A stretch of 52,228 bases of DNA from positions 1 to 52,228 of the IMG/VR virus record IMGVR_UViG_3300007276_000008; one strand, given 5' to 3'. The DNA is from a virus. Below the pieces are notes generated by a model. That model was not told the origin of the DNA and ran no database searches. It saw only the letters and a list, made by a program, of their open reading frames with translations. Shown here in pieces: positions 1 through 52,228 of this stretch. Position 1 is the stretch's first letter, and the number at the start of each line of letters is the position of its first letter. The position numbers and the translations under genes are program-made.

Positions 1-123
1 TTAAGCACAAATACCGTATCCATATTTTATCAAAAGCAACAGCGGCATGACGAGGAGTTATTGCACCAAGCAGCATTAATTGAATATAATAAGGAACGCG
101 CTGATAGGATAGCTGAACGCAAA
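1..123. repeat. Terminal direct repeat, left copy
   Basis: These 123 bases are identical to the last 123 bases of the window (52106-52228), and the reading frame of the small membrane protein gene continues across the join. This is expected from the assembly of a circular or terminally redundant phage genome. The sequence alone cannot tell an assembly overlap from a true physical redundancy. Confidence 0.95.
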
Positions 124-198
124 AGCATGGAAGCAAAAGCGTATTATGACAATATGATATTGAAATTGGAATTGCAAAAATGTAAAAACAGCCTTTAA
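1..198 (+). CDS. Small membrane protein with coiled-coil tail (3' part; gene begins at 52001)
   Basis: Position 1 is a codon boundary of the gene that starts at 52001. Joined across the terminal repeat the protein is 100 residues: a polar N-terminus, one membrane segment at about residues 26-45, then a charged helix rich in Glu, Lys, Arg and Gln. The stop at 196-198 directly precedes the next ATG. One membrane anchor plus a helical tail suggests a lysis accessory or virion-associated membrane protein, but no family was recognised. Confidence 0.75.
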   Translation, partial: LSTNTVSIFYQKQQRHDEELLHQAALIEYNKERADRIAERKSMEAKAYYDNMILKLELQKCKNSL

Positions 199-426
199 AT
201 GGAAAAGCATGTTATTATAAAAAAAAGCAAGTGGATTGATAAAATATTAGCAAAGCAAACAAAATTTAGGAAAAACAACCTAAATAAATTAGCTTTACAA
301 ATGATAAAAGACGTGCCTTTGCACGAACGCAAAAGGATTGACAAATTAGATATTTTAGTAGGAATTGACACAGCAGAAAACAAACTACAAGGATATTTGA
401 CATATAAAAACGGAATGTTATATTAA
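199..426 (+). CDS. Hypothetical protein, 75 aa, basic
   Basis: Lys/Arg-rich protein beginning one base after the preceding stop codon. It has no membrane segment, cysteine pair or known motif. The tight junction puts it in the same transcript as the membrane protein before it and the virion-type gene after it. Function unknown. Confidence 0.6.
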   Translation: MEKHVIIKKSKWIDKILAKQTKFRKNNLNKLALQMIKDVPLHERKRIDKLDILVGIDTAENKLQGYLTYKNGMLY

Positions 427-443
427 TTTAAAAACGAGTAAAA

Positions 444-866
444 ATGGCAGATTTAGTTTACAACAGCTTTAAAAGGGACATTATGGACGGCACCCTTGAT
501 TTAAGCACGCAAGACATCAAAGTGATGTTGGTCACAAGTGGGTATACACCTAATATTGATACGGACGAATTTATTGATGACGTTACCAATGAGGTAGTAG
601 GAACAGGATATACGGCAGGAGGACAGTCGTTAGCATCGAAAACGGTGGTGGTAGATGATACAAATGACAGAGGTGTTTTTGATTCAGCAAACCCTGAATG
701 GACAACGGCTACAATCACAGCGCGTGGTGCTGTTTTGTATTATGACACAGGCACACCTGCAACATCTCCTTTAATTGGTTATTGGGATTTTGGAACGGAC
801 CAAACGTCAACCGCAGGAACCTTTACAATTAACATCAATGTAGTTGGAATTTTGACATTGACATAG
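444..866 (+). CDS. Phage virion protein (MADLVYNSFK-type)
   Basis: 140-residue beta-rich protein. It opens with MADLVYNSFKRDIMDG, continues with IKVMLVTSGYTPN and a TGYTAGG segment, and ends in hydrophobic strands. This pattern occurs in many tailed phages as a structural or appendage protein next to tail fibre genes; the similarity is judged by eye. A large fibre gene lies just downstream. The exact virion location, head decoration or tail tip, is uncertain. Confidence 0.6.
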   Translation: MADLVYNSFKRDIMDGTLDLSTQDIKVMLVTSGYTPNIDTDEFIDDVTNEVVGTGYTAGGQSLASKTVVVDDTNDRGVFDSANPEWTTATITARGAVLYYDTGTPATSPLIGYWDFGTDQTSTAGTFTININVVGILTLT

Positions 867-889
867 TAAGTGTAATCACCAAGTATTAT

Positions 890-913
890 ACCCTTAATTT
901 TAGCATTAAGGGT
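890..913 (+). terminator. Hairpin between virion genes, weak U-tract
   Basis: ACCCTTAAT (890-898) pairs perfectly with ATTAAGGGT (905-913) around a 6-base loop. Only three T follow, so it may be a weak terminator, an RNA processing site or a stabilising 3' end. Confidence 0.45.
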
Positions 914-930
914 TTACCTTAATCACTATT

Positions 931-3105
931 ATGGCGCAGTTTCTTAGACCTTCATCAGACATAACGACTACAAATATAACCGGAACATTTGCCGATGTTG
1001 ATGAAACGTCTCCAAATGATTCCGATTTTGTTGTTAGTCCTGATAATACTGCTGCCGTTTATGAAACGCTTTTAAGCAGTGCAATAGACCCAGGTGTTAA
1101 TACAGGCCATACGATAAGAATACGCCATGCAAAAGCTGACACAGGCACACCTCCAAGCACTGATGGAAATACACAACTTGCTGATTTTGACTTATATCAA
1201 GGTGCCACATTAATTGCAAATTTAGGTAACAATGTTACATTAGGCGCTTGGACAACAAGGACAATAAATATTACCACAATTGCCGCCTCTGCAATTACAG
1301 ATTATTCAGATTTAAGGATTAGAATTACAATTCCAGCAAGTGGAGGTGGTTCTCCAACTATTCGTAGAGGTGCAGCTGTTTCTTGGATTGAAATGGAAGT
1401 GCCTGATAACGTTGTTAATGTTACGGTTAATTCGGGTGTTTTCAGTATGACAGTCGACCAAAAACTAATGAGAGTTATTGGGGAGGCAGTTTATGAAGCC
1501 AAACCTCTTACAGTAACGTCGGCGCTTCAAACAGCAACAGTAACATCAGGAGTAGGTGTTACAGTTAATGTAGGAATTTTAAATGCTGATTTCGTATTAC
1601 AATCCTCGACAGTAACGGCAGGAGATGTCAATATTGATGTAGGCATTTTAAACGCTGTTTTTAGCTTATTAGCTACAACTGAAATAGGTGATGCTAATTA
1701 TACAATTGGTGAAGATGCAGAACTAAATGTTAATGCCGATATTAGAACAGTAACAGTAACGACAACAAGCAATGTTTCAATTGATGTTGCAACTTTATCC
1801 GCTGAATTTAAAATATTACCGGTAACAATTACCACAATAAGCAATGTCAATTTTTTTGTACGAACTTTTTCTCTCAAATTGGCTTTACAAACTGCAACGG
1901 TAATCGGTGATGCTAATTATACAAACAAGGAATTGACTGCTGATTTTTTCCTTGCTCCTACAACGGTTTCAACGGCAGGAAATGTCAATATTAGCGTAGG
2001 TGTTTTAAATGCTAATTTTACACTTTTATTATCTGAGCCTTTTGGACAAAGGAACGTTTCAGTCAATACAGGTGTTTTAAGCGCGTCATTTACCTTAAAC
2101 GCTGCGACAGTTTCAGCAGTAGACAATGTCTCATTTAATGCAGGTATATTGTCCGCAACTTTTACACAACAGTCGGCAACAGTAACAGCAACGGAAAACA
2201 TCAGTATTGATGCAAACGTTTTAAACGCTGTTTTTAGTTTACAAGCTGCAACGGTTGAAACAGCAGGAAACGTCACAATATCCGTTAACACCTTAGAAGC
2301 TGTCTTAGCGCTTTTACCAACAGCCGTTGAAGCAAGTGCTACCACAGCGCCAAACGTTTTAGACGCGGCATTTGTGCTTCAAACAGCAACAGTTTCAACA
2401 GCAGGTAACGTTACAATTAGCGTAGGTATATTAAATGCGAATTTTAGCTTAGAAACTGCGACAGTAACAGCGAATGAAAATACAAGCATTAACGTAGGCG
2501 TATTAAGCGTGTTATTTTCGTTAGAAGCAGCGACCGTTTCTACTGCTGGAAATGTGACAATTAATGTAAACACCTTAAATGCCAATTTAAGTTTACAAGC
2601 GCCTACAATAACAGCAACAAAAAGCGTGGTTATAAATGTTGGCATATTAACTGCTGACTTTACAATATTAAGCGCAAATATAAAAATTGACAAAAGCATT
2701 GACGCCAATGTATTAAACGGATTATTTGTTTTACACGCTGCGACAGTATCCACATCAGGAGGCGTTGTAATTAACGTTGGTACAAATAGTGCGGATATTG
2801 AATTGCAACCGGTAGTTATTACTATCCAAGCAAATGTAGCGGTAAATGAATTAATTGCTGAATTTGGAATATTACCGGTAGTAGTAACAGCAGGTGGAGC
2901 ACCTAGCAGGTTAACGGGCTGTATTATTATTGACTATGTTAAACCTGAATTATATGCAGTTACAATAAAACAACCTAAAAAATATATTGTTATATTTGTA
3001 GAAACTACTGAAAGTCCAATAGTTTACAAAAGCCCTAAAAAATACAGCGTTACCTATTTGGAACCTGCGCTGCAACAAATAACAGTTTTAAAACCTTGCA
3101 AATAA
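931..3105 (+). CDS. Repeat-containing tail fibre or adhesin-like protein
   Basis: 724 residues in three parts. Residues 1-158 form a beta-sandwich-like head, typical of phage fibre attachment or carbohydrate-binding modules. Residues about 160-665 hold roughly twenty imperfect repeats of about 24 residues, with the pattern TVsTAGNVtIsVgiLNAnFsLqtA. Residues 666-724 are a different cap with Tyr- and Pro-rich strands. Such regular beta repeats usually form a fibrous shaft. The position between a virion gene and a BppU-like gene fits a tail fibre. Host-binding function is inferred; no receptor-binding motif is recognisable. Confidence 0.6.
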   Translation: MAQFLRPSSDITTTNITGTFADVDETSPNDSDFVVSPDNTAAVYETLLSSAIDPGVNTGHTIRIRHAKADTGTPPSTDGNTQLADFDLYQGATLIANLGNNVTLGAWTTRTINITTIAASAITDYSDLRIRITIPASGGGSPTIRRGAAVSWIEMEVPDNVVNVTVNSGVFSMTVDQKLMRVIGEAVYEAKPLTVTSALQTATVTSGVGVTVNVGILNADFVLQSSTVTAGDVNIDVGILNAVFSLLATTEIGDANYTIGEDAELNVNADIRTVTVTTTSNVSIDVATLSAEFKILPVTITTISNVNFFVRTFSLKLALQTATVIGDANYTNKELTADFFLAPTTVSTAGNVNISVGVLNANFTLLLSEPFGQRNVSVNTGVLSASFTLNAATVSAVDNVSFNAGILSATFTQQSATVTATENISIDANVLNAVFSLQAATVETAGNVTISVNTLEAVLALLPTAVEASATTAPNVLDAAFVLQTATVSTAGNVTISVGILNANFSLETATVTANENTSINVGVLSVLFSLEAATVSTAGNVTINVNTLNANLSLQAPTITATKSVVINVGILTADFTILSANIKIDKSIDANVLNGLFVLHAATVSTSGGVVINVGTNSADIELQPVVITIQANVAVNELIAEFGILPVVVTAGGAPSRLTGCIIIDYVKPELYAVTIKQPKKYIVIFVETTESPIVYKSPKKYSVTYLEPALQQITVLKPCK

Positions 3106-3464
3106 TGACAACAATAACCAGAAAAATAGGTGCGTTTCACAATTTAGAATTCAAAATAGATTTAACGCAATACGGCAAAACGTCAAGTGATATTGAGGAT
3201 TATATTTTTAGCGTAAAAGCGCGCAAAAGCGACGCGGATAATTTGCTATTGCTTAAAAAGGAAACTACCGGAGGCATTACTGCTTCAGGAACGGATATAA
3301 TTACAGCATTGGTTAGTTGGCCGTATGATGAATATGACAACTTTAAACCAGGCGAATACCTAGCAGGATTATTTATTAAATTTACGGGTGATGCAGTTGC
3401 AGACGAAAACGTTTCGCAAACATTTGTCCTACAAATAACCGATGACTTTTTAAAAGATAACTAA
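3105..3464 (+). CDS. Beta-sandwich tail/baseplate protein (BppU N-domain-like)
   Basis: The ATG at 3105 overlaps the fibre gene stop (TAATG), so I prefer it to the TTG at 3096. The 119-residue product is a beta-rich single domain; segments such as IFSVKARKSDAD, LVSWPYDEYDNFKPGEY and QTFVLQITDDFL resemble the small immunoglobulin-like domain at the N-terminus of phage baseplate BppU proteins. It is coupled to the fibre gene and probably helps attach or fold it. The family call is by pattern only. Confidence 0.5.
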   Translation: MTTITRKIGAFHNLEFKIDLTQYGKTSSDIEDYIFSVKARKSDADNLLLLKKETTGGITASGTDIITALVSWPYDEYDNFKPGEYLAGLFIKFTGDAVADENVSQTFVLQITDDFLKDN

Positions 3465-3466
3465 AA

Positions 3467-3910
3467 ATGAGCAGTTTAAAACAATCAGATTTTATTATTA
3501 GCCACCAAGCAGTACCGGTGGTAATTATTGACAGGATACACGACCACCACTTTGTAGTGCTGCAAAAGGTTGATGATTTAGCGCCTTTTGATGTTTATCC
3601 TAGTTTAAAAAGTTGTTACCGACCTTATGTTTGGGAAATTGCAAGAGGCAGGAGTGGTAATAGCCAACATACATTTGGTGAACGGGCAATCAATATACTA
3701 GATGAAAAAGGTGCATGCGATATTACATGTGAAAATTTTGAACGCAATAAGGACGCGCTTTTGGACTTACTAATTAGGAACACACCGTACCTAAGGTTTG
3801 CGGTTTACAACAGCTTTATCCATGCTGATTACAAAAATACGCACAACGGAAAACGATTATTATTTACATCTAACAGTTCAAGTAAATGGACGTTCGTTAA
3901 ATTTGTGTAA
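3467..3910 (+). CDS. Peptidase M15-like endolysin (D,D/L,D-carboxypeptidase fold)
   Basis: 147 residues. The SQHTFG segment (His68), the GACDIT segment (Asp85) and FIHADYK (His119, Asp121) reproduce the SxHxxG...D...HxD layout of the zinc site in M15 peptidases. An insertion separates the first His from the Asp. Enzymes of this family cleave peptide bonds in peptidoglycan. There is no signal peptide, so it would need a holin; a holin-like gene follows at 3950. The lysis role is strongly suggested by context, and the exact bond cleaved is not known. Confidence 0.65.
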   Translation: MSSLKQSDFIISHQAVPVVIIDRIHDHHFVVLQKVDDLAPFDVYPSLKSCYRPYVWEIARGRSGNSQHTFGERAINILDEKGACDITCENFERNKDALLDLLIRNTPYLRFAVYNSFIHADYKNTHNGKRLLFTSNSSSKWTFVKFV

Positions 3911-3949
3911 ATTTGTTATTATATTTTATTACTAATTAAATACTTTATT

Positions 3950-4321
3950 ATGAAAAATTTGAAACTAATTTTATTTTCAATGCTATTTTTAGCAGTAGGA
4001 ATGACTGGATTTGCAATGACGCAAGACGCTCCAGCACCGTCACTAGAACCCTCAACTATTGTAGGGTATTTGGCTCCGTTTATCACTTTAGGAGTAACAG
4101 CATTAATCCGTTGGGCAAAGCCTATGATGGGCTCAGGCATTACAATTATGGTTGTTGCCGGCTTATCCGTAGCAGTTGCCTGGATAGCTAATTTAACGTC
4201 AGATATGGACGGTGTAGCTTTCTTCATGCAGGTATTATACGGTTTATTGGCGATTGTTATTAACCAAATATACCGTGCTTTAAATGGCGGTAATGCTAAA
4301 TTTGCGCGTGCAAAAAGCTAA
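3950..4321 (+). CDS. Holin-like membrane protein
   Basis: 123 residues with a hydrophobic N-terminus (1-22, possibly a cleaved signal ending near FAMTQ), three further hydrophobic segments (about 36-52, 63-82, 88-107) and a basic C-terminal tail ending KFARAKS. Small size, several membrane spans, charged tail and position between the peptidase and spanin-like genes are typical of a holin. A terminator follows. No specific holin family was recognised. Confidence 0.6.
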   Translation: MKNLKLILFSMLFLAVGMTGFAMTQDAPAPSLEPSTIVGYLAPFITLGVTALIRWAKPMMGSGITIMVVAGLSVAVAWIANLTSDMDGVAFFMQVLYGLLAIVINQIYRALNGGNAKFARAKS

Positions 4322-4329
4322 CTAACCAG

Positions 4330-4356
4330 GCGCACTGTAAAAGGTGCGCTTTTTTT
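4330..4356 (+). terminator. Intrinsic terminator after holin gene
   Basis: GCGCAC pairs with GTGCGC around the loop TGTAAAAG and is followed by seven T. It lies between the holin-like gene and the spanin-like gene, whose ATG follows the T-run directly. Confidence 0.8.
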
Positions 4357-4704
4357 ATGAAAACAAAATGGTACATAATAATAGGAGTAGTGATAGCGTC
4401 AATTATTGCTATATACCTATACAAGGGAGGCAGCAAAAGCCTTTTAGACATGGTTAAGGAACCTGAAATTGCTAAGATTAAGCAATTAAACGCAAAAATA
4501 GACAGTTTAAAGGCGTCGTTAATTATAAGCAAAGCAATACACGAAAACGACAAAGCGCTGTTGGAAAAGCAAAAAGAATCATTAAATATTGCACTATCAC
4601 ACCTAATTAAAAAGCAAAAGCAAAATGAAACAGATATTATTAATTATTCTGGTGACTTTAACAGGCGTTTCCGTCAGTTCTCAGTCCTTGCCAATACAAA
4701 CTAG
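4357..4704 (+). CDS. Inner-membrane spanin-like protein
   Basis: 115 residues: short basic N-terminus, one membrane segment (about 5-22), then a long charged coiled-coil region with Lys/Glu heptads. This is the architecture of Rz-type i-spanins, which sit in the inner membrane and reach through the periplasm. The next gene starts inside this one in another frame, as in Rz/Rz1 pairs. Spanin identity is inferred from architecture and neighbours. Confidence 0.55.
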   Translation: MKTKWYIIIGVVIASIIAIYLYKGGSKSLLDMVKEPEIAKIKQLNAKIDSLKASLIISKAIHENDKALLEKQKESLNIALSHLIKKQKQNETDIINYSGDFNRRFRQFSVLANTN

Positions 4705-5047
4705 GTACCAAGGAGAAAACGCTGTAATTATTAGCGAGGCTCAAATGGACAATTTAAGTTTAAAGGTATTGGAATTAGCTTTGGCCAAAAATAAATTAGC
4801 AACTTTTCAAATTCAATTTAATTTGCTGCAAAAGGATTTGGCATTAATGCAAAGCAAATCCACATATTTGGAAGCGCTATCAAACAGCCAAGCGGATATA
4901 ATTACTTCCTTACAAGAGGTAGCACAAAGCCAGGATAGGATTAACGAGGCTGAACAAATAAATTTAAAACAAAAAAACAAAAACAAGTGGGTCAGCTACC
5001 TAGTTGGTTTTGCAGTGGGTGCGACCGCTGTTTTAGTACTTAATTAA
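4625..5047 (+). CDS. Exported coiled-coil protein, spanin partner candidate
   Basis: 140 residues: signal peptide (1-19, ending SVSSQS), a Gln/Lys/Leu-rich coiled-coil middle, and a C-terminal membrane segment (about 121-140). The first 80 bases overlap the preceding gene in another frame. The overlap and export signal resemble an outer spanin subunit. However, there is no lipobox cysteine and the C-terminal anchor is more like a one-piece u-spanin, so the topology is unusual. Confidence 0.5.
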   Translation: MKQILLIILVTLTGVSVSSQSLPIQTRYQGENAVIISEAQMDNLSLKVLELALAKNKLATFQIQFNLLQKDLALMQSKSTYLEALSNSQADIITSLQEVAQSQDRINEAEQINLKQKNKNKWVSYLVGFAVGATAVLVLN

Positions 5048-5215
5048 ATGGACCTAATATTTCTACTTTGCGGCATTATATTGTTTACCAGATGGGTTGT
5101 GTTGAAAATTTTTAATGCAATTTTTTTAAGTAATAAGCCGCTAAAAGCCAAGGAAATACATTATCATTACCATGATAACAGGCAAATCAACATACTTGAT
5201 ACGGAAGTAAATTGA
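5048..5215 (+). CDS. Small membrane protein, 55 aa
   Basis: Begins directly after the preceding stop codon (TAAATG). Hydrophobic segment at residues 3-17, then a basic and His/Tyr-rich tail containing HYHYHDN. It closes the lysis cassette before a terminator. Possibly a lysis regulator such as an antiholin; function unknown. Confidence 0.5.
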   Translation: MDLIFLLCGIILFTRWVVLKIFNAIFLSNKPLKAKEIHYHYHDNRQINILDTEVN

Positions 5216-5278
5216 AAATTAATTGCTATATTTACAATTGAAATGCAATTATTTCTATATTTTAAGTTGGTTAGAATA

Positions 5279-5313
5279 GGCCGCTCTTTTACTAGGGTGG
5301 CTTATTTTTTTTT
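5279..5313 (+). terminator. Intrinsic terminator after lysis cassette
   Basis: GGCCGCTC pairs with GGGTGGCT (several G-U pairs) around an 8-base loop and is followed by TTATTTTTTTTT. It separates the lysis genes from the first of the repeated-promoter units. Confidence 0.75.
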
Positions 5314-5331
5314 GATTATTTTAAAAAAACA

Positions 5332-5364
5332 TTTGGTAGGTATAAAGATAAGTTATATATTTAC
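5332..5364 (+). promoter_or_regulatory. Bacteroidetes-type promoter, class B
   Basis: TTTGG, then a spacer containing TATAAAGATAAG, then TATATTTAC followed by AGTGTT. This fits the Bacteroidetes TTTG / TAnnTTTG promoter and is nearly identical to copies at 6303, 7025 and 24014. It drives the gene at 5389. Confidence 0.8.
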
Positions 5365-5388
5365 AGTGTTAAACAAAAACAAAACATC

Positions 5389-5559
5389 ATGACAACGCAA
5401 AACAAAATAGACAATTTAAACTTAAAAGCAGACGCACTAGCAGAAAGAGCAAGCATTTTAGAAAAAAAAGGAGACAACGTAGGCGCAATGAATTGCTGGA
5501 TAGAGGAAAAAAAATTAGTTGAGCGTATTGAAAACTTAGAATTATTATTAACACTTTAA
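5389..5559 (+). CDS. Small helical protein, 56 aa
   Basis: ATG preceded by AAAACATC, the recurring start context in this genome, 25 bases after the promoter. The product is a charged helix beginning MTTQNKIDNL with one Cys and one Trp. No known family. Being first behind a strong promoter suggests an early host-takeover role, which is inference. Confidence 0.6.
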   Translation: MTTQNKIDNLNLKADALAERASILEKKGDNVGAMNCWIEEKKLVERIENLELLLTL

Positions 5560-5569
5560 AATAAAAATC

Positions 5570-5722
5570 ATGTCAAACATCACAAATTTACAAGCACGCG
5601 CAGAAGAATTAGCCATTAATGTATGGATAGGAACACCTGCACAAATAGAGGAAAGAAAAAAGGATTTTGTAGCAGCAAACGGAGGCACAGGAATTGACTA
5701 CATGCTGAAGTATATGCATTAA
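5570..5722 (+). CDS. Small protein, 50 aa
   Basis: Starts 10 bases after the previous stop and is co-transcribed with it. Helical, mixed charge, beginning MSNITNLQARAEEL and ending DYMLKYMH. No recognised motif. Confidence 0.55.
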   Translation: MSNITNLQARAEELAINVWIGTPAQIEERKKDFVAANGGTGIDYMLKYMH

Positions 5723-5729
5723 AAAAATA

Positions 5730-5749
5730 TGCGGGTGTAAAAGCCCGCA
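5730..5749 (+). terminator. Hairpin with TGTAAAAG loop, no U-tract
   Basis: TGCGGG pairs with CCCGCA around TGTAAAAG, the same loop as the terminator at 4330. It is followed by A, not T, so termination may be partial; it could instead protect or process the mRNA. Confidence 0.5.
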
Positions 5750-5777
5750 AAAAAACAAACATTAAAAACCAAACATT

Positions 5778-6017
5778 ATGTCACAATTTGAAACAGTAGG
5801 ATACGTCGTTGATTATTATATAGGTAATAAATACCAAGGGCACATAAGTATACCAGAACCAGACAGAGCAATAACAGGTTATGAAGGGCGCAAAAGAGCA
5901 ACTTTAAATGAACCCGTAACACTTACAAAAGGCACAAAGTTAAACACGCTTAAAAAGGGCTCGCACGTTGTAACGGAGTTAATTCCTATAAATGGGCGTA
6001 TAAAATTGCAGTGCTAA
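5778..6017 (+). CDS. Hypothetical protein, 79 aa
   Basis: Basic, beta-rich product beginning MSQFETVGYVVDYY, with Lys/Thr-rich strands and a C-terminal Cys. No promoter lies directly upstream, so it is probably read through from 5332. Function unknown. Confidence 0.6.
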   Translation: MSQFETVGYVVDYYIGNKYQGHISIPEPDRAITGYEGRKRATLNEPVTLTKGTKLNTLKKGSHVVTELIPINGRIKLQC

Positions 6018-6034
6018 AAAAAACTTAAAAAAAA

Positions 6035-6214
6035 ATGAAAGCAAAATTTTATAGCAAACCAGAAAACGTATTATTTTATGACCCACTTACAAGATTATTA
6101 GCAAGGATATTTGGTGCTAAATACTTTGTAATTAAATGTAGGGTTTGTGGAAAGATACCTACTGAAATATACGGTGGAGTTTGTTTAGACCACAAAACTA
6201 AAGAAAATAATTAA
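6035..6214 (+). CDS. Small zinc-binding protein, 59 aa
   Basis: After a basic N-terminal half, CRVCGK and GGVCLDH supply a C-x2-C...C-x2-H set that could hold one zinc. Short phage zinc fingers often bind DNA or host proteins. No specific homologue was recognised; part of the early small-gene array. Confidence 0.55.
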   Translation: MKAKFYSKPENVLFYDPLTRLLARIFGAKYFVIKCRVCGKIPTEIYGGVCLDHKTKENN

Positions 6215-6232
6215 TAACTAAAATAGAAAAAG

Positions 6233-6298
6233 ATGAAAATCCTAGTCATACTGGCACTTATCGTCATGTTGGTCACTTTATTAGAAAAAAAGTGGTAA
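6233..6298 (+). CDS. Membrane microprotein, 21 aa
   Basis: The reading frame gives MKILVILALIVMLVTLLEKKW, a single hydrophobic helix with a basic end. It lies in the gap between two genes with coding-like spacing. Such tiny membrane proteins occur in phages, but chance cannot be excluded. Confidence 0.35.
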   Translation: MKILVILALIVMLVTLLEKKW

Positions 6299-6302
6299 AA
6301 TG

Positions 6303-6336
6303 TTATGGTAGTTATAAAGATAAGTTATATATTTAC
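6303..6336 (+). promoter_or_regulatory. Bacteroidetes-type promoter, class B
   Basis: TATGGTAG replaces TTTGGTAG, followed by the same TTATAAAGATAAG spacer and TATATTTACAGTG as the copy at 5332. It drives the gene at 6376. Confidence 0.75.
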
Positions 6337-6375
6337 AGTGTTGCAATAAAGCAATAACAATTAAAACATCACATT

Positions 6376-6633
6376 ATGACAACTGAAACACTTAACATCA
6401 ACTACGCAGGAACAGCAAACAACGGAGAATACAGCATTATATATGTTGAAACACAATTTATGTTAGACGCTCCAGAAATCGGATTAACTTTTGAGGTTTG
6501 GGAAGAGGACGTTGACAGCCAGGAATTTAAAACTGCATATGACAACGCACTAATTGAATTCGCGCAAACGTTAAGAGCGCAATACGAGGCAAAATTTAAC
6601 GGAATAGTAAACATAGTATTTGAAGGACTATAA
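6376..6633 (+). CDS. Acidic hypothetical protein, 85 aa
   Basis: First gene behind the promoter at 6303, with the AAAACATCAC start context. Strongly acidic and beta/alpha mixed, beginning MTTETLNINYAGTANNG. A small acidic early protein could mimic DNA or bind a host factor; that is speculation. A strong terminator follows. Confidence 0.6.
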   Translation: MTTETLNINYAGTANNGEYSIIYVETQFMLDAPEIGLTFEVWEEDVDSQEFKTAYDNALIEFAQTLRAQYEAKFNGIVNIVFEGL

Positions 6634-6640
6634 TAGTAAA

Positions 6641-6670
6641 CAGCAGGTGTAACAGCCTGCTGCTTTTTTT
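6641..6670 (+). terminator. Intrinsic terminator
   Basis: CAGCAGG pairs with CCTGCTG around TGTAACAG and is followed by CTTTTTTT. It ends the transcript of the gene at 6376. Confidence 0.8.
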
Positions 6671-6691
6671 AATTAACTTAATTTATACATC

Positions 6692-6967
6692 ATGCAAAAA
6701 TTAGCAAACAGCCTTAAAGGCAAAAAAACTGAAACAACTTTGCGCAACGGCAAAAAACTACAAGGGTACGTGGCAGAGGTAGAGGAAAGGACTTTTCTGT
6801 CAATGGGATTAGACTTAAATATGTCGCCCGAAATTAACACCTGGTCCTTAGTGATTAAGCACTACGATACCAAAATGAAAAGGACAGTTGACTTAGGGCA
6901 TAAGAAGCCCCTGACAGTAGACAATGTTAATGCAGCAATGCCATTGCACAAAGTAAGGTTCATCTAA
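6692..6967 (+). CDS. Basic hypothetical protein, 91 aa
   Basis: Lys-rich protein beginning MQKLANSLKGKKTETTLRNG, with beta strands after residue 45 (INTWSLVIKHYD). No cysteine or membrane segment. It sits between two terminators and is presumably reached by read-through. Function unknown. Confidence 0.6.
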   Translation: MQKLANSLKGKKTETTLRNGKKLQGYVAEVEERTFLSMGLDLNMSPEINTWSLVIKHYDTKMKRTVDLGHKKPLTVDNVNAAMPLHKVRFI

Positions 6968-6972
6968 CAGTA

Positions 6973-7007
6973 AGGAGGGCGTAAAAGCCCTCTTTATTTT
7001 TTTTTAA
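6973..7007 (+). terminator. Intrinsic terminator
   Basis: GAGGGC pairs with GCCCTC around GTAAAA, then TTTATTTTTTTTTT. It closes the gene at 6692 just ahead of the promoter at 7025. Confidence 0.8.
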
Positions 7008-7024
7008 TTTTTTTTTAAAAAACG

Positions 7025-7057
7025 TTTGGTAGTTATAAAGATAATATATATATTTAC
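7025..7057 (+). promoter_or_regulatory. Bacteroidetes-type promoter, class B
   Basis: TTTGGTAGTTATAAAGATAA followed by TATATTTACAGTG. Same module as at 5332 and 6303; drives 7095 and perhaps everything through terL. Confidence 0.8.
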
Positions 7058-7094
7058 AGTGTTGCAATGAAGCAGCAAACAAAAAACATCACAA

Positions 7095-7463
7095 ATGAAA
7101 ACTTTAATTAATATCACAGCGCAGTACCAAGAGAATTATGCACATTACAACGGTGGGCAACATTGGAAAAATAAAGGAACAACAATATTCCAAGTAAAGG
7201 TAAACGACGGTTGTTTAATGTTCGACAATGATACCGTTGTCATAGCTATTAAAAAAATATTGTTAAACGAGTGCAATGCTTTATGTCGTTACACTTACAT
7301 CAGCCACGAGGCTATTTATAGTACTCCAGTAATTATTGAGGATAAAGTATTTGACAAAGCATATTTGCAAGCAGCGGAGGAGCGCGAGGAGCGCGAGGAA
7401 AAGGAGTTAATAGAAGGTGACTATCCTGAGTACCAAGACCCTGCTAACCATTGGGATAGATAA
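7095..7463 (+). CDS. Hypothetical protein, 122 aa, acidic tail
   Basis: The N-terminal part (1-85) is a compact alpha/beta domain beginning MKTLINITAQYQENYAHYNG. The C-terminal part holds a Glu/Arg run (about residues 95-107) and ends NHWDR. The CATCACAA context precedes the ATG. A hairpin terminator follows. No family recognised. Confidence 0.65.
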   Translation: MKTLINITAQYQENYAHYNGGQHWKNKGTTIFQVKVNDGCLMFDNDTVVIAIKKILLNECNALCRYTYISHEAIYSTPVIIEDKVFDKAYLQAAEEREEREEKELIEGDYPEYQDPANHWDR

Positions 7464-7470
7464 TAATAGA

Positions 7471-7494
7471 CGAGGGTTTAAAAGCCCTCGTTTT
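7471..7494 (+). terminator. Intrinsic terminator
   Basis: CGAGGG pairs with CCCTCG around TTTAAAAG, then TTTT. Weaker U-tract than its neighbours, so some read-through into the next genes is likely. Confidence 0.65.
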
Positions 7495-7508
7495 AATATA
7501 CAGCAATT

Positions 7509-7631
7509 ATGAAAATGGACTATTGCAATAAGTGCTTAACAGTTACAGCCTGGAAAAGCAAAACAAACAACAAGCCAACATATTCGTATTCATATAAGGA
7601 ATGCGTTATGTGCAAAACAAAAAAGAAATGA
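7509..7631 (+). CDS. Small zinc-ribbon protein, 40 aa
   Basis: CNKC near the N-terminus and CVMC near the C-terminus give two Cys-x2-Cys pairs about 23 residues apart, a classic single-zinc ribbon, in a very basic peptide. It overlaps the next gene by ATGA. Possible nucleic-acid binding; function unknown. Confidence 0.55.
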   Translation: MKMDYCNKCLTVTAWKSKTNNKPTYSYSYKECVMCKTKKK

Positions 7632-7807
7632 GAACTATTTTTATCACTCACGGAGGGCACAACTTCCAGGAAGAGAATTCAGAAACGGGTAGGATAAGCA
7701 AGTGTACCAATTGCGGCATACAAGGCGTACCTACCTCATTAACCACAATTGAACTAACGGAGTTTTATTTGCAAGAGGCAATAGACCAATGTGGTTCGCA
7801 AACTTAA
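7628..7807 (+). CDS. Small protein with one Cys-x2-Cys pair, 59 aa
   Basis: I chose the ATG at 7628, which overlaps the previous stop as ATGA, over an upstream ATG at 7601. The product carries HGGHNF, a CTNCG pair and a Cys near the end (DQCGSQT), possibly a zinc knuckle. It is translationally coupled to the zinc-ribbon gene before it. Confidence 0.55.
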   Translation: MRTIFITHGGHNFQEENSETGRISKCTNCGIQGVPTSLTTIELTEFYLQEAIDQCGSQT

Positions 7808-7812
7808 AAACA

Positions 7813-8052
7813 ATGGAACAAAAAACAACAGTTAAACGAACAAACAAAGTACAGCAAGTTTTAAACCACTTAAAAGCGCATGGGCAAATTACTTCCATGC
7901 ATGCAATTAACCTTTATTCGGCTACCAGATTAGCTGCAATTATTTTTGTCTTACGGGAACGAGGACACAATATTGAAACTAAAATGGTAAAAAAATTAGA
8001 CATAAATGGCTGGCCGTGCCAATATGCACTGTATCTTTATTCAAATAAATAA
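7813..8052 (+). CDS. Winged-helix (HTH) DNA-binding protein
   Basis: 79 residues from the ATG at 7813; an ATG at 7789 inside the previous gene is less likely. The stretch NHLKAHGQITSMHAINLYSA continues with TRLAAIIFVLRERGHNI, the pattern of a small phage winged-helix domain of the Helix_turn_helix_43/DUF type often found next to terminase or regulatory genes. It lies directly upstream of terL, so it may regulate packaging or late genes; this is inference. Confidence 0.6.
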   Translation: MEQKTTVKRTNKVQQVLNHLKAHGQITSMHAINLYSATRLAAIIFVLRERGHNIETKMVKKLDINGWPCQYALYLYSNK

Positions 8053-8057
8053 CAGCA

Positions 8058-9557
8058 TTGGAACAGGATAAAATTATAAACTTCCAACCTCAAAAGGGTT
8101 ACCAATTAAGCGCTTTAAGCAGCTCTGCCGATATTGTAATTGGCGGAGGTGCTGCAGGCGTAGGCAAAACCTTTACACTATTATACGAATACCTTAGGAA
8201 TAAGGACGTTAACAATTTTGGTGCAGTTATATTTAGACGCACCTCTCCACAAATAAGGGCTCAGGGAGGGCTATGGGACGCGTCAACGGAGTTATATAGT
8301 TATGTTTTAGATGCTGAACCTAAGCAAACAACGCTGGAGTGGAATTTTGGTGATACGTCAAAGCTAAAATTTAGCCACTTGGAATATGAAAAAAACATAT
8401 ATGACTGGCAGGGTTCTGAAATACCGTTTATTGGCTTTGATGAATTAACGCACTTTTCACAAAAAATGTTTTTTTATATGCTAACAAGGAATAGGTCTAC
8501 TTGTGGTGTAAAACCTTATATAAGGGCTACCTGCAACCCTGACCCTGATAGTTGGGTATCTGAACTAATTGAATGGTGGATAGGCGAAGACGGCTTTCCT
8601 ATACCCGAACGCGAGGGCGTGCTGCGATACTTTGCAAAGGACGGTGACACATTTATTTGGGGCGATACGGAACAGGAATGCGTTGACAAGGCATGGTATT
8701 TTTTAAAGCCATTAGTGGAGCGCAGCAACATTGACCCAAAACACTTTGTAAAATCACTTACATTTATTGGTGGTGATATTTATGACAACAAGGCACTGCT
8801 AGACACCAACCCTGATTACCTAGCAAATTTAGCATCACAGGATGAACAAACCAGGTTGCAGCTATTAGAAGGAAATTGGAAAGTAGCATTAAACCCACAG
8901 GACGTTTATCCATACCTTGCGTTTAAGGACTTTTTTACTAACAAGTGGGTTCCTACAGGACTAAAATGTATTTCAGTAGATGTGGCTATGTCAGGTGCCG
9001 ACAAATTGATTATAATGTACTTTGACGGCAAGCGCTTGGAGGATATTGCAGTAATACCAAAGTCAAGTGGAAAAGACGTGCTGGACCAAATACAGTTAAT
9101 GCAAAACAAATATGGTGTACCTAATAGCAAAGTGACGTATGATGCAAATGGAGTAGGTGCATTTATAGGAGGGCAGGACAATGCATTTATACCTGGCTCA
9201 GAAGCATTTTTTAATAATGGGCGCATGAACTTTCAAGCTAATGACCCTAGGAAGTTTAAAAATTTAAAGGCGCAGTGCTATTTCTTAGATGGCGAGGACG
9301 AGGAACAATACATTTCTGAAAAAGTTGCAAACACCATGTATGACAATAAAATGACAGTTAGGCAAAGGTTTTTATTTGAGCGTAAAGCAATAAAGAAAAA
9401 AGCATTAATTGACGAGGAGCCGCTGCAAACAATTAAAAAAGATGAAATGAAAGAGAAGTGGTTAAGTGGCGACAGTCCAGATTTAATGGACGCGTATATG
9501 CAAAAGCGCCTATTTTACTTGGATAGGTACGAAAGTTTAGACGTTGATTGGAATTAA
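8058..9557 (+). CDS. terL: Terminase large subunit
   Basis: 499 residues. The ATPase has Walker A GGGAAGVGKT (29-38), Walker B FIGFDE (124-129) and motif III IRATCNP (155-161). The C-terminal RNase H-like nuclease has ISVDVAMSG (Asp308), VTYDANGVGA and a late Asp in SPDLMDAYMQKR. It cuts and pumps DNA into the prohead through the portal. No ATG fits before the Walker motif, and a TTG at 8058 gives full length. Unusually, it lies about 15 kb upstream of terS and 22 kb from the portal gene. Confidence 0.95.
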   Translation: MEQDKIINFQPQKGYQLSALSSSADIVIGGGAAGVGKTFTLLYEYLRNKDVNNFGAVIFRRTSPQIRAQGGLWDASTELYSYVLDAEPKQTTLEWNFGDTSKLKFSHLEYEKNIYDWQGSEIPFIGFDELTHFSQKMFFYMLTRNRSTCGVKPYIRATCNPDPDSWVSELIEWWIGEDGFPIPEREGVLRYFAKDGDTFIWGDTEQECVDKAWYFLKPLVERSNIDPKHFVKSLTFIGGDIYDNKALLDTNPDYLANLASQDEQTRLQLLEGNWKVALNPQDVYPYLAFKDFFTNKWVPTGLKCISVDVAMSGADKLIIMYFDGKRLEDIAVIPKSSGKDVLDQIQLMQNKYGVPNSKVTYDANGVGAFIGGQDNAFIPGSEAFFNNGRMNFQANDPRKFKNLKAQCYFLDGEDEEQYISEKVANTMYDNKMTVRQRFLFERKAIKKKALIDEEPLQTIKKDEMKEKWLSGDSPDLMDAYMQKRLFYLDRYESLDVDWN

Positions 9558-9580
9558 TTTTGAAGTTTTTTTGAATATTG

Positions 9581-9612
9581 TTTGGTAGTATTAAAATAAA
9601 CTGTATCTTTAC
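9581..9612 (+). promoter_or_regulatory. Bacteroidetes-type promoter, class A
   Basis: TTTGGTAGTATTAAAATAA followed by TATCTTTACAGTG. The class A spacer is shared with copies at 14562, 21534, 25117 and 29784. It drives 9641 and the next gene. Confidence 0.85.
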
Positions 9613-9640
9613 AGTGTTAAACAATATAAAACATCACAAA

Positions 9641-9907
9641 ATGAATTACTTTATCACATTAGGAAAAAACGCAAAGCAAAACGAAGCAGGACAAATAATC
9701 CAAGTGCCACAAGTGTTAAAAGCATTTACCAGTAAGTGGGAAAGAGAAGTTGGAGAAACAATTAATTATGAAGGAGAGCGTTGGTTAGTAATGGCAACGG
9801 AATTTGACACAAAGCAAGAGGCTCAAAATTGGGTAACTGAAACTGCAAATTTATACGTGCAAAAAAATTACTGGAATGCGTCAACAAAAATAAAAGCAAA
9901 TTTTTAA
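9641..9907 (+). CDS. Hypothetical protein, 88 aa
   Basis: The ATG at 9641 follows AAAACATCACAAA and the promoter; a longer frame from 9578 would run through the promoter itself. The protein begins MNYFITLGKNAKQNEAG and has an alpha/beta look with KWEREVGETI and NWVTETANL. Co-transcribed with 9920. Function unknown. Confidence 0.6.
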   Translation: MNYFITLGKNAKQNEAGQIIQVPQVLKAFTSKWEREVGETINYEGERWLVMATEFDTKQEAQNWVTETANLYVQKNYWNASTKIKANF

Positions 9908-9919
9908 AACATCACAATT

Positions 9920-10216
9920 ATGAAAACTTTCAAAATCACATTAGACACCAAAAGGTATTACGATTCAATTGAAGCTGCTACATTTTCCATAGTGAATCCA
10001 AACGGAGGAGAAGTTACAATTAGCAAAATTAGAAAAAACAGATTTCCAAGCAAGCACCAAATATTATTGCACAGGATATTTGACAATGCAAGCAAAAAAA
10101 TAGAAAACGCTATTACACGCGAAGAAGGACTTATGATTGTTGAAATGGGCAAAATGAGTACTATGAACCCAACTAAGTTTTACAAGTTTTATTCAGAACA
10201 AAAAGTGTGGATATAA
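9920..10216 (+). CDS. Basic hypothetical protein, 98 aa
   Basis: Lys/Arg-rich protein beginning MKTFKITLDTKRYYDSIEAA, 12 bases after its partner at 9641 and with the same AACATCAC context. Ends just before the promoter of the folE operon. No motif recognised. Confidence 0.6.
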   Translation: MKTFKITLDTKRYYDSIEAATFSIVNPNGGEVTISKIRKNRFPSKHQILLHRIFDNASKKIENAITREEGLMIVEMGKMSTMNPTKFYKFYSEQKVWI

Positions 10217-10248
10217 TTAGGTCGCATTAAAATAAATGTTATCTTTAC
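10217..10248 (+). promoter_or_regulatory. Promoter of the deazaguanine operon, class A variant
   Basis: TTAGGTCGCATTAAAATAA followed by TATCTTTACAAAG. The upstream element is weaker than in the other copies. It precedes the folE to parB-like gene run at 10373-14534. Confidence 0.65.
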
Positions 10249-10274
10249 AAAGTAATAATAAAAACATCAGCAGT

Positions 10275-10376
10275 TTGAAGCATTTCAAAAAAATATATAA
10301 GGCAGTGGATTATAAAGGTTGTGATGTACCTTTGTTTGAAGCTGCCTTTCTTCATTTAAACCAAATAAAAATATGA
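10275..10376 (+). CDS. Possible leader peptide or small ORF before folE, 33 aa
   Basis: An open frame from TTG at 10275 reads through to a TGA that overlaps the folE start as ATGA. The peptide is mixed basic and hydrophobic (KHFKKIYKAVDYKGCD, then LFEAAFLHLN). The same DNA also forms a hairpin, so it may be a leader rather than a protein gene. Start codon choice is uncertain. Confidence 0.3.
   Translation: MKHFKKIYKAVDYKGCDVPLFEAAFLHLNQIKI
10299..10348 (+). promoter_or_regulatory. Structured leader hairpin upstream of folE
   Basis: AAGGCAG (10299-10305) pairs with CTGCCTT (10342-10348); inside, AAAGGT (10314-10319) pairs with ACCTTT (10328-10333) around an 8-base loop. The second arm is followed by TCTTCATTT. 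It could be an attenuator or a metabolite-responsive leader; no known riboswitch class was recognised. Confidence 0.35.
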
Positions 10377-10921
10377 GCAAAAACGACAAGCAAGTAGCAG
10401 AATATCACATGCGTGAATTCTTAACTGCAATGGGTCAGGACGTGACGCGTGAAGGGTTGCAGGAAACACCTAAAAGGTACGTCAAGTTTATGGAGGAGTT
10501 TTTAAGCCCTCCTAAGTTTAATTTCACAACGTTTGACAGCGAGGGTTATGATGAAATGGTATTAGTAAACAATATACCTTTCTTCTCGTTCTGCGAGCAC
10601 CATATAGCACCGTTTTTTGGTGTTGGTCATATTGCATATATTCCGGACAAAAAAATAGTAGGTATTAGCAAGTTACCAAGGACATTGGATATGTTTTCGC
10701 AGCAGCTACAAAACCAGGAAAGGATTACCGAACAAGTTGCAGCAAAAATAATGGAGGAATTAAACCCACGAGGCGTTGCCGTAGTGCTAAAAGCGCGTCA
10801 CATGTGTATGGAGATGCGAGGTGTAAAAAAACATGACACATGGACTACGACAAGCAAAATGGTAGGTGCTTTCAAAGAGGACTTAATTTGCAGGAATGAA
10901 TTTTTAAATTTAATCAAATGA
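10373..10921 (+). CDS. folE: GTP cyclohydrolase I
   Basis: 182 residues, close to the usual catalytic core length. FSFCEHHIAPFFG (Cys74, Glu75, His76, His77) and ARHMCMEMRG (Cys145) provide the zinc ligands and active site of GTP cyclohydrolase I. The enzyme makes dihydroneopterin triphosphate from GTP in the cytoplasm, the first step towards both folate and 7-deazaguanine. With queD, queE and a DpdA-like gene on the same genome, a role in deazaguanine synthesis for DNA modification is much more likely than folate. It ends in a 4-base overlap with the next gene. Confidence 0.93.
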   Translation: MSKNDKQVAEYHMREFLTAMGQDVTREGLQETPKRYVKFMEEFLSPPKFNFTTFDSEGYDEMVLVNNIPFFSFCEHHIAPFFGVGHIAYIPDKKIVGISKLPRTLDMFSQQLQNQERITEQVAAKIMEELNPRGVAVVLKARHMCMEMRGVKKHDTWTTTSKMVGAFKEDLICRNEFLNLIK

Positions 10922-11259
10922 AAATGAATATAGTTGTTAAATTAGAATTAGAGGGTTTGCACCATTGGCCAAATTGTCCATTGCCTGAAGTTGCATATTT
11001 AAAGGATTTGCATAGGCATATTTTCCACATAGTTGCCAAAAAGGAAGTAATGCATTCTGACAGAGATGTGGAAATTATAATGTTTAAAAAACTACTAAAA
11101 GTATATTTGGTAAAACAATATTGGGATACGGATTATAAGTGCTGCAATTTTAGAACATTAAGTTGTGAAGCTATTGCGGAGGAATTATTAACAACATTTA
11201 AACTAACCTTTTGCAGCGTTTTAGAGGATAACGAAAACGGTGCTGAAATAACAAACTAA
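10918..11259 (+). CDS. T-fold protein related to QueD/6-pyruvoyltetrahydropterin synthase
   Basis: 113 residues. LEGLHHWPNC and LKDLHRHIFHIV resemble the AxH...HxH zinc site of QueD/PTPS; FRTLSCEAIAEELL resembles the PTSE-like segment, and FCSVLEDNENGAEI the C-terminal Glu-containing strand. It is shorter than typical QueD, and a clearer QueD lies at 15250, so this is a divergent second T-fold protein. Overlap with folE (AAATGA) suggests it acts on the folE product or on the modified base. Its specific reaction cannot be assigned. Confidence 0.5.
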   Translation: MKMNIVVKLELEGLHHWPNCPLPEVAYLKDLHRHIFHIVAKKEVMHSDRDVEIIMFKKLLKVYLVKQYWDTDYKCCNFRTLSCEAIAEELLTTFKLTFCSVLEDNENGAEITN

Positions 11260-11260
11260 C

Positions 11261-12271
11261 ATGACAGACGATATCAAAAAGCAAATTGATGACATAGCTT
11301 TAAACTTGCCAGAATTTGCGTTTAAAAAAATTGACCAACATTTGCTGCTTGAAGAAATCACATCAGGCAAAAACATTAAAACAGCAAAGCTACCTAGGAT
11401 ATACCAAATGGAAACCACGTCACGCTGTAATTTAGCCTGCCCGTTTTGTCCACGCACTACGGATTTGGTTGCAAACGGAGTAAGGGATTTAAAATCCACT
11501 ATGCCATTTGAGGACTTTGTAAAAGTGTTGGATAAGATGCCTTGGTTAAAGTCACTTGAACTGTTTCACTTTGGTGAACCTTTTATGCAAAAGGATTTTG
11601 AAAGGTACGTGCAGGAATGTACTGACAGAGGTATTTATACAGTTGTAGCAAGTAATTTATTACCGGCAACTCCAGCAAAAATAGACAAGGTTTTTGCAGC
11701 AGGATTAGACTTTTTAGTAATGGACGTTGACAGCTTAGACCCTGAGAAATACGCATCAATGCGCGTAAACGGTAAGTTGGAGAGGCTGCAACCTATTGTA
11801 GAATACATTTTAAACCACCCTGAGCGCCCTTATACAGTTGCGCAAACTATTAACATAGACGGTGTAAAAGAATACACTGAAGAGGAGTTTTTGAAGTGGA
11901 GTAATGGTGCAATGCCAGATGAAATACGATATAAATTCCTGGACAGTTTTAGAGGTGAGATAGCACCTGAAAAAGGTACACTAGGACCTGATGATGTTTG
12001 CAAGGAAGCATTTTACGGATTTACAGTGCATGTAAACGGAAACGTCGTAGTTTGTGACAGGGATTGGGGGGGTGAGAATGTGATGGGTAATATATTTGAG
12101 CAAACAGTTGACGAGATATGGTGGGGAGATAAGTTTCAGGAGTTTAGGCGCCAAATGTTATCTGACGAGAAACCTGACATGTGTAAAAAGTGTCCGGAGG
12201 GTCGTTTGTTTAATGCGCGCAGCCAGGACCACATACAGGTAAACATGTTTAAAGGATTAGAAGTTGAATAA
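11261..12271 (+). CDS. Radical SAM/SPASM-domain enzyme
   Basis: 336 residues. RCNLACPFC gives the radical SAM CxxxCxxC motif (Cys56, Cys60, Cys63) for a [4Fe-4S] cluster that cleaves S-adenosylmethionine. Further cysteines in DDVCKEAF, VVVCDRDW and PDMCKKCPEG near the C-terminus form a SPASM-type auxiliary cluster domain; NGNVVVCDRDWGG is typical of that family. Its substrate is unknown. It starts one base after the T-fold gene stop and is followed by a glycosyltransferase and the DpdA-like gene, so it may tailor the 7-deazaguanine base or a sugar. It is distinct from queE at 16004. Confidence 0.85.
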   Translation: MTDDIKKQIDDIALNLPEFAFKKIDQHLLLEEITSGKNIKTAKLPRIYQMETTSRCNLACPFCPRTTDLVANGVRDLKSTMPFEDFVKVLDKMPWLKSLELFHFGEPFMQKDFERYVQECTDRGIYTVVASNLLPATPAKIDKVFAAGLDFLVMDVDSLDPEKYASMRVNGKLERLQPIVEYILNHPERPYTVAQTINIDGVKEYTEEEFLKWSNGAMPDEIRYKFLDSFRGEIAPEKGTLGPDDVCKEAFYGFTVHVNGNVVVCDRDWGGENVMGNIFEQTVDEIWWGDKFQEFRRQMLSDEKPDMCKKCPEGRLFNARSQDHIQVNMFKGLEVE

Positions 12272-12287
12272 ATAAAAACCAAACCAA

Positions 12288-13289
12288 ATGAAAATATTTT
12301 ATATTGCACTTGAAAACATTGAACAGCGTTATACACCAATGATGAATAATGCGCTGTATGATTTAGTTGACAAAGTAATTTACCCGGAATTTAATTATCC
12401 TGAGGTAATTGAAACGGGACAATTTTTAGACGTAAACAAAACCATAATTTTTAAGTCCTTGCAGTTGCATGATATTGCTCAACTGTTTTACAAAAACGAG
12501 GTTGAAAGTGGTGATGTCTTTTTAGTAGGTGACATATTTTTTCCTGGCATTGAATCCATAAAGTATATGTCTGAACTACAAAATTTAGACGTAAAAATTT
12601 ATGCATTTAATTACGCAGGCAGGAGTGACAAAACTGACTTTGTTCGCAAGCTAGGCAAGTGGGCTGATTATAGTGAACAAGGTTACCACGAGATATGTGA
12701 CCGTATATTTGTTGGCAGCGAATTCCACAAACAAAATGTAGTTAGCTACTTTAATATTGACCCTAACAAAGTAATGGTTACCGGTTATATATGGGATAGG
12801 AGTTTTGTTGCAAGTATTTACAACGTCAAAACGCCTACGGGTGACCAAGTTATATGGCCACACCGTTTGAGCAAGGAGAAGGGCTTAAATGACTTAATAT
12901 CCTATGCAGTTTTAAACCCTAAGCAAAAAATAGTTGTAACAAGCTGCGGCAATAAGGTTGACATGCGTTTACCTGACAACGTTGAATACAAATATAATTT
13001 GACAAAAGCTGAATATTATGAAGAATTAGCATGGTCCAAATATTACCTAAGTACTGCATACCAGGAAACGTTCGGATACACTTTGCAAGAGGCAATACAT
13101 TTTGGTTGCGAAATTGCAGTACCAAACAGGGCATGCTATCCTGAAATGGTACCAAGTGAATGTTTATACGACAAAATTGAGGACGTTAAATTTCACAAAG
13201 TGCCAAAATACCACACTGAAAAGTGGAACAATAATGCAAAAAATATATTAACCATAATCACTAAAGATGCATATAATAGTCGCAGGTAG
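12288..13289 (+). CDS. GT-B fold glycosyltransferase (GT4-like)
   Basis: 333 residues. The C-terminal half shows WPHRLSKEKGLNDLI (nucleotide-sugar domain entry), KIVVTSCGNK and the ETFGYTLQEA segment, which is an E-x7-E motif of retaining GT-B enzymes, followed by GCEIAVPN. The N-terminal half is a Rossmann-like domain. Donor and acceptor cannot be read from sequence. It lies between the radical SAM gene and the DpdA-like gene and overlaps the latter by 23 bases, suggesting that modified DNA bases or an intermediate receive a sugar. Confidence 0.75.
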   Translation: MKIFYIALENIEQRYTPMMNNALYDLVDKVIYPEFNYPEVIETGQFLDVNKTIIFKSLQLHDIAQLFYKNEVESGDVFLVGDIFFPGIESIKYMSELQNLDVKIYAFNYAGRSDKTDFVRKLGKWADYSEQGYHEICDRIFVGSEFHKQNVVSYFNIDPNKVMVTGYIWDRSFVASIYNVKTPTGDQVIWPHRLSKEKGLNDLISYAVLNPKQKIVVTSCGNKVDMRLPDNVEYKYNLTKAEYYEELAWSKYYLSTAYQETFGYTLQEAIHFGCEIAVPNRACYPEMVPSECLYDKIEDVKFHKVPKYHTEKWNNNAKNILTIITKDAYNSRR

Positions 13290-14064
13290 TAACACAAATA
13301 ATTCAGCCGGAATGTGTAAGGAGTTAGGGCTGTTTAAATTACATAGTATTTTAAATGAGAAAAAGGATATTGAGAATTGGGACGACAAGCACTTTTTAAT
13401 GGTTGACAGCGGTGCTCATAGTTGGAATAAGGCTCACATGCACCACGTTGGAATGAAGGGTAAAACAAAGCTACCTGACCCTAAAGTGTTTTTGGAAACT
13501 TACATTAAATTTATTAAAAAGCACGCGCACAAAAAATTGGTGTTTGTGGAGTTTGATGTGTATGGCAATTTACCGTATGATTATATCACTGCAAAGTATA
13601 ATGAAATAAAAGCAATACCTGGCAACTTTAAAATAATGCGCGTGTACCACCAAATGCTTGACGGAGGGTCATTACGCGTGTTAAAGGAGTGGATAAATGA
13701 GGGGCAGGATTATATAGGAGTAGGTGCTGATTGCGCGCCAATATTTGATGACGTGTTCGCACTTACAAAAGATAAAGTAAAACTCCACGGATTTGCAATG
13801 ACAAAGCTACCTTATATTACCAAATATCCGTTTTGGAGTGTTGACAGCACCTCGCCTTTAAGCACTGTAATTTTTGGTAGGTACAGCAAACCGGTATTTA
13901 ACTTTAAAGGGCGCGTTGACGTGCATAAAGAAAAGTCAATTGAATGCTTTCACGAGGATACGGAAAGGCTTAGGAACGCACTAATTGAAACAAAAGAAAC
14001 TGAAGATTATATAACAGCATTATGGAAAAAACGACAAGTAATATGGGAAGAATTGAAGTATTAG
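13267..14064 (+). CDS. dpdA: DpdA-like DNA guanine transglycosylase
   Basis: 265 residues with a tRNA-guanine transglycosylase (TGT)-like pattern. MVDSGAHSW (Asp47) matches the DSGGFQ active-site segment of TGT; VEFDVYGN (Asp97), YIGVGAD and WSVDSTSP (Asp192) follow in the order expected of the barrel, Asp192 being the candidate nucleophile. It is shorter than tRNA-modifying TGT and lacks an obvious zinc-binding Cys cluster, as in phage DpdA. DpdA enzymes swap guanine in DNA for a 7-deazaguanine, blocking restriction enzymes. The neighbouring precursor genes strongly support this. The exact DpdA subfamily is not assigned. Confidence 0.75.
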   Translation: MHIIVAGSNTNNSAGMCKELGLFKLHSILNEKKDIENWDDKHFLMVDSGAHSWNKAHMHHVGMKGKTKLPDPKVFLETYIKFIKKHAHKKLVFVEFDVYGNLPYDYITAKYNEIKAIPGNFKIMRVYHQMLDGGSLRVLKEWINEGQDYIGVGADCAPIFDDVFALTKDKVKLHGFAMTKLPYITKYPFWSVDSTSPLSTVIFGRYSKPVFNFKGRVDVHKEKSIECFHEDTERLRNALIETKETEDYITALWKKRQVIWEELKY

Positions 14065-14534
14065 ACATCAACAGCATTAAGTCAGCAGGCTTTAATGTAA
14101 AAAACAAAATTGGCGAACACTTACAAAGCAAGCATGTCAGTTTAATTAAGCAGCATGGCCAAATTAAATTAATTGTGGTTGCACATGTTGAAGGCAATAC
14201 AGTTGTAATAGACGGTGACAAGTATTTAGAAACGTGTAAGGAAGCAGGGTTGTCAAGCGTAAATTGCAAGTCCTTAGGGCATATCACACCTGAAGCTGCA
14301 ATTATATATAGGTTGTTTTTAAACTACCACGAGCAGCGCTTAGACTACATAGGCGTCGCTGAAGCCATGCAGCCATTAAAAGGAAATAAAACGGATAGTG
14401 AACGCATAAGTATACGCACAGGCATACCGTTTAAGGATATTGAAAGGTTTTGTGACTTAATTGATTTTGATTGGAGCCAATACCTAAAGCTAGACGACAA
14501 CAATGCACAAATAGACATGTTCCAAGGTTTATAA
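14022..14534 (+). CDS. ParB/sulfiredoxin-fold protein
   Basis: 170 residues. IEVLDINSIK opens a ParB N-domain-like pattern, with IKLIVVAHVEGNTVVIDGDK and a following Gly-rich turn; HITPEAAIIYRLF and SIRTGIPFKDIERF form the helical part. It overlaps the DpdA-like gene by 43 bases; an alternative ATG at 14043 would cut the overlap to 22. ParB-like proteins can be nucleases or CTP/ATP-binding DNA clamps and are often found beside DNA modification genes. Its role here is unknown; it could guide or couple modification to DNA. Confidence 0.6.
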   Translation: MEKTTSNMGRIEVLDINSIKSAGFNVKNKIGEHLQSKHVSLIKQHGQIKLIVVAHVEGNTVVIDGDKYLETCKEAGLSSVNCKSLGHITPEAAIIYRLFLNYHEQRLDYIGVAEAMQPLKGNKTDSERISIRTGIPFKDIERFCDLIDFDWSQYLKLDDNNAQIDMFQGL

Positions 14535-14561
14535 TTTTTTTTGAAGTTTTTTTGTTTTATG

Positions 14562-14593
14562 TTTGGCAGTATTAAAATATTGTATATCTTTAC
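14562..14593 (+). promoter_or_regulatory. Bacteroidetes-type promoter, class A
   Basis: TTTGGCAGTATTAAAATA followed by TATCTTTACAGTGTAATAATAA. Drives 14629 and 14784, and perhaps queD and queE by read-through. Confidence 0.85.
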
Positions 14594-14628
14594 AGTGTAA
14601 TAATAAATTAACTTAAAATTAAAACATC

Positions 14629-14778
14629 ATGAAAAATTTAACAGCAGACGATTTAAAAAGATTATGGTTATTAGCTGATACCAGAGCAGAAGAATGCAAT
14701 GAGGGCAGCAAAACAAAAAAAATATACTCAGAATTATCTGACAAAGTTTGGAACGAATTACAACTAAAAAACAAATAA
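14629..14778 (+). CDS. Small helical protein, 49 aa
   Basis: ATG preceded by AAAACATC directly downstream of a class A promoter. Charged, Trp/Leu-containing helix beginning MKNLTADDLKRLWLLADTRA. Function unknown. Confidence 0.6.
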   Translation: MKNLTADDLKRLWLLADTRAEECNEGSKTKKIYSELSDKVWNELQLKNK

Positions 14779-14783
14779 ACATC

Positions 14784-14966
14784 ATGAACACGACAAGCAA
14801 ATTATTAGAAAAATTATTCGGTCAAGGAAAAAACGCATTTCACAACATGAAAAAATTAGGTGTTAAATCCTATGCTGTTGACAATAACGGTCAAGCCCGA
14901 TTATTTATGTTAAACGGTAAAACAGTTTTTGCAAATACCGTTAATGGTGAATTAAAACGAAACTAA
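14784..14966 (+). CDS. Small basic protein, 60 aa
   Basis: The ATG at 14784 follows the AAACATC context; a start at 14748 would lie inside the preceding gene. Begins MNTTSKLLEKLFGQGKNAF, then a beta-like part with KSYAVDNNGQARLFMLNGK. A hairpin follows. Function unknown. Confidence 0.6.
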   Translation: MNTTSKLLEKLFGQGKNAFHNMKKLGVKSYAVDNNGQARLFMLNGKTVFANTVNGELKRN

Positions 14967-14975
14967 ACTAACAAC

Positions 14976-14997
14976 GGGCCGCTTCTGGTGGCCCTTT
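14976..14997 (+). terminator. Hairpin after 14784 gene
   Basis: GGGCC (14976-14980) pairs with GGCCC (14990-14994) and is followed by TTT, then A-rich sequence. The short U-tract suggests partial termination, allowing read-through to queD and queE, which have no closer promoter. Confidence 0.55.
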
Positions 14998-15031
14998 AAA
15001 ACTTCTTATTAACTTTCTAAATTCAAATTAA

Positions 15032-15250
15032 ATGAAAAAACTATTAGCAGTATTAATCCTATTACCAACCTTATTAGGTTGCAGCATTTTAAAATCAATT
15101 AACTATGTAACCGTTTGCGCTGAACCGGGTACTATTGTTGAAATATCTAGATACGGTAAGTATAAGGCAAACAACAAAGCAGTGACAAAAAAAGTGGCTG
15201 ATAGTTTATGTTTAAATATTGCATTTAAGCAATACAAAAACAGACAGTAA
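15032..15250 (+). CDS. Small lipoprotein
   Basis: 72 residues. MKKLLAVLILLPTLLGCS is a signal peptide with lipobox LLGC, so the mature protein would be acylated at Cys17 and anchored in a membrane. The mature part is basic with two further Cys. It overlaps queD by one base (TAATGG). Phage lipoproteins can act in lysis or superinfection exclusion; no specific function can be assigned. Confidence 0.6.
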   Translation: MKKLLAVLILLPTLLGCSILKSINYVTVCAEPGTIVEISRYGKYKANNKAVTKKVADSLCLNIAFKQYKNRQ

Positions 15251-15747
15251 TGGCATTCAAAAGCAGCAAATTATTCAGCGGGTATTCCGTAGCATTAAGG
15301 CAACATAAGGCACAGCATAGCCACTGCCAATTATTGCACGGATACGCGCTTGAATTTTACATTGAATTTGAACCAATACCAAAATTTGAAAAAAACGCAT
15401 CTGAACCGTCTGGTTGGGAAGAGATGCCAGGTGAATTAGACGAAATGAATTGGGTAGTTGATTTTGGAGGTTTTAAGCGTAATGGCTTAAAGGAGTGGAT
15501 GGACAGCATGTTTGACCATACTGTTTTAATTGAGAAAGATGACCCTTATTTGGACTACTTTTTAGGAATGAATGGTGAGGGTATTGCAAAAGTAATTCCG
15601 TTGGATATGATGGGCGCTGAAGCACTTGCAAAACTTGTCTACGATAAATTTAATGACGTATTAAGTAAAACAGATGGCGGGCGCTGTCGTGTTATTAAAG
15701 TTGAATGCCGCGAAAACAAAAATAATAAAGGAATTTATACAAGATGA
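15250..15747 (+). CDS. queD: 6-carboxy-5,6,7,8-tetrahydropterin synthase
   Basis: 165 residues. HSHCQLLHGYALEF carries the catalytic Cys26 and a zinc His30; the canonical HGH is HGY here, a variant I associate with phage and environmental QueD. MNWVVDFGGFK and FDHTVLIEKDDP match the conserved acidic strand and the DH motif; VECREN supplies the C-terminal Glu. The enzyme converts dihydroneopterin triphosphate, the FolE product, into carboxytetrahydropterin. It is followed by an 86-residue gene (4-base overlap) and queE. Confidence 0.85.
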   Translation: MAFKSSKLFSGYSVALRQHKAQHSHCQLLHGYALEFYIEFEPIPKFEKNASEPSGWEEMPGELDEMNWVVDFGGFKRNGLKEWMDSMFDHTVLIEKDDPYLDYFLGMNGEGIAKVIPLDMMGAEALAKLVYDKFNDVLSKTDGGRCRVIKVECRENKNNKGIYTR

Positions 15748-16004
15748 AAACACTAAAAGCACCAAACGAGGTGATATTGTCAATTTGGGAAACTGAACTC
15801 AAATTAAGGAATAAAAACAACGAAATCCAATGCGTGGTTAATGTAGGTACTACAATTGACGTTGGTGACGTTATTATAGGAGGTATGATGGACGGAGGTG
15901 TTAGTACTTACGAAGTTTTAGAAATAGTGGAAACGCGTCCTGCTGCATTAAGTAACAAAACACTTTACAAACTAAAAACCCATTGGGCTAAAAAAGCAAA
16001 CTAA
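15744..16004 (+). CDS. Hypothetical protein between queD and queE, 86 aa
   Basis: Overlaps queD by ATGA and queE by one base, so the three are translationally coupled. Beta-rich: VILSIWETELKLRN, then VGTTIDVGDVIIGG and a Gly/Met turn, ending in Lys/Trp. No known motif. Its placement suggests a role in the deazaguanine pathway or in handling the product, but there is no direct evidence. Confidence 0.6.
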   Translation: MKTLKAPNEVILSIWETELKLRNKNNEIQCVVNVGTTIDVGDVIIGGMMDGGVSTYEVLEIVETRPAALSNKTLYKLKTHWAKKAN

Positions 16005-16699
16005 TGAAGCAGCAATTAATAGTCGCAGAAAAGTTTTACAGTATACAAGGCGAGGGCGTTACCTCAGGAATTCCTGCTGTATTTTTACGCCTAAGCGCGT
16101 GTAATTTATTATGCAAATCAGAGCATTGGATATGTGATTCGATAGCAAGCTGGCAGCCTAAGGGTACAAAAACGCCTTATGACGAGGTATTAACCGGTGA
16201 GCTTTTGGAGCAGCTACAAAAAGGCGCGCACTTAGTTATCACAGGAGGTGAACCTTTATTGCAACAAAAGCATATTGTGAAATACATAACTTGGTTTTTA
16301 GTTAAACATGGATTTAAACCAATTATTGAAATTGAAACCAATGGTACGCTGCTACCAAACGAGCATTTAATAGGATACGTGGATTATTGGAATTGCTCGC
16401 CTAAATTAGCAAACAGTGGTGAAACGCATAAAAGGCGCGTGAACAAAATTGCTATACGGGAACTAAACAAGCATAACACCATATTCAAGTTTGTTATAAC
16501 TGAAAAAACTGACTTTCTTAATATTTTACAGGACTATGACATTATTGATATGAAAAAATTAGTGCTGATGCCTGGTGGAGATACGCGTTTTAAGTTAGCA
16601 AAAACCAGACCAATTGTAGCTGAACTATGTAAGGAAATGGGACTCCGTTACAGTGACAGGTTGCAAGTTGTAATATGGAATGAATCTTTAGGAGTATAA
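16004..16699 (+). CDS. queE: 7-carboxy-7-deazaguanine synthase
   Basis: 231 residues. FYSIQGEG is the QueE signature; the cluster motif ACNLLCKSEHWICDS is an expanded Cys-x3-Cys-x6-Cys; ITGGEPLLQQ is the SAM-binding GGEP motif; IEIETNGTL and NCSPKLANSGE follow in family order. The enzyme uses SAM and a [4Fe-4S] cluster to make CDG from carboxytetrahydropterin. No QueC gene, which would convert CDG to preQ0, is visible here. The expanded cysteine loop resembles other non-canonical QueE proteins. Confidence 0.9.
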   Translation: MKQQLIVAEKFYSIQGEGVTSGIPAVFLRLSACNLLCKSEHWICDSIASWQPKGTKTPYDEVLTGELLEQLQKGAHLVITGGEPLLQQKHIVKYITWFLVKHGFKPIIEIETNGTLLPNEHLIGYVDYWNCSPKLANSGETHKRRVNKIAIRELNKHNTIFKFVITEKTDFLNILQDYDIIDMKKLVLMPGGDTRFKLAKTRPIVAELCKEMGLRYSDRLQVVIWNESLGV

Positions 16700-16732
16700 T
16701 TTGGCGCATGTTTATAAAAGCGTTATATTTAC
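16700..16732 (+). promoter_or_regulatory. Promoter of the recombination/replication operon
   Basis: TTTGGCGCATGTTTATAAAAG followed by TATATTTACATTGTAATAATAA. Same overall form as the other promoters but with a divergent spacer. It precedes the run of tightly spaced genes at 16760-21516. Confidence 0.7.
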
Positions 16733-16759
16733 ATTGTAATAATAAAAACCAATAGTTAT

Positions 16760-17569
16760 ATGAGTAATTTAAGCACAGACGTCGTTGACGTCAAAAAGCC
16801 CGCAATGTCTATTTTTAACGACATGGAGTCGTTTGCAAACGGACAGCGCATGGCGCAGGTATTGACGCAAAGCAATATCGTACCACAGGGCTATCAAAAC
16901 AACTTACCAAATGTAATGGTAGCGTTGGAATTAGCAAACCGGGTTGGCGTCAGTCCAATTATGGTAATGCAAAATTTAGATATTATTAAAGGAAAGCCAA
17001 GTTGGTCAAGTACTTTTATAATTGCAGTTTTAAACAGTTGCGGTCGTTTTTCACAATTACGTTTTAAATTTGAAGGCACAAAAGGCACACCAGAATACGG
17101 TTGTATTGCATGGGCTACGGATTTAAAAACAGGTGAAACACTTGAAAGTCCAATAGTTGATTGGAAAATGGTACACGCTGAAGGGTGGGTAAACAAAACA
17201 GGAAGCAAGTGGAAAACCATGCCTGATTTAATGTTTCATTACCGTGCCGCAAGTTTCTTTGGTCGCATTTATGCATCAGATATATTAAAAGGAATGCAAA
17301 GCGCTGACGAGGTGTTAGACGTTGCCAATACAGCAATTGAAGTTGAAGTAACTGACGAGGAGTTGGAGCGTATAAAAACATTTATTGCAAAAGCTGAAAC
17401 AGTTAAAAAGCTAGACCAAATAAAGTCACAAATTGGTAATTCCAAATACGAGGAGCTCCTGGATTATTTTGAGGAACGTGAAAAGGAAATCATATTTGAT
17501 GCTGAAGTAAACGAACCTATTATTGTTGAGGGGCAAAGTGAAACTATCCAATTCCCTAAAAACAATTAA
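16760..17569 (+). CDS. recT: RecT-family single-strand annealing protein
   Basis: 269 residues. The segment around LPNVMVALELANRVGVSPIM, MQNLDIIKGKPSWSSTFIIA and MFHYRAASFFGRIYASDILKG follows the RecT/Bet-like annealing family: lipophilic helix, GkPsws motif and the Arg-containing MFxYRA helix. It anneals complementary single strands made by the exonuclease encoded 2 bases downstream. The acidic C-terminal tail is typical and may contact SSB or other partners. The pair drives phage recombination and probably concatemer formation. Confidence 0.8.
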   Translation: MSNLSTDVVDVKKPAMSIFNDMESFANGQRMAQVLTQSNIVPQGYQNNLPNVMVALELANRVGVSPIMVMQNLDIIKGKPSWSSTFIIAVLNSCGRFSQLRFKFEGTKGTPEYGCIAWATDLKTGETLESPIVDWKMVHAEGWVNKTGSKWKTMPDLMFHYRAASFFGRIYASDILKGMQSADEVLDVANTAIEVEVTDEELERIKTFIAKAETVKKLDQIKSQIGNSKYEELLDYFEEREKEIIFDAEVNEPIIVEGQSETIQFPKNN

Positions 17570-17571
17570 TT

Positions 17572-18639
17572 ATGGCTAATATATTTGACGAATATAAATT
17601 TAGATGCAGTTCACTAGGTAAAATCATGCCTGGTGTACCAAAGCCCTTAACAGCAAACCAACAATCAACTTTTGATAAATTGCAGTTAATTAGAGATGGA
17701 GTAGGCGAACGCTTAACACCTAAGCAAATGGAATTAATGAATAAGCTAGGTGAGCAGTTTGCAAAGGACGAAAAACCCTTAACGGATAAGCAGGTTATTA
17801 CTTATAATGAATTAATGCTTAAGGCACAAACTCCGGTTAGTTTATCGGATTCACAAATTATTTTATATGGTGATTTATTAGCGCGTAAAACTGCAAAGCC
17901 AATATTGACTTCTGGAGTAAAAAAGTATTTAACCAAATTAGTTTGGGAACATTTAAGCAACCGTTCCACGTACTTACAAAACAAGTATTTAACTAAAGGT
18001 AATGTCGTAGAGGAAAAAAGTATGACAGCTTATGCAAACCAAAAGGATAGTTTAATACTTAAAAACCAGGATACAAAAGAAAACGATTATATTTCCGGTA
18101 CATGTGATATAGCACGTTATAAAATTAGGGATATAAAATCAAGCTGGAATTGGCAAACATTTCCACTGACCGAGGATACTATTCCAACAAGTGATTATGA
18201 ATGGCAATTAGACGGTTATATGTGGTTGTGGCAGTTGCAGCGTGGTGAATTAATTTACTGTTTAGTTGACACGCCTTTTGACTTAGTTGATGACGAGGTA
18301 CGCAAATTGGATTGGAAGTATAAAATAATGTCTATTGGAGGTGAGGTAAAGGAGGAGTGCATAGACCTTGTTGTAGAAGTAGTTAGTGGGCTCATTTACA
18401 CGTTTAAAGGACTGGAGGAGTATTGCGCACAAAGCACGCAAATAAATTTAGAATGGTTCGTAGGGCGTTTTAAAGAGGTGCCTGAAGAAATACGCGTAAA
18501 AGTGTTTCAGCACAATATGGAAGAGGAGCGTATTGACCAACTAAAAATAATGATTGAATTAGCGCGTGAATACATGAACAAAATTGTAGATGAAATTGGC
18601 GACAACGCCTTTATACTACATGAAGCAGTATTAAAATAA
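17572..18639 (+). CDS. YqaJ-like 5'-3' exonuclease (RecE/lambda Exo type)
   Basis: 355 residues. The nuclease core shows RCSSLGKIM near the start, GNVVEE (Glu147/148), YISGTCDI (Asp179), RDIKSSW (Asp187, Lys189) and YEWQLDGYMWLW (Gln212), the PD-(D/E)xK pattern of YqaJ/lambda exonuclease. Residues 25-110 contain four copies of a short helical LTxKQ...yxeL motif, an insertion seen in some YqaJ proteins. It resects DNA ends for the adjacent RecT. Confidence 0.8.
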   Translation: MANIFDEYKFRCSSLGKIMPGVPKPLTANQQSTFDKLQLIRDGVGERLTPKQMELMNKLGEQFAKDEKPLTDKQVITYNELMLKAQTPVSLSDSQIILYGDLLARKTAKPILTSGVKKYLTKLVWEHLSNRSTYLQNKYLTKGNVVEEKSMTAYANQKDSLILKNQDTKENDYISGTCDIARYKIRDIKSSWNWQTFPLTEDTIPTSDYEWQLDGYMWLWQLQRGELIYCLVDTPFDLVDDEVRKLDWKYKIMSIGGEVKEECIDLVVEVVSGLIYTFKGLEEYCAQSTQINLEWFVGRFKEVPEEIRVKVFQHNMEEERIDQLKIMIELAREYMNKIVDEIGDNAFILHEAVLK

Positions 18640-18956
18640 TGGCACAAAAATACACCAAATTATATTACGCGGCTTTTGACATACCGTTGCACCAAGACAG
18701 TTTTGTACCAAGCGAACTGTCTGGCGCACGGGCTGTTGACATACACCATATTTGCACGCGTGAACACAGGATTGAAAACTTAATGGCATTAACGCGTCAG
18801 GAGCATATGGACGTGGGTGAGGTCAAGCGTGTTACATGGAAGCTATTGCGCACTCACAGGAGTTTTTTAATTGATAAGGGTGTACCTTTTGATGATGCTT
18901 GGTTTCAAGAAAAGTTAAATGAATATAATCCATTTGCAAAGCAAAATGAAATATAA
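18639..18956 (+). CDS. HNH nuclease-like protein
   Basis: 105 residues. DIHHICTREHRIENLMALTR and the following QEH give H36-H37...N47...H56, the HNH active-site order, but the zinc-binding cysteines of many HNH proteins are absent. It overlaps the exonuclease stop (TAATGG) and the RusA start. Such small HNH proteins in phage recombination blocks may nick DNA; activity is unproven. Confidence 0.65.
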   Translation: MAQKYTKLYYAAFDIPLHQDSFVPSELSGARAVDIHHICTREHRIENLMALTRQEHMDVGEVKRVTWKLLRTHRSFLIDKGVPFDDAWFQEKLNEYNPFAKQNEI

Positions 18957-19278
18957 AATTGACATAAAACCGTTCAGCATTAATGGCGCATATAGGGGCA
19001 AAATCACAAAAACATTTAAGCTCAAACAGTATGAACGCGATTTAGCTTTTTTGCTACCAAGTAAAAAAATAGACTTTAAAGGCGAGGAGTTAATGTTGGA
19101 AATTATTTTAGGCTTTAGCAGCAAGGGAAGTGATATTGACAACCCTCAAAAACCAATAATGGATGCCTTAGCAAAAAAATACAATTACAATGACAACCAA
19201 ATATATAGGTTAGTCCTTACAAAACTAATTGTACCTAAGGGTCAGGAATACTTTGAATTTAATTTAACAATAATATGA
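18946..19278 (+). CDS. rusA: RusA-like Holliday junction resolvase
   Basis: 110 residues from the ATG at 18946, preferred over 18919 because it begins KYKIDIKPFSINGAY, the RusA N-terminus. GSDIDNPQKPIMDAL gives the acidic residues Asp63, Asp65 and Asp73, and NDNQIYRL gives Asp83, matching the RusA metal site. It resolves branched DNA during recombination or before packaging. It overlaps the HNH gene by 11 bases. Confidence 0.85.
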   Translation: MKYKIDIKPFSINGAYRGKITKTFKLKQYERDLAFLLPSKKIDFKGEELMLEIILGFSSKGSDIDNPQKPIMDALAKKYNYNDNQIYRLVLTKLIVPKGQEYFEFNLTII

Positions 19279-19328
19279 TATTTAAAAAGCCAAACTTCAG
19301 GCATGATGTTATTATTACACCGCAGTAG
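19275..19328 (+). CDS. Possible microprotein, 17 aa
   Basis: The frame MIFKKPNFRHDVIITPQ begins at an ATGA overlap with the rusA stop and ends within the terminator stem. The coupling is suggestive, but 17 codons are too few for certainty. Confidence 0.2.
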   Translation: MIFKKPNFRHDVIITPQ

Positions 19329-19352
19329 GTTAGGCTTCCTGCTGCTTTTTTT
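19322..19352 (+). terminator. Intrinsic terminator after rusA
   Basis: GCAGTAGG pairs with CCTGCTGC (one G-U) around TTAGGCTT and is followed by seven T. It separates the recombination genes from the replication genes, which may depend on read-through. Confidence 0.8.
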
Positions 19353-19372
19353 AACCAAAAAAAATATAAAAT

Positions 19373-19930
19373 ATGGATAATAAATTAGTTAACACCGACT
19401 TAAATTTACGGAGGATATTTAATGTAGTAGAATTCGTAAGTAACATTGATATAGGCGAAAAAACGAGGAAGCGCGTTACAGTGTATAACAAATGGATATT
19501 TTACAAATTAGCAAAAAAATACACGGATTTTAGTTTAGTAACAATTGGCGGGTTTTGTCAAGTTGACCATGTTTCAGTGCTGCATGGATTAAAGGAGTTT
19601 GAAAACGAGCATATTTATAAGCACTTAAAAGACAACTACCTTAAATGCGTTACGATAATTGAAATGATAAGCGATAGGAACTTCGTTTATCCCGCTGAAG
19701 CTATTGTTTTTAACCGTCGTAGGCCAACTATTGCAAAAATAATAACGGACGTGGAGACCGTGCTAAATGAATACGAGGCTGAAATGGCATTTTATAAGCA
19801 TAACTTTTATGAGGATTATCCAAATTTATATAGGCTAATGACTGAGGCTAAGCCTGAGAAATTAAAGGAGTTTGATAATTTTAATGCAAGACATTTTTTA
19901 AAAACAATTATAACACCTAACAAGGAATGA
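19373..19930 (+). CDS. DnaA domain IV-like protein
   Basis: 185 residues. RVTVYNKWIFYKLAKKY, then FSLVTIGGFCQVDHVSVLHG (Asp65-His66) copies the DnaA C-terminal DNA-binding signature, in which DHxTVLHa contacts the DnaA box. There is no AAA+ ATPase domain. It overlaps the next replication gene by 4 bases. A protein with only the DNA-binding domain may recognise the phage origin or compete with host DnaA; this is inference. Confidence 0.65.
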   Translation: MDNKLVNTDLNLRRIFNVVEFVSNIDIGEKTRKRVTVYNKWIFYKLAKKYTDFSLVTIGGFCQVDHVSVLHGLKEFENEHIYKHLKDNYLKCVTIIEMISDRNFVYPAEAIVFNRRRPTIAKIITDVETVLNEYEAEMAFYKHNFYEDYPNLYRLMTEAKPEKLKEFDNFNARHFLKTIITPNKE

Positions 19931-20685
19931 ATAATACGTGGGTAAAACTACATAGGAGTATGATTAATTGGGAGTGGTTTGATGAGGATAACTGTTTGCG
20001 GCTTTTAATTTATTTAATTATTTCCGTAAATTATGAAGATAAAAAGTGGCGAGGTAATGTTATAAAAAAGGGTCAAATAGCATGCAGTTTGGCAAAGCTA
20101 TCCGAGTCAAATAACATGTCGGTACAAACTTTGCGAACAACGCTGAATAGGCTAGAGGATTCGGGAGAGGTAACACTGCAATCAACAAGCAAATTTACTA
20201 TCATAACCCTAGTTAAATGGGACAAAATGCAACAAACCCAACAAGCAACTAACAAACAACTAACAAACAACCAACAAACAACTAACAAACAATCAACAAA
20301 GACTAAAGAAGTAAAGAAAGAAAGAAATAAAGAAAATAAAAAAAATATAACAAAAAAAAGTTTGTTTAATTTCCGGAAAAGTTTAATCCAACTTGGTGTT
20401 GAGGAAATTGTCGCAGCTGATTACATGCTGGTCAGAAAAAACAAAAAAGCAACCAACAGTGAAACGGCGTTTAATGCGCTAAAAAAGCAAATGGAATTAT
20501 CAAACCTATCCAACAATGAAATTATAAAAATTTGCGCTGAAAACAGTTGGTCTGGGTTTAAAAGCCAATGGCTTAAAAATTTAAACAGCAAAAATAACAA
20601 CCAGGAAATCCCTATAAACCAGCGCTACGGCAAGGACAGCAACTATGACAAACTGTCTGAGCAGCTTAAAAAACTGAATAATTAA
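19927..20685 (+). CDS. Replisome organiser/primosomal protein (winged helix)
   Basis: 252 residues. The first 100 residues, with WVKLHRSMINWEWFDEDN, RLLIYLIISVNYEDKKW and SLAKLSESNNMSVQTLRTTL, form the winged helix found in phage replisome organisers. A Thr/Asn/Gln/Lys-rich linker (about 100-140) is encoded by the iteron array at 20246-20300 and an A-rich tract. The C-terminal part is a helical DnaD/loader-interaction-like domain. It probably binds the origin and recruits the helicase loader at 20884. The layout parallels lambda O with ori inside the gene. Confidence 0.65.
   Translation: MNNTWVKLHRSMINWEWFDEDNCLRLLIYLIISVNYEDKKWRGNVIKKGQIACSLAKLSESNNMSVQTLRTTLNRLEDSGEVTLQSTSKFTIITLVKWDKMQQTQQATNKQLTNNQQTTNKQSTKTKEVKKERNKENKKNITKKSLFNFRKSLIQLGVEEIVAADYMLVRKNKKATNSETAFNALKKQMELSNLSNNEIIKICAENSWSGFKSQWLKNLNSKNNNQEIPINQRYGKDSNYDKLSEQLKKLNN
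20246..20300 (+). repeat. Iteron array, candidate replication origin
   Basis: Five perfect 11-base steps of CAACTAACAAA (with single changes in copies 3 and 5) lie inside the replisome organiser gene. Eleven is not a multiple of three, so the repetition is not a protein repeat. A purine/A-rich, T-poor tract follows at about 20301-20360 and could be the unwinding element. The origin role is inferred from the lambda-like arrangement. Confidence 0.65.
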
Positions 20686-20702
20686 TTTAAAAAACCAAAA
20701 AC

Positions 20703-20891
20703 ATGGAAAGAGGTAAAGGTGAAACATTTGCGCAATATAAAGCACGCAGAAAGCTGCAACAAGGTAATATTAAGCGTCATAGACGCGGCAAATGGTTTTT
20801 CATAAGTAAGACGTTAAAAGGAAGTCAAACGTTCACGAGAGAGGGTCTAATGAAGTCAAAGGAGGCTGAAAAAGCACAAAGCAATGGATAA
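20703..20891 (+). CDS. Small highly basic protein, 62 aa
   Basis: Rich in Lys and Arg (for example KRHRRGKWFF), ending with a helical tail. It overlaps the helicase loader gene by 8 bases and follows the replisome organiser, suggesting a DNA- or RNA-binding helper of replication. No family recognised. Confidence 0.6.
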   Translation: MERGKGETFAQYKARRKLQQGNIKRHRRGKWFFISKTLKGSQTFTREGLMKSKEAEKAQSNG

Positions 20892-21516
20892 AATAAATTT
20901 AGACAGCATTTTAAATAGCAAGGAATATCCTAAAAGCCGCGTGCCTATTGAATATGTCACAAAAAGAATGAAGGAATTAGGTTATGTTTTTAGTAAGGAA
21001 AATAAAGATATTGCGCTTTTGGTAGTTTGGTATTTTTTGCGTGACCCACTTTTTTTAGAAAGCAAATTAGTAAAAAACGGAAACTCCTTTGGTAAGGGAT
21101 TAATAATTTACGGCACGTATGGAATAGGTAAAAGCATGCTATTTGAAACGCTTCATAAAATAGGCAAGGAATTAATTTTAGAAAGAGGAATATCCGACTT
21201 ATGGTTTGTAACATGTTCAGCCGCTGCTTATGTGGAGGATTATATGCAGCATGACGGTACGCGCTTAGGCATTAAGGAAATGTATAAAGGCAAACTATAT
21301 ATAGACGATTTAGGCTTTGAAAAAAAAGTATACAATAAAACGGAATTACTTTCGGATATACTGTTTGAACGCAACCGCGCAAAAACTATGACGTTTGTCA
21401 CTACCAACTTAACACCACACGAGGTGTTTGAACGCTATGGGCAAAGGATAGCGGATAGGATACCTGAAATGTTTAATGTTATACAGTGGGAGGGTGAAAG
21501 TTTACGTAAATTTTAA
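20884..21516 (+). CDS. DnaC/IstB-like helicase loader ATPase
   Basis: 210 residues. Walker A GTYGIGKS (77-84), Walker B LYIDDLGFE (Asp141, Asp142), and a sensor segment MTFVTTNLTPHEV followed by RYGQRIADRIPEMFN. These are the features of DnaC-type AAA+ loaders that place the host replicative helicase at the origin. No phage helicase or DNA polymerase was seen, so host enzymes are probably recruited. It ends the replication operon before the promoter at 21534. Confidence 0.8.
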   Translation: MDKINLDSILNSKEYPKSRVPIEYVTKRMKELGYVFSKENKDIALLVVWYFLRDPLFLESKLVKNGNSFGKGLIIYGTYGIGKSMLFETLHKIGKELILERGISDLWFVTCSAAAYVEDYMQHDGTRLGIKEMYKGKLYIDDLGFEKKVYNKTELLSDILFERNRAKTMTFVTTNLTPHEVFERYGQRIADRIPEMFNVIQWEGESLRKF

Positions 21517-21533
21517 AAAAAAACATTTTATTA

Positions 21534-21565
21534 TTTGGTAGTATTAAAATAAAGTATATCTTTAC
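21534..21565 (+). promoter_or_regulatory. Bacteroidetes-type promoter, class A
   Basis: TTTGGTAGTATTAAAATAAAG followed by TATCTTTACAGAGTAATAATAA. Drives 21595 and the next genes. Confidence 0.85.
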
Positions 21566-21594
21566 AGAGTAATAATAATTTAAAATCAAACATC

Positions 21595-21723
21595 ATGAAC
21601 AATCAAAAATTAATTCAAGTTTTACAAAATCATTATGATAATGGTAAAATCAGTAGCAACCAATTTATTCAAGCGATTAAAGATTTAAACAGCGACTCAG
21701 TTATTCAAGCGATTAAAAATTAA
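21595..21723 (+). CDS. Small protein with internal repeat, 42 aa
   Basis: ATG preceded by AAACATC. The peptide carries FIQAIKDL and VIQAIKN, from a short DNA duplication (TTATTCAAGCGATTAAA occurs twice). Helical, Gln/Asn-rich; function unknown. Confidence 0.55.
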   Translation: MNNQKLIQVLQNHYDNGKISSNQFIQAIKDLNSDSVIQAIKN

Positions 21724-21728
21724 ACATC

Positions 21729-22193
21729 ATGAAACAAACAAAAAAACAAGCAGCGGCTGAACGGGTTAGAAACCTTATCGCTCAAATGGAACAAAACACA
21801 TTTCTATTTCCTAAAGGGTGGTCCGACACTATACAAATGACGCATTTTGAATGGGCTTACCGAGCGTATCATGCAGGGCATGTCGGAGATGCGCGCTACC
21901 ACAATGTAGAAATTTTTCTTTTAGGTAAAAAGATAATGGAAATTGCTTTTCGAGGTAATAAAATAGAGGTGCAGCAAGATTTATCACAAAAAGCTGTTAC
22001 CATTGATGAAGTAGAATATTATATTACGGAAATTTACAATGAAATGCACACCTTTAAAAACCATGCTTCTGGAGTTCGTGAAATAAGAAAAAAACTTGTT
22101 GACAAGCTGCAAAGTATTAAGCAGTTAAATAACGAGGTGCAGGATTTGAAACAGCAAATTTGTCATTCAAAACAACATAAACATCATGGATAA
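21729..22193 (+). CDS. Hypothetical protein, 154 aa
   Basis: Alpha/beta N-terminal domain (FPKGWSDTIQMTHFEWAYRA onward) and a C-terminal coiled-coil with Lys/Gln/Asn and His (HSKQHKHHG). It starts in the AAACATC context 5 bases after the previous stop. No family recognised. Confidence 0.6.
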   Translation: MKQTKKQAAAERVRNLIAQMEQNTFLFPKGWSDTIQMTHFEWAYRAYHAGHVGDARYHNVEIFLLGKKIMEIAFRGNKIEVQQDLSQKAVTIDEVEYYITEIYNEMHTFKNHASGVREIRKKLVDKLQSIKQLNNEVQDLKQQICHSKQHKHHG

Positions 22194-22278
22194 AAACAAA
22201 GCAGAGGAGTATGGTAAGCGTGTGGTCGTATCGCGTTGTAAGGTTCGAGTCCTTGCCTCCTCCCTAATATTAAATTGA
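22186..22278 (+). CDS. Possible 30-aa ORF overlapping a tRNA-like element
   Basis: The ATG lies in the exact AAACATC start context used by neighbours and overlaps the previous gene by 8 bases. The product MDKNKAEEYGKR... is basic. Most of its codons fall inside the tRNA-like element, so it may be a gene whose 3' end was replaced, or a chance frame. Confidence 0.3.
   Translation: MDKNKAEEYGKRVVVSRCKVRVLASSLILN
22204..22263 (+). ncRNA. tRNA-like element lacking an anticodon arm
   Basis: GAGGAG (22204-22209) pairs with CTCCTC (22257-22262). The T-arm is TAAGG-TTCGAGT-CCTTG, a perfect 5-bp stem with the canonical T-loop. GCG-TGTGGTCGTAT-CGC has the GG-containing form of a D-arm. Only 4 bases separate D- and T-arms, so the anticodon arm is missing; total length is about 60. 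It could be a decayed tRNA, the tRNA identity block of an attachment site, or a functional tRNA mimic. No CCA is encoded. Confidence 0.5.
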
Positions 22279-22284
22279 TAAAAA

Positions 22285-22512
22285 ATGAGTAGAAACAAAT
22301 ACAAAACGCATGCCAAAAAAACGGAGAAGCAAGGCGATGATAGTTTTGCAGCCAAAGCAGCATTTTTCTCCTTAGTAGGTTTAGTCTTAATAATTGTATT
22401 TTTAAAATTCAGAGAAATGAGCCCCGAACACCAACTTACAGCAACCGTTATCATTATCGCATGCAGTTTGGCTGCATTTATATATATTAAACTTAAAAAC
22501 CCTTTAGAATGA
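22285..22512 (+). CDS. Membrane protein with two spans, 75 aa
   Basis: Basic N-terminus, membrane segments at about 24-41 and 52-69, Lys-rich end. It lies in a group of small membrane proteins and lipoproteins. Possible host-membrane or superinfection role; no family recognised. Confidence 0.6.
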   Translation: MSRNKYKTHAKKTEKQGDDSFAAKAAFFSLVGLVLIIVFLKFREMSPEHQLTATVIIIACSLAAFIYIKLKNPLE

Positions 22513-22551
22513 AGAAACCAATTAAAAAGCATTAACAGCAAAAACAGAGGC

Positions 22552-22656
22552 ATGATAACAGTAATTGACAGCGACACGCAATTAACAATTGGCCTAGTAG
22601 TTTGCATGCTGGTAATATTAGTAGGCTATTATATTAAAAGCATATTAAAAAAATGA
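22552..22656 (+). CDS. Small membrane protein, 34 aa
   Basis: One hydrophobic segment (about 11-28: LTIGLVVCMLVILVG) and a basic end. It overlaps the next gene as ATGA, supporting that it is translated. Function unknown. Confidence 0.5.
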   Translation: MITVIDSDTQLTIGLVVCMLVILVGYYIKSILKK

Positions 22657-22841
22657 GAATGCAAATAACAACCAAGGAAGTCCATAAGAATGGGCGTGTG
22701 GACGTAATCACACCAGAACAGGAAATTGACTGTTGGACAGTAGGACACGCAACTGAAGTAATATTCCAACTATTGGATACTATCGCAGTACTAAAAAAAT
22801 TTATAGACGACAAGGAAGCGCTAAAAACAAAAACAAAATGA
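22653..22841 (+). CDS. Hypothetical protein, 62 aa
   Basis: Begins in an ATGA overlap with the membrane protein before it and overlaps the lipoprotein after it by 4 bases. Beta strand MQITTKEVHKNGRVDVI, then a helix with one Cys. No family recognised. Confidence 0.6.
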   Translation: MRMQITTKEVHKNGRVDVITPEQEIDCWTVGHATEVIFQLLDTIAVLKKFIDDKEALKTKTK

Positions 22842-23089
22842 AAAAAATATTTATATTATTATTACCTATTACATGTTTGTTAGGATGTGATACCGATGAT
22901 TCATATTCTACTAGATGCGAGGAGTTATTGAATCACTTCAGGATGGAAGTTCTTTACACGGAACTCACATATGACCAAGCTATAGATAGCGCTATAATTC
23001 GCGAGATATATGAAGATTATTATGACGCTGGTACAGACCATGGGTGCGTAGTTAGGGATAAGTATACTGAACTTAATTTTTTAAGATAA
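22838..23089 (+). CDS. Small acidic lipoprotein
   Basis: 83 residues with signal peptide MKKIFILLLPITCLLGCD and lipobox LLGC (Cys17). The mature part is acidic with two Cys (TRCEELL, HGCVV) that may form a disulfide. Probably exported and lipid-anchored; superinfection exclusion or lysis timing are possible roles. Confidence 0.6.
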   Translation: MKKIFILLLPITCLLGCDTDDSYSTRCEELLNHFRMEVLYTELTYDQAIDSAIIREIYEDYYDAGTDHGCVVRDKYTELNFLR

Positions 23090-23118
23090 TAAATGTATAA
23101 AAACTAAAACACAAAAAT

Positions 23119-23271
23119 ATGGCAATAAAAGTAAAGGCAGACGGAGAACCAAACGTTTGGATAATATTTGACGACAAGGATAATTGGTTAGCAAAGGTAC
23201 AGTTTAATGGTGAAGTAACAGTGCCAACGCAACAAGAGCTCTTAAATGTAGTTATACAGGCATTAATTTAA
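23119..23271 (+). CDS. Small protein, 50 aa
   Basis: Acidic, beta-rich peptide beginning MAIKVKADGEPNVWIIFDD and ending in a hydrophobic helix LLNVVIQALI. No domain recognised. It lies between the lipoprotein gene and terS. Confidence 0.55.
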   Translation: MAIKVKADGEPNVWIIFDDKDNWLAKVQFNGEVTVPTQQELLNVVIQALI

Positions 23272-23351
23272 AAAACACCAATCTAGTGCAAGGCAAGCAG
23301 CCTAAACCTGATAACAAATAAAGTATTATATTAAAAAGGAATTACGATACT

Positions 23352-23927
23352 ATGGAACTACTACCTAAAGAAATAGCAAAGGACTTTAAAAGCAAAAGAC
23401 AAATACTATTTATTCAAGAATACGTAAAAGACCGTAATGGTACACAGGCAGCAATAAGGGCAGGATATACTAAAAAAAATGCAAAAGTGTCAGCGTCACA
23501 ACTGCTAACGAAGCCTAACATACAAAAGGGTATTAACTACCTTTATGAGCAAATTAGGATTAGAAATGAGGTGGGAATTGATGAAGTCATAGCTGTCTTA
23601 GCGTCACAATTACGGTTTGATATTGCGGAGTTGTTTGATGAGAATGACAATTTAAAAAGCGTTCATGACATACCTTTGCACATGCGTAATAGTATAGAAG
23701 AGATAACGGTAAACGAGATATGGGAACATGACAGGGACGGCAATAGGATACAAACGGGCGTCACTAAAAAGATTAAAACAGCAAGCAGGCAAGGTGCTGC
23801 TAAAATGTTATTGCAGCACTTAGGCGCGTTCGCAAAGCATAACAAGCAAAAGCGTACTCAGGTAGCAGTTTTTAACATGCCTGACAATAATAGGGTAATA
23901 AATGTAAAAGAAAATGAAGAAAATTAA
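23352..23927 (+). CDS. terS: Terminase small subunit
   Basis: 191 residues. KRQILFIQEYVKDRNGTQAA, RAGYTKKNAK and SASQLLTKPNIQKGI are the N-terminal helix-turn-helix pattern of Terminase_2-type small subunits. DEVIAVLASQLRFDIAELF and the later KTASRQGAAKMLLQHLGAF belong to the oligomerisation part. It recognises phage DNA and hands it to TerL. It is separated from terL (8058) by about 14 kb and is followed by a 1.26-kb region with no gene. Confidence 0.85.
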   Translation: MELLPKEIAKDFKSKRQILFIQEYVKDRNGTQAAIRAGYTKKNAKVSASQLLTKPNIQKGINYLYEQIRIRNEVGIDEVIAVLASQLRFDIAELFDENDNLKSVHDIPLHMRNSIEEITVNEIWEHDRDGNRIQTGVTKKIKTASRQGAAKMLLQHLGAFAKHNKQKRTQVAVFNMPDNNRVINVKENEEN

Positions 23928-24013
23928 AAAAAAATTATCCTAGTGTTTACGGAGCCTGAGTCAGCATTATACACGCGATAGACAAAAAAGATTTGAATTA
24001 TTTTTAGATAATG

Positions 24014-24046
24014 TTTGGCAGTTAGTAAGATAAGTTATATATTTAC
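24014..24046 (+). promoter_or_regulatory. Promoter of the large noncoding RNA, class B
   Basis: TTTGGCAGTTAGTAAGATAAG followed by TATATTTACAGTG. No start codon or coding frame follows for about 1.1 kb, so the promoter appears to serve an RNA. Confidence 0.8.
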
Positions 24047-24090
24047 AGTGTTAAACAGTAATAAAAGTTCTTAAACATATTGAAACAACA

Positions 24091-24152
24091 AAGCAAGTAA
24101 ACTGGTAACGATTGGCGTCTGACCTCAACACTATCTTATAACTTGCTTTTTT
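24091..24152 (+). ncRNA. RNA motif copy 1 with terminator-like stem
   Basis: AAGCAAGT (24091-24098) pairs with ACTTGCTT (24141-24148), followed by T-rich sequence. The enclosed 34-base core (24103-24136) begins TGGTAACGAT and recurs at 24168 with two changes. In the core, TTGG (24112-24115) can pair with TCAA (24125-24128) around a 9-base loop, CGTCTGACC. Confidence 0.65.
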
Positions 24153-24157
24153 AAATA

Positions 24158-24211
24158 ACAGTTGAATTGGTAACGATGGGCGTCTGACCTCCACACTATC
24201 TCAGGAACTGT
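24158..24211 (+). ncRNA. RNA motif copy 2
   Basis: ACAGTT (24158-24163) pairs with AACTGT (24206-24211). The core (24168-24201) matches copy 1 at 32 of 34 bases. The two differences, T to G and A to C, are the two sides of one base pair of the inner helix. The outer stem sequence is unrelated to copy 1 but still complementary. Confidence 0.65.
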
Positions 24212-24940
24212 AAATTAAAAACCCTGGACAAACTTTGTATTTGGCAGTAACATTTAAAACAAACTTGGTGGAAACCTCTTCGGAGATAAAACAATTCCAA
24301 TGGAAACAACAAAATGTGAATAGCTGAATGTTTGGAAACAAATTTACGAAAGGAGCAAATTAGGAAAGTTGCAAGATGCAGCAAGTACGACGCTAGGGTT
24401 TTTTTTTTAAATATATAATTTTAGCAATAGTAAGTAAGTGGTTATTCGGAATAGCACCACGTAAAACTATACACCGAGGAAAAAAGTAGGCTATATTGCA
24501 AAATTACAATTTAAAAAGTGCGCTGAATTATTTGTTATTACAGTAAGGAAAGTAGGATAATTTTTTTAGGAAAATTTTAAGGTAGCGTTATTAGAGTTAC
24601 AACGTTAAAAGGTCGTTCCTTTTTAGGCTCATGCACCATTATAAGTCTTATAAGTACTGAATTATTAACTATACAGTAGGCGCGCTTTTTTACAAACTTA
24701 AAAAAGTGCAACGGAGTTGATGCGCTTTGGTTATAACTGCAATGTAAAGACATTATAAGTTTCAAGCTAATGGACAAACAGTCCTACACCTTAGGGTTTA
24801 TGTTAGTGTTCCTTATAAGCAGCCAAAGAGAAGTAAATGACTAATTACCATTTGCAGCATTTAAACAAGTACGAAGTCGGCCACTTCACGATTATAGCAC
24901 GGAAATATAGGCCAATGCATTCCCCAGATTAATAGCAGTT

Positions 24941-24969
24941 AAGGCTCACTTTAAATAGTGGGCTTTTTC
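24941..24969 (+). terminator. Terminator of the large noncoding RNA
   Basis: AAGGCTCACT pairs with AGTGGGCTT around TTAAAT (two G-U pairs) and is followed by TTTTT. It closes the noncoding region. Confidence 0.8.
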
Positions 24970-24995
24970 TGTTTAGGAAAGTTTTCAAGAAAATG

Positions 24996-25028
24996 TTTGG
25001 TAGTTGTAAAGATAGTTCGTAATTTTAT
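24996..25028 (+). promoter_or_regulatory. Degenerate promoter copy
   Basis: TTTGGTAGTTGTAAAGATAG matches the class B upstream half, but the downstream element is TAATTTTATTG instead of TATATTTACAG. Probably weak or inactive. The DNA to 25116 shows no gene; it holds a 16-base AT palindrome at 25068-25083. Confidence 0.4.
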
Positions 25029-25116
25029 TGTTGGTGCTCTGCTCTGAAATTTGCATGCTCCATTATTACTATATATATATAGTGTAAAAATTAATTTGCT
25101 TTTTTTCATAAATAAA

Positions 25117-25148
25117 TTTGGCAGTATTAAAATAATTGCTATCTTTAC
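25117..25148 (+). promoter_or_regulatory. Bacteroidetes-type promoter, class A
   Basis: TTTGGCAGTATTAAAATAATTG followed by CTATCTTTACAGTG. Drives 25190 and the small-gene run behind it. Confidence 0.85.
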
Positions 25149-25189
25149 AGTGTTGCAATATTGCAGCTATAATTTAAACATCACGCATC

Positions 25190-25615
25190 ATGAAAACATC
25201 AGCACAAATTGTTCAAGATTTAAAATCAGAATTAGACAACTCCATTAACCATTTGCAAAAAGACATTTCGCATCATATGGAGAGATTAAACAGCAACTTT
25301 TTATTCAACGCCAAATGGGTGTTTGAGGATACGCTAAAAAGCAACCTTAAATTAAAGGAATTAAGTTTGTTATTGGAAACACTACACCAAGAGGATATTA
25401 CAAAGTCCAACGGAGAGGTTTTAAAGGGTACAGACCAGAACAGACTACTTTGGTTCAGACAAGCTGTAAAACACTTAGAAGCGTTTACCTCTAAAAGCCA
25501 CAACGTAATGAGCAGCTCAACCTGTTCAGTTACTAACTTACAAACCACATTGACATTTATGGTTAAGTTAGAGGTTCAAGAGGAAATGAATCACTTACTA
25601 AATTTTTACTCATAA
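25190..25615 (+). CDS. Helical hypothetical protein, 141 aa
   Basis: ATG preceded by CATCACGCATC. Mostly helical with His/Leu-rich segments and an N-terminal coiled-coil (KSELDNSINHLQKDISHHME). Overlaps the next gene by one base (TAATG). No family recognised. Confidence 0.65.
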   Translation: MKTSAQIVQDLKSELDNSINHLQKDISHHMERLNSNFLFNAKWVFEDTLKSNLKLKELSLLLETLHQEDITKSNGEVLKGTDQNRLLWFRQAVKHLEAFTSKSHNVMSSSTCSVTNLQTTLTFMVKLEVQEEMNHLLNFYS

Positions 25616-25812
25616 TGTATGTCAAAAACGACAAGGTTAGTTATACAATTTCCGAACTAAACGGAGGCGGGGAGTGGGTTCAAGTGCAATACCAAGGAAC
25701 TATTTCCCGCATAATCCAAGCGCCAAACGGGCTACAAATAATGGAAACTAACCACGGGCATAAACTGCATATAAGGAACTCAAAACTAAACAACGATGAC
25801 AAATCCATATAA
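25615..25812 (+). CDS. Small beta-rich protein, 65 aa
   Basis: Short barrel-like pattern: NDKVSYTISELNGGGEWVQV, GTISRI, GLQIMETN, HKLHIR. It overlaps the next gene by 17 bases. Resembles a small OB/SH3-like fold by strand spacing only. Confidence 0.55.
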   Translation: MYVKNDKVSYTISELNGGGEWVQVQYQGTISRIIQAPNGLQIMETNHGHKLHIRNSKLNNDDKSI

Positions 25813-26083
25813 AACTAGGTGTTCGTGCTGTTCAGCGCATGTATCGTTAACAGCGCGCGACTTACCAGGCAATAACGATAGTGAAGGTAATTTGTGTGAA
25901 TGCTGCTACGGTGAGCATGAATTGCAAGCATGGCTGGAGATGCATAACATGTTTGATTTAATTGCAAAAGCAATAAGGAGCCCTATAAGCGCTTTAAAAT
26001 GGCAATACAGCTCAGACGCTGCAAAATGGTATCACTGCCAACAGTTAATGCGGAGAGGTGTAATAAAGTGGCAAATATCATAA
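25796..26083 (+). CDS. Zinc-ribbon protein, 95 aa
   Basis: TRCSCCSAH and NLCECCYGEH provide a CxCC...CxCC cysteine cluster over the first 40 residues, able to bind zinc; a helical C-terminal part with Trp/His follows. Possibly nucleic-acid binding. No named family recognised. Confidence 0.6.
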   Translation: MTNPYKTRCSCCSAHVSLTARDLPGNNDSEGNLCECCYGEHELQAWLEMHNMFDLIAKAIRSPISALKWQYSSDAAKWYHCQQLMRRGVIKWQIS

Positions 26084-26092
26084 AACAAAATT

Positions 26093-26314
26093 ATGAAAAT
26101 TAAATTAGTAGAGGAAACAGAAGAAACTATTAGAAAAAGGAACAATGAAAGACTTGTTTTAGAAAGTATGGAATTGCACGAAATGATTGACATAGGTGAT
26201 AGGTTTAATAGCTATAAGGTTATGCGTGTCCATGGTGGTTGGCTATACACATATCACAGATTAGACAAAAGTATAATGACAACAACATTTGTTCCTTTTA
26301 ATCAAAATGGTTAG
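26093..26314 (+). CDS. Hypothetical protein, 73 aa
   Basis: Charged N-terminal helix (VEETEETIRKRNNERLVLE), then a beta part with RVHGGWLYTYHRLD. First of four genes whose codon use looks more AT-biased than the surroundings. Function unknown. Confidence 0.6.
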   Translation: MKIKLVEETEETIRKRNNERLVLESMELHEMIDIGDRFNSYKVMRVHGGWLYTYHRLDKSIMTTTFVPFNQNG

Positions 26315-26319
26315 TAGTT

Positions 26320-26475
26320 ATGAAAGAATTACAAAAATTAAAAGAGGAAGTAAAAGAAGCAAGGCAATTAATGGTTTGGCATAGACCTAATAAAGATGCG
26401 ATAGGTACAATGTATTACTATTGGGAAGAAAAAAAAGACAATGCTTTGCGTAAAATAAATGAGTTAAGAAATTAA
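26320..26475 (+). CDS. Small coiled-coil protein, 51 aa
   Basis: MKELQKLKEEVKEARQLMVW, then a linker, then a second charged helix ending INELRN. Spacing to both neighbours is short. A helical hairpin that may dimerise; function unknown. Confidence 0.5.
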   Translation: MKELQKLKEEVKEARQLMVWHRPNKDAIGTMYYYWEEKKDNALRKINELRN

Positions 26476-26492
26476 ACTAAACAAATAGAACA

Positions 26493-26879
26493 ATGAAACT
26501 AACAGAAAAGTGTAAAAAGGATTTTGAGAAGTGGTATTTTAAACATCATGTAACAACAACTAAAAAGTTTAAAGATTTATACCCACATGAGTATCATGAA
26601 ATATATGATTGGTTTTATGGTATTGATTTGTCTTTTCAATACGGAGTGTATGTAGACTTCTTTGATAGTGTTGGAATTATAATTGATATTCAACCTTTAT
26701 TAGATTATGATGATAAACAATATACTAATATTTATAGTGTTTATGGAAATATAATTAAGTTAAATTTTCCACAAGAAGAGAATTATAACAGAAACCCTTT
26801 TGAATGCAAAACACGCCAAGAAGCAAGAACAAAAGCAATAGAAAAAGCTGATGAAATATTTAATTCACTAAACAAATAG
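26493..26879 (+). CDS. Hypothetical protein, 128 aa
   Basis: Aromatic-rich protein (many Tyr, Phe and Trp) beginning MKLTEKCKKDFEKWYFKHH, with a C-terminal TRQEARTKAIEKADEIFNS helix common in small phage and plasmid proteins of unknown function. Preceded by AAATAGAACA, also found before the next gene. Confidence 0.6.
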   Translation: MKLTEKCKKDFEKWYFKHHVTTTKKFKDLYPHEYHEIYDWFYGIDLSFQYGVYVDFFDSVGIIIDIQPLLDYDDKQYTNIYSVYGNIIKLNFPQEENYNRNPFECKTRQEARTKAIEKADEIFNSLNK

Positions 26880-26883
26880 AACA

Positions 26884-27171
26884 ATGACACAACTAACATT
26901 TGAACAGTATTTATGTGAAAGATTTAATTGTATTAGGTCAGTATTACAAAATGAGATAACTAAAAATCCAACTAAAGTAATTTCTTATGGAACTGACTAT
27001 GCGAATAATAATTTTGAACACCGGGTAAATGAGATAAGTGATGAAGCTATTGAAAAAGGGTTAGATGCACATAAAGAATCTGAAATGAAGTATAGTTATG
27101 ATATGGAAAAAAGACAAGAGGGTGCGAAATGGTTTAAAGAACAACTAATAAAAAATAAGCATAATGGCTGA
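26884..27171 (+). CDS. Hypothetical protein, 95 aa
   Basis: Begins MTQLTFEQYLCERFNCIRSV, charged and helical, ending EQLIKNKHNG. Same ATAGAACA start context as the gene before it; overlaps the HTH gene by 8 bases. No family recognised. Confidence 0.6.
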   Translation: MTQLTFEQYLCERFNCIRSVLQNEITKNPTKVISYGTDYANNNFEHRVNEISDEAIEKGLDAHKESEMKYSYDMEKRQEGAKWFKEQLIKNKHNG

Positions 27172-27571
27172 ATTAAAACTACAAGGTCCTAAGATGCATT
27201 CTGACATAACTAAAAAATTAAACAGCATAAACAAGCCACAAACATACCTCCACAACAAATTAAGCATATCGCGTTCAACGCTGTGGCGCTTAAATGTAGG
27301 TAGGCCAATAACGCTTGAAACCTTTATGCTGCTACTAGGTTGGTTGGATGCGCCTGCTGACAAATATATAAACAGCGGGAGGACAAATGGGAGGACAATA
27401 TATGTTACGGAAACAAGCAACCAGGAATTAAAGGAGCGATGGGGTGTTCCATGCTATTACAAAAGCAAAGTATATATCAGATGCAATGCCGCAAAAATAA
27501 TTAATTGGGATAAAGCCGTTGTTTACGGTGCTTTAGAACTGCTAACCAAAAATAATGTGGAAATAATTTAA
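27164..27571 (+). CDS. HTH-domain regulator (XRE/Cro-like)
   Basis: 135 residues. SISRSTLWRLNVGRPITLET and FMLLLGWL form a helix-turn-helix of the Cro/C1 type near residues 34-64. A C-terminal alpha/beta part (RTIYVTETSNQELKERWGVP) may bind a partner or ligand. The gene ends 8 bases before a class A promoter-like element, which it could control. Target and effect unknown. Confidence 0.6.
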   Translation: MAELKLQGPKMHSDITKKLNSINKPQTYLHNKLSISRSTLWRLNVGRPITLETFMLLLGWLDAPADKYINSGRTNGRTIYVTETSNQELKERWGVPCYYKSKVYIRCNAAKIINWDKAVVYGALELLTKNNVEII

Positions 27572-27579
27572 AAAAAGCC

Positions 27580-27610
27580 TTGGCAGTGTAAAAATGTTTT
27601 ATATCTTTAC
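27580..27610 (+). promoter_or_regulatory. Bacteroidetes-type promoter, class A variant
   Basis: CTTGGCAGTGTAAAAATG followed by TATCTTTACAGTGTAATAATAA. Drives the DUF932-like gene at 27642. Confidence 0.8.
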
Positions 27611-27641
27611 AGTGTAATAATAACTAAAAATATATAAAATT

Positions 27642-28577
27642 ATGTCAACAACAACAAAAAATCAAGCAGCAAAGTCAGGAAACAGTGTAGAAGCAGTAAT
27701 GGCAACTACCAACGCTGACAGCAAAAACATCGCAACGGTTGAAGCTCAACTATATGATGTAGTAAAAATGAAAATGAGAAGTCCTAAAACGGGATTTAGA
27801 GCAGCACAAAATTCTTTTGGTATTTGGAAAGCAGAAGGAGGTGACTGTTTAGGAGTTGTAGGAAAAGGTACTATACCAACGCAACCAAAATTTTTATTAA
27901 GCGCAGTATTAAACACCGCACTCCAAACACCAGGAGTATTTGACTTGTCAACTTTAAAGTTTAGAGAACGTAATGGTGGCAGCCGAATTGAATTTAGTGT
28001 AAAAATGGCTCCAATAGTTGTGCCTACAAAACTAAAAGTGGACGACGTTACGGAAGTGGAATTATTATTTTCAACGTCATACAACAATGAGCAAGCAAAC
28101 AGGATTGAAATGTTAACCACTAGATGTGTTTGCGACAACCAAATGGTAATGAAATTCCGCTCCTCTTCCTTAACAGTTAAAAACACAAAAAACTCCGAAG
28201 GGCAAATTGAAAAGTACTTTTACGATATTGCTAAAATATTAGACGAGGTGGATGTGGTAACAGAGGAGATGATAAAGTTAGCAGGTACAAAAGTAAACGA
28301 CAATGATATTGAGCGCTTAATTTGCAAAACATTTGAATTGCATACCAACGTTGAAGACCGTAAAAGTAGAGAAATCAACAGACACATAAGCATAATGGAA
28401 AGCGTTAATTTAGAAATTGAGCGCACAGGAAAAACAGCGTTTGGATTGATGCAAGGAATAACGCACTACATTAACCATGTAGTAGGCGCAGACAAAGACG
28501 CTGACTATTGCGTTACAGGAAACGGTAATAAGTGGGCGCAGCGCATGCAAAAACACCTTATGCCAATGGTTAAATAG
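27642..28577 (+). CDS. DUF932-like protein
   Basis: 311 residues. The middle carries a RIEMLTTRCVCDNQMVMKF segment typical of the phage/plasmid DUF932 family (RxVCxN), preceded by beta strands and followed by helices and HISIMESVNLEIERTG. Members often lie near recombination or replication genes; the biochemical role is unknown. It has its own promoter and terminator, suggesting high or independently regulated expression. Confidence 0.6.
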   Translation: MSTTTKNQAAKSGNSVEAVMATTNADSKNIATVEAQLYDVVKMKMRSPKTGFRAAQNSFGIWKAEGGDCLGVVGKGTIPTQPKFLLSAVLNTALQTPGVFDLSTLKFRERNGGSRIEFSVKMAPIVVPTKLKVDDVTEVELLFSTSYNNEQANRIEMLTTRCVCDNQMVMKFRSSSLTVKNTKNSEGQIEKYFYDIAKILDEVDVVTEEMIKLAGTKVNDNDIERLICKTFELHTNVEDRKSREINRHISIMESVNLEIERTGKTAFGLMQGITHYINHVVGADKDADYCVTGNGNKWAQRMQKHLMPMVK

Positions 28578-28600
28578 CAACTAACCAAAACAGTATTAAA

Positions 28601-28629
28601 AGCAGCGTTTCAAAAGCGCTGCTTTTTTT
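28601..28629 (+). terminator. Intrinsic terminator
   Basis: AGCAGCG pairs with CGCTGCT around TTTCAAAAG and is followed by TTTTTT. It ends the DUF932-like transcript. Confidence 0.85.
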
Positions 28630-28630
28630 G

Positions 28631-28662
28631 TTGCATGATATAATAATATTGCATACCTTTAC
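28631..28662 (+). promoter_or_regulatory. Promoter candidate
   Basis: TTGCATGATATAATAATATTG followed by CATACCTTTACAC. It keeps the TAnnTTTAC element but not the conserved spacer. Precedes the gene at 28683. Confidence 0.6.
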
Positions 28663-28682
28663 ACAAATCAAAATTAATTTAT

Positions 28683-28862
28683 ATGAAGCATATTATCGTA
28701 ATACAAAAAGACAGGCAAGTAGAAACCTATGGCAGTTTAACCGGCGCATGTAAAGCGCACAAGGATTTCCAATACCATTCAATTAAGATGCTGTCGTTTC
28801 CTTTTGAACACAAAGGTTGGGTATTCCACAAAACAGACCATAACATAAAAATTGTAAAGTAG
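28683..28862 (+). CDS. Small basic protein, 59 aa
   Basis: Beta-alpha-beta look: MKHIIVIQKDRQVETYGSLT, then a Lys/His-rich helix, then GWVFHKTDHNIKIVK. Resembles the short NUMOD-like or KilA-type DNA-contact modules in size only; no family assigned. Confidence 0.55.
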   Translation: MKHIIVIQKDRQVETYGSLTGACKAHKDFQYHSIKMLSFPFEHKGWVFHKTDHNIKIVK

Positions 28863-28866
28863 TTAT

Positions 28867-29025
28867 ACAATATTAGCGCAGCGCTTAATTCAAGCTGAAA
28901 TTATTGCCCTCAATAAAAGCCTAGCTAGGTTAAGCGCAGCGGCTAATAGAGAAACAAACTTAAAAGCGCATAATATAACACCCACAAAGCAAAACCCTCT
29001 TAAAAGGGCTCTTTTAGCAATATGA
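28867..29025 (+). pseudogene. Coding-like frame without a start codon
   Basis: Open frame with protein-like composition (AQRLIQAEIIALNKSLARLS, then a basic tail) but no ATG, GTG or TTG after the upstream in-frame stop. It fills most of the 253-base gap between 28862 and 29115. May be a remnant or chance. Confidence 0.25.
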
Positions 29026-29043
29026 AATTATTTTTAAATAATA

Positions 29044-29076
29044 TTTGGTAGTTAGTAAAATATGTTATATGTTTAC
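29044..29076 (+). promoter_or_regulatory. Bacteroidetes-type promoter
   Basis: TTTGGTAGTTAGTAAAATATG followed by TATGTTTACAACG. Closest to the noncoding RNA promoter at 24014 in its spacer. Drives 29115. Confidence 0.75.
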
Positions 29077-29114
29077 AACGTTGTAACAAAGCAACACCAA
29101 AAACATCACATTTT

Positions 29115-29471
29115 ATGTCACTTACTTTTCACACACCAACGTCACATTTAGCAGAAGGCTACAAATCATGGGAGTCGCAAACAAACTACGAAGGCAATCA
29201 GTCCGTAGGCGTGTTCCGTTTACCAAATGTATACGCTGATTATTTTTTATATGAAGCTCCAGAATTCCAAGTTTGCGCAGCAGGCGAAAAAGTGTTTCGC
29301 TTTGAAACTGAAAAAGCGCGCATCGCACAAATAAGTCCTTTAATCAAAATTAACATGACAACGGGCGCACTGCATTTTTTAAATCCTGATTTAATTATGG
29401 AGGACGAGATAGTGTTTGAAGGCCGCAGTGTAAAACCATTATTTATTAACATAAACAGCAACCAAAAATGA
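29115..29471 (+). CDS. Hypothetical protein, 118 aa
   Basis: Beta-rich protein beginning MSLTFHTPTSHLAEGYKSWE, preceded by AAACATCACATTTT. VFRFETEKARIAQ and EDEIVFEGRSVKP suggest a compact sandwich. Overlaps 29468 by ATGA. Function unknown. Confidence 0.65.
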   Translation: MSLTFHTPTSHLAEGYKSWESQTNYEGNQSVGVFRLPNVYADYFLYEAPEFQVCAAGEKVFRFETEKARIAQISPLIKINMTTGALHFLNPDLIMEDEIVFEGRSVKPLFININSNQK

Positions 29472-29776
29472 ATCGCGAGGAAATTTTAGAATATATCCAA
29501 TATCGTGCCAGCGGCATCGGACAAGCAAAGGACTACACCTATAAAAAGTTTTACGAGGAGATGCTCGCATTGCACGCGATAGAGACCGAGGTGTATACGC
29601 CTGAAGCAATAAATGAAGCACTTAGCCTTTTTAATGGGTATTGGGCTAACGATTACACTGTTTGTGACGAGATAGCATACAAATATAAGTATAACAAAAA
29701 ACGGTTCACGAGCGCTGTTTATAAGCGTGCAAAGGAAGTGGAAGCGCTGCAAAAAATAAAAAGCAAAAAAAATTAA
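29468..29776 (+). CDS. Hypothetical protein, 102 aa
   Basis: Helical, Tyr- and Lys-rich, beginning MNREEILEYIQYRASGIGQA and ending in a basic tail (EALQKIKSKKN). Translationally coupled to the gene before it. No family recognised. Confidence 0.6.
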   Translation: MNREEILEYIQYRASGIGQAKDYTYKKFYEEMLALHAIETEVYTPEAINEALSLFNGYWANDYTVCDEIAYKYKYNKKRFTSAVYKRAKEVEALQKIKSKKN

Positions 29777-29783
29777 TAATTTG

Positions 29784-29815
29784 CTTGGTAGTATTAAAAT
29801 AAACATTATCTTTAC
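29784..29815 (+). promoter_or_regulatory. Bacteroidetes-type promoter, class A
   Basis: CTTGGTAGTATTAAAATAAAC followed by TATCTTTACAGTGTAATAAT. Drives 29851. Confidence 0.8.
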
Positions 29816-29850
29816 AGTGTAATAATATTTTAACCCTTAATTTTTACATC

Positions 29851-30027
29851 ATGGATTCACATTTAGATATTGGAAATAACCCAAACAGTCACTTCGAAAA
29901 CGACTATGTAATTGTAAACTTGAACACCGAGGAAATCACTTGGAAGCCTGGAAAGTATACTCCTAAAATGGCAATCCAAATACAATTTTGGTTAGACGTA
30001 AGAAATAATGTAAACTCAAAAAACTAA
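29851..30027 (+). CDS. Small acidic protein, 58 aa
   Basis: ATG in the TTACATC context. Begins MDSHLDIGNNPNSHFENDYV, then WKPGKYTPKM and a C-terminal helix with Trp. No known family. Confidence 0.6.
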   Translation: MDSHLDIGNNPNSHFENDYVIVNLNTEEITWKPGKYTPKMAIQIQFWLDVRNNVNSKN

Positions 30028-30032
30028 ACATC

Positions 30033-30311
30033 ATGACAACTTTAGAAAAAGAATTAGTAGTATTTAGAAAAGAAAAAATAGTAAGGCTAAAAGCATTCAA
30101 AGCAGCTATACAAGGCAGCGAAATGGATTTTATGCGCAATGACATCCGCTTCAAAGGCAATATTGTTAAGGAGCGCAAATTAATAATCACACCAAAAATA
30201 GGCTTTTTCACATGCACTGCATTAAGGATACTAGGTGAGGAAGCAGAAAAAGCAAGTTTGCAATTTTGGATTGAAAGCGCAGACAATGTACCAACTTTAA
30301 AAATAATGTAA
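30033..30311 (+). CDS. Basic hypothetical protein, 92 aa
   Basis: AAACATC context. N-terminal Lys/Arg-rich helix (EKELVVFRKEKIVRLKAFKA), then beta strands IITPKIGFFTCTALRIL. Possibly nucleic-acid binding; unassigned. Confidence 0.6.
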   Translation: MTTLEKELVVFRKEKIVRLKAFKAAIQGSEMDFMRNDIRFKGNIVKERKLIITPKIGFFTCTALRILGEEAEKASLQFWIESADNVPTLKIM

Positions 30312-30312
30312 T

Positions 30313-30525
30313 ATGGCAATTGAAACAATCACACAGGAAGGAAAAGAGGTATTTGAATACCTAAATGTTTTACGGGATAGCGGTGTCACCAACATGTTTG
30401 GAGCCGCACCGTATATCCAACGCAAATTTGGAATACAAAAAAATGCAGCGCGCGAACACTTACAAAATTGGATGGTGCATTACAACCCAAAAGGGTATAG
30501 TCATTTAACAGTTGTAAACCCTTAG
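30313..30525 (+). CDS. Hypothetical protein, 70 aa
   Basis: Begins one base after the previous stop. MAIETITQEGKEVFEYLNVL, then KFGIQKNAAREHLQNWMV, a pattern that could be a small HTH, ending in a hydrophobic strand. Function unknown. Confidence 0.6.
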   Translation: MAIETITQEGKEVFEYLNVLRDSGVTNMFGAAPYIQRKFGIQKNAAREHLQNWMVHYNPKGYSHLTVVNP

Positions 30526-30528
30526 CAT

Positions 30529-30843
30529 ATGAAACCCTCAGATGATACAGACGAGCCAGTAGATTGGACCTTACTGCATCAGCAGCGCAAACAAGCAAGG
30601 CTTGACAAGTGGCTAAAAGTATTGCCGCAGTTGCACCACATAACCCTAATAAAGCATATTGAAGCAGATTTGTATGTTATACACTTACCTCAATTAGGAA
30701 AATGTGATTTTAGTGTAAAGTCAGATAAAATAAAAGTTGTGGTAAAAGATGAAACGCGTGTTAATGCATATAAGTTGATTTTAAACTGCCTGGGTTTATA
30801 CGAGCTGGAGGGTCAGCTGCTTAAAAAAGACATTTCAGGCTAG
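30529..30843 (+). CDS. Hypothetical protein, 104 aa
   Basis: Acidic start (KPSDDTDEPVDW), basic helix (QQRKQARLDKWLKVL), then strands IEADLYVIHLPQLGKCDFS. Its stop codon lies in the first arm of a nested inverted repeat that precedes the portal operon. Confidence 0.6.
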   Translation: MKPSDDTDEPVDWTLLHQQRKQARLDKWLKVLPQLHHITLIKHIEADLYVIHLPQLGKCDFSVKSDKIKVVVKDETRVNAYKLILNCLGLYELEGQLLKKDISG

Positions 30844-30993
30844 GGCACCAGCAATAAAGATATAGACTATTTTTATATTTACCAAATAATTTAAAAGAAA
30901 ACTTTCCAAGCAAAAGAAAGGCTCACAAATTAATGCAAGCCTTATAACCCTTTTACCATGATATTTTTGCTAAGGATGCTGGTCCTTGCCCTA
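30841..30993 (+). promoter_or_regulatory. Nested inverted repeats upstream of portal operon
   Basis: Four collinear pairs nest inside each other: TAGGGC/GCCCTA, CCAGC/GCTGG, GCAAAA/TTTTGC and AAGGCT/AGCCTT. A weak promoter-like TATATTTAC lies at about 30876. It could be a structured leader or noncoding RNA of the late operon. CTGAGCGAAGTAGTCGAAG follows at about 30995, resembling a dispersed flavobacterial intergenic sequence. Confidence 0.45.
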
Positions 30994-31107
30994 CTGAGCG
31001 AAGTAGTCGAAGCAAATATAATAAAAAATATTGGAATTACAGGAAATTTGTTTAGATTTGTAGCTAAACGGCAAAGGACTGCTTTGAAAATTATTATAAG
31101 TGTCTAA
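30958..31107 (+). CDS. Small hydrophobic-N-terminus ORF, 49 aa
   Basis: MIFLLRMLVLALLSEVVEAN, then a basic tail with KRQRTALKIII. It overlaps the portal GTG start by 8 bases in another frame. Could be a small membrane peptide or a leader ORF for the late operon. Coding status uncertain. Confidence 0.35.
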   Translation: MIFLLRMLVLALLSEVVEANIIKNIGITGNLFRFVAKRQRTALKIIISV

Positions 31108-32818
31108 ACAATTCCTAGTAGATAATGTCAATAGTACTGCTTTGGTGGAAGCCCGCAAGCAGGCTAAACAAATAGCCTATCTAACACAATCATCCATACA
31201 ACAAGAAATTACCGCTGCATACCTAAACCAATGGGCTGAACGCAATTTTGTAGGTACGGATTATTTTTTAAATTGGGTAAAAGCTGTTTTACGAACTGAA
31301 AATTTCCTACACTTTTATAAGTACTTTAGGCATCCTATTGCAAGTTCAGCAGTTATAAACAACAAAATTTTGCCAGCATTGGAACGCGTTTTTTTTGCTG
31401 ATGACAGTTACTTTAGGTACAATATTGGTAATGAAGAGGTAACAAGTGTAGAGGAACTAGGCAGTCCTGAGTTTGATGAAGTAGTATTTGAAGCAGTTAT
31501 ATTTAGGCATAATGACATATTTTGGTATGACTACGAGGATATAAACAAGCCTATACGCAAACTAATTGATATTGAAAATGTATACGCAATTGATTGTGGT
31601 AGGAATGACATTTACCAAATTGCTATTAAGGGCGTGCATGAGGGCAAAGCAGTAATAATTTATGCAAACCAAACGGAGTATATTATTTATAATTACGCTT
31701 TTGAACCTTTAGCAGTTATACCACACGATTTAGGATTATGCCCGGCTGACTTTGTTAGCAAAGACCCGTTAAATTCCAAAAAAAATAATGTAGTAAGGAA
31801 AAGTTTATTTTCATATTCAATTGAAAAGCTAGAGGAGTACGTATTCCTAAAAACATTGCAGCGCATGACAGAGGCAAATGGCGCCATTCCAATTACTACG
31901 GAAATAAAATCTGACAAAAAGAAAACAGAAGGTGAGCAAGCAAAAGCGCTACCCGCTGAGCCAATGTCTACCGCACTTATAAAAGGTCACAATGGCGAGA
32001 TAGCCGGCAACGTTTTAGGACAGCAAAGCGACAACGTATTAATGGCTGGAACGCGTATTAAAATACCACCTATTAGGAAGCAAGACGGTTCATATGATAT
32101 GGACGCAATTAAGCATTTCGTCAACTTTTTTTACACGCCAATTGAAGCGTTGGAATACCTAAATTCACGCGTTGAAAACATTGAAAAGGATTTAATGATT
32201 GACTTAATTGGTGATTATAGCGAAGACAATGAAGCAGCAAAAAACGTTTTACAAGTAAGTAAAGGATTTAAAAGCAAGCAAGACAAGTTACGGAAGCAGT
32301 CAGAATTGATGTCGTGGTTGCGCACGCGCTCGGATAAAAAAATGCTGCTTATGCTATTAGCCAACCAAAATATAACAGTAGAAGGCACGTACGGAACTGA
32401 TTTCTTTTTGGAAAGCCAACAGGAATTGTATAAAATGTTTGCTGAAAGTCCAAATGCAATTGAGCGCAAAAGCATATTAATTAGGTTAGTAAGGAACAGG
32501 AATAAGGACAATATTAAGCGAGGGGAGAAGGACGAATTAATGTATAAATTATTGCCTTTTGCAAGCGATATTGACTTTGACAAAGCATTAGAATATAACA
32601 AAGTAGGAGATATAACTTTTCAAATGCAAACAAGGATGGACTATTATTTGTCTATTTTTGAAAGCAGGTACGGTGATATTTGTTACTTTTACAACATGTT
32701 AGAAAGTGAAGAAAGCGTAAGGTTAGTAACCATTTCTAATTTATTAATTAACATAATAAAAGAATATTATGAAAAACCAGAAATCCCAGAAGGCAGTGTT
32801 ACACCTGAGAGTGTATAG
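31100..32818 (+). CDS. Portal protein
   Basis: 572 residues from a GTG start. Size, position at the head of the capsid gene block and pattern fit a phage portal: N-terminal helical entry (RKQAKQIAYLTQSSIQQEI), beta wing (VFFADDSYFRYNIGNEEV), later a helix-rich stem and a charged C-terminus (EYYEKPEIPEGS). It forms the ring at one capsid vertex through which TerL pumps DNA. Exact family not named. Overlaps the next gene by 50 bases. Confidence 0.75.
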   Translation: MSKQFLVDNVNSTALVEARKQAKQIAYLTQSSIQQEITAAYLNQWAERNFVGTDYFLNWVKAVLRTENFLHFYKYFRHPIASSAVINNKILPALERVFFADDSYFRYNIGNEEVTSVEELGSPEFDEVVFEAVIFRHNDIFWYDYEDINKPIRKLIDIENVYAIDCGRNDIYQIAIKGVHEGKAVIIYANQTEYIIYNYAFEPLAVIPHDLGLCPADFVSKDPLNSKKNNVVRKSLFSYSIEKLEEYVFLKTLQRMTEANGAIPITTEIKSDKKKTEGEQAKALPAEPMSTALIKGHNGEIAGNVLGQQSDNVLMAGTRIKIPPIRKQDGSYDMDAIKHFVNFFYTPIEALEYLNSRVENIEKDLMIDLIGDYSEDNEAAKNVLQVSKGFKSKQDKLRKQSELMSWLRTRSDKKMLLMLLANQNITVEGTYGTDFFLESQQELYKMFAESPNAIERKSILIRLVRNRNKDNIKRGEKDELMYKLLPFASDIDFDKALEYNKVGDITFQMQTRMDYYLSIFESRYGDICYFYNMLESEESVRLVTISNLLINIIKEYYEKPEIPEGSVTPESV

Positions 32819-33344
32819 TCCTTATGGCTCACAAAGGACTGTGGCACGCAATAATGCAGGCGCGGTTCTCAATGAAAATCAAATCATTAAGTTAGAGCAT
32901 GACACGTTAGAATACCTAAATTTCCTTAAGCATGTGAAATATTTAGGATACGTGGAAATTACTGTTGAAAAAGCTACAAGACGCAAAAAGAAGGGCGGTT
33001 ATGCTGACATTGAAACAAGTTTAAAGGACTATCAATTTGAAGTAGACAAGCACTTTTTAGGCCCTGATGAGGCAGCGTTAAGGTTAAAGCAAACGACAGC
33101 AGATGAAAAAACAAAAACGTCAACAACACCTCAAACAAAAAACGACAGCGAAGGAGAAGTTGCAGCAGCAGCGCCACAAGTTGAGGCAGCAGAAGATGAG
33201 GAAAGTGCTGTAATTGATTACGACAAAATGTCAATAGTTGAATTAAAAAAGCTATATTACGACACAGCAGGTAGACCAGCGCATGGCACGTGGAATACTA
33301 AGGCAAAGTTAATTGCCAAAATAAAAGAAAAAACAAACGAATAA
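32769..33344 (+). CDS. Head-region protein with SAP/HeH-like C-terminal motif
   Basis: 191 residues. N-terminal beta domain (VLHLRVYSPYGSQRTVARNN), an Ala/Glu/Thr-rich linker, and a C-terminal KMSIVELKKLYYDTAGRPAH segment with a following KAKLIAKI, like the helix-extension-helix motifs that bind nucleic acid. Lies between portal and scaffold genes. Possibly a portal accessory or head morphogenesis factor. Confidence 0.55.
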   Translation: MKNQKSQKAVLHLRVYSPYGSQRTVARNNAGAVLNENQIIKLEHDTLEYLNFLKHVKYLGYVEITVEKATRRKKKGGYADIETSLKDYQFEVDKHFLGPDEAALRLKQTTADEKTKTSTTPQTKNDSEGEVAAAAPQVEAAEDEESAVIDYDKMSIVELKKLYYDTAGRPAHGTWNTKAKLIAKIKEKTNE

Positions 33345-33358
33345 AATCATAAAGGACT

Positions 33359-34258
33359 ATGGAATTATCAAGTGAATTTATAGAGGCGCAAGGATTAAGC
33401 GCTGAACAAGTGACAGCAATCACAGGTTTTGGCTCAGAAACTATTGCAACATTGAAGCAGGAGTGGGATACCAAAGCAAATGACAACGCTGAAAAAATTA
33501 TAGGAGGCGCAATAACGCATTTCCAAACTGAAAACAAAATTGAAGTACCACGTAACCAAGGTGAAAAGTACGGTGACTATATGAAGCGCGCAGCAGGAGT
33601 TATGCTCCAAGCAAAGGCAGACGAATTAGCTGCATTAAAGGACGAATACACTAACAAGGTAAAAGGCTTTACAGGTGGTGCGGATTTGAAAGCACAAATT
33701 GAAACATTAACAAAGGAGAAGGATACGCTGCTTCAAAAATATGCTGATTTTGATACCATTTCAGAAAAAGCACAAAAATACGATAGCACTGCAAAGGAAT
33801 TATCAAGCGCCAAAATACAAATAGCATTTGGTAATATTAAACCTAAATTTCCTGACAATGTAAACAAGTATGAAGCTGATGCAAAGTGGGCAATATTCAA
33901 AAACGATGTTTTGGATAAGTTTACAATTGAATTAGTAGATGGCAAAGCAGTTGCAGTGGATAAGGAAAATCCACACAACATTAAGCAGTTAGATGATTTA
34001 TTAGCTGCTGATGCACAAATAACTGAATTGGCAAAAGGACGCCAACAGCCAGGCACAGGAGTAACGGTTGATGGTGATATGGTAACATATAAAGGAGTAC
34101 CATTTGAGGTTCCTGAAAAAGCAACAACAAAAGAAGTAAGTATATTAATTAAGGACTATTTGGCTAAAAAAGGAGTTGATTCAACCAACCCTAATTACGC
34201 TAATGAATTCGCAAAATTAAACAAAGCTATTCTGAAGCGAGAGACCGCAACAGCATAA
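33359..34258 (+). CDS. Capsid scaffolding-type protein
   Basis: 299 residues, acidic and largely helical with coiled-coil segments (ADELAALKDEYTNKV, LKAQIETLTKEKDTLLQKYA), a looser middle, and a conserved-looking C-terminus with TYKGVPFEVPEK. Directly precedes the major capsid gene, the usual place of the scaffold. No protease motif was recognised. Confidence 0.65.
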   Translation: MELSSEFIEAQGLSAEQVTAITGFGSETIATLKQEWDTKANDNAEKIIGGAITHFQTENKIEVPRNQGEKYGDYMKRAAGVMLQAKADELAALKDEYTNKVKGFTGGADLKAQIETLTKEKDTLLQKYADFDTISEKAQKYDSTAKELSSAKIQIAFGNIKPKFPDNVNKYEADAKWAIFKNDVLDKFTIELVDGKAVAVDKENPHNIKQLDDLLAADAQITELAKGRQQPGTGVTVDGDMVTYKGVPFEVPEKATTKEVSILIKDYLAKKGVDSTNPNYANEFAKLNKAILKRETATA

Positions 34259-34310
34259 ACAAAGGAAGCAGGAAAGACCTTGTAATTATTAACAATTAAT
34301 TTTTAAAACT

Positions 34311-35390
34311 ATGGCATTATTAGATGCAACAGATTGGAATGACATCCAGATGACAGACGCAACAAACGACAAGCGTTTTTCTGAATTAGGTATGTCAAAC
34401 GCTGTAAAGAAATCAACACCGTTTGTGGACTATGTTTCACCTTCGGCAAAGTTGGCTTTACAAGAGGCGTCAAGTCTGAGAGCAGTTCAAATACCAGTTT
34501 TAAAGGACCAAACAGTTTCAGTGGTACAAACGCCAGGGTTTAATTTTATCCCTAGCAATTTACCTGAATCAGCACAATATTCATTTACTGCGGTTGACAT
34601 TTTCACAGGATTTAGACATTATCCTGCGCAATTTGCTAACAACACAATGGATTCTGATTGGACAAAACAGCAAGTAATGAAAAACGTTGCCTTTGCTGCT
34701 GGAAACACTGTTGAAAGTCTTTTAACAACGACTATGGAAGCGCGCAAAACTCAGGCACTAAGCTACTTGACACAAGTTAGTCAAGGAGATGGAACTTTTG
34801 TTTTTGATGGAGGTACTGATACCTTACAAGTAAACAAAGCAGCACAAAAAGAAACTATGTTTCAAAACTTACAAACGTTAATGGCAGCCAACGAGCTTGG
34901 AGGAAATTACCAAATTGTAACTAACAGAGGCGGTTTAGCAGTGCAAAAAAGTGAAGCGATGAAATATGGCGCAAACAACGAAAAAAACATAGCAGCATTA
35001 GGTCTTATGGACCCTTCGAGAGTGCATGAAACAGGTAATATATCTCCTGGGTCTGACATTTTCAACGGCTATTTTTTACGAGATGGAGCAATTGGAATGT
35101 TTGAAAACTATCCTTTTGACTTTAGAAACAACACAACAACTGCTGATGGGCGTGCTTGGAGTGTTTCTGATATGGATATCCCGTTTACTAATTTACGTGC
35201 AAACGTTTATGTAAACAACGAGGCAACGGAAGCAAGTGCTTTGGTTGGAGCTGGAAACGACACTAACTTAACAATGACAACATTTTCCGAAATGGCGTTA
35301 TGGTTTAGGTTTTACATCGTTTACCGTTATAATGGAGACATTGCAACGCGTGCAAATGATATCGTAAAAATTAAAGGTTTAACTTCATAA
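34311..35390 (+). CDS. Major capsid protein
   Basis: 359 residues, beta-rich, beginning MALLDATDWNDIQMTDATND. It follows the scaffold and precedes a decoration-like protein. The pattern (SPSAKLALQEASSLRAVQIP, TGFRHYPAQFANN, ELGGNYQIVTNRGGLA) fits large phage capsid proteins with an HK97-type arrangement. Probably the most abundant virion protein. Fold assignment is by context and composition. Confidence 0.75.
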   Translation: MALLDATDWNDIQMTDATNDKRFSELGMSNAVKKSTPFVDYVSPSAKLALQEASSLRAVQIPVLKDQTVSVVQTPGFNFIPSNLPESAQYSFTAVDIFTGFRHYPAQFANNTMDSDWTKQQVMKNVAFAAGNTVESLLTTTMEARKTQALSYLTQVSQGDGTFVFDGGTDTLQVNKAAQKETMFQNLQTLMAANELGGNYQIVTNRGGLAVQKSEAMKYGANNEKNIAALGLMDPSRVHETGNISPGSDIFNGYFLRDGAIGMFENYPFDFRNNTTTADGRAWSVSDMDIPFTNLRANVYVNNEATEASALVGAGNDTNLTMTTFSEMALWFRFYIVYRYNGDIATRANDIVKIKGLTS

Positions 35391-35403
35391 AAAACGAAAA
35401 CAC

Positions 35404-35838
35404 ATGTATTATATTACAGATGAAAACGGAGATAGAATCCCGGTACAGGAAGGTGGAATTCGCAAAAATGTGGAGATTATTACCGCCAATAGAACGTTAT
35501 TACCAAATGAAAGCGGTATAGTTATTGGAGTAGGAACGGATGCTTTAGAAGTTGCCTTACCGGCAACAGAAAAAGGGTTGGTTTACACTTTAGTCAATAC
35601 AGGCGCAGCAGGTAACAACTTAATGGCTTTATCACCAGTCGCGGCTGATGGTATTGCAGGAACTGTAACCTTAGCATCAACGGTTGTTGTGCTAGATGGT
35701 ACAGTTGACAAGGACGCAATTAACACAAAAGCAACTTCTCAAACAGGAGATTCAATTACCGTTTTAGGTACAGGAGTCACTGGAGTTGGAGCATGGGTTG
35801 TGGTTGCATCAACAGGTATTTATGCTCAGGAGGCATAA
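35404..35838 (+). CDS. Head decoration-like protein
   Basis: 144 residues. Short charged N-terminus, then a beta-rich Val/Ala/Gly/Thr domain (TEKGLVYTLVNTGAAGNNLM). The position directly after the capsid gene and this composition resemble decoration proteins that bind the capsid surface. Function inferred. Confidence 0.5.
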   Translation: MYYITDENGDRIPVQEGGIRKNVEIITANRTLLPNESGIVIGVGTDALEVALPATEKGLVYTLVNTGAAGNNLMALSPVAADGIAGTVTLASTVVVLDGTVDKDAINTKATSQTGDSITVLGTGVTGVGAWVVVASTGIYAQEA

Positions 35839-35864
35839 TAATTTAAAATCATAAGTTTTATCAC

Positions 35865-37001
35865 ATGTTAGTAAGTATATCAGAGGATTTTTCAACAAGT
35901 ATCGTATTGGATAGTGACCTTTTAAGCGTACCTGACTCAGGTTTGTTTTTAAACAGTGGCGCGCATCCAACACTAACTTTGGAGAACATAATCGCTTTTT
36001 TACATACCAACAACCAAGGCTTTAACGCATGGACTTCGTCTGACACGTATAACAAGTATAAAGACAGCAGAAATAAGTCTGACCTAGTAGTTTACAAGCA
36101 AAGTATTTATCAGTCGCTTAGAACAGCTAATTTAAACAATTTGCCAAATGCGGTGGATTCAGTTTATTGGGTGCAAACTAACATTGATAGTATTAAGCTA
36201 AAAACACTAATTTATCAAGTAATTGATAAGGTCAAATCTGATTTAAGTTTAACCAAGCGCTTAATTAACAGTCAAAAAATATATGACATTGGAAGCAATG
36301 TAGCAACTTTGCCAAATGATTATGCAGCTTTTGTTATACAAGCAAAAGGAAGTGATTACGTTTCGTTTAAATTAAACAGCGTTTCAATTCAAAAGGACGG
36401 TACCACGCCAATTAATTTGTATATTATCAACTCGGGAGTATTAGTTGACACGTTGACGATAACTCCAAATAATAAAGCAGTTAATTGGACCACGTTGGAT
36501 TATGAATTCAGCGGCTCAGGTACTTGGACTATTGCAATTGACAGCACTGACGTCTATTTAGGAAACACGCAAATTGACCCTTTAAAGTATGATGGATTTA
36601 CCATTAATACTGCAATAGGTGTTGGTGATGCGCCAGAAGATGCTGTATACAGTTACAGCACAAATGGAATAGGCATTGGGTTAGATATTAGTGCTTATGC
36701 TGATGCTGACGCTTATTTAACCAATAATATAAGTCACTTAGGTAACTTATTTAGAGCGTGCTTTGAATACACTATATTCCAAATGTTTTTACATAATCCG
36801 AACAACGTGAGCAATAGGGCTGAGCGCATTCAAATGAATGAGGATTTATTAATCGCGGAGTTAAAAAACTTGAACGGGAATACAGTTGCAGCAAGGTACC
36901 AAACGGAACTAAAAAGGGCAAGACAAGCATTGGATAAGACTTATGATACTAAATTATCTCCTGATAATAATGATGATTTTATAATTGAATTAACAGCGTA
37001 A
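35865..37001 (+). CDS. Head-tail junction protein candidate
   Basis: 378 residues. Segments: an N-terminal helix/strand part, a central beta-sandwich (SGTWTIAIDSTDVYLGN), and a C-terminal helical tail (RYQTELKRARQALDKTYDT). It lies between the decoration protein and the tail completion candidate, so a connector or head completion role is likely; no family assigned. Confidence 0.45.
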   Translation: MLVSISEDFSTSIVLDSDLLSVPDSGLFLNSGAHPTLTLENIIAFLHTNNQGFNAWTSSDTYNKYKDSRNKSDLVVYKQSIYQSLRTANLNNLPNAVDSVYWVQTNIDSIKLKTLIYQVIDKVKSDLSLTKRLINSQKIYDIGSNVATLPNDYAAFVIQAKGSDYVSFKLNSVSIQKDGTTPINLYIINSGVLVDTLTITPNNKAVNWTTLDYEFSGSGTWTIAIDSTDVYLGNTQIDPLKYDGFTINTAIGVGDAPEDAVYSYSTNGIGIGLDISAYADADAYLTNNISHLGNLFRACFEYTIFQMFLHNPNNVSNRAERIQMNEDLLIAELKNLNGNTVAARYQTELKRARQALDKTYDTKLSPDNNDDFIIELTA

Positions 37002-37550
37002 ATGAATAACCTAAAGGACAATTTATACGGTATTGATATTGAGATACAGGAAATCCAAATATCACTTTACGAATACCTTAAAAGCACATGGTCCATAGAG
37101 GATACGGATTTGCTTGATGGTTACGGAAGGATATACCGCAATAATAGTTCAGAGGGTAAAGTCATACCTGAAGTATACAATGCAGCAACAAAAAATTACC
37201 ACGAGGTATACTATAACAGTAAATCATGTTTCTTTTTTATTGATGCTAACAATCAGGAGGGTGATGGTTTTGCTTATGACAGTGTTATTGACATTGTTTT
37301 TATGCTTAATTTAAACCAAATACATGTTAAGGAAAATGAGCGCACTGATGAAAAAGCGTTTACCCAAATAATACAGCACTTAAGGAGTGACTATGAAGGC
37401 ACATTAATACCGCCTTTTAACCATATTAAGCGCATTGAAAATGTATTAAGCGGGTTTGACATTACAAAGTTGCAGACAAATGATTTGCAACCGTTACACG
37501 TTTTCAGCATAAGGTGCAATTTAGAATATTTCATTAATGATAAATGCTAA
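37002..37550 (+). CDS. Tail completion/terminator candidate
   Basis: 182 residues beginning directly after the previous stop. Alpha/beta pattern with GRIYRNNSSEGKVIPEVYNA, DSVIDIVFMLNL and LQPLHVFSIRCNLEYF resembles small proteins that cap the tail or join head and tail. Assigned by position before the major tail gene. Confidence 0.5.
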   Translation: MNNLKDNLYGIDIEIQEIQISLYEYLKSTWSIEDTDLLDGYGRIYRNNSSEGKVIPEVYNAATKNYHEVYYNSKSCFFFIDANNQEGDGFAYDSVIDIVFMLNLNQIHVKENERTDEKAFTQIIQHLRSDYEGTLIPPFNHIKRIENVLSGFDITKLQTNDLQPLHVFSIRCNLEYFINDKC

Positions 37551-37554
37551 CAAT

Positions 37555-37749
37555 ATGAGCAAAAAAAGCAGTAACGAAGCAACAGCTTCAACAAGTAAAA
37601 CGAAGCATGTTTTATTAGTTAATTTTGGAACTAAAAAAGGTACAAAACGGAACCCTGGAAACGGAGAACCAAAGTACAAAGCAGGTAGCAAAATTGACTT
37701 AACAGACGAGCAAGTTTTAACATTTAGAAACCTTAAATACATTAAATAA
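37555..37749 (+). CDS. Small basic protein, 64 aa
   Basis: Start at 37555 avoids an overlap that the upstream ATG (37537) would cause. Ser/Thr/Lys-rich N-terminus, then a short beta part (TKHVLLVNFG, YKAGSKIDLTDEQVL). Sits directly before the major tail protein. Function unknown. Confidence 0.55.
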   Translation: MSKKSSNEATASTSKTKHVLLVNFGTKKGTKRNPGNGEPKYKAGSKIDLTDEQVLTFRNLKYIK

Positions 37750-37751
37750 AA

Positions 37752-38675
37752 ATGGCACTATTAAGCACATTATTAAACCTCGGTTCATGTGGAGCCGACG
37801 GAGTATTGGGTACAGGTACGCACGGTTGTAAACCGTTCTTCAAGAAGACATATTCACTTTGGTTAACGCCAGCAGGTTTTGAATATGACGGAACGGAGAC
37901 ATGGGATACGACATACATTAACACGTTAATTAATGCAGGTACATTGATTGTGGTTAGAGGCATTAGCCAACCAGAAAACCAATCAACGGACAACACATTA
38001 ACTGACATTGGAGGTGGCGTCGAAATACTCGAAGACGAGGGTCTTTACAAGTTCAAATATGACTTTGTAAAAGGACTTTATTGGAATTCAATTTTAGCAA
38101 GTTTGACTGGTTACGGCCAATACGATGTAGCTTTTGTTGATACACAAGGAAACATATTTGGAACAGTAGGTGCAACGGAAGGCAATTGGAAAGGCTTTAC
38201 AACAGCACAAATTTCGCACAACCCAATGGCATTTGGAGACACGCAAACAGGAAGAGAATCCATAGTGATACAATATCCTGAGCGCAGTGAAATAGACACT
38301 GACTTTGTATTTATACAAAAAACAGCAGTGTTTAATCCTAAGCAAATTGACGGGATTAACGAGGTGAAATTAGCCTACGCAAACGCTCCAGCGGATACGG
38401 ATACCACGGTAACTGTAACAGCTGTAAGAAAACAGGATAACAACGCTTTTACCGGCGCTGATTATAATGATTTCGGAGTGGTAGTTGATTCAACTAACAA
38501 TGTTTTAACATCAGGTGATGACAGCGCAGTAACTGGAACCTATGTTTTAACCCTTACAACAGCTTTATCAAGTGCTGAAAGTGTAGTAACCCAATTAGGG
38601 ACTACCGCAGTACCAGGTGTAGCCGTAGGGACGCGAAACTATAAGTCAAACGTTATTACAGCAATCGTTCCTTAA
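37752..38675 (+). CDS. Major tail (tube) protein
   Basis: 307 residues. Central beta-sandwich domain (GLYKFKYDFVKGLYWNSILA, ESIVIQYPERSEIDTDFVFI) and a C-terminal Thr/Val/Ala-rich immunoglobulin-like part (TDTTVTVTAVRKQDNN). Position after head completion genes and before the tape measure, plus a terminator behind it, fits the abundant tail tube subunit. Confidence 0.65.
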   Translation: MALLSTLLNLGSCGADGVLGTGTHGCKPFFKKTYSLWLTPAGFEYDGTETWDTTYINTLINAGTLIVVRGISQPENQSTDNTLTDIGGGVEILEDEGLYKFKYDFVKGLYWNSILASLTGYGQYDVAFVDTQGNIFGTVGATEGNWKGFTTAQISHNPMAFGDTQTGRESIVIQYPERSEIDTDFVFIQKTAVFNPKQIDGINEVKLAYANAPADTDTTVTVTAVRKQDNNAFTGADYNDFGVVVDSTNNVLTSGDDSAVTGTYVLTLTTALSSAESVVTQLGTTAVPGVAVGTRNYKSNVITAIVP

Positions 38676-38700
38676 AAAAAGGAGGACTATTTATCTAATA

Positions 38701-38730
38701 AAGCCTGGTCTTAATAGGCTAGGCTTTTTT
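38701..38730 (+). terminator. Intrinsic terminator after major tail gene
   Basis: AAGCCT (38701-38706) pairs with AGGCTT (38721-38726) and is followed by TTTT. It would help keep head and tail tube proteins more abundant than the genes behind them. Confidence 0.75.
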
Positions 38731-38740
38731 GTATTAAACA

Positions 38741-39214
38741 ATGGTTGAAGTACTTGAACCTTATAATATTGCCTTAATACGCATGCAAGAGGATATACCT
38801 TTTATATTGCAGCGCATATTTACGGAAAAAAGTGAGATAATTGTCAATTTATTGTTTGAACAGCAACTATCCGTTGGACTTGATGGTGATGGTAGGGAAA
38901 TAGGTAGGTATAGCCGTTATACGGAATTAATTGCACGTTATGAACTACCTAGGCCAATAAAACCAAAAGAGGCGGGTGAACTATACAATTTTGAGTGGAC
39001 AGGAGATTGGAAAAGTAAAATGAAAGCTATTTTTTCAAACGAACGAGAATATGAGATATTAAGCAGTGATGGCAAGCATAAGGAATTAATTGTCAAATAC
39101 GGAGATGAAATTGTAAAACCAAGCGTAGACCTAAATGCATTTATAAACAAAAACATATTAAAGCCTGGACTTTACCAGGAATTTGTAAACCGATTAAACA
39201 ACGCAACAAAATGA
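38741..39214 (+). CDS. Tail-region hypothetical protein, 157 aa
   Basis: Charged, mixed alpha/beta protein (NIALIRMQEDIPFILQRIFT, GRYSRYTELIARYELPRP). It overlaps the next gene by 4 bases. Might be a tail assembly factor; no chaperone frameshift signal was identified. Confidence 0.5.
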   Translation: MVEVLEPYNIALIRMQEDIPFILQRIFTEKSEIIVNLLFEQQLSVGLDGDGREIGRYSRYTELIARYELPRPIKPKEAGELYNFEWTGDWKSKMKAIFSNEREYEILSSDGKHKELIVKYGDEIVKPSVDLNAFINKNILKPGLYQEFVNRLNNATK

Positions 39215-40041
39215 AAAATATATTATTAATTTTTATAGTATTAGCAGCTTATTTAGGACAAGCGCAAACAGTGGACCAATTTAGCTATTATGAGCGCATT
39301 ATAAACGACTCATATGGCGATAATGCAAAAATATACAGTAAAGGTAAAACCCTGCGAAAGTTTGGGAGAAACAATGATTTAGACACTGATGTCGAGGAGC
39401 AAATATGGGAACAAGGTGGATTTGAAATTATGGCAACGTCAAACAGCATTGACACTATGAGCAGTTCAAGCGGAAGTGATACGCAAACTGTAACAATTGA
39501 AGGGCATTATTATGATGCTGACAATAACTTAATTTTTAGCATTCAGACAGCAATTTTAACGGGTCAAACGAAAGTCACTTTAGCCACACCATTATCGCGT
39601 GCGACAAGGGTTTATAATACAGGCAGTACGGATTTAGTAGGCAATGTTTACGTATATGAGGACGGTGCAATTACAGCAGGCGTTCCTGACGATGCTGCGA
39701 CTATCCATTTGTTTGCAACTGCAGGAAACCAACAAAGCTCAAAAGCAGCAACATCAACTTCATCTACGGATTATTGGGTTATTGTTAGGGTAAAATTTAC
39801 AGTTGAAAAAACACAAACGTCAACGGTGGATTTTAAGGTACAAATTAGGGAGGCAAATGGTGTTTGGAGGTCGCAATTATTTGCAAGTTTAGCCGGTGCG
39901 CAAGGAACGTACCAAGTTGACTTAACCAATACGCCAATTATTATGAAGCCTAATTCAGACATTAGGGTATTAGGAACTTCCAGTACCAATAATGTGATAG
40001 GAGGCGCGGAAATAGGAGGTTTTTTAGCAAAAGTTTTATAA
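39211..40041 (+). CDS. Beta-rich virion-type protein with signal peptide
   Basis: 276 residues. MKNILLIFIVLAAYLGQAQT is a signal peptide with AQ before the expected cleavage site. Then RKFGRNNDLDTDVEEQIWEQ, SSSSGSDTQTVTIEGHYYDA and many beta strands resemble a common phage structural protein with a FGRN...DT...W...GG pattern. A Sec signal on a gene in the tail block is odd; it may be a secreted phage-encoded protein or an adhesin taken from a host. Confidence 0.5.
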   Translation: MKNILLIFIVLAAYLGQAQTVDQFSYYERIINDSYGDNAKIYSKGKTLRKFGRNNDLDTDVEEQIWEQGGFEIMATSNSIDTMSSSSGSDTQTVTIEGHYYDADNNLIFSIQTAILTGQTKVTLATPLSRATRVYNTGSTDLVGNVYVYEDGAITAGVPDDAATIHLFATAGNQQSSKAATSTSSTDYWVIVRVKFTVEKTQTSTVDFKVQIREANGVWRSQLFASLAGAQGTYQVDLTNTPIIMKPNSDIRVLGTSSTNNVIGGAEIGGFLAKVL

Positions 40042-40640
40042 TGCTATACAGTGGAACGCATGACATGCCAATATACCATTACACTAAATGTTTGGTAAAC
40101 GACGAATTACGTTATATGGTAATAGGTTGGAATGAACGCGACGAGGTTGTGCTTCCAAAAGACACTGAGGAAATATGGTTTGATATTTTTAACTCCTTTT
40201 GCACAAAAACAAGCACTAATGATACTGACACTTATTACGCCTTAATAAATGAATTAGACTATTTGCGCAGGCGCTACAAAATGGTGGAAATATTAGTTAA
40301 GGAATTAAACGAAAATAATAGAGAAACTTACGGATATGAAATTAGTCAGTGGGAATTTAGTATATTAGCAACTCCTATAAGTGAACAAAAAAAACATTTT
40401 GAAAAGCAGTTTAGGATAGCCAACCAGGATATTGAATTAAAACAAAGCGAAGTTGACAAGTGGTTAGAGGAAAACGACACAGGCGAGCCGGTAAAATTGT
40501 ATAAGAAAAAAATTAGGTTGGAGCGCATCACAGGGCTCACAATTGATATAAAAACATGTGTTCTAGACGAATGGATAGAAATTATTAGCGAGGCTGATAC
40601 CATTAACGAGGAATACTCAAAAGCGCACGCAAATGGCTAA
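40041..40640 (+). CDS. Tail-region hypothetical protein, 199 aa
   Basis: Overlaps the previous stop (TAATG) and the tape measure start by 8 bases. Beginning MLYSGTHDMPIYHYTKCLVN, then charged helices (KHFEKQFRIANQDIELKQSE). The position suggests a tape measure chaperone-like role. No family recognised. Confidence 0.5.
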   Translation: MLYSGTHDMPIYHYTKCLVNDELRYMVIGWNERDEVVLPKDTEEIWFDIFNSFCTKTSTNDTDTYYALINELDYLRRRYKMVEILVKELNENNRETYGYEISQWEFSILATPISEQKKHFEKQFRIANQDIELKQSEVDKWLEENDTGEPVKLYKKKIRLERITGLTIDIKTCVLDEWIEIISEADTINEEYSKAHANG

Positions 40641-43600
40641 AAATCCAATTACCGTAATTGAGGAAAGTAAACAGGAATTATCAGCCTTAAACCAAGTTTT
40701 AACAAGCACCAATACCTTAATACTTGAGATATCAGCCAATACACGCAAAGTAGGCAAGGACTTTTTTAATGTTAAAAACCCAAAGCAAGCAAATGATGCA
40801 TTGGCAAAACGAGCAAGCGCTGAAAGTAAGGTATTAACACTAATTAGGGAAAAGGAAAAGATTAACAAAAGGTTAGCAGCAGGAGAAGCCAAAATTGCAG
40901 TGGCTATGACCTCGTCTAACAAACAATTAGCGCAGCAACGGTTTGAACTACAGGAGTTGAATAGACGTGCAAAACAAGCAGCCGTTTTATCCTCAAGTTT
41001 GTCAACGGAATACCAAAAGCAAAGTGTCAGATTAATACAGTTACGAACAAAGTATAAGGACGTCGCATTAACGCAAGGAGAATCCTCAAAAGCTGCTAGG
41101 GTATTACAGCGTGAAATCCAAAAATTAGATTTAAGGCTTAAAAGCGTTGATGGCAATGTAGGGCAATTCCAAAGGAGCGTTGGTAATTACGGTAAAGCGC
41201 TTAACGGTGCAGTTGGTGCAGCAAAAAAAATGGCAGGCGCATTAGGCTTAATGGGTGGTGCTTTTTTAGCAATTAGAATAGGACGAGATGCAATAAAAGT
41301 AATAAAGGACTTTGACAAAGCAAATGCCACATTGGCGTCAGTATTACAATTATCCAGGGAGGAAACACGAGGGTTGGCAGATGATGCGCAGCGCTTAGGT
41401 AGTATAACAGTAAAAACAGCACAGGAGGTGACTGAACTCCAAACAGCTTATGCGCGTTTAGGCTTTAACCAAACTGAAATAATTGATTTAACGGAAGCCA
41501 CAATACAAGGCTCCATTGCTTTAAATAGTGAACTAGGCGCGACAGCTGAATTAACAGGTGCGTTGGTAAATACGTTTGATGAATTTGGCACAAATGACGC
41601 ACCACAAATATTGGATATTTTATCCTTAGCAACGGCAAAATCCGCTTTAAACTTTCAAAAATTACAAGCAGGTTTACCAATAGTTGCAGGAGCAGCCAAT
41701 GCAGCAGGTGTACCGTTTACAAAGTTAGTGGCATTATTAGGAAAACTATCAGATGCAGGTATTGATGTCAGTAGTTCATCAACAGCGCTAAGGAATATAT
41801 TTATTGAGGCAGCGTCACAAGGATTAAATTACGAACAAATTTTAGATAAAATAAAAAGCAGCCAGGATAAGCTAACAGCATCCAACGATGAATTTGGTAA
41901 ACGTGCCGCAGTTTCAGCCACTGTTTTAGCTGCAAATATAGCCGCTACCAACGAATTAGACGTTGCCTTACAAAATGCAGCAGGAACGGCGCAAAGCATG
42001 GCAGATAAGGAGTTAGACACCTTAGACGGTGCTTTACAGCTATTAAAGTCAGCATGGCAAGGGTTTATACTAGGTGCAGACGGCTCAACGGGCGCTGCGG
42101 CTAAATTAAAAAGTGGTATCCAATTTTTAGCAGCAAATTTAGACAGGATATTAAAAGTAATAATATTTGGCACAAAAGCATGGGTGGCTTATAAAACTGC
42201 ATTACTATTAGCAAACGTTCAATCCAGGATATTTGCACTAACAGCATCGCAAACAGCAGCCGCAGCCACAGCACAAGCCGCAGCACAAACAGCAAATGCC
42301 GCAGCAACGACAGCAGCCACAACAGCTTGGCAGCGCTTTAATTTAGCATTAAAAGCAAACATCATAGGAATATTGATTGGTTTAGCTATTGGCCTTTATA
42401 CTGCAATACAAAGCCTTTATACTTCCTTAGAAGATAGCGTAAAAGCAACGGACGAGGCGACGCGCGCATTTTTAGACCACGAACACGCGCTAAAAGCATC
42501 AGCAAATTCCACCAATACGCTGCTTGATAGGTATGATGAATTAACTAAAAAGCAAAAAGAAAATAAGGACGGTGCAAAACTTACAACAGCCGAGCAAAAG
42601 GATTTAGACGGAATAATAGTGCAATTAGCAAAGGATTATCCTAAAGCAACAGGCGAGATTGACAAAAATACTGGAGCATTAATTATAAACACCGAACAAA
42701 TTCGTAATAATTTAGCAGCGCAGGCTGGTGACATAAACAGCGCGCAAAAAAAGGCGCAGTTGTTAAAGGAAAATACTAATGAATTAAATTTGTTAGAAAT
42801 GGCCCAAGAACGTTTAAATAAAACGGAGCGCGAGGGTGAAGCAGAAAAAATAGATAACATTGGTTTTGTTATACGCGAAGAAGGTAAACTTTACAAAGCA
42901 AAATTCCAAGCACAAACGAAATCATTTATAGCCACTAGGGAATTAAGCGTGGCAGAAATTGATGCGGTAAATGCGGCAGTAGACGGCAATAGGGAATTAA
43001 TTGCAACAAAAAAGGATTTTATACGTGAATTAAATGGCGAGAAAACGTCCAAGCAAATTAACAATGAATTAACGGAAATTGAAAATAATTTAAAAGCTGA
43101 AAGCAAAAAACTAACAGACGAGGAAATTGACGTTGTGGCAAAATATAATGCTGAAATTGAAAAGCAAACGGATATCCTTAAAAAATTACGCGCACCTTTA
43201 CAAGAGGAGGGAGGTAAAATAAACCCGTTAGACGAACAAGGTATAAAGGACGCTACAAAAGCACTAAACAACGCCAAAGCAGCGTTAAAAGAAATAACAG
43301 GTACCACAAAAGACAAAGACAAGGACAAGGATAACAGCGCGGGCAAACGGACAATTGATTACCAATATAAAATAGACGAGGAAAGTTTAGAACAAGCTAT
43401 TGCAGCAGACGAGGAAATTGCAACAGCTATTGACAACAACTTAAAAGATAGGCTTAAAGGCTTAGAGGACTTTGAAGCAAAATCTAAGGAGCTAGTAGAC
43501 CTACGAAAAACGAAAGAAAAAGAAGATGTAAAAAGCAGCGTATTATCAGCAAAAGCAAAAGCCAAAGCCCTTGAATATATTGAACTGAAATACAAAGTTG

Positions 43601-44940
43601 TCTATACCAAAATACAAGAGGACAAGCAAAAAATAGCCGAAAAAATAATCAAAGACAGCATTGATGCCGCTAAGGATTTTAAAACATTTGAGGAAACAGA
43701 ATTAAGGCAAGCAAACGAAAAAGAGCTGCAAATTCGTAAAGATGCTTATGTAAAAGCTATTGAAGCTGCTGGCGATAATAAAGAGGCATTAAAAAAAGTA
43801 GAAGACGAATATACTGCTGATATTTTAGAAATAAAATTAAGGCAAGAATTAGCGATATTAGCACAGAAAAAAAAGTTCTTAGAAGCGCAATTAAAATTTG
43901 TTGTAGACCCTAAGAAACGCAAATTGATTGCGCAACAAATTGCAGGTATTGAAATTGCAATGAGCACGCTAAAAACTGATTCGCAAATTAAAGACCTTAA
44001 ACGTTTAAGAAACGCGCAGCAGGAAATAGATGATTTCAAACGCGACTCCTTAGCAGGTGCGTCAACAGTATTAGCCAATACCTTAAATATTGACGCCAAT
44101 AATTTAAACATATTTTTACAAGGTGTTGTAGACGGATTTGATTCAGCCCTTGAGGGAATTTCAGCAGCTGCATTGGTTGCTGGAGATATTGTGAATGCTG
44201 TCTTTGAAGCTAAAATAGCCATGTATGACCAGGATATTGAAAAAAACAAAGCCTATTATGATGCACTTTTAGACAACGAGGAATTAACGGATAAGCAGCG
44301 TACGGCATTAGAGGATAGAAAAGCAGCTAAGGAAGCTATTTTAGAGAAAAAGAAACGCGCAGCACGTAAAAAGCAAGCAGTATATGACAAGCTGTTTGGA
44401 GTGTTACAAGTTGGAATATCCACTGCCGTAGGTATACAAAAAGCTATCGCATCATTTCCATTAACTGCTGGTCAACCTTGGGTTAGTATTATTGCAGCGC
44501 TTGGCGCAATACAAACGGCAGCAATATTATCACAACCAATACCAAACTATGCCACAGGGCGTGATGGTGGTAAGGCTGAATATGCTTATGTTGGTGATGG
44601 TGGCCGTAGTGAGATAATTGAGAAACCAAATAAAGACATCTACGTCACTCCTAATAATCCTACATTAACTTACTTAGGTAAAGGTGACAAAGTTCACACA
44701 AGCCCACAAGCGTACCTTGACAGCGTATCTGATAAAGAATTATACAACAATATCCACAAGCATGTAGCCATAGGAAATTTACAAGGGCAAACGGGTAGGT
44801 ATTTATCAAACAGCACAGGCGCAAACAATAAGGAAATAGTAAAAGCAATTGAAAAAAACAAAGCAAGTGTAAAAGTTATCAATAATAATAATATAGGTGA
44901 GGAATTAAATTTTATCTTTAAACTGAACAGCACGTTATGA
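40633..44940 (+). CDS. Tape measure protein
   Basis: 1435 residues, the longest gene here. The N-terminal 200 residues are coiled-coil, followed by hydrophobic stretches (GALGLMGGAFLAIRIG; IIGILIGLAIGLYTAIQ; about 1250-1290 GVLQVGISTAVGIQKAIASF) and long Lys/Glu/Ala helices. The end, NYATGRDGGKAEYAYVGDGG with IIEKP and NPTLTYLGKGDKVH, is a typical tape measure C-terminus. It sets tail length and probably helps DNA entry; its length supports a siphovirus tail of roughly 200 nm by the usual ratio. Confidence 0.9.
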   Translation: MAKNPITVIEESKQELSALNQVLTSTNTLILEISANTRKVGKDFFNVKNPKQANDALAKRASAESKVLTLIREKEKINKRLAAGEAKIAVAMTSSNKQLAQQRFELQELNRRAKQAAVLSSSLSTEYQKQSVRLIQLRTKYKDVALTQGESSKAARVLQREIQKLDLRLKSVDGNVGQFQRSVGNYGKALNGAVGAAKKMAGALGLMGGAFLAIRIGRDAIKVIKDFDKANATLASVLQLSREETRGLADDAQRLGSITVKTAQEVTELQTAYARLGFNQTEIIDLTEATIQGSIALNSELGATAELTGALVNTFDEFGTNDAPQILDILSLATAKSALNFQKLQAGLPIVAGAANAAGVPFTKLVALLGKLSDAGIDVSSSSTALRNIFIEAASQGLNYEQILDKIKSSQDKLTASNDEFGKRAAVSATVLAANIAATNELDVALQNAAGTAQSMADKELDTLDGALQLLKSAWQGFILGADGSTGAAAKLKSGIQFLAANLDRILKVIIFGTKAWVAYKTALLLANVQSRIFALTASQTAAAATAQAAAQTANAAATTAATTAWQRFNLALKANIIGILIGLAIGLYTAIQSLYTSLEDSVKATDEATRAFLDHEHALKASANSTNTLLDRYDELTKKQKENKDGAKLTTAEQKDLDGIIVQLAKDYPKATGEIDKNTGALIINTEQIRNNLAAQAGDINSAQKKAQLLKENTNELNLLEMAQERLNKTEREGEAEKIDNIGFVIREEGKLYKAKFQAQTKSFIATRELSVAEIDAVNAAVDGNRELIATKKDFIRELNGEKTSKQINNELTEIENNLKAESKKLTDEEIDVVAKYNAEIEKQTDILKKLRAPLQEEGGKINPLDEQGIKDATKALNNAKAALKEITGTTKDKDKDKDNSAGKRTIDYQYKIDEESLEQAIAADEEIATAIDNNLKDRLKGLEDFEAKSKELVDLRKTKEKEDVKSSVLSAKAKAKALEYIELKYKVVYTKIQEDKQKIAEKIIKDSIDAAKDFKTFEETELRQANEKELQIRKDAYVKAIEAAGDNKEALKKVEDEYTADILEIKLRQELAILAQKKKFLEAQLKFVVDPKKRKLIAQQIAGIEIAMSTLKTDSQIKDLKRLRNAQQEIDDFKRDSLAGASTVLANTLNIDANNLNIFLQGVVDGFDSALEGISAAALVAGDIVNAVFEAKIAMYDQDIEKNKAYYDALLDNEELTDKQRTALEDRKAAKEAILEKKKRAARKKQAVYDKLFGVLQVGISTAVGIQKAIASFPLTAGQPWVSIIAALGAIQTAAILSQPIPNYATGRDGGKAEYAYVGDGGRSEIIEKPNKDIYVTPNNPTLTYLGKGDKVHTSPQAYLDSVSDKELYNNIHKHVAIGNLQGQTGRYLSNSTGANNKEIVKAIEKNKASVKVINNNNIGEELNFIFKLNSTL

Positions 44941-47111
44941 GCCACCAAGTAGTCAAATTCAAATTAATAAACCACGACTCAGGTGCTATTTCTGGCAGCG
45001 GCTCAGACCCGTTTTTACCTACTGACCCTAAGGGTTATGAAAACAGTCAAAAAACGCTTAAAAGGAGTACCTCTAATTTTGGTGTATGGACTGAATTATC
45101 AAAGGATTTATTTTTTACAAAAGAAGGTGCGGACTTTTTAATTGATGCGTATACTGCAAAGTATATCCAAGCAAATGTCACACTTGAAGAATGGAGGCAG
45201 TTACCACACGAGGACGGCTTTTATTTATACAGCTCAGGCACATTTGATTTTAGTGAAATAGACATACAAAAATTAGGAGTAAAAATACCATTTAAAACCG
45301 GTGGACTACATACAATAATTGAATCACAATTGACACAGGATTTTGAATTGCAGCGCTTAACAAGTTTAAAAGGCGAGGTTTTGCCACCGTTGGAATTAAA
45401 AGACATACAACTAACAAGCCGGGCAATATTTTTATTAAGCCAATGGACTATTGAGGAGGGCAGTTTTTTAGGTATTGACCCACCAGGTGAGGGTTATTTT
45501 GGCTATGCCGGGCAATGGCGTACTCCAATGCTTAACATATTATCCAACAGTGATGCCGCCAACGTGGCGCCCGTATTGCAGGAATTTATACCATGGACAC
45601 TTTCAGGAAGTTTTGTACCTGAAGATTTAGCACCTGAGCCAATACATTTTTTTTATTTCCAAGTTGATTTAGCAAAAACAGTTAGGGTCTTAAATACAGC
45701 AACCTTAGAGGTTTTTGGTAGAAATGGCCAAAGCGTCAGTCTGTATATAATGCATACCGCGTTGGACTATTCGGTTACGGAGTTTAGGGAAATTTTTAGC
45801 TATCCATATAGTGCAGGAGATAGCATAAGGCAATATCCTATAAATGTTGATGAGGAGTTTGATTTAATTGAGGGAGATAGCTTGATGTGGGTTTATAACA
45901 TTGTAGCCAATGCTAGCGCCGGAGGCCAAGTTCAATGGGCCAGGTTTAGTGATTATGAAATGTCATTAACAGAAGACAGTGTAGTGGACGACACTACCAC
46001 AAAAGGGCTTTTAATACATGAGGCTGGTGAACGTTTAATGGAAATACTAACGGGTGAAACGGGCAGGTATTATAGTGAATTTTATGGTCGCACGGATATT
46101 GGATATGATGCTGATGGTGAATTTAGTTACACTGGATTAACTTATGGCTTTTGGATTAGACAATTTTTTGAAAAGCAAATAACGCTTAATTGCAAGGAAT
46201 TATTTGAAACTACCAATGCACTGCATGCAACAGGTTGGACAATTGATACAATAGACGGAGTTGAAGTTTTAGTCCACGAGGATTTAAAATATTTTTTCCA
46301 ACAGCGCACTTTAATTAAGATACCTGGACAAGTAAGTAAGTATATGAAAAAGCCTGCTAAGGAATTTGTATATCCAAATGCTGAATGGGGGTACGACAAG
46401 GGTGGAGAGGACTATGATGAGGCGCATGGATTAGATGAATACAATGGTAAAATAAACCACACGCATCCATTTGATAGGGTGCAAAAAGGATTAAAAGTAA
46501 CAAGTCCTTCAAGGGGAGATAAATATGGTGCTGAATTTGCTAGACGCAGGCCAAAGGAAACTTATCCACGCGAGGATACGTCATATGATAGTGACAAATG
46601 GGTATTGGATTTAAAAGAGGGATTAGGTACTTTTTTACAGGAACGCACCTGGGAGGATGATTACGAGGAAGCGCCGGTAAATGTATACAGCCCTGAAACT
46701 GCTACTAATTTAAGGATAACACCTTTTAGGAATAGTGAGCGACATGAATGGTGGTATAGTGGTAGTATGAAAGCGTTTCAAGACGAGGTTATACGCTTTT
46801 CAAGTAACATAGGAAACAGCAGTTTAGGAACAAAAAAAGTTGGTGAAGTTATACGTTATGAGGACGGCAACAAAAACATAAACGAGCTTGAAAAACCACG
46901 CGTGCAATTTGAGTGGATAACATTTTCTTATCCCTTAAATTACGAACTATTAAACCAAGTATATGGCAGGACTAACATTGACGGCAGGAGTGTACCAAAT
47001 TACTTTGGATTAGTGGAATACTACAATGACAAAAACCAAAAAGAATACGGATATTTATTTCAATTAGAGCCTTCAAAAGAGGGTAAATGGAAACTATTAA
47101 AAGCATCATAA
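44937..47111 (+). CDS. Tail tip/distal tail protein, 724 aa
   Basis: Starts in an ATGA overlap with the tape measure gene. Pattern: N-terminal beta domain (VVKFKLINHDSGAISGSGSD), long middle with beta-sandwich segments (VRVLNTATLEVFGRNGQSVS), and a C-terminal part ending GYLFQLEPSKEGKWKLL. Large size and position directly after the tape measure fit the distal tail or baseplate hub. Not assigned to a named family. Confidence 0.6.
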   Translation: MSHQVVKFKLINHDSGAISGSGSDPFLPTDPKGYENSQKTLKRSTSNFGVWTELSKDLFFTKEGADFLIDAYTAKYIQANVTLEEWRQLPHEDGFYLYSSGTFDFSEIDIQKLGVKIPFKTGGLHTIIESQLTQDFELQRLTSLKGEVLPPLELKDIQLTSRAIFLLSQWTIEEGSFLGIDPPGEGYFGYAGQWRTPMLNILSNSDAANVAPVLQEFIPWTLSGSFVPEDLAPEPIHFFYFQVDLAKTVRVLNTATLEVFGRNGQSVSLYIMHTALDYSVTEFREIFSYPYSAGDSIRQYPINVDEEFDLIEGDSLMWVYNIVANASAGGQVQWARFSDYEMSLTEDSVVDDTTTKGLLIHEAGERLMEILTGETGRYYSEFYGRTDIGYDADGEFSYTGLTYGFWIRQFFEKQITLNCKELFETTNALHATGWTIDTIDGVEVLVHEDLKYFFQQRTLIKIPGQVSKYMKKPAKEFVYPNAEWGYDKGGEDYDEAHGLDEYNGKINHTHPFDRVQKGLKVTSPSRGDKYGAEFARRRPKETYPREDTSYDSDKWVLDLKEGLGTFLQERTWEDDYEEAPVNVYSPETATNLRITPFRNSERHEWWYSGSMKAFQDEVIRFSSNIGNSSLGTKKVGEVIRYEDGNKNINELEKPRVQFEWITFSYPLNYELLNQVYGRTNIDGRSVPNYFGLVEYYNDKNQKEYGYLFQLEPSKEGKWKLLKAS

Positions 47112-47112
47112 T

Positions 47113-49152
47113 ATGGCAAGCACATTATATTTCACGGTCAACAGTTTACCCGCATTAGACGAGGAGTTTTATGTTGATGTTACAATAGACGCGTCAACTA
47201 TACAAACCCTGAGAGAAACTTTCAAATTAACTAGACGCCTAATAGGACAAAGCGCAATAGGTACTTCCGTAGCTGAATGCACAAATAACCTTTATACAGC
47301 AATAATGGCTGATTATAATAGTTATGGATTATATACAATCACTTATAATTTTGTAGCAGGCACAATAACAGTAACAGCCAATAATCCAAGTGTGGAATTT
47401 GCTGTAACAAGCAACACCACGGGAGGCGCAGTAACAGTATCTGTCACAAATGATGCAACGGATGCGATATCCGTAACAAGCGTTACAGGCGCTGAAGCTT
47501 TTTCAGACCCTTGTGATAACGTATTGCTAACAGTTACAACAAACGTCCAAGCGGATAATATTACATCGCCAATATCCTCTCCTATATTTGCTAACCCTTT
47601 TGACATAACAGTTGCAAGGAGTCCAACTAACATGTATTTGGTAGCAAACTTAGGCAGCACAACGGCAACTTATCCATTCCGATGCCCGCCTTTAGTTGCA
47701 TCTTATTTTGATATTGACATAACAAATAATCCAACAGGTGCAGGTGTCAGCGTGCAATCATTAAGCATTATGAGCGCAGGTGCTGGACCACTATTATTAA
47801 CTTTAGAATACAGCTTGGACAACGTGCTTTGGCAAACGGGAAACAGTTGGAGTGGTTTAGCTGCTGATGACTATACTGTTTATATTAGGGACGGACTTGG
47901 CTGCCAAATATCAATTGATTTTACGGTAGAGGCTTTTAATCCTAACTATATTGACTATGACCCTATTGCTGATATTAGCAAAATTAATCCTTTTGCCTTT
48001 AAAAAAGCTGAAACCATTAGTGACTGCGGCACGCAATTAAACCCGCTTAACACTTTATCATATGAAGAGAATACGCTGCTAAACAACAAAACGTTCAAAC
48101 AAATTTTTCAAACGTGTGACAATATTAGCACGCAATTAAAAACCAATTATGATACCGTAACTGCAAACCTAATTGACTGCGACGCAACCGAAACGCCAAT
48201 TACTGTAATTAAAAAGACGGATAACATGGGTAAGACAGACGTTCGTGACTGTAAAATATATTTGAGTGCTGGTAGTAGTGTTTGGATTTACTTTACAGTA
48301 GGCAACACGTATGACCCTGATACACTAATTGCAAATGGCAGTTATGATACCGGTGGTAATTTACCAACTTTTATAAATGAGGGAGATGCTGTCAGTTTAG
48401 AGGGCTTTGGTTGGGTAACAATTTTAGAAGTATTTCCAAGCACACCTGGTTTAACCTCAACAGCACGCGCAAAAACGTCACTAGAGGATATTGACGGTAT
48501 TTACACGAATGGTCAAACAATAAAATTAACAAGTGTCTACAATGTAGTAAATTATGAACGTTATGAATTTGATTTAGATATGAGCGCACTGCTTGGAGAT
48601 TATTACATTCAAGTGGATTTAACGCATGTAGAATTTGCTGCATGTACCTTAGTAAGTGAATGGTTTAATGTAAAAGCGCAGCAGCCAAAACACCATTTAA
48701 TTGAATATTATAATAGTGAAAATAATGAGATTAATTTTGGTACAGGAATAACGTTTAAATTAAGGATACCTTATATTAAGCAAATGACGTTTCAACCTGC
48801 AACGGAAAAGGATACTTATATTACTGATACGCAAACGGTAAGCCTGGAAAGTAGAGGGCGTGAACAATATGCAATAACCTTTTTTCCAATGCCTACAATA
48901 ATGGCTAGGAAAATTGCAGCGGTAATGGAGCAGGATAAGTTAATGATAGGAGGTTTATTATATGTCACGGAAGAGGAAACAAGCATAAACCGTTTAGGAA
49001 GCACAAATTTATACAGCGTTGAAGCCGTAATAATACGTTCGGATTATGTGTTTGAAACGCAAACAGGAACGTCACTTGATGAAATATTAGCAATTGAAAG
49101 CGCATTCCTGGAATTAGATGAAAATTCAAGTGGATTATTAAAAATAGATTAA
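47113..49152 (+). CDS. Tail tip protein with beta-repeat N-terminus, 679 aa
   Basis: Begins MASTLYFTVNSLPALDEEFY. The first 300 residues are Thr/Val/Ser-rich beta domains (TVTANNPSVEFAVTSN, TGGAVTVSVTN). The second half is more alpha/beta (DTYITDTQTVSLESRGREQY, MARKIAAVMEQDKLM). Directly follows 44937 and forms the tail tip block with it. Host contact is likely, enzyme activity not visible. Confidence 0.55.
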   Translation: MASTLYFTVNSLPALDEEFYVDVTIDASTIQTLRETFKLTRRLIGQSAIGTSVAECTNNLYTAIMADYNSYGLYTITYNFVAGTITVTANNPSVEFAVTSNTTGGAVTVSVTNDATDAISVTSVTGAEAFSDPCDNVLLTVTTNVQADNITSPISSPIFANPFDITVARSPTNMYLVANLGSTTATYPFRCPPLVASYFDIDITNNPTGAGVSVQSLSIMSAGAGPLLLTLEYSLDNVLWQTGNSWSGLAADDYTVYIRDGLGCQISIDFTVEAFNPNYIDYDPIADISKINPFAFKKAETISDCGTQLNPLNTLSYEENTLLNNKTFKQIFQTCDNISTQLKTNYDTVTANLIDCDATETPITVIKKTDNMGKTDVRDCKIYLSAGSSVWIYFTVGNTYDPDTLIANGSYDTGGNLPTFINEGDAVSLEGFGWVTILEVFPSTPGLTSTARAKTSLEDIDGIYTNGQTIKLTSVYNVVNYERYEFDLDMSALLGDYYIQVDLTHVEFAACTLVSEWFNVKAQQPKHHLIEYYNSENNEINFGTGITFKLRIPYIKQMTFQPATEKDTYITDTQTVSLESRGREQYAITFFPMPTIMARKIAAVMEQDKLMIGGLLYVTEEETSINRLGSTNLYSVEAVIIRSDYVFETQTGTSLDEILAIESAFLELDENSSGLLKID

Positions 49153-49171
49153 AATTCAATACCTTTAAGAA

Positions 49172-50038
49172 ATGGGATTATTAGATGAAGTTTACAGTAT
49201 ATTAGCCAACTCCAAAAAAGGAAGTGAAGTGCCAACAGCTACATCGGTGTCTGGCAGTGATTGGATATTGTTTTGGAATACAAGTACAAACCAATTGGAA
49301 AAAATATTAAACAGCAACTATTCAGCCTCAATTAGTGTATGGGCGCCTATTACTTTTGGCACTGTAACAAGCGCAGGCACAACCACTACGGAAACAGAAA
49401 TAGCCAACTATATCAACGCTGTTGGTTTTACAGTTAATGACAATGAAATACCATTATTAAAACTAAATGTATATATCAACTTACAAGTGCAAAAGCGCAT
49501 TTATGTATTAAAATCCAACGCGCCAGGTGACTACGGTACAGCGGCAGCAAACGAAATAGCCTACACTGACATTGAAATTATAACTGAAAGCGCTTTTAAT
49601 ACGTTCTCAGATACCTCAGAAACAATTGATTTAGGAGATATTGGCTCAGATACTATTGAGGACCATTTGAACGCCTTAGTGGGCACCACACATGTTTTGT
49701 TAGATGACAAAATTTATATGTTTACATGTGTAAAGGACAGCCAAGCTGAAAGTTATTTATACGTAGGCCCTTTACCAAACACCCTAGGTGATGGAGGCAG
49801 CACTGCTACCGCCAGCATGTTTTATTTATTTGTAACACCTGGTTGGATATGGATAGCAGATTCCTGGGTACAAAAAGGAACAGGAAATAATAATACTACA
49901 ATATTAGAGGCTGATGATATTGTATTTTATAAGCCGGTAACATATAATGCAAACAAACTATCCTTAGTAGGTTGGAAATATGTTTCAGGAAACACAGGTT
50001 TACAAAGCAGCTATACTAAATTCTTAAATATCGCATAA
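49172..50038 (+). CDS. Tail fibre-type protein, 288 aa
   Basis: N-terminal helical or attachment part (MGLLDEVYSILANSKKGSEV), then strongly beta, aromatic and Asn/Thr-rich (GTTHVLLDDKIYMFTC, FVTPGWIWIADSWVQ). Typical of a short receptor-contact fibre or tip protein. No catalytic residues recognised. Confidence 0.5.
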   Translation: MGLLDEVYSILANSKKGSEVPTATSVSGSDWILFWNTSTNQLEKILNSNYSASISVWAPITFGTVTSAGTTTTETEIANYINAVGFTVNDNEIPLLKLNVYINLQVQKRIYVLKSNAPGDYGTAAANEIAYTDIEIITESAFNTFSDTSETIDLGDIGSDTIEDHLNALVGTTHVLLDDKIYMFTCVKDSQAESYLYVGPLPNTLGDGGSTATASMFYLFVTPGWIWIADSWVQKGTGNNNTTILEADDIVFYKPVTYNANKLSLVGWKYVSGNTGLQSSYTKFLNIA

Positions 50039-51340
50039 ATGAAAAAACTAATTTTATTTGCTGCAATACTTTTTTGCAGTGTATTACAAGCGCAGGACTG
50101 GCACTTTAACGGTGTTATTATACCTGGACAAACAACAGACCCAACAGGCATAAATGCCGGGCAAATAACGTGGGATACGGACGACTTTAAGTTTAGGTAT
50201 TACAACGGTACAACGTGGGAGGATTTAACAAGTGAAACCTCATCTGAATGGTATGAATATACAGACACAAGGGCAGCGGATTTAGTTGTAAAAATAGGCG
50301 ATTATGACAGCTCTAGCAACGGTTTTCATACAATAACATCAGTAGAGGAACAGCTTTTCCAAGTAGTCAGTGATGCTTATGTAGGTGGTGCATTTACCGC
50401 AACTCCAATTTCCATGTCTATTTATGATGAAACAGGCGCAGGACCAGGAGGATTTACAGCAAGTTTTTCAAGTCAAAACACGGATATTACAGGAAATAGG
50501 GTTTATGATATTCCTGATGCAAGTGGCGTTTTAGCGCTTGAAGCTGATGCCTCAGGATTTACAGGAAATTTAACTACTTCGGATAATACTTTGCAGGAAA
50601 TTGCTGACGCTGTTGATGGGTTAGTTGTTGGAGGTGATGTGTCAGTAAACGGCACGCCCGTAGGAGGACAATTAGCAGTTTGGTGGACAGGTACACCTGC
50701 TACAATACGAGGAGATGGCGCTTTATGGTACACTGATGCGGCTGTCAAAGTATTAAGCGCAGGATTAGATGATACTGACCCGGGCAGTTTTAGAGGTTGG
50801 GGAGGTTCAGCAAGTGCAGGTGGTAGTGTTTTTTTGTATAGCGGTGCAACGGGCGACACTTTTACGGAGTATTACAAAATTGAAAACACGCAAGGAAATT
50901 TCAGCATAACGGATGAAACCGTTGATGTTTTAGAATACAATACACAGGACAATGATTGGATGATGTCTGACTACGGTGGAGGTACGGTTACAGCGGGTTA
51001 TCCCACATATAATTTGCAAGTAAACAGCCAAGGAGTAATAGTTGAAACGGGCGCAGTTTTAAATGATGTTAGCACATCACGCGCAATTATAAGCACTGAC
51101 TCTGAAAACATTATTACATTAAACAACGCGGGCGCAGTTGCAGTTACAATACCGTCAAATGCCGCAGTTGATTTTCCAATTGGAACTAAAATAACATTGA
51201 TAAATATAGGTGCAGGAACAGTGACAGTAGGTATAACTGACGACACATTAAGCAACAACGTTGGAGGCTTAACTTTAGCGCAGTATGACAAACGAACCCT
51301 AACAAAAATAACAGCGACCAACTGGATATTAGGATATTAA
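50039..51340 (+). CDS. Fibre-like protein with signal peptide, 433 aa
   Basis: MKKLILFAAILFCSVLQAQD is a signal peptide with AQ cleavage. The rest is Gly/Thr/Ser/Ala-rich with tail-fibre-like segments (GVLALEADASGFTGNLTTSD, SARG-like turns, GTKITLINIGAGTVTVGITD). It begins directly after the previous stop. A Sec signal on a fibre-like phage protein is unusual; it could be exported to the cell surface or be derived from a host adhesin. Confidence 0.55.
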   Translation: MKKLILFAAILFCSVLQAQDWHFNGVIIPGQTTDPTGINAGQITWDTDDFKFRYYNGTTWEDLTSETSSEWYEYTDTRAADLVVKIGDYDSSSNGFHTITSVEEQLFQVVSDAYVGGAFTATPISMSIYDETGAGPGGFTASFSSQNTDITGNRVYDIPDASGVLALEADASGFTGNLTTSDNTLQEIADAVDGLVVGGDVSVNGTPVGGQLAVWWTGTPATIRGDGALWYTDAAVKVLSAGLDDTDPGSFRGWGGSASAGGSVFLYSGATGDTFTEYYKIENTQGNFSITDETVDVLEYNTQDNDWMMSDYGGGTVTAGYPTYNLQVNSQGVIVETGAVLNDVSTSRAIISTDSENIITLNNAGAVAVTIPSNAAVDFPIGTKITLINIGAGTVTVGITDDTLSNNVGGLTLAQYDKRTLTKITATNWILGY

Positions 51341-51393
51341 GTGCTTTTTAGATTTTTGATTTTGAGGGATTTCAAAAACCATAAAATAACATA

Positions 51394-51858
51394 ATGACAC
51401 CAAAGGAACAACAAGAATTTGCAGCAATTTTAGTTAAAGAAATGCAAGCATCAGCACCACCGGTAAAAACTGCCGAAAGTTTATTTTTAAACAATAAAAA
51501 CCTGCTGGATTTACTTTTTAAAGGCTTGCTAGGCTTATTAGTATGGATGGGCTCAGGTATGAAAACGGATTTAGAAAAAGTTATGACTGACGTAAACCAA
51601 ATAAAGGTTGAACGCAAATATGACCAAACTGAAGTTGCAGTATTTAAGGAAGCGCTAAAGGAGCCTAGGTACACGAGGGAGGACCATTTATTGGAAACCA
51701 AACCTTTAGTAAACAGCGTGGCCAGGAATACTGCTGAATTGCAAACAAGAAACCCGATTATAACTGATAATACCAATGCCATAATAGCATTAAAGTATGA
51801 CACGTCAAAAAACGCGGAAAACATTTCTGAAATATTAAAAATATTAAAAGCGAGATAA
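51394..51858 (+). CDS. Membrane-anchored coiled-coil protein, 154 aa
   Basis: N-terminal amphipathic part (TPKEQQEFAAILVKEMQ), a membrane segment at about 38-53 (LLFKGLLGLLVWMG), then a long charged helix with Asn/Glu/Lys (NSVARNTAELQTRN). Resembles hemolysin XhlA-like or other phage membrane accessory proteins. It is followed by two coupled small genes and may form a lysis or injection-associated group. Confidence 0.55.
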   Translation: MTPKEQQEFAAILVKEMQASAPPVKTAESLFLNNKNLLDLLFKGLLGLLVWMGSGMKTDLEKVMTDVNQIKVERKYDQTEVAVFKEALKEPRYTREDHLLETKPLVNSVARNTAELQTRNPIITDNTNAIIALKYDTSKNAENISEILKILKAR

Positions 51859-51860
51859 GT

Positions 51861-52004
51861 ATGAAAAGCGAGGGTTTAGGCGATACCGTAGAAAAGATAT
51901 TAAAACCAATTGTAAAGTTCACGTCGCGTTACAGTGCTGGTCCATGCGCCTTATGCGAGGAAAGGAAACAAAGTTTAAATAAAAAATTCCCGTATAAAAA
52001 ATGA
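51861..52004 (+). CDS. Small Cys-pair protein, 47 aa
   Basis: MKSEGLGDTVEKILKPIVKF, then GPCALCEERKQSLNKKFPYK. The CxxC...RK...LN..FPY tail is a pattern I associate with small proteins of Bacteroidetes phages and prophages. It overlaps the next gene as ATGA. Function unknown; possible zinc or disulfide motif. Confidence 0.65.
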   Translation: MKSEGLGDTVEKILKPIVKFTSRYSAGPCALCEERKQSLNKKFPYKK

Positions 52005-52228
52005 ACGACAACAAACAACTAACAACAGCAAAACCATTGGAAACGCAGGAAGGTTTATTTATAATGAAATGGCGCAGTTTTGTTCCTATGATTATAGGCA
52101 TTATATTAAGCACAAATACCGTATCCATATTTTATCAAAAGCAACAGCGGCATGACGAGGAGTTATTGCACCAAGCAGCATTAATTGAATATAATAAGGA
52201 ACGCGCTGATAGGATAGCTGAACGCAAA
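52001..52228 (+). CDS. Small membrane protein with coiled-coil tail (5' part; continues at 1)
   Basis: The ATG overlaps the previous stop as ATGA. Residues 1-24 are polar, 26-45 hydrophobic, then a charged helix. The frame continues without interruption in the terminal repeat and reaches its stop at position 198 on the left end, giving 100 residues in the circular genome. Confidence 0.75.
   Translation, partial: MNDNKQLTTAKPLETQEGLFIMKWRSFVPMIIGIILSTNTVSIFYQKQQRHDEELLHQAALIEYNKERADRIAERK
52106..52228. repeat. Terminal direct repeat, right copy
   Basis: Identical to bases 1-123. Removing one copy gives a circle of 52105 bases with an intact gene across the join. Confidence 0.95.

Follow-up and report, generated by a model that had tools for sequence, protein, structure and literature searches.

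The window, a stretch of 52,228 nt analysed in full, represents a complete Bacteroidota phage genome. Its ends (positions 1-123 and 52106-52228) overlap by 123 bases and are bridged by a contig of the same species (L013), indicating that the 52.1-kb genome is circular or circularly permuted and that the record is complete. Its genes, virtually all on the + strand, include those encoding the terminase large subunit (TerL, 8058-9557), RecT, an exonuclease, the terminase small subunit (TerS, 23352-23927), the portal protein (31100-32818), and a tail module. We did note that the TerL and TerS genes are 14 kb apart, which is unusual among tailed phages, and that 10373-16699 holds genes of the 7-deazaguanine pathway (GTP cyclohydrolase, Tgt-like, QueD, and QueE) together with radical SAM and glycosyltransferase-like genes, a probable DNA modification set.

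Directly downstream of the TerS gene, 23928-25050 forms a stretch of 1123 nt with no + strand ORF of at least 45 a.a.; + strand ORFs of that size cover 92.4% of the genome, and the second-longest + strand gap of this kind measures 252 nt. Short frames within the gap, on both strands, scored at most +0.14 bits/codon, a value to be read against large phage genes (mostly 0.17–0.44) and some accepted small ORFs (just 0.01–0.1 bits/codon), and five of the gap's short frames returned no match when searched against PHROG. A hidden or decayed gene was rejected on these weak codon scores and the lack of a PHROG match, and the roughly 0.9 kb without a gene-like frame noted in the preliminary description was thereby borne out. 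The features of the interval are as follows:

23352..23927, + strand: terminase small subunit gene, adjoining the unit upstream (PF03592, E 1.7e-31; phrog_51, E 1.2e-31)
24014 to about 24047-24050, + strand: promoter of the phage's own family, TTTGGCAGT ... TATATTTACA (TTTGGCAG...TATATTTACAGTG), whose elements and spacing recur before ~10 other phage genes
24048..24089, + strand: probable 5′ leader, read from the sequence
24215..24940, + strand: noncoding body of the unit, in which conserved structure was not detected
24218-24225 with 24395-24405, + strand: possible AACCCT/AGGGTT + T10 terminator-like closure within the noncoding body
24941-24966, + strand: intrinsic terminator, AAGGCUCACUUUAAAUAGUGGGCUUU-UUCU, marking the end of the unit and also lying within the left arm of an inverted repeat

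A promoter of a genome-wide family ahead of the unit and a strong terminator behind it had both been proposed from the sequence, and both held on inspection. The promoter is one of ~10 such sites upstream of phage genes (5332, 6299, 7025, 9581, 14562, 21534, 24014, 25117, 29044, and 29785; consensus TTTGG[CT]AGT ... TATNTTTACAGTG / TATNTTTACAGTGT), and the promoter and leader of the unit are together 80–91% alike to stretches at 5311, 6299, 7003, and 9559. The combination of promoter, gene-free gap, and terminator makes a gene-free transcription unit at 24014-24967 credible, and the sequence gives good support to its prediction as a noncoding unit that has a promoter and a terminator to itself.

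The promoter family is near to, yet distinct from, the standard Bacteroidota promoter (TTG...TANNTTTG), and a single stretch similar to it occurs in the Elizabethkingia phage TCUEAP1. Within the leader, a candidate 6-codon leader peptide frame (TTG-AAA-CAA-CAA-AGC-AAG-TAA, 24080-24100) would end inside the 5′ arm of the first hairpin described below; its start context resembles that of real phage genes (AAACATCATGAAAAC).

Folding and relatives of the 0.9-kb interval

The preliminary description had taken the interval for a large structured RNA, with at least nine helices that included a C-UUCG-G tetraloop and a 10-bp stem. The sequence CUC-UUCG-GAG is indeed present at 24276-24285, and the long stem is confirmed as well, 24090-24098 pairing with 24141-24149 over 9 bp; helices beyond those expected by chance were not indicated by the z-scores. 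Compared with dinucleotide shuffles, the MFE z was +1.19 for the full 924 nt (24047-24970), −0.15 for 24215-24967, −1.0 for 24215-24404, and +0.06 for the last 563 nt (24405-24967), while 120-nt windows had a mean z of +0.2 in the region vs. −0.1 at 160 random places in the genome.

Rfam release 15 gave no match in the window at gathering scores and only noise in 23900-25200 at E 5. The covariance models of GOLLD and ROOL, to which the sequence had already been reported as unmatched, likewise found nothing in the window at gathering score or in 23900-25200 at E 5, and no tRNA genes were found in the 52-kb genome. No relative of the 0.9-kb sequence emerged when the region was compared by Blast with 50,697 phage records and with the 35 viral records that encode a related TerL. 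The sole close IMG/VR contig over the region belongs to the same species (99.9% identical), and TerS and portal searches of IMG/VR recovered only near-identical contigs of the same phage, leaving the long RNA with no homologue beyond its own species in these collections.

GOLLD and ROOL RNAs have extensive covariation-supported structure across most of their length and form a homo-oligomeric RNA cage. The unit resembles them in length and in being a predicted noncoding unit of a phage, flanked by a promoter and a terminator that belong to it, but it lacks a covariance-model match and a tRNA island, shows no more structure than shuffles, and has no relatives of the long RNA from which covariation could be drawn. 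Given that GOLLD and ROOL adjoin tRNA islands often (PMC12286853), the lack of tRNA genes alone is not decisive. With energy z-scores near or above zero and no homologues of the long RNA, a giant ornate RNA was rejected, and we regard a GOLLD/ROOL-like RNA of ~0.9 kb at this locus as highly improbable. The expectation that the space is under selection survives for two hairpins at the 5′ end, which carry compensatory changes, and finds no structural signal in the remaining body. Selection on structure is shown only for these two ~60-nt hairpins, and the case illustrates how a giant RNA reading can reduce to a small real element.

Tandem hairpins and a third copy in a Flaviramulus prophage

Direct repeats of 37 nt (92%) came to light at 24100 and 24165 in a repeat search, each copy lying inside its own hairpin within the first 170 nt of the unit, a repetition of one motif that the preliminary description had overlooked. 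The outer stems of the two hairpins differ, and the repeat copies themselves differ at three positions, two of which together turn a U-A pair of the inner stem into G-C, a compensated change. Given this compensated pair, the core was searched with stem positions left free. A third copy lies in a Flaviramulus sp. genome (L142:6791-6852), with which the two copies in the window can be compared:

24090..24149, + strand: hairpin 1, with a 9-bp outer stem (AAAGCAAGU/ACUUGCUUU) and a 5x5 internal loop (AAACU/UUAUA), then UUUUUU; z −2.1
24104..24135, + strand: conserved core, copy 1, GGTAACGATTGGCGTCTGACCTCAACACTATC, 93% identical over 42 nt to the Flaviramulus copy
24158..24211, + strand: hairpin 2, with a 6-bp outer stem (ACAGUU/AACUGU) in the same register
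24169..24200, + strand: conserved core, copy 2, GGTAACGATGGGCGTCTGACCTCCACACTATC, with one mismatch to the Flaviramulus core (31/32)

The Flaviramulus copy (AACACTGCTC-AAACT-GGTAACGATGGGCGTCTGACCTCCACAATATC-TTATA-GAGCAGTGTT) has a perfectly paired 10-bp outer stem, and its inner flanks (AAACT/TTATA) are those of copy 1. It resides in a prophage, surrounded by terminase (TerS and TerL), repressor, portal, and antirepressor genes; the tape-measure, tail, exonuclease, and RusA-like proteins of this prophage are 34–64% identical to those of the window phage; the exonuclease, RusA-like, and tail proteins are the clear proteins common to both phages. The hairpin is present there as a single copy, is transcribed in the same direction as the neighbouring genes, and lies ~290 nt behind a predicted Bacteroidota-type promoter (TTG...TATATTTG), between a small ORF and a gene encoding a WYL_2 protein (an Sm-like SH3 barrel; PF10902, E 1e-16) whose ATG is 15 nt downstream.

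All three copies share one layout, a 54–60-nt hairpin in the window, in which a variable, perfectly paired outer stem leads through a 5x5 internal loop to a helix of 4 bp, one of them an invariant G-U, and then to an inner hairpin of fixed sequence. The 32-nt cores agree at 29–31 of 32 positions, while the outer stems are unrelated in sequence and fully paired; for the first 22 bases of core copy 1 alone, no match is expected in shuffles. The three-sequence alignment has all 45 of its 45 cells paired, with 8 of 16 pairs changed on both sides, values reached by none of 500 shuffles, and structures slid along the alignment pair just 37–54% of cells. RNAalifold, unaided, gives the same fold with 8 compensated pairs. 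The outer arms (9, 6, and 10 bp) stand at an identical distance from the core in all three copies, a register at which arms of at least 6 bp occur at 0.04% and of at least 9 bp at 0.002% of genome positions. A covariance model scored the two carriers at 96.6 and 94.1 bits and everything else tested (214 kb) at 16 or below. By folding energy alone, hairpin 2 is no more stable than shuffled sequence (z −0.35). Given that the invariant G-U of helix 2 would be C-A on the opposite strand, the + strand RNA is favoured as the selected form. Only two phages contributed to the three aligned copies, one genome supplying two, so sampling of the core is thin and its identity may partly reflect short divergence.

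Further copies were sought widely. Relaxed DNA patterns run over IMG/VR returned this species plus chance matches, and a pattern scan of GTDB (one genome per species, 84,980 species) returned 68 matches, mostly random, with one true match, the Flaviramulus genome; given that both scans need exact words, diverged copies may be missed. The Flaviramulus genome was again the only one to respond when 397 Flavobacteriaceae and 395 Bacteroidota genomes were searched by model or pattern, the 35 TerL-related viral records contained no match, and phage and plasmid records contained none of weight, the model searches having covered about 790 genomes plus viral records.

Function aside, it is very likely that a selected RNA hairpin motif exists. 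We read the tandem hairpins as a new phage RNA element not catalogued in Rfam, and this 5′ element is the only demonstrable functional part of the unit's predicted noncoding transcript. It represents a structured motif absent from Rfam that is backed by compensatory changes from just three copies, and the phages that carry it belong to a phylum for which few RNA regulators have been described.

Possible roles of the hairpin element

The free outer stem and fixed core suggest that the core is recognised and that the stem serves as its scaffold. The predicted transcript of 24014-24967 would present the tandem element at its 5′ end, where it would probably act in cis on the nascent transcript, the core binding RNA polymerase or a protein. 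Our tentative preference is for such a cis-acting element, most likely an antiterminating one; its likeliest single role would be that of a processive antiterminator or anti-pausing element working like HK022 put. Bacterial RNA that is not translated tends to be terminated early when nothing protects it. In the window, the element would protect the 0.7 kb of RNA downstream, which is not translated and has terminator-like sites, and in the prophage, an early operon that extends to the antirepressor gene. The copies lie on the transcribed strand, close behind predicted promoters (~40 nt in the window and ~290 nt in the prophage) and ahead of stretches in need of such protection, although the terminator at 24941 suggests that the window transcript ends there. 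A polymerase-only element might also be expected to be commoner than one match in 84,980 species genomes, and there are only three copies in two phages.

The put element of HK022 consists of two stem-loops (~70 nt) that act on RNA polymerase in cis with no need of a dedicated protein, one copy lying at its promoter and the other ~270 nt downstream (PMC9378689). By comparison, the window carries two stem-loops of 60 and 54 nt, both falling within ~165 nt of the predicted start and on the strand that is transcribed, a short way behind a predicted promoter; the prophage carries one. The element described here has no recognised sequence similarity to put, no Rfam family of any kind having matched it, and occurs in another phylum, and its two stem-loops are repeats of each other, of which one can stand alone, as in the prophage. 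It is possible, if somewhat doubtful, that these hairpins represent a new class of Bacteroidota phage element, a self-contained ~60-nt fixed-core hairpin used singly or in tandem, either as a put-like antiterminator outside Proteobacteria or read by a regulator not yet known.

The single Flaviramulus hairpin, placed right before a start codon, fits translational control of WYL_2 equally well, and a protein-binding control element was ranked nearly as likely as the antiterminating one, although on its own account it is rather unlikely. A phage RNA-binding protein would then recognise the core, the prophage WYL_2 mRNA being repressed or protected and the window RNA acting as a sponge, consistent with the 15-nt distance to the WYL_2 start codon and with the resemblance of two copies on a gene-free RNA to sponge RNAs. 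Such a combination of variable stem and fixed core is typically seen in hairpins to which proteins bind. A search for a PF10902 protein in the window phage found none, so the WYL_2 protein was rejected as the common partner, and the proteins clearly common to both phages reveal no shared binder. The variable closing helix, fixed core (~42 nt), and tandem arrangement are shared as well with tandem riboswitch aptamers, and a small-molecule aptamer or small self-cleaving ribozyme in tandem was considered. We think it unlikely, given that no Rfam riboswitch or ribozyme matched even at E 10, that the element is absent from the sampled host genomes except for one prophage, and that no gene follows the window unit; in contrast to both riboswitch aptamers and protein-bound phage hairpins, it has no Rfam family and no known ligand or protein.

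Solitary RNA anti-CRISPRs are known, and Racr RNAs mimic CRISPR repeats (PMC10651486). A trans-acting decoy aimed at the host, perhaps one that imitates a host RNA or a defence RNA, would suit a gene-free phage unit with its own promoter and terminator, but the prophage copy sits inside an operon. Comparison of the core with Rfam CRISPR repeat families gave nothing above noise, the best match (E ~0.4, 15–19 bits vs. a cut-off of 50) lying outside the core, and a decoy role appears quite improbable. Still less probable is a DNA-level site, such as a packaging (cos/pac) signal or a single-strand origin hairpin beside the TerS gene. The hairpin does lie between the TerS and portal genes in both phages; however, the covarying arms and invariant G-U favour a folded + strand RNA, and, when compared, neither the two terminase subunits (small and large) nor the portals were alike between the phages, making a shared recognition site or packaging signal unlikely. 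A packaging RNA or DNA site was rejected on this lack of likeness between the terminase and portal genes. The short fixed core and free stems would make the element cheap to test in reporters.

The adjoining inverted repeat

The terminator of the unit falls within one arm of an inverted repeat, whose arms flank 5.8 kb of small ORFs:

24930..25050, + strand: left arm (~121 bp), holding the terminator, GGAAAGTTTTC, a promoter-like site, and a TTTATTGYTGGTGC... / TTTATTGYTGGTGCYCTRSYCTGAAATKT element
30832-30955, − strand: right arm (~124 bp), aligned locally with the left arm at a score of 99 vs. a maximum of 59 in 300 random pairs

The left arm is probably a neighbour of the hairpin element and not a part of it. 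The repeat may have arisen as an inverted duplication; alternatively, it may mark a cassette that is invertible or mobile. The right arm provides a − strand promoter in a genome that is nearly all + strand.
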